Part shown: in pieces, positions 1-15,581 of the stretch
How the letters are laid out: the number at the start of each line of letters is the position of its first letter
Position numbering within the stretch: position 1 is the first letter of the stretch
DNA from: Elusimicrobia bacterium HGW-Elusimicrobia-2
Lineage (GTDB): Bacteria > CG03
Direction: 5' to 3'
Assembly: GCA_002841685.1 (NCBI GenBank)
Contig: PHAM01000043.1
Span: 1 to 15,581 of the forward strand
DNA length: 15,581 nucleotides
Translations under genes and position numbers: made by a program
The notes under the pieces: generated by a model
Databases searched by the model: none
What the model was told of the DNA's origin: nothing
The model's input: the letters and a program-made list of their open reading frames with translations, nothing else

Positions 1-141
1 GTCCACGCAATCCGTGGAGGCCAGAAAAATGAATATGAAAGAGGCCGCCGCGTAATTCCAGAATCCCCCGAGGCTGACCATAACCATAAAAACCGGTATC
101 CCCGTCATCCGCAGAAAAGTTATTTTATTCGCAAGCGTCAT
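1..141 (-). CDS. pgsA: CDP-diacylglycerol-glycerol-3-phosphate 3-phosphatidyltransferase, N-terminal part (cut by left window edge)
   Basis: Only the first 47 codons are present; the gene runs off the left edge. The product would be an inner-membrane enzyme making phosphatidylglycerophosphate from CDP-diacylglycerol and glycerol 3-phosphate. The start MTLANKITFLR followed by a hydrophobic segment fits the usual PgsA opening (N-K-x-T-x-x-R). The last visible residues, TDCVD, match the start of the CDP-alcohol phosphotransferase motif D-x2-D-G-x2-A-R. The ATG (139-141) overlaps the stop of the upstream lolA gene as ATGA, so it is probably coupled to lolA. A related CDP-alcohol phosphatidyltransferase cannot be excluded because most of the catalytic motif lies outside the window. 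Confidence 0.8.
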   Translation of the reverse strand, partial: MTLANKITFLRMTGIPVFMVMVSLGGFWNYAAASFIFIFLASTDCVD

Positions 142-950
142 TTTCTCATGTCTATTATCTTCGCCCCGCGGGGGAAATCAAAAACCCCGGGCGCGATCTT
201 CGCGTTCTTCTTCCACGATTTAATTTCCGTGAATGTTATCATCACGGAATTTTCAACCTTCACGGATTTTAGCATTTTTTCCTTTCTGTCGTATATGGCC
301 TCTATTTCATCGCCGTCTCTGCCGGCGCGGAAAACAACCAGCGTCGGGGCCTGATCCGCTCCCGGGGACGAAGTGCCGGACTCACAAACCCCTCCGGGGA
401 TATCAAAATACATCAGGATAGGATTTTGCCCGGACCAGTCGTCAATATAGATCTCATTGTGTTTCTTTACCAGTCTCTTTCTTGATTTCGCGTCGATCTG
501 CAGCACCTCGGAGGGCAGCTCCGCCCGAAACAAAAGTGGATCCTTCCTGTAATATATCTTGCCTTTCGTGATAAAAGATTTTTCCGAATCCTTGATCTCC
601 ATCGTTTTCTCAAAAGACACTTCTATCGTCGCGGCGCTCTCTATCGCCTCGCGCAATTCCATGGCTGGATCCGGCACAGCGGCGGAGATCTGTTTCAGCG
701 GGCCAGAGGGTATTTCCGCAGAAACAGTACCCAAAGTAAAAATCGTCATAAGAGCAAAACATATCACCTCAGATGGTATCCGTAGCGGGCCATATGAGCG
801 ACGGGTTTTACCCCAAGCTCGGAGCAAATTGGCAACTGAGCCTTGCGAAGTCCGCCTCTGGAGGACGAGCTGCACACGCGAGCGGCCGTCTTCGGATATC
901 TCTGAGGTGATTGCCTCACGGCAAAAATTAACTGTTATTATTTTTTTCAC
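138..950 (-). CDS. lolA: LolA-like outer-membrane lipoprotein carrier with an inserted N-terminal segment
   Basis: 270 codons from a GTG at 948-950. LolA is a periplasmic chaperone carrying lipoproteins from the LolCDE exporter to the outer membrane. The mature part (about residues 79-270) shows a LolA pattern: F-x-K (113-115), KGKIYYRKDPLLFRAELPS (129-147) and a C-terminal DFPRGAKIID (258-267) like the LolA ending. Its place right after ftsK matches the ftsK-lolA order of E. coli. The GTG start is supported by an AGGGA Shine-Dalgarno 7 nt upstream and a GTGA overlap with the ftsK stop. The N-terminus is odd: MKKIITVNF looks like a signal-peptide n-region, but the hydrophobic core (VICFALMTIFTLGTVSA, 62-78) comes only after about 50 residues encoded by an inverted-repeat element at 763-911. 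Translation might instead begin inside or after the element. The family call is fairly sure; the functional start is not. Confidence 0.72.
   Translation of the reverse strand: MKKIITVNFCREAITSEISEDGRSRVQLVLQRRTSQGSVANLLRAWGKTRRSYGPLRIPSEVICFALMTIFTLGTVSAEIPSGPLKQISAAVPDPAMELREAIESAATIEVSFEKTMEIKDSEKSFITKGKIYYRKDPLLFRAELPSEVLQIDAKSRKRLVKKHNEIYIDDWSGQNPILMYFDIPGGVCESGTSSPGADQAPTLVVFRAGRDGDEIEAIYDRKEKMLKSVKVENSVMITFTEIKSWKKNAKIAPGVFDFPRGAKIIDMRK
763..911. mobile_element. Small palindromic (MITE-like) element inserted in the 5' end of lolA
   Basis: The two ends are imperfect inverted repeats. The plus strand from 763 and the minus strand from 911 both begin ATCACCTCAGA, then share TATCCG (777-782; 893-898) and a GGCC about 28 bases in (788-791; 884-887). 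GCAAAA occurs as a direct repeat just outside (754-759 and 921-926) and could be a target-site duplication, though at 6 bases it may be chance. A short TTGCC/GGCAA hairpin lies at the right boundary (911-924). No transposase is encoded. The lolA frame stays open through the element (residues 14-63), separating a signal-peptide-like start from its hydrophobic core. No second copy was seen in this window. It could alternatively be a cis-acting RNA structure. Confidence 0.55.
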
Positions 951-3097
951 AGATTTTCCCTGAGGCGCTCGAGCGTTTCGGCGTCGCAAAGGATCTCTTT
1001 TCCCTTCGTGGGGCCGAGATCGTCGCCCACTACGCCGAGTTCATACATCGTGTCTATCAATCCGGCGGCCCGGCCGTAACCTATGCGAAAACGCCTCTGC
1101 AGAAGAGAGGTGGAGGCCTTCCCCTGGGAGATCACGAATTCCGCGGCCTCCCAGAACATATCGTCTCTTATCTTAGCAGAGGAGAAATCGTTTTTTTTCA
1201 CTTCCTTCGCCAGATCCATGTAATCAAATTCGATGTTCTGGCTCCGGATGAATTTGACGATTTTCTGCACCTCTTTGCGCGAAATAAAGGGCGCCTGGAT
1301 GCGCTCCAGAAAACTTGAACCCGGCTGAAGATAGAGCATATCACCGTGCAGAAGGAGCGCCTCTCCTCCCTGTGAATCCAGAATGGTACGGGAATCGATC
1401 TTTGAAAGCACATGCAGAGATATCCTCGCCGGAAGATTTGCTTTTATCACGCCGGTTATGACATTTACCGACGGGCGCTGTGTGCAAAGGACAAGATGTA
1501 TGCCGCATGCCCGCGACATCTGAGAGAGCCGGGTGATGGCAAGCTCCATGTCTTTCTGCGCCACGGCCATAAGATCCGCGAGCTCGTCTATCACGATCAC
1601 TATATAAGGAAGGCTCCCGCAGGTCTCGTGGAAACCCGCCAGATCCCTCACGCCGTTTTCAGAGAAGAGCCTCAGCCTTCTTTCCATCTCAAAAACCGCC
1701 CACTTGAGAGAGGCCACAGCCCCGTAAACGTCTGTCTGCACGCGGGATAAGAGATGAGGAATGTCATTGTAAACGGTCAGTTCCACCATCTTGGCGTCTA
1801 TGAGAATAAGTTTCAGTTCATAGGGCGAATATTTATAGAGGAGACTGAGGATGAGATTGTGTATGGTGACGCTCTTTCCCGAACCTGTGGCTCCGCCTAT
1901 AAGAAGATGCGGCATCGTGGAAAGATCCGCCACCACAGAATCCCCGACGACATTCTTGCCGAGTATAACCGGCAGTTTCGCTCCTGACATGGTAAAACTC
2001 TCGGACTCCAGAAGTTCCCTCAGACTTATTTTTTCGCGGTTTTTGCGTGGCACTTCTATTCCCACCGCGGCCTTGCCGGGAATGGGGGCGAGAATCCTTA
2101 TTGATTCCGCGCGAAGCTGCATGGCTATGTCATTGCTCAGACTCTGTATGGCCGATATTTTCTGACCCGGCGGAACGGAAAGCTCATATCTTATGACGCC
2201 CGGGCCTATAACAATATCCCGCACCTCGGCGCTGATGCCGAAGGATGCAAAGGCTTCCTCAAGGGGTTTAAAATCGGGAGATTCTTTTTCCTGACGGGGG
2301 CTTTTAAGCAGCGTGTTTGTGCCCGGAAGAAGATATTCCGAGCGCTGGGGCCGATCGCCATCTGCCGGTGGAGATGGTTTTGAAGCGGGCTCATCGTCGT
2401 CACCCTCATCAATGTCCCCTGAATCATCGTCGGCGCCAACAGCTTTTTCAGGAGCGGGTGCGGGCGCAGGCCTCCGGGGTTTTATCACGGGATTGGGCCT
2501 TACAATAGCCGCGGCAGAAACAGCCGCGCGTTTTTTAAGCAGCAGTAAAACAGATCTCACGGCACGCCAGAGCGCGCCTGCGGCGAGAGCTATTTTCACA
2601 AAAGGCCAGGCCATGACCTTGAAAAGACTTACCGCCCCTATGTCAAAAGCCAGTATAAAAGCGGCCAGCGCCCCGGCAAAACTCACCACGAAAGAGCCTT
2701 TTTTACCGAACAATCCTCTCAGGGCCAGACCGAGCATTTCACCGACCTTACCGGCCGGGCTTATCGGAGGAACCCTGCCCATCATGGAAAGATGAACGGC
2801 GGAGCTCACTGATATCAGAAGCAGCAGCAATCCGATGAGTTTCTTCCAGAAATTAGGTACGGTTATTTTCGCGATCAGAAGAGCGCCCGAAACAATTAAT
2901 GCCAGCGAAAAAACATTGGAAACCCAGCCGAAAAGATAATAAGAAGCGGCGGCGATGTTCCTGCCTATAAAACCCTGAGAGGCCTCCCAGTTGAGCCACA
3001 AGGCCATCATCAAACCCGCCCCGACAAGCAGTATGCCCGCTATATCGGCGGAACGATCCGGTTCATCAGGAGTTGGGGATTCTTTCTTTTTGCTCAT
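947..3097 (-). CDS. ftsK: FtsK/SpoIIIE-family DNA translocase
   Basis: A 716-residue septum-anchored ATP-driven DNA pump that clears and segregates chromosome termini at division. Four N-terminal membrane segments are visible (about 18-37, 57-79, 86-104, 135-160). A Pro/Ala-rich and very acidic linker follows (about 205-250, including DDDSGDIDEGDDDE). The motor then has Walker A GATGSGKS (402-409), Walker B IVIVIDELADLM (499-510) and the family signature ARISLHVLSKIDSRTILD (557-574). A C-terminal gamma winged helix (about 640-716) would read the KOPS-type orientation sequence. The linker is much shorter than in E. coli FtsK and closer to SpoIIIE/SftA size. The ATG at 3095-3097 was chosen over a longer open frame because it overlaps the uppP stop as ATGA and begins the normal N-terminus. 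No clear Shine-Dalgarno precedes it, so expression probably depends on uppP translation. Confidence 0.95.
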   Translation of the reverse strand: MSKKKESPTPDEPDRSADIAGILLVGAGLMMALWLNWEASQGFIGRNIAAASYYLFGWVSNVFSLALIVSGALLIAKITVPNFWKKLIGLLLLLISVSSAVHLSMMGRVPPISPAGKVGEMLGLALRGLFGKKGSFVVSFAGALAAFILAFDIGAVSLFKVMAWPFVKIALAAGALWRAVRSVLLLLKKRAAVSAAAIVRPNPVIKPRRPAPAPAPEKAVGADDDSGDIDEGDDDEPASKPSPPADGDRPQRSEYLLPGTNTLLKSPRQEKESPDFKPLEEAFASFGISAEVRDIVIGPGVIRYELSVPPGQKISAIQSLSNDIAMQLRAESIRILAPIPGKAAVGIEVPRKNREKISLRELLESESFTMSGAKLPVILGKNVVGDSVVADLSTMPHLLIGGATGSGKSVTIHNLILSLLYKYSPYELKLILIDAKMVELTVYNDIPHLLSRVQTDVYGAVASLKWAVFEMERRLRLFSENGVRDLAGFHETCGSLPYIVIVIDELADLMAVAQKDMELAITRLSQMSRACGIHLVLCTQRPSVNVITGVIKANLPARISLHVLSKIDSRTILDSQGGEALLLHGDMLYLQPGSSFLERIQAPFISRKEVQKIVKFIRSQNIEFDYMDLAKEVKKNDFSSAKIRDDMFWEAAEFVISQGKASTSLLQRRFRIGYGRAAGLIDTMYELGVVGDDLGPTKGKEILCDAETLERLRENL

Positions 3098-3855
3098 ATG
3101 AAAAAAAGGTTTATCAGAGCGATCGCCAGCGTGTAAAAACCGAAATATCTCAGACGCGATCTTTTCACCATCAGCATAAGCAGATTTATCGCCGCGAGGC
3201 CCGAAAGAAAAGCGGCCACGGAGGAAAGCAGCATTGACGCGTTGAAAAGAGAAGAATCGAACGACCCTAAAAGCAAATTGCCGAAAAGCACGGCAGGGAT
3301 GCTCATGTAAAAAGAAAACTCCACCGCCTTCGCGCGGGTCATGCCGCAAAGGATTCCAGCGCCTATTGTGGAGCCGCTCCGTGAAATACCGGGCAGGATC
3401 GCCAGCGCCTGTAAAATACCTATGAAAAATGATTTTTGGCCGTTAAGCGGAGCGTTTTTTTCTTTAATAAAATCGCTCCCTATGAGCAGAGCGGCGTTAA
3501 GAAGGAAAAAAAGCGAGATCCAGACGGAGTTTGCGGCGAAAATCTCACCGAGCAGGTCTTTGGCCAGCACTCCCGCAATGCCCGCTGGTATGCTGGCTAT
3601 GAAAAGATACAGAACCGTCATCCGGGCTCCGGATCCGGCCTTTCTGAAGAAATCCCTCCCGAGAGAAACAAGGCCTTTTCTGAAATAGAACAGCACCGCT
3701 AAAAGCGTCGCCAGATGAAGAAAAGCCGTCTCCCCAAAAGCCGCATCGCTCGAACTGCCCATGATGCTGTTGGCCAGAACAAGATGCCCCGACGAGGAAA
3801 CAGGCAGAAACTCCGTGAGTCCCTGCACAAGCCCTAAAAAAATGCTTTTTACCAT
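3094..3855 (-). CDS. uppP: Undecaprenyl-diphosphatase (bacitracin-resistance type)
   Basis: A 253-residue polytopic inner-membrane enzyme that dephosphorylates undecaprenyl pyrophosphate, recycling the lipid carrier for peptidoglycan and surface polysaccharides. Both family signatures are present: QGLTEFLPVSSSGH (11-24), with the catalytic Glu, and PGISRSGST (155-163), with the active-site Arg/Ser. About seven or eight hydrophobic segments cover the rest, and the length is close to the family norm of 255-275. The start MVKSIFLGLVQGLTEF aligns with the usual N-terminus. It has no obvious Shine-Dalgarno and follows a 111-bp gap containing two tight hairpins. The stop overlaps the ftsK start by 4 nt. 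Confidence 0.96.
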   Translation of the reverse strand: MVKSIFLGLVQGLTEFLPVSSSGHLVLANSIMGSSSDAAFGETAFLHLATLLAVLFYFRKGLVSLGRDFFRKAGSGARMTVLYLFIASIPAGIAGVLAKDLLGEIFAANSVWISLFFLLNAALLIGSDFIKEKNAPLNGQKSFFIGILQALAILPGISRSGSTIGAGILCGMTRAKAVEFSFYMSIPAVLFGNLLLGSFDSSLFNASMLLSSVAAFLSGLAAINLLMLMVKRSRLRYFGFYTLAIALINLFFI

Positions 3856-3873
3856 TTGGTGCCGGGGGTTGAC

Positions 3874-3910
3874 TCCGCCACGGCGGATGCTGAAAGTGCG
3901 CCTTGGCGCA
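3874..3910. repeat. Two adjacent short perfect hairpins in the spoVG-uppP gap
   Basis: The 111-bp gap 3856-3966 holds two dyads: TCCGCC/GGCGGA (3874-3879 and 3882-3887) and TGCGCC/GGCGCA (3897-3902 and 3905-3910), each with a 2-base centre. On the transcribed strand the second is nested within ATGCT...AGCAT, giving a longer stem. No U-run follows, so a simple intrinsic terminator is unlikely. They may be an mRNA processing or stability structure, a copy of a dispersed palindromic repeat, or a site limiting uppP translation; uppP has no visible Shine-Dalgarno. The rest of the gap shows nothing recognisable. Confidence 0.5.
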
Positions 3911-3966
3911 AAGCATTTCGATACTTATTTCTCATTGTTTTTTTCAAAGCCCTGCACGCGGGTATT

Positions 3967-4296
3967 TTATGCCGGCTCTTCAAACTCCGGCGGGGCATCT
4001 TCCTCAGGCCCCTGCGCGGCAGAGTCCGGACCGGGCTCTCCGGCGGTCTCGTCGTATTTGGCCAGCACTTTTTCGGTGATCTCGCTGTTGATGTCCGAAT
4101 CCCTTTTTATTTTTATCGTGTTGTAAAATTTACCGTCGGCGCCTCTCTGGGAAGGAGAGCCCACAAAAAGGCCGTTGGGGCCCTCGACGACCTTAAAGGC
4201 GTTCACCGTAAAATCATTGTCAAAAGTGACAACGGCAAAAGCCTTTATCTTGGAAGAACCTTTAGACATCCTGATAACAACATCCGTAACTTTCAT
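3967..4296 (-). CDS. spoVG: SpoVG-family nucleic-acid-binding regulator
   Basis: 109 residues. The first 80 follow SpoVG closely: MKVTDVVIRM start, KIKAFAVVTFDNDFTVNAFKVVEG (17-40), NGLFVGSPSQR (41-51) and a helix ending VLAKY (77-81). In Firmicutes and spirochaetes, SpoVG proteins are small dimers that bind DNA and RNA and adjust expression of surface, virulence or division genes. This one adds a 28-residue tail (82-109) rich in Glu, Asp, Pro and Gly; variable acidic tails occur in the family. A G-rich Shine-Dalgarno (GGGGGGAT) lies a few bases upstream of the ATG. It sits 31 bp after accB and before uppP, in a growth and envelope operon. The targets cannot be read from the sequence. Confidence 0.93.
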   Translation of the reverse strand: MKVTDVVIRMSKGSSKIKAFAVVTFDNDFTVNAFKVVEGPNGLFVGSPSQRGADGKFYNTIKIKRDSDINSEITEKVLAKYDETAGEPGPDSAAQGPEEDAPPEFEEPA

Positions 4297-4327
4297 ATCA
4301 TCCCCCCGTTATCCGCCCTAACAGCGC

Positions 4328-4807
4328 TTATTCTATCTCAAAAAGATCGTCGCTTTTCTGCACAAGTTCCGCGTTTTTGGCCAATATCCTGAGTATCCTG
4401 CAGTTTGACGGGCTCTCTATCTCATTCATGACTTTCATCGCCTCAACGATGCTCAAAGTCTCGCCCTTGGACACATTACAGGGCGGATTGATAAAAGGCT
4501 TTGAGTTCGGAGAAGCGGCGTTATAAAAGATTCCCGCCAGAGGAGATTTGATCGTCTTCAAAACCTTCTCTTCCGCAACTGCGGCAGAAGGCGTTTGAGC
4601 CTTTACCGGACGGGTGAGAACGCGTTTTACAGGGATACTCTCTGAAAGAAGACGCGGGAGATCATGAGAGGCGAGGGCTCTCTTTATGCTGATCTTGATC
4701 CCGCTCTTCTCAAAAGAGAATTCGCTGATATCCTTCTCCTTCATGAGAGAATAACACTCCCTGAAAAAAGAAATCAGTTCAGACGTCGCGCTCTTTTGGG
4801 ACTTCAC
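4328..4807 (-). CDS. accB: Biotin carboxyl carrier protein of acetyl-CoA carboxylase
   Basis: 159 residues. AccB carries carboxybiotin between biotin carboxylase (AccC) and carboxyltransferase (AccAD) to make malonyl-CoA for fatty acids. The N-terminal helical segment (about 10-43, ELISFFRECYSLMKEKDIS then KISIKR) matches AccB proteins. A linker (about 44-83) leads to a biotinyl domain (84-159) with EAMKVMNEI, Lys125 being the biotinylation site. The longer loop before the motif (about 96-112) resembles the AccB 'thumb', favouring AccB over other biotinyl proteins. The start is GTG (4805-4807), overlapping the pnp stop as GTGA; the next ATG at codon 22 would remove conserved N-terminal sequence. 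The usual partner accC is not adjacent; spoVG follows instead. Confidence 0.9.
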   Translation of the reverse strand: MKSQKSATSELISFFRECYSLMKEKDISEFSFEKSGIKISIKRALASHDLPRLLSESIPVKRVLTRPVKAQTPSAAVAEEKVLKTIKSPLAGIFYNAASPNSKPFINPPCNVSKGETLSIVEAMKVMNEIESPSNCRILRILAKNAELVQKSDDLFEIE

Positions 4808-6906
4808 TTACTGTACTGGCTTTCGTCGCTTATTTTCAGATCCCTCAGGGCCTCTTTGCGTGACAATCTTATCTTCCCTCTGTCGTCAACGGAAAGGACT
4901 TTGACAAGGATCTGATCGCCTTCCTGCGCCACATCGGTGACCAGGTTCACTCTCTGTGGAGCGAGCTCTGAGACATGGACAAGCCCTTCAGTGCCGGGAT
5001 ATATCTGCACGAAAGCGCCGAAATTTACCGTCTTTATGACTTTGCCCATGTGGATCTTGCCGACCTCAACATCGCCCACGAGATATTCTATCATCTGTTT
5101 GGCGGCATTGATGCTCTCAACGCTGTCGCCGGCCAGCTGCACAAGGCCTTCGTCGTCAACATTGACCTCACAGCCAGTGTCGGCTATTATGCCTTTTATG
5201 TTCTTGCCTCCGGGGCCTATGAGAGCGCCTATTTTCTCCACTTTTATTCTAACGGAATCTATCTGCGGGGCGAACTGAGACACCTTGCCGCGTGACTCGG
5301 GAAGAGCCTCGGACATTTTGTCTATGATCTTGCATCTCGCTTCTTTTGATAAAGCCAGGGCTTTCCTGAATGTCTCCACATCCAGCGATTCCATCTTGAG
5401 ATCCATCTGCACGGCGGTGATTCCCTTTTTGGTGCCGGCTACCTTAAGATCCATGTTGCCCAGATGATCCTCTTCCCCCGCGATATCCACGAGAAGCACT
5501 TTTTCATCGCCTATGTCAGCTATGCCCATGGCAATGCCGGCCACCATGGCCTTGATCGGCACGCCCGCGTCCATCAGGGACAGGCAGGATCCGCAGACGC
5601 TGGCCATCGACGAAGATCCGTTGGATTCAAGGATCTCCGACACAACCCGCACCGTGTAAGGGAACTGCTCTTCCGCGGGAAGAAGCGGTACTATGGATTT
5701 TTCGGCAAGATAGCCGTGGCCGATCTCGCGGCGTCCGGGCCCGCGGGGAAAACCCACCTCGCCCGTGGCGAAATGCGGGAAATTGTAATGGAGCATAAAC
5801 CTCTTTTTGTAATCTCCCTCAAGCTCGTCCATTATCTGTTTGTCCGACATGCTGCCGAGCGTCGTGACCGCGAGGGCCTGGGTCTCGCCGCGCGTGAAAA
5901 CCGCGGAGCCGTGAGTCCTGGGAAGGACCGACACCTCGGCGCTTATGGGCCGTATCTCGTCAAAAGCCCGTCCGTCAAGGCGCAGCTTGTCCACTTTTAT
6001 TTTCTTCAGGAATATGTCTTTTATGCATCCGTCAAACACTTCCGCGTAGGCGATCTTTTCATCGTCTGAGATATTCAGTTTCTCGGCTGAACCGGCTTTG
6101 ATCGCCGAAATTATCCCGCCCCGTTTGGTGTGACTCTTTTCTTTAAAGGCCTCAAGGAGTTTTGGTTCAATTTCTTTTGTGACCTTGCTCTTGAATTCTT
6201 CCGCGATAGCCGGCATCCTTATGCCCACGACCTTCTCTTTGCCAGCTTTGGAGCGAAGATCCTCGCACATGGCTATTATGCCGTCTATCACCGGCTTTGC
6301 CTGATTGACGGCGCTCTCGACTTTGTCTTCCATTATCTCGCTGCCGCCGCCCTCTATCATTGTGATGCCGGTTTTTGTGCCGGCCACTACTAATTCCATG
6401 GAACATTCGGCGATCTCGGAGATCGTCGGGTTCACGATAAAAGAATCATCTTTCAAACCTATGCGGCAGACAGCCACGGGCGTGGTGAAAGGTATATCCG
6501 ACACCAGAAGAGCCGCAGACGAGCCTATGAGAGCCAGCATATCCGATTTGTTCTCCACATCGTGCGAGAGCACCCTTACGGACACCAGCACTTCCTGTAT
6601 GAATCCTTTGGGGAACAAAGGTCTCAGAGACCTGTCCACTATCCGGGAGGTGAGGATCTCTGAATCCCTCGGCCGCCCCTCTCTTTTGAAAAAACCGCCG
6701 GGGATCTTTCCCGCGGCATATGTCATTTCCTTGTAATCCACCGTCAGCGGCATAAAATCGCCGGCCTTTGCCGAGCCCATCGTCACCGCGCACAACACAA
6801 CCGTGTCGCCGTATGTGACCTTGCATGAGCCGTTGGCCTGTTTGGCCCACGAGCCGGTTTCAATTGTCAACTTCCTTCCTGCAACCTGTGATTCCACTTT
6901 AATCAT
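4804..6906 (-). CDS. pnp: Polyribonucleotide nucleotidyltransferase (PNPase)
   Basis: 700 residues, a standard PNPase length. The enzyme degrades RNA 3' to 5' by phosphorolysis and can add tails. Two RNase PH-like domains (about 1-210 and 310-545) flank a helical region. A KH domain (about 550-610, GPGG loop 564-567) and an S1 domain (about 616-686) follow. Active-site positions in the second core are kept: SNGSSSMAS (428-436), and Asp480, Asp486 and Lys488 corresponding to the E. coli metal/phosphate residues. Asn484 replaces a common but non-catalytic Asp. An AAGGA-type Shine-Dalgarno precedes the ATG. It lies 46 bp behind rpsO in the classic rpsO-pnp order, with a hairpin between them, and its stop overlaps accB by GTGA. 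Confidence 0.98.
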   Translation of the reverse strand: MIKVESQVAGRKLTIETGSWAKQANGSCKVTYGDTVVLCAVTMGSAKAGDFMPLTVDYKEMTYAAGKIPGGFFKREGRPRDSEILTSRIVDRSLRPLFPKGFIQEVLVSVRVLSHDVENKSDMLALIGSSAALLVSDIPFTTPVAVCRIGLKDDSFIVNPTISEIAECSMELVVAGTKTGITMIEGGGSEIMEDKVESAVNQAKPVIDGIIAMCEDLRSKAGKEKVVGIRMPAIAEEFKSKVTKEIEPKLLEAFKEKSHTKRGGIISAIKAGSAEKLNISDDEKIAYAEVFDGCIKDIFLKKIKVDKLRLDGRAFDEIRPISAEVSVLPRTHGSAVFTRGETQALAVTTLGSMSDKQIMDELEGDYKKRFMLHYNFPHFATGEVGFPRGPGRREIGHGYLAEKSIVPLLPAEEQFPYTVRVVSEILESNGSSSMASVCGSCLSLMDAGVPIKAMVAGIAMGIADIGDEKVLLVDIAGEEDHLGNMDLKVAGTKKGITAVQMDLKMESLDVETFRKALALSKEARCKIIDKMSEALPESRGKVSQFAPQIDSVRIKVEKIGALIGPGGKNIKGIIADTGCEVNVDDEGLVQLAGDSVESINAAKQMIEYLVGDVEVGKIHMGKVIKTVNFGAFVQIYPGTEGLVHVSELAPQRVNLVTDVAQEGDQILVKVLSVDDRGKIRLSRKEALRDLKISDESQYSK

Positions 6907-6924
6907 TTTGTCCTTCCTTACATT

Positions 6925-6952
6925 GTTTTCCCGATCATCCTTGCCGGAAAAC
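6925..6952 (-). promoter_or_regulatory. Hairpin in the rpsO-pnp intercistronic region
   Basis: A perfect 7-bp stem, GTTTTCC (6925-6931) with GGAAAAC (6946-6952), encloses a 14-base loop. It begins immediately after the rpsO stop codon and ends about 18 nt before the pnp ATG. Enterobacterial rpsO-pnp transcripts carry a terminator and RNase III-processed stems between these genes, used for PNPase autoregulation. A similar role here is inference; the stem is short and has no U-tract, so termination is unlikely. Confidence 0.4.
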
Positions 6953-7222
6953 TTACACTCGTATCTTCAAGTCCTTCGTTATATTCCCGTACTGTTCTTC
7001 GTTTGTTCTTTTCAGGTATGAAAGAAGCTTTTTCCTCTTGGAAACGAGTTTTATCAGACCCAGTCTTGAATGCTTGTCTTTCTTGTGCATTTGCAGATGC
7101 TCCGTTATCTCGTTTATCCTCGTGCTGAAAATGCCTATCTGCACCGACGCTGAACCCGTGTCCTTGGCGTCTTTGCCGAACTTCTTAATCACTTCCTGCT
7201 TCTCTGTTTTCCCTATAGCCAT
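6953..7222 (-). CDS. rpsO: 30S ribosomal protein S15
   Basis: 89 residues, exactly the usual S15 length. S15 binds 16S rRNA at the helix 20-22 junction early in 30S assembly. The pattern is plain: KKFGKDAKDTGSASVQI near the start, RINEITEHLQMHKKDKHSR in the middle, and LVSKRKKLLSYLKRTNEEQY towards the end. Two consecutive ATG codons exist (7223-7225 and 7220-7222). The AGGAGG Shine-Dalgarno lies only 3 nt before the first but 6 nt before the second, and S15 normally begins M-A/S, so the second is chosen. A promoter lies about 40 bp upstream. pnp follows after 46 bp. Confidence 0.98.
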   Translation of the reverse strand: MAIGKTEKQEVIKKFGKDAKDTGSASVQIGIFSTRINEITEHLQMHKKDKHSRLGLIKLVSKRKKLLSYLKRTNEEQYGNITKDLKIRV

Positions 7223-7260
7223 CATATTCCTCCTATTGTTATTTTCAAAATCCAAACAGC

Positions 7261-7289
7261 ATTATAGCAAATATCCCCCATATTGAAAG
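7261..7289 (-). promoter_or_regulatory. Extended -10 promoter for the rpsO-pnp operon
   Basis: On the minus strand the gap before rpsO contains TGCTATAAT: a consensus -10 TATAAT (7261-7266) with an upstream TG (extended -10). The -35 region at 16-17 bp spacing is poor (TTTCAA or CTTTCA), which extended -10 promoters tolerate. The predicted start near 7254 gives a leader of about 30 nt, too short to hold much of an S15-type regulatory pseudoknot without using the coding start. Confidence 0.65.
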
Positions 7290-7297
7290 GGGCGTTT

Positions 7298-7319
7298 GAT
7301 TTCAGGTTGATTTCAGGTT
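7298..7319. repeat. 11-bp perfect tandem duplication over the GGDEF gene stop codon
   Basis: GATTTCAGGTT occurs twice head to tail (7298-7308 and 7309-7319). The copy nearer the gene contains the TGA stop (7313-7315). The stop would probably have existed without the duplication, so the effect on the protein is likely nil. It is probably a slippage duplication; only two units are present. Confidence 0.6.
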
Positions 7320-8557
7320 TTTTCTCCATGGACGCAGACCCTGTTCTTGCCCGTGCCTTTCGCCTTGTAAAGAGCCTTGTCGGCCTTGTCTATGATATCG
7401 TTCTTTTTGACGCCGTGATCCGGATAAGCGGCAATGCCTATGCTCACGGTGGAACGAAGGCCTTCTCCGAAATTCTGGTTCTCAACCGCTTTGCGTATCC
7501 TCTCGGCGGCTATGCGCGCGCCCTCTATGGACGCCTCCGGCAATATGACCGCGAACTCCTCGCCCCCGTAACGGGCTATGAAATCCGTCTCTCTAAGTAT
7601 AAAGCGCATGATCTTGGCCATGCTCTTCAAATGCCTGTCTCCGGCAAGATGTCCGTGATTGTCATTAAACTTCTTAAAATCGTCAATATCCAGTATCATG
7701 AGAGAGAAGTTCATATCATACTGCTGCGCCCTGTAGAGCTCCTTCTCCATGCGCTCATGAAAGAAACGGTGATTATAGAGTCCCGTCAAACCGTCCACAT
7801 TTGAGAGCTTGATTGTTTTGTGCAGGGCTTTCGTCTGCACGATGATGGACGATATTTTGTTCTGTATCAGCTCCGTCATCCCGTCGTCGCCATTATCAGC
7901 TTTCGCGTCAAAAAGAGCGAGCCCGCCCATGGGAGAGCCCCCGTCAAAAAGCGGGATGTAAAGCGTGCGGCCGTGATCCTCATAGAAATCTTTTTCCGGA
8001 CGCGAAAAATCCTTAACGCGCGCGAGCGCCTCGTCGCATTCGGCGCCGGCGATGCCCCACGAAATTTTATCCGTGACGGCTCCTTTTTTCCCCAGAAAAA
8101 TGATGCCGGATGAGGCCGAGGTGAGTTTTCTCGCCGATTCAAGAAGGATAATGAGTATCTCGTCAAAAGACCACGACTGGTCTACTTTGGATAAAAGCCG
8201 GTCGAAAATATCCCTGGCCCAGGCCGAGCGCAAAAGGCTCCATATAAGATTGGCGGTCATCTCGCCCATGACCTCTATTCCGAGAGGGTCGGCCTCGTTT
8301 TTTATCTTTCCCGCCATAGCGGAGGAGCCGCTCAGGTCCAGCACCGCGTCGCATTCGCCGGATTTCAAAAATTCTCTCCAGTCCTCAATAACCGGTATCG
8401 TCTGTAACCGGGCCTCGGAAAAAACATCATCCCTGCCCTTTTCCATGTAAACGCCCGTCACGTTATACTCTGGGCTGGAATCCAGGAATCTTATGAAGGC
8501 TCCGGAGCGCCGGCTGCCGGCTATGACAAGTATCCTCTTGTTGAAAGACGAAGTCAT
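7313..8557 (-). CDS. Diguanylate cyclase with N-terminal Rossmann-like and GAF-like domains
   Basis: 414 residues from the ATG at 8555-8557, which overlaps the pdxA stop as ATGA and has a GAGG Shine-Dalgarno; a start 27 nt further upstream is less likely. The C-terminal GGDEF domain (about 250-410) has DGLTGLYNHRFF (255-266), LDIDDFKKFND (289-299), the active-site GGEEF (331-335) and an intact RxxD inhibitory site RETD (322-325). It should make c-di-GMP from GTP with product feedback. The middle (about 125-240) looks like a GAF sensor. The first 100 residues form a Rossmann-like fold: KRILVIAGSRRSG (7-19), then alternating strands and DAVLDLSG (70-77). No membrane segment or signal peptide is evident, so it is cytoplasmic, with an unknown ligand. 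It is the last gene of the foldase-pdxA group. Confidence 0.9.
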   Translation of the reverse strand: MTSSFNKRILVIAGSRRSGAFIRFLDSSPEYNVTGVYMEKGRDDVFSEARLQTIPVIEDWREFLKSGECDAVLDLSGSSAMAGKIKNEADPLGIEVMGEMTANLIWSLLRSAWARDIFDRLLSKVDQSWSFDEILIILLESARKLTSASSGIIFLGKKGAVTDKISWGIAGAECDEALARVKDFSRPEKDFYEDHGRTLYIPLFDGGSPMGGLALFDAKADNGDDGMTELIQNKISSIIVQTKALHKTIKLSNVDGLTGLYNHRFFHERMEKELYRAQQYDMNFSLMILDIDDFKKFNDNHGHLAGDRHLKSMAKIMRFILRETDFIARYGGEEFAVILPEASIEGARIAAERIRKAVENQNFGEGLRSTVSIGIAAYPDHGVKKNDIIDKADKALYKAKGTGKNRVCVHGEKT

Positions 8558-9531
8558 TGGAGCCTCGAAACTACTCTGAAACACTCTATCATGGATTCCG
8601 CGCGGGCCTTAAAAGTCCCCGCTATGTCAAAAGCCGTGCCGTGAAGAGGCGAAAGCCTTATGAAAGGAAGCCCCCACGTGAAATTCACCGCGCGGCCGTG
8701 CGAAAAAAGTTTGACCGGCACAATGCCCTGGTCATGATACATGGCCTCGATAATGTCATACTCGTTCTTCAGGCATCCGGCGACGGCATCGAAGGCGTCC
8801 ATCGGCCCCGAAACGGACATTCCTCGTTTTTTTAATTCTTCCACCGCCGGTATTATCTCGTCCTTCTCCTCGCTGCCGAGCAATCCTCCGTCACCGCGAT
8901 GGGGGTTCAGCGAACAGACCGCCGCGCGGGGCTCTTTAATCCCCAAAAAACGCAGGGCATCAAAAGCCGCATCCAGCGTAGACATTACCGCCTCTTTCTT
9001 TATGGCGGAAGGTACATCTTTGACCGCCAGGTGCTGGCTGACAAGAACGGCCTTTATCGTCCGTGAAAGAAAAAGCATCACGGCATTTTGTCTCTCAACG
9101 CCGAAAAAATCGGCGAGATAATATGTGTGCCCGGAGAAACCTTTCTTTATGGCGGCTAAACCCTGTTTTGAAACGGGGGCGGTGATAAGTTTATCGGCTT
9201 TACCTTCCTTGATGAGGGCGCAGGCCAGATCAAGATAAGACAGGGCCTCGCGCGATGAAGCTTCGCAGGGAGCGGAACCGTAAATGTATTTGTTCCCGCT
9301 TTGGGGTTCAAGAATATTCAGCGCGCCGTTTTTGAGGCGAAGAGTATCATCAACGGGATTTATCTCAAGCTTTATGCCCATAGCGGAAGAAAGTTTTTCA
9401 TAGAGAGATTTCCGCCCGATGATCAAAGACGGAGCGAGTGAAAAAGCCTCGTTTGAGGCCAGGCGCAATATGACTTCCGCGCCTATTCCCGCGGGATCGC
9501 CAGAAGTGATGAGACAATGCCTGGGTGTCAT
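8554..9531 (-). CDS. pdxA: 4-hydroxythreonine-4-phosphate dehydrogenase (PdxA family)
   Basis: 325 residues, the normal PdxA size. PdxA oxidises 4-phosphohydroxythreonine with NAD+ for pyridoxal-phosphate synthesis (DXP-dependent route, with PdxJ). GDPAGIGAE (11-19) and the three metal-binding histidines are present: GHT (His135), NPHRGDGG (His211) and YHDQG (His266). GLPFIR (287-292) and HGTAFDIAG (297-305) also fit. Some usually conserved positions differ: GHTEYLA reads GHTYYLA, the GPxPADT segment reads GPMDAFD (242-248), and the D before HGTA is Leu. It may therefore be a divergent PdxA or a paralogue with another substrate, such as a phosphothreonate-type dehydrogenase. Placement beside a SurA-like gene recalls the surA-pdxA linkage of Proteobacteria. 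No clear Shine-Dalgarno is seen. The gene starts 48 bp after the foldase gene. Confidence 0.88.
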   Translation of the reverse strand: MTPRHCLITSGDPAGIGAEVILRLASNEAFSLAPSLIIGRKSLYEKLSSAMGIKLEINPVDDTLRLKNGALNILEPQSGNKYIYGSAPCEASSREALSYLDLACALIKEGKADKLITAPVSKQGLAAIKKGFSGHTYYLADFFGVERQNAVMLFLSRTIKAVLVSQHLAVKDVPSAIKKEAVMSTLDAAFDALRFLGIKEPRAAVCSLNPHRGDGGLLGSEEKDEIIPAVEELKKRGMSVSGPMDAFDAVAGCLKNEYDIIEAMYHDQGIVPVKLFSHGRAVNFTWGLPFIRLSPLHGTAFDIAGTFKARAESMIECFRVVSRLQ

Positions 9532-9579
9532 ATAATTGCTCGGAGGTTTTTACCCCGAATTATTACCGGGAGAACGGCC

Positions 9580-10539
9580 TTATTCAAACAGTTTTTTATC
9601 CAGTATTTTTATCGCCGCATCATCGCGCAGATCCCTCACCCATGCGGTGTATTTTTCTTCCATGGCGGCGCTGTAAAGATAATTTTTGATATAATCTTTC
9701 GCCTCTTCAAAGGTTTTCTTTTCGGGAGCGTTTCTCCCCGTGCATTTGACTATGTGATACCCCAGGGGCGTCTCAAAAACATCGGATATCCCGCCGACAT
9801 TGAGCTCAAAACACGGCTTCTCGAATTCGGGTATCTTCTCGCCCCTGCCGAAATAACCGGTGTCTCCGGCGTTGTCCGGGACAGAAGAATATTTTTCGGC
9901 CAGCGCAGAGAAACCCTCGGGTTTTTTCTTCGCCTCGGCGAGAACCTGTTTCGCCTTCGCCATCTGGTCTTTTTTTGAAACGTCGCTCTTAAACTCAAAA
10001 AAGATCTGTCTCACCCGCACCTGCTCGCCGACTATCATTTTGTCTTCGTTGGCTTCATAGAACTTTTTCATCTCTTTTTCGGCGGGCTCGGGAATATTTG
10101 CCCGGACTTCCTTGTTTATGAGCTTGATCGTCACAAGCTGATTTTTAATGTTCTCCCGCATCTGCTGAACCGTCAGGCCCTGCTTCTTGATCTCATCAGC
10201 GTACTCTTCCTCGGTTTTAAATCTCGCCCGTATTTCGGCGACACCCTGATCCACCTCGCTCTCAGTGACCTGCATATTATCCTGCTCGGCCTTGATAAGC
10301 AGCACTTTTTCTTCTATCATGGCGTCAAGGATCTCTTTTTTCATCCGCTTCTCAAGTTTCTCGGTATCCGCCTCGGAAGCTGTGTTTTTCAACTGGGCCT
10401 GAAAAGGCTTGATCCTCTCGGTAAATTCAGAATAAAATATGGCCTTGCCGTTTACCGTGGCCACTATCCTGTCCAGCACGCGCGCCGAGACGGTCGCATG
10501 CATCAACAGCGCAGCCGCAGCCAAAATAATTTTTTTCAT
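9580..10539 (-). CDS. SurA/PpiD-like periplasmic parvulin-domain foldase
   Basis: 319 residues from the ATG at 10537-10539, which overlaps the preceding foldase stop as ATGA with a GGAGGAGA Shine-Dalgarno. It has a Sec signal peptide (MKKIILAAAALLMHATVSA, cleaved near residue 19). A SurA-type N-terminal helical chaperone domain (about 20-150) starts VLDRIVATVNGKAIFYSEF. A single parvulin domain (about 172-270) has GDTGYFGRGEKIPEFE (225-240) and TPLGYHIVK (257-265), and a C-terminal helix closes the chaperone module. It should help fold or escort outer-membrane proteins in the periplasm. The first parvulin histidine (usually R-x-R-H-I) is Gln178 (VRVRQIFFEF), while His262 is retained, so isomerase activity may be weak or lost. 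SurA itself usually has two parvulin domains; the single domain is closer to PrsA/Cbf2 size. Confidence 0.87.
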   Translation of the reverse strand: MKKIILAAAALLMHATVSARVLDRIVATVNGKAIFYSEFTERIKPFQAQLKNTASEADTEKLEKRMKKEILDAMIEEKVLLIKAEQDNMQVTESEVDQGVAEIRARFKTEEEYADEIKKQGLTVQQMRENIKNQLVTIKLINKEVRANIPEPAEKEMKKFYEANEDKMIVGEQVRVRQIFFEFKSDVSKKDQMAKAKQVLAEAKKKPEGFSALAEKYSSVPDNAGDTGYFGRGEKIPEFEKPCFELNVGGISDVFETPLGYHIVKCTGRNAPEKKTFEEAKDYIKNYLYSAAMEEKYTAWVRDLRDDAAIKILDKKLFE

Positions 10540-11396
10540 ATGCCGTTCTCCTCCTGCTCCGCTTGCTCCGTTTCCTGCCCCATATGCCACGGCGGATAAA
10601 TATTCGGGAGTTTGTCGTAATTCACCCTGACATGAAATTTTTTCTTATAAAATTTAAGCAGATCGTCCAGTTTCTGCTTGCTGAGAAACTGCACGATCTC
10701 ATCCCTGGCCTCATCTTTATTCTTTGAACCGGCGGTGCTCCTTCCGGTCAGCTTGAGTATGTGCCAGCCGAAGGGCGTTTTAACGGGCTTGGAGAGATCG
10801 CCTATGTTCTGCAACTCAAAAGCCGCTTCCTCAAATTCGGGCACCATATCGCCTCTTTCAAAATAATTTATGTCCCCGCCCTGTTCCGCCGTGTTCCTGT
10901 CTATTGAGTGCTCGGCGGCGAGCTTGGAAAAACTTTGTCCGTCTTTTATCTGCGCGAGCACATTCACGGCAACGTCTTTTGTCGGCACGAGTATGTGCGA
11001 GACCCGCACCCTGGGGGGATGCATATAAAAATCACGGTTGTTCTCGTAATATTTGTCGATCTCCGCGTCCTCCACTTTGAGAGGGCCTTTTTTTAACTCC
11101 TCAACAACCTGCTCCAGCAGGATCTGATCTTCAAGGGCTTTTATCCTGTCGCGCACTTCCGGCCGGCGGTGAAGCCCTTTAGCCCTGGCAAGCTCCACGA
11201 GAATACCCTCGTTCACTATCCCTTCCAGATACTGGCGGCGGCCGCCTTCGGTTTCCAGAAAACCCCTGTAATATGTCGGCACATCCAGCATCCGGTTTTT
11301 GAATGATTCAGCGGTGATCTTATCCGACCCCACCCTTGCCACATAACCGTCGCCGCAGCCGGCGACCAGAATAAGCGCTAAAAATATTTTCTTCAT
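10536..11396 (-). CDS. Parvulin-type peptidyl-prolyl isomerase lipoprotein (PrsA-like)
   Basis: 286 residues from the ATG at 11394-11396, preceded by GGAGG about 9 nt upstream; a longer frame (13 more codons) lacks this and would bury the signal sequence. The lipoprotein signal MKKIFLALILVAGC has a lipobox ending at Cys14. The chaperone helices (about 20-125) are followed by a parvulin domain (about 128-218) with both conserved histidines (SHIL, His134; GWHIL, His212) and the QGGDINYFERGDMVPEFE core (172-189). The C-terminus (220-286) is helical and ends in an acidic, Gln/Glu-rich tail. It is probably membrane-anchored in the periplasm and works beside the soluble foldase that follows. It appears to be the first gene of a four-gene group with a promoter in the preceding 63-bp gap. 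Confidence 0.9.
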   Translation of the reverse strand: MKKIFLALILVAGCGDGYVARVGSDKITAESFKNRMLDVPTYYRGFLETEGGRRQYLEGIVNEGILVELARAKGLHRRPEVRDRIKALEDQILLEQVVEELKKGPLKVEDAEIDKYYENNRDFYMHPPRVRVSHILVPTKDVAVNVLAQIKDGQSFSKLAAEHSIDRNTAEQGGDINYFERGDMVPEFEEAAFELQNIGDLSKPVKTPFGWHILKLTGRSTAGSKNKDEARDEIVQFLSKQKLDDLLKFYKKKFHVRVNYDKLPNIYPPWHMGQETEQAEQEENGI

Positions 11397-11425
11397 TTTA
11401 TGTTTCCTCCGTTGCACATTGAATG

Positions 11426-11454
11426 ATTCTATCAAATGAAATAAAATGGAGCAA
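11426..11454 (-). promoter_or_regulatory. Candidate promoter of the foldase-pdxA-GGDEF group
   Basis: In the gap between the giant DHH-protein gene and the parvulin lipoprotein gene, the minus strand reads TTGCTC (11449-11454), a 17-bp spacer, then TAGAAT (11426-11431, 5 of 6 to the -10 consensus), with TG just upstream of the -10. This is a housekeeping-sigma-like layout about 30 bp before the ATG. The -35 is weak and the gap is AT-rich, so chance is possible. Confidence 0.45.
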
Positions 11455-11459
11455 TAAGT

Positions 11460-14400
11460 TCAGGCGTTGTGAGCGCGGCGGTAATTTGACTTGAAGTCTT
11501 TAACCGACAGTGGATAGGGACTCGCCGCGGAAAGCTCCTTGTCCGCCGAAACGGGCCAATCGCTGTAATAACCGAATTCCCCGGAGAGTTTGTCCGCGAA
11601 GAATTTGAGGAACTTGATGGCTTTGCTGTCATAAAGTTTATCAAATTCCGGAGGCAGGCCTTTGATGGCGGCCCGTTCAAAGGAAGCCATGTGTTTGAGC
11701 TCGCCTTTTTCGCCCGTCATGGTGCCGGCAATATCCGCGCAGCTGATAAGATTATCCCTGTTTGAAATGTTGACCACCTGTATTCTCTTCCAGTCCATAT
11801 AAATCAGATAATCCGCCTTGAGCGCCCTGACTTCCTCGCAGACAAGAGACATCGGAAGTTCAAAAGCGCCGCTTTTTCTGTCTATAAAAGGCGCCATCAG
11901 AGCCACGGCGTTAAAAGTTTTCGGATGCGCGGGATTGCCGTCTTTCGAGCGCAGAAAATTCATCCTGTATGCATGGGCCGCTATGGGAGGAAGATTTTGC
12001 CCGGCGCGGATATCGGGCTTCACGGCCCTGACGGAAGTAACCTTCCAATGAGAATCCCCCGCGTTTATGTATTCGGCTATCCTGTGCCCCAACTCCAGAA
12101 AATCGCTCCCCCTCAGCCATCTCAGGTCTTTAGGGATGCGCCGGTTCCTCTTGGGCGTGGCAATGGCTATGCCCTCAAGCCCGCCGTCCTCATCCCAGCC
12201 CACGAGCTGCGACAGGGCAGGGAGATCAAGTTTTTTCAGCGGATCGGCCCAATTGTAGAGCTCCATGCTGTACATGCCGCCCTGCAGAAAGAATATGTAC
12301 TCCGGTTTGTAATTGCGGCCCGACCATTCAAGGACCTGCGTTATGCCCGGCTTGTTTTCCGAGCCGTCCTTAGCCACATTCGGGGCCTTGGTGAGAATCG
12401 CCTTCATCGTTTTTCCGGTGGCGCTCTCCGTCAGGGTGTATTCTATGACATTGTACCGCACCTTCTCCAGCACCCTTTCATAACTGTCGTCGTACTTTTT
12501 AACGGCGACGGGCTTGACCGAAAGGAGTTCCAGCGAAGGCGCGTATTCGCAGACCTTGCCGGCGATGTAATAAAAAAATTCCAGTATATTCCTGTCGCCC
12601 ACTTTGAGGAGCCGCTTTTTCGGAAACTTCGGGTTTGAAAGAGGCTGGCAGGTCGCCGCGCCCTTGTGCCCGCCGTCGGCTTTTGTGCCTATGTGCTGCA
12701 TGAGCGTGCTCAGGTTTATCGTCTCATCCTCGTTATTGGGCTTCCTCGTGGTCATTATCTGGGAACCGTAGCAGTAGAAGAAATAATCGGCGTAATATTT
12801 TTTTTCATGGAGCAGATAATTTATGGCCGACGCCACATTTATCTTCGTCTCTCCGAGCTTCGCGTTTGTAAAAGGTGACAGCGCCGCCATTATCACCAGC
12901 CGGTTTTTCGGATTTTTGGCGTAGAGCTCCTTTATAAAAGCGTCCTTCTCCCCGGGGTCTTTGGGGGCCGAGAAGAAGATCCTCAGCTTATCCTTAAAGC
13001 CCAGGCTTTTCTCATAATCCGCGCCTTCGGGTTTTCTGATAAAGAGCATGTGCCCCATATTCGTTTCCGTGCGCGGGAGCACCTTCCTGAGGCCATCTTC
13101 ATATTCTTTTACGAACTTGTCCCAGCCCGTTGAGCTCATTATGTTTTCCAGAGACTCCCTGCTGTCCAGCTTTGACAGCTCCATGGTCATCTCTATTTTG
13201 TTGAAAGAAGAACCTATGAGCTTGGATATTTCTATTCCCAGGCCCCTGTCTTTCGGTCCCATGGATTCCGGCCAGAACTGGCGCGGAAGATAGAGGTCCT
13301 GAACATGAGCGATGTCTCTCAAATGCTTGAGGCCGGGATTATCCCAGCGCTGGTCTTTGACCATTTTCTCGTAGATGAGATCCGCTCCGCATTTCTTATC
13401 CTCGTCGGCTTCATCAACACCGCGGGGAGCGGCGTGTATATGGACTGAACCTATCACGCCCTCGACGGCGAGTTTTTCAAGCAGAGAGAGGACTTCGGGA
13501 TTATAGGGATGGTGGTCGTCTATGGAAACGACATTGACATCGTTTTCTTTGAGAAAACGGAACATCCTCTCAATGAGAGTGAGAGAAAGATTGTGGGCGA
13601 AAGGAGAGCTCCTGACACTGTCTATTTCGATCTCATCATCGGGTTCTGTGTCCTCATCTATTATATACTCCGGCGAGGCTGAAACGCAGGGCTTCTCATC
13701 CACCTCCTCGGGCACGAGCATAACATGCAGCCCGTCATATGTGACATTGAGCTGGAAAACCTCATCCTTCGACGCCGGGCGGTAGACCACGCGCGCCGAA
13801 CCGTCTTCGGCGGTTTTGATGATGGCGGACTTTGAGCCGAGCTCGTCGCCGGAAACGGAACAGATCTTTCCCTCGCCCCTGAGCCGTTCAAACATTATGT
13901 CAATGCCCGACACCGCCTTACCCGTGGAATCTTCCATGAGCATGACCGTGACGGGGAATCCGCTCTCCGCGGCGCAGGGGGTTTTATAAGACGGGAGCTC
14001 TTCAAGTATCTTTAAGGCGTCCTGTACTTTGTCGGCAAAAACGGCAAATTTATTTTTTAAGAGCACGTCCTGTTCTCCCGCACTCTTTATCCGCGAATCC
14101 ATAAAAACCAATATGTGTTTCAACTGTTCACGCACTTGTTCGGCGGCGACGGCAAAGTCTTTCGCGTGAGACTCATCAAAAGGCAGTTCGCGCAGCTGCT
14201 CATAGCCCCTCGCCAGATAACAGACGCTTTCAGCGGCGAGGATAATAAGTTCGTCGGTGTAGCCTATGCGGCCCCTTGAAGAGAGATCCAGCGAATTGGC
14301 TTTATCAAGCGCGAGGATATCTTCCTTTTTCTCAACGATCTCCGACATATCGTACTTGATCTCGTTGTTCATCGCCTCAAGAACCGTTTTTTTGGCCGCG

Positions 14401-14990
14401 TAAAATCTGTCGCCCGTAAAACAGGTCATCAGGTCACCGAGAAGAGCGTCCCGCTTTTCGCCGGAAGAGCCGTCTATTGAAAGCTCCGTGGCCGCCCTGG
14501 TCATATCCAGTATGTCGCCAGCCATCCGCAAGACCGGCACATCCTGATAGGCCGTTATTTTTGCCACCTGATTGAAGGTGGTATTAAAAACCTTTTTGTA
14601 TTCTTCGGAAACGGCAGTGGCGTTTGTCACGATCCACATCCTGAAATCGTTAAGATTTTTCGTGTATCTGTTTATGAGCCCGACGGCGTCGGTGTCCCTC
14701 ACCCGCACAAGTTTGAGGCGCGGCGCCAGGGCGTCAACCGGGAAATCAGGGATATAGACATCACAGCCCCGGTGCACGACGAGGTGGTTGACCCCTTCCG
14801 AATAATTTATGAAATCAAAATCATAGTCCTTACCCTGTTCGCTCTCGCGCAAGAGCTCTTCCTTCAGAGCGTTCTGAGCCCAGACGCTGTAGAAAACGTT
14901 TGCGCTTATAGTGTCAAGGTCGCCGCCGGTTTCCCGCCCTATCCCGTTGCAGACGCCTTTACCGTGGATGATGAATATCTTTTTTCTCAT
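11460..14990 (-). CDS. Giant DHH/DHHA1-family phosphoesterase-like protein with Ig-like insert, function unknown
   Basis: 1176 residues. DHH-family signatures can be seen in order: DTDAVG (99-104) after a beta-strand, like motif I DxDAxG; SIDDHHPY (489-496), the DHH motif; and a DHHA1-type end (about 732-780) with INLSTLMQHIGTKADGGHKGAA, whose GGHKGAA (773-779) matches the GGGH motif. Known members include NrnA nano-RNases, c-di-AMP phosphodiesterases and RecJ, which use Mn2+ at these residues and are mostly 320-600 residues long. Here about 385 residues separate motif I from DHH. They include a helical region (about 180-335), an Ig-like segment (about 344-427; TGKAVSGIDIMFE...TAEDGSARVVY) and an acidic stretch (444-458). 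About 395 unrecognised residues follow DHHA1. There is no signal peptide or membrane segment, so it is probably cytoplasmic, and no obvious Shine-Dalgarno. A fused hydrolase of another kind remains possible (the N-terminus IFIIHGKG is HGxG-like). Confidence 0.65.
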   Translation of the reverse strand: MRKKIFIIHGKGVCNGIGRETGGDLDTISANVFYSVWAQNALKEELLRESEQGKDYDFDFINYSEGVNHLVVHRGCDVYIPDFPVDALAPRLKLVRVRDTDAVGLINRYTKNLNDFRMWIVTNATAVSEEYKKVFNTTFNQVAKITAYQDVPVLRMAGDILDMTRAATELSIDGSSGEKRDALLGDLMTCFTGDRFYAAKKTVLEAMNNEIKYDMSEIVEKKEDILALDKANSLDLSSRGRIGYTDELIILAAESVCYLARGYEQLRELPFDESHAKDFAVAAEQVREQLKHILVFMDSRIKSAGEQDVLLKNKFAVFADKVQDALKILEELPSYKTPCAAESGFPVTVMLMEDSTGKAVSGIDIMFERLRGEGKICSVSGDELGSKSAIIKTAEDGSARVVYRPASKDEVFQLNVTYDGLHVMLVPEEVDEKPCVSASPEYIIDEDTEPDDEIEIDSVRSSPFAHNLSLTLIERMFRFLKENDVNVVSIDDHHPYNPEVLSLLEKLAVEGVIGSVHIHAAPRGVDEADEDKKCGADLIYEKMVKDQRWDNPGLKHLRDIAHVQDLYLPRQFWPESMGPKDRGLGIEISKLIGSSFNKIEMTMELSKLDSRESLENIMSSTGWDKFVKEYEDGLRKVLPRTETNMGHMLFIRKPEGADYEKSLGFKDKLRIFFSAPKDPGEKDAFIKELYAKNPKNRLVIMAALSPFTNAKLGETKINVASAINYLLHEKKYYADYFFYCYGSQIMTTRKPNNEDETINLSTLMQHIGTKADGGHKGAATCQPLSNPKFPKKRLLKVGDRNILEFFYYIAGKVCEYAPSLELLSVKPVAVKKYDDSYERVLEKVRYNVIEYTLTESATGKTMKAILTKAPNVAKDGSENKPGITQVLEWSGRNYKPEYIFFLQGGMYSMELYNWADPLKKLDLPALSQLVGWDEDGGLEGIAIATPKRNRRIPKDLRWLRGSDFLELGHRIAEYINAGDSHWKVTSVRAVKPDIRAGQNLPPIAAHAYRMNFLRSKDGNPAHPKTFNAVALMAPFIDRKSGAFELPMSLVCEEVRALKADYLIYMDWKRIQVVNISNRDNLISCADIAGTMTGEKGELKHMASFERAAIKGLPPEFDKLYDSKAIKFLKFFADKLSGEFGYYSDWPVSADKELSAASPYPLSVKDFKSNYRRAHNA

Positions 14991-15021
14991 GCTAACTGAT
15001 CATAAACTACCAATTTTGAAG

Positions 15022-15042
15022 CGCCGCTGTCAAACAACGGCG
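15022..15042. other. Hairpin between the amino-acid kinase gene and the DHH-protein gene
   Basis: The 60-bp gap 14991-15050 holds a 9-bp stem (one G-T pair): CGCCGCTGT (15022-15030) with ACAACGGCG (15034-15042), loop of 3. In the transcribed direction the sequence after it is CTTCAAAATTGG, not a U-tract, so it is at best a weak terminator. The stem also contains a consensus -35 (TTGACA, 15028-15033, minus strand), but only a poor -10 (TAGTTT) lies 18 bp further on. Either role is uncertain. Confidence 0.35.
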
Positions 15043-15050
15043 GGATCACA

Positions 15051-15581
15051 TTACATTATAAGAGTGCGGCCGATGCGCACACTGCCGACGCCGGATTTGA
15101 GGCTCTCCAGGGCCGAGCGGACTTTTGGGATCATACCGCCGTCTATCACCCCCGAAGATATGAGTTCGGCGGCGCCGTCGGCGTCTATCTTCTCTATAAG
15201 ATTACCTGCGGAATCGTTCACCCCGTTCACTTTCGTACAGTATATGAGCTCTGACGCTGCGAGCGCGATGGCAAGGCGGGACGCTGACACATCAGCATTG
15301 ACATTATAAAGGTCCCGATACCCGGCAGCGCTCTCAGTTTCCGAAGACGCTATGGGAGACACCAGTATCACCGGCGCCTGGGCTGATTTTATCTTTGAAA
15401 TATCCACGGACACGATCTCTCCTACAAAACCGAGCTTTGCGGATTTCTGCGAGCTGGTAAAAACCTCACTTCCTGAGACAAACACGCTTTCAAGGCCGGA
15501 CAGCATAGAAGTTATATTTTTAGCCATCTTCCTGAACTCATCGTCTATGAGCGCAAGCATATCGGCGGTTGTTATGCGCTC
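15051..15581 (-). CDS. argB: Acetylglutamate-kinase-like amino-acid kinase, C-terminal part (cut by right window edge)
   Basis: The frame is open to the right edge, so the visible 176 codons lack the N-terminus; the ATG at 15558-15560 is internal. The enzyme would phosphorylate N-acetylglutamate in arginine synthesis. ArgB-like features are the ERITTADML opening, YNVNADVSASRLAIALAASELIY with the N-x-N-A-D substrate/nucleotide segment, a GVN-D-x-x-GNLI loop and GVIDGGMIPKV near the end. Two things are odd: the usual LTDVxGV is YCTKVNGV, and the protein stops at VRIGRTLIM, about 20 residues before the usual ArgB end containing the GxGT segment. A LysZ-type aminoadipate kinase or a degenerate ArgB is therefore possible. 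The family is sure, the exact substrate less so. Confidence 0.78.
   Translation of the reverse strand, partial: ERITTADMLALIDDEFRKMAKNITSMLSGLESVFVSGSEVFTSSQKSAKLGFVGEIVSVDISKIKSAQAPVILVSPIASSETESAAGYRDLYNVNADVSASRLAIALAASELIYCTKVNGVNDSAGNLIEKIDADGAAELISSGVIDGGMIPKVRSALESLKSGVGSVRIGRTLIM

Follow-up and report, generated by a model that had tools for sequence, protein, structure and literature searches.

The active site of NrnA is built from seven residues, H20, D24, D26, D80, H103, H104 and D156 (PMC9757072), and in RecJ the metal is held by residues that close strands 1 and 3 and by the DHH that closes strand 4 (PMC4846377). Two further precedents concern what has been added to such a core: NrnB needs the positively charged C-terminal extension that follows its DHHA1 domain for longer RNA, not for dinucleotides (PMC12709177), and the DHH domain of Cdc45 has a helical insertion that has been proposed to mediate replisome interactions (PMC4873980). 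The protein considered here, P0001 of Elusimicrobia bacterium HGW-Elusimicrobia-2, represents a genuine and divergent subfamily of DHH-DHHA1 proteins that has two uncommon architectural features, a split DHH domain and multiple DHHA1 copies, and a limited literature search produced no description of this layout.

P0001 is encoded on the minus strand at positions 11460-14990 of the window, i.e., the whole stretch of 15,581 nucleotides that was analysed (contig PHAM01000043.1), in an ORF of 1176 codons that starts with ATG and is open throughout. Full-length copies were found in three genomes of the same genus at 98, 89 and 81% identity (Elusimicrobia bacterium CG03_land_8_20_14_0_80_50_18 has a relative at 89%), and two further genomes of the family have copies at 57 and 48% identity; a homologue is thus present in five of the six other genomes of the family and missing from one. 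Compared with the two less similar copies from the genus, the whole protein has dN/dS ratios of 0.08 and 0.11, and values of 0.05-0.19 in each segment indicate that all of them are constrained, the insert and the C-terminal copies included. This is thus a real gene, conserved and kept by purifying selection.

Its neighbours in the window, named from reading their sequences, appear to be household genes: a partial argB, two SurA/PpiC-type chaperone genes, pdxA, a GGDEF gene, rpsO, pnp, a biotin-carboxyl-carrier-like gene, spoVG, uppP and ftsK. The GGDEF protein, encoded four genes from P0001 (7313-8584, minus strand), retains an intact GGEEF, its N-terminal region resembles a nucleotide-binding one, and a link to c-di-GMP is possible. 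In another member of the family (G001) the P0001 homologue adjoins accB and the end of pnp, a weak hint of RNA turnover, and a comparison of the relatives' gene neighbourhoods across phyla revealed no constant partner that would name a substrate. Three other DHH proteins are encoded in the genome, of which one is canonical NrnA-like and one RecJ-like, so P0001 is not the sole candidate for such reactions.

The first-pass annotation, which had located the ORF and three motifs correctly, based its family assignment on those motifs, and two of them were well chosen. DDHHP (residues 491-495, window 13506-13520) is motif III and GGHKGAA (residues 773-779, window 12654-12674) is the DHHA1 motif, and the invariance of DHH and GGH across 16 relatives makes them more than chance occurrences. 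The third, DTDAVG (residues 99-104, window 14679-14696), had to be abandoned as a signature: it falls within the insert, a segment missing from compact members, and it varies within the family, the aligned stretch in same-family relatives reading DTDAVV, DDAAVG, DKDAVG, DKSSAV or DERLAP. The actual motif I comprises H9 and GGDLDT (residues 22-27, 14910-14927, minus strand; D24 and D26), and the counterparts of H9, D24 and D26 in the compact relative L027, H11, D28 and D30, are invariant. Motif II is PDFPVD (D82) and motif IV is Q564-D565. Invariant in the 16 sequences, in P0001 numbering, are H9-G10, D24, D26, D82, P84, D492-H493-H494-P495, Q564-D565, S589, I592-G593, R749, G773-G774-H775 and a handful of others. 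The four motifs of subfamily 1 of the DHH superfamily, I (DxD), II (D), III (DHH) and IV (D), are all present in order, and the GGGH-type motif of the C-terminal DHHA1 domain has its equivalent in the invariant GGH 773-775. Each of the seven active-site residues of NrnA has an invariant counterpart in the P0001 family in the same order (PMC9757072), and the RecJ metal ligands are likewise matched in order (PMC4846377). By homology, the predicted metal site consists of H9, D24, D26, D82, H493, H494 and D565, with GGH 773-775 of the DHHA1 domain predicted to face it; a site using Asp99 and Asp101, as had been suggested, does not hold, these residues being unconserved and inside the insertion.

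P0001 escapes every Pfam and NCBIfam model, in line with the earlier remark that its layout is not known from a described family. The profile search with Pfam DHH and DHHA1 that had been proposed as a check gave no match: Pfam and NCBIfam searches detected no DHH domain in P0001 or in ten relatives, none of which reached the cut-off for PF01368/PF02272, and PF01368 matched three other proteins of the same genome, P0001 not among them. These misses are what speaks for a protein of another fold in which DHH and GGH had arisen by chance. The missed cut-off reflects the reach of the model and not a feature that defines the superfamily, and the fold itself argues against chance. L027, a compact relative of 388 aa that is 36% identical to P0001, was modelled from an alignment of 16 diverse rows with a pLDDT of 93.0 and a pTM of 0.88. 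In this model strand 5-11 ends in H11, helix 29-45 starts at D28/D30, strand 70-75 is followed by D76 and strand 98-104 ends in the DHH, an order that agrees with that of the NrnA and RecJ active sites. All 50 of the 50 PDB matches listed by VIA-align 2 were DHH-superfamily proteins (Z 11.9-19.2, differences under 1 counting as ties), led by the DHH domain of PF0399 (Z 19.2, 321 residues, 3.9 A), with the RecJ proteins of D. radiodurans (18.7) and P. furiosus (17.7), PAP phosphatase (17.7), Cdc45 (16), CnpB/NrnA (about 15) and GAN also among the matches listed. Foldseek likewise returned DHH proteins, among them RecJ, the NrnB-like 6mtz, GAN and PggH, at E 5e-8 to 1e-5, 6mtz being the best (5e-8) and RecJ scoring 8e-8.

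A control with 60 column shuffles pointed in the same direction. The core profile of the P0001 family scored 34.4 against an NrnA profile made from DHH proteins of neighbouring genomes, a score that none of the 60 shuffles reached (maximum 21.6), and 28.5 against a second DHH family, again with 0 of 60; against RecJ alone it was not above shuffles (5/60). The full-length profile alignment to NrnA superposes motif I, DHH and GGH, and the distant relative L073 has FGGGGHRGAGS with a sub-threshold Pfam DHHA1 match (E 0.011) at the expected place. For the compact relative, chance motifs are refuted as far as a predicted structure allows, and for P0001 we give them practically no credence. The DHH-DHHA1 fold is seen in L027 and not in P0001 directly, where AlphaFold2 with six close homologues yielded a pLDDT of 48.7 and a pTM of 0.35; with a direct model this poor, it is from L027 that the residues on either side of the insert are predicted to converge on one site. 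A PDB search with the direct model retrieved helical bundles only (Z 8.8 or less) and was discarded, and PDB sequence searches gave chance matches only. Taken from the fold matches of L027, the profile scores above shuffles and the invariant motifs, the DHH-DHHA1 fold and family of P0001, and with them the link to the phosphoesterase family first proposed from the motifs, are near certain.

Whether such a fold is still an enzyme is a separate matter, since Cdc45, which was matched at Z 16 and whose DHH domain likewise carries a helical insertion (PMC4873980), offers the precedent of a non-catalytic scaffold, and P0001 might be a dead DHH fold like Cdc45 or the partners of GAN. Unlike inactivated DHH proteins, however, the P0001 family has every metal-ligand position invariant in 16 relatives from five lineages, and we consider a scaffold very improbable. 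As all the metal-ligand equivalents are retained, comparison with homologues points first to an active two-metal phosphodiesterase; P0001 is probably such an enzyme, and the metal, by the same analogy, is probably Mn2+.

The DHH core is indeed split by a large insertion, as had been inferred, although the break lies between motifs II and III and not between I and III. The first part of the DHH domain, at the N-terminus (residues 1-92, 14715..14990, minus strand, as are all the following segments of P0001), shows little or no variation in 16 relatives, the distant L073 among them, is in keeping with the secondary-structure order of L027, and holds beta1 with the invariant His9, GGDLDT and the motif II segment YIPDFPVD (D82, D86). 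The insertion of about 380 residues (87-465, 13596..14732), which is missing from the compact L026 and L027 and from L015-L017, sits between motif II and the helix leading to motif III. It includes an all-helical domain (about 93-340, 13971..14714) conserved in 10 long-form relatives, residues 100-335 or so being helical in the direct model with a pLDDT mostly of 60-89. Two matches to this domain, both far below cut-off, were set aside: NCBIfam replication factor A (E 0.007, residues 96-242) and Pfam Serine_rich (E 0.25). The strands of the model in the next segment (about 341-432, 13695..13970), together with sub-threshold Pfam matches to several Ig-like families, such as Filamin (E 0.011) and Big_1 (E 0.24) in P0001 and to Big_1 in the relative L010 (E 0.0055), suggest a probable Ig-like beta-sandwich. 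The C-terminal part of the DHH domain and its linker helices (466-654, 13029..13595), delimited by the alignment and the fold of the compact relative, contain motif III, C534-G535, motif IV and SKLIG.

The long extension that had been noticed after the core is made of two more DHHA1-like copies, three in total. Copy 1 (655-832, 12495..13028), with R749 and GGH 773-775, is identified by its invariant residues and by a fold match that spans the domain. Copy 2 (836-992, 12015..12485) has GGL in place of GGH, aligns to copy 1 by hhalign at E 5e-25 and follows the helix and strand order of DHHA1 in the models of P0001 (direct) and L027; the GGH is retained in L011, and its His has been lost in all other members. 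Copy 3 (993-1160, 11511..12014) is degenerate, is recognised by hhalign (E 3e-6 against copy 1, 2e-5 against copy 2) and by its element order in the model, and is restricted to part of the protein's own family. These are single-pair E-values that serve for contrast only, unrelated control segments giving 0.03 or worse. With pI values of 9.3 and 9.0, copies 1 and 2 are basic, the remaining parts of P0001 being acidic; copy 2 is basic in 9 of 10 members, and copy 1 is not basic in the f24 and most of the f35 long forms.

A profile search of 386 genomes, a homologue search having been another of the proposed checks, found relatives of P0001 in 14, six of its own family (its own genome included) and eight that fall, judging from the size of the phylum searches, into four further phyla, each sampled by two or three species, so that the relatives span five thinly sampled lineages. 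Among viral contigs, phages and plasmids none were found. Long forms that share the insert occur in f24 (about 990 aa) and f35 (about 950 aa), and in f35 they coexist in the same genomes with compact forms of 388-393 aa, L026 and L027, that have no insert. A third form, L015-L017 (619-704 aa), is interrupted between the first strand (IIHG) and GGDLDT by some 170-200 residues, and the distant compact L073 is a fourth. The tree, with a support of 49/55, favours neither a single nor a repeated origin of the shared insert. Several observations were made in passing. L015:1471-3582 (minus) and L016:1435-3531 (minus) begin with an N-terminal GYF_2 domain, and their insertion site differs from that of P0001. 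The G001 copy (L005 / L105:2050-4962, minus) stops after DHHA1 copy 2 and continues into unrelated sequence, which may reflect a truncation that occurred in nature or an error of assembly. Directly downstream of the long-form relative of G191 lies a PD-(D/E)XK nuclease-like gene (L095:8903-10636, plus), and compact relatives of the same lineage adjoin a DinG-like helicase (L098, L099), both names coming from the protein sequences only. Finally, a RecJ-like protein (L061:1-1932, minus) carries, between its DHH and DHHA1 matches, a 3'-5' exonuclease of the DnaQ type (residues 158-310, Pfam RNase_T at E 4e-28), as do L057, L059, L060 and P0001's own genome (G000:C60, around 19084-19449); it may combine 5' and 3' exonucleases in one chain, which would be unusual.

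The substrate of P0001 would most likely be short RNA or single-stranded nucleic acid ends. A small nucleotide (pAp, c-di-AMP/pApA or pGpG), with extra domains that oligomerise or regulate and bind no polymer, would suit the presence of PAP phosphatase (Z 17.7), CnpB Rv2837c with pApA, the T. maritima PDE with pApA, DhhP and PggH among the matches listed for L027, as well as the GGDEF gene in the window. The top Z-scores, however, with differences under 1 read as ties, belong to polymer-acting or RecJ-type enzymes, the extra DHHA1 copies and their basic charge better fit a longer substrate, and the genome already has its canonical NrnA-like protein, all of which leads us to regard a small-nucleotide enzyme as unlikely, if worth keeping in mind. 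For a nucleic-acid phosphodiesterase, the scissile phosphate would lie between the DHH metal site and DHHA1 copy 1 (R749, GGH), the basic copies 2 and 3 would enlarge the surface on which a longer or particular nucleic-acid end binds, in the manner of the C-terminal extension of NrnB-A (PMC12709177), and the helical and Ig-like insert would lie alongside the active-site cleft and act as a partner-docking or gating module, modelled on the helical insertion of Cdc45 (PMC4873980). These roles of the insert and of the extra copies are proposed by analogy. As a whole, a catalytically competent two-metal DHH-DHHA1 phosphodiesterase of the NrnA/NrnB/RecJ kind, with its extra domains acting as proposed, is the reading we favour with somewhat better than even confidence. 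A bolder scheme—in which the conserved DHH core took up insertions at two different sites, after motif II or between H9 and motif I, in independent events, DHHA1 was multiplied into a substrate-holding track, and activity is gated by the binding partner of the insert—is speculative and, in our estimation, rather doubtful.

The P0001 family is a divergent and so far unnamed branch of a superfamily that serves RNA turnover, DNA repair and second-messenger breakdown, and it occurs in lineages known solely from metagenomes. Its compact members and two alternative insertion sites form a natural series on how DHH enzymes come to prefer substrates of a given length and to be regulated, and the tandem copies offer a direct test of whether DHHA1 is a length-determining module, as the NrnB extension suggests.

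Set beside the described systems, P0001 resembles each in part. Like NrnA, CnpB and PAP phosphatase (COG0618), it has DHH followed by DHHA1, the seven active-site residues, a GGH and, for NrnA, a profile similarity above shuffles; however, NrnA is an uninterrupted protein of about 330 aa, in which motif I (xPDGDA) comes directly after the His (4 residues) and a single DHHA1 has GGGHxxASG, whereas the core of P0001 is interrupted, GGDLDT comes after 15 residues, and DGGHKGAAT is accompanied by two more copies. P0001 is thus not a stand-alone, uninterrupted protein with GGGHxxASG and RxRxR, and keeps only R749. With RecJ, the archaeal GAN and RecJ2, and PF0399 (COG1107), the family shares the fold (Z 17-19), the long linker helix and DHHA1, but its motif I reads DLDT and not DxDxD, and the region after DHHA1 is DHHA1-like and not an OB fold, Pfam RecJ_OB giving no match in P0001. 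Cdc45 is regarded as a replisome co-activator; its insertion, at 80 residues, has no Ig-like part, and it is without extra DHHA1 copies. NrnB (COG2404), which the best Foldseek match, 6mtz from H. pylori (of the same phylum as clade NrnB-B), resembles, shares with P0001 the DHH-DHHA1 order and a C-terminal extension beyond DHHA1; an insertion between motifs II and III, as in P0001, is not described for it, and where the extension of NrnB-A has about 110 residues (PMC12709177), that of P0001 has about 340, made up of DHHA1-like copies.
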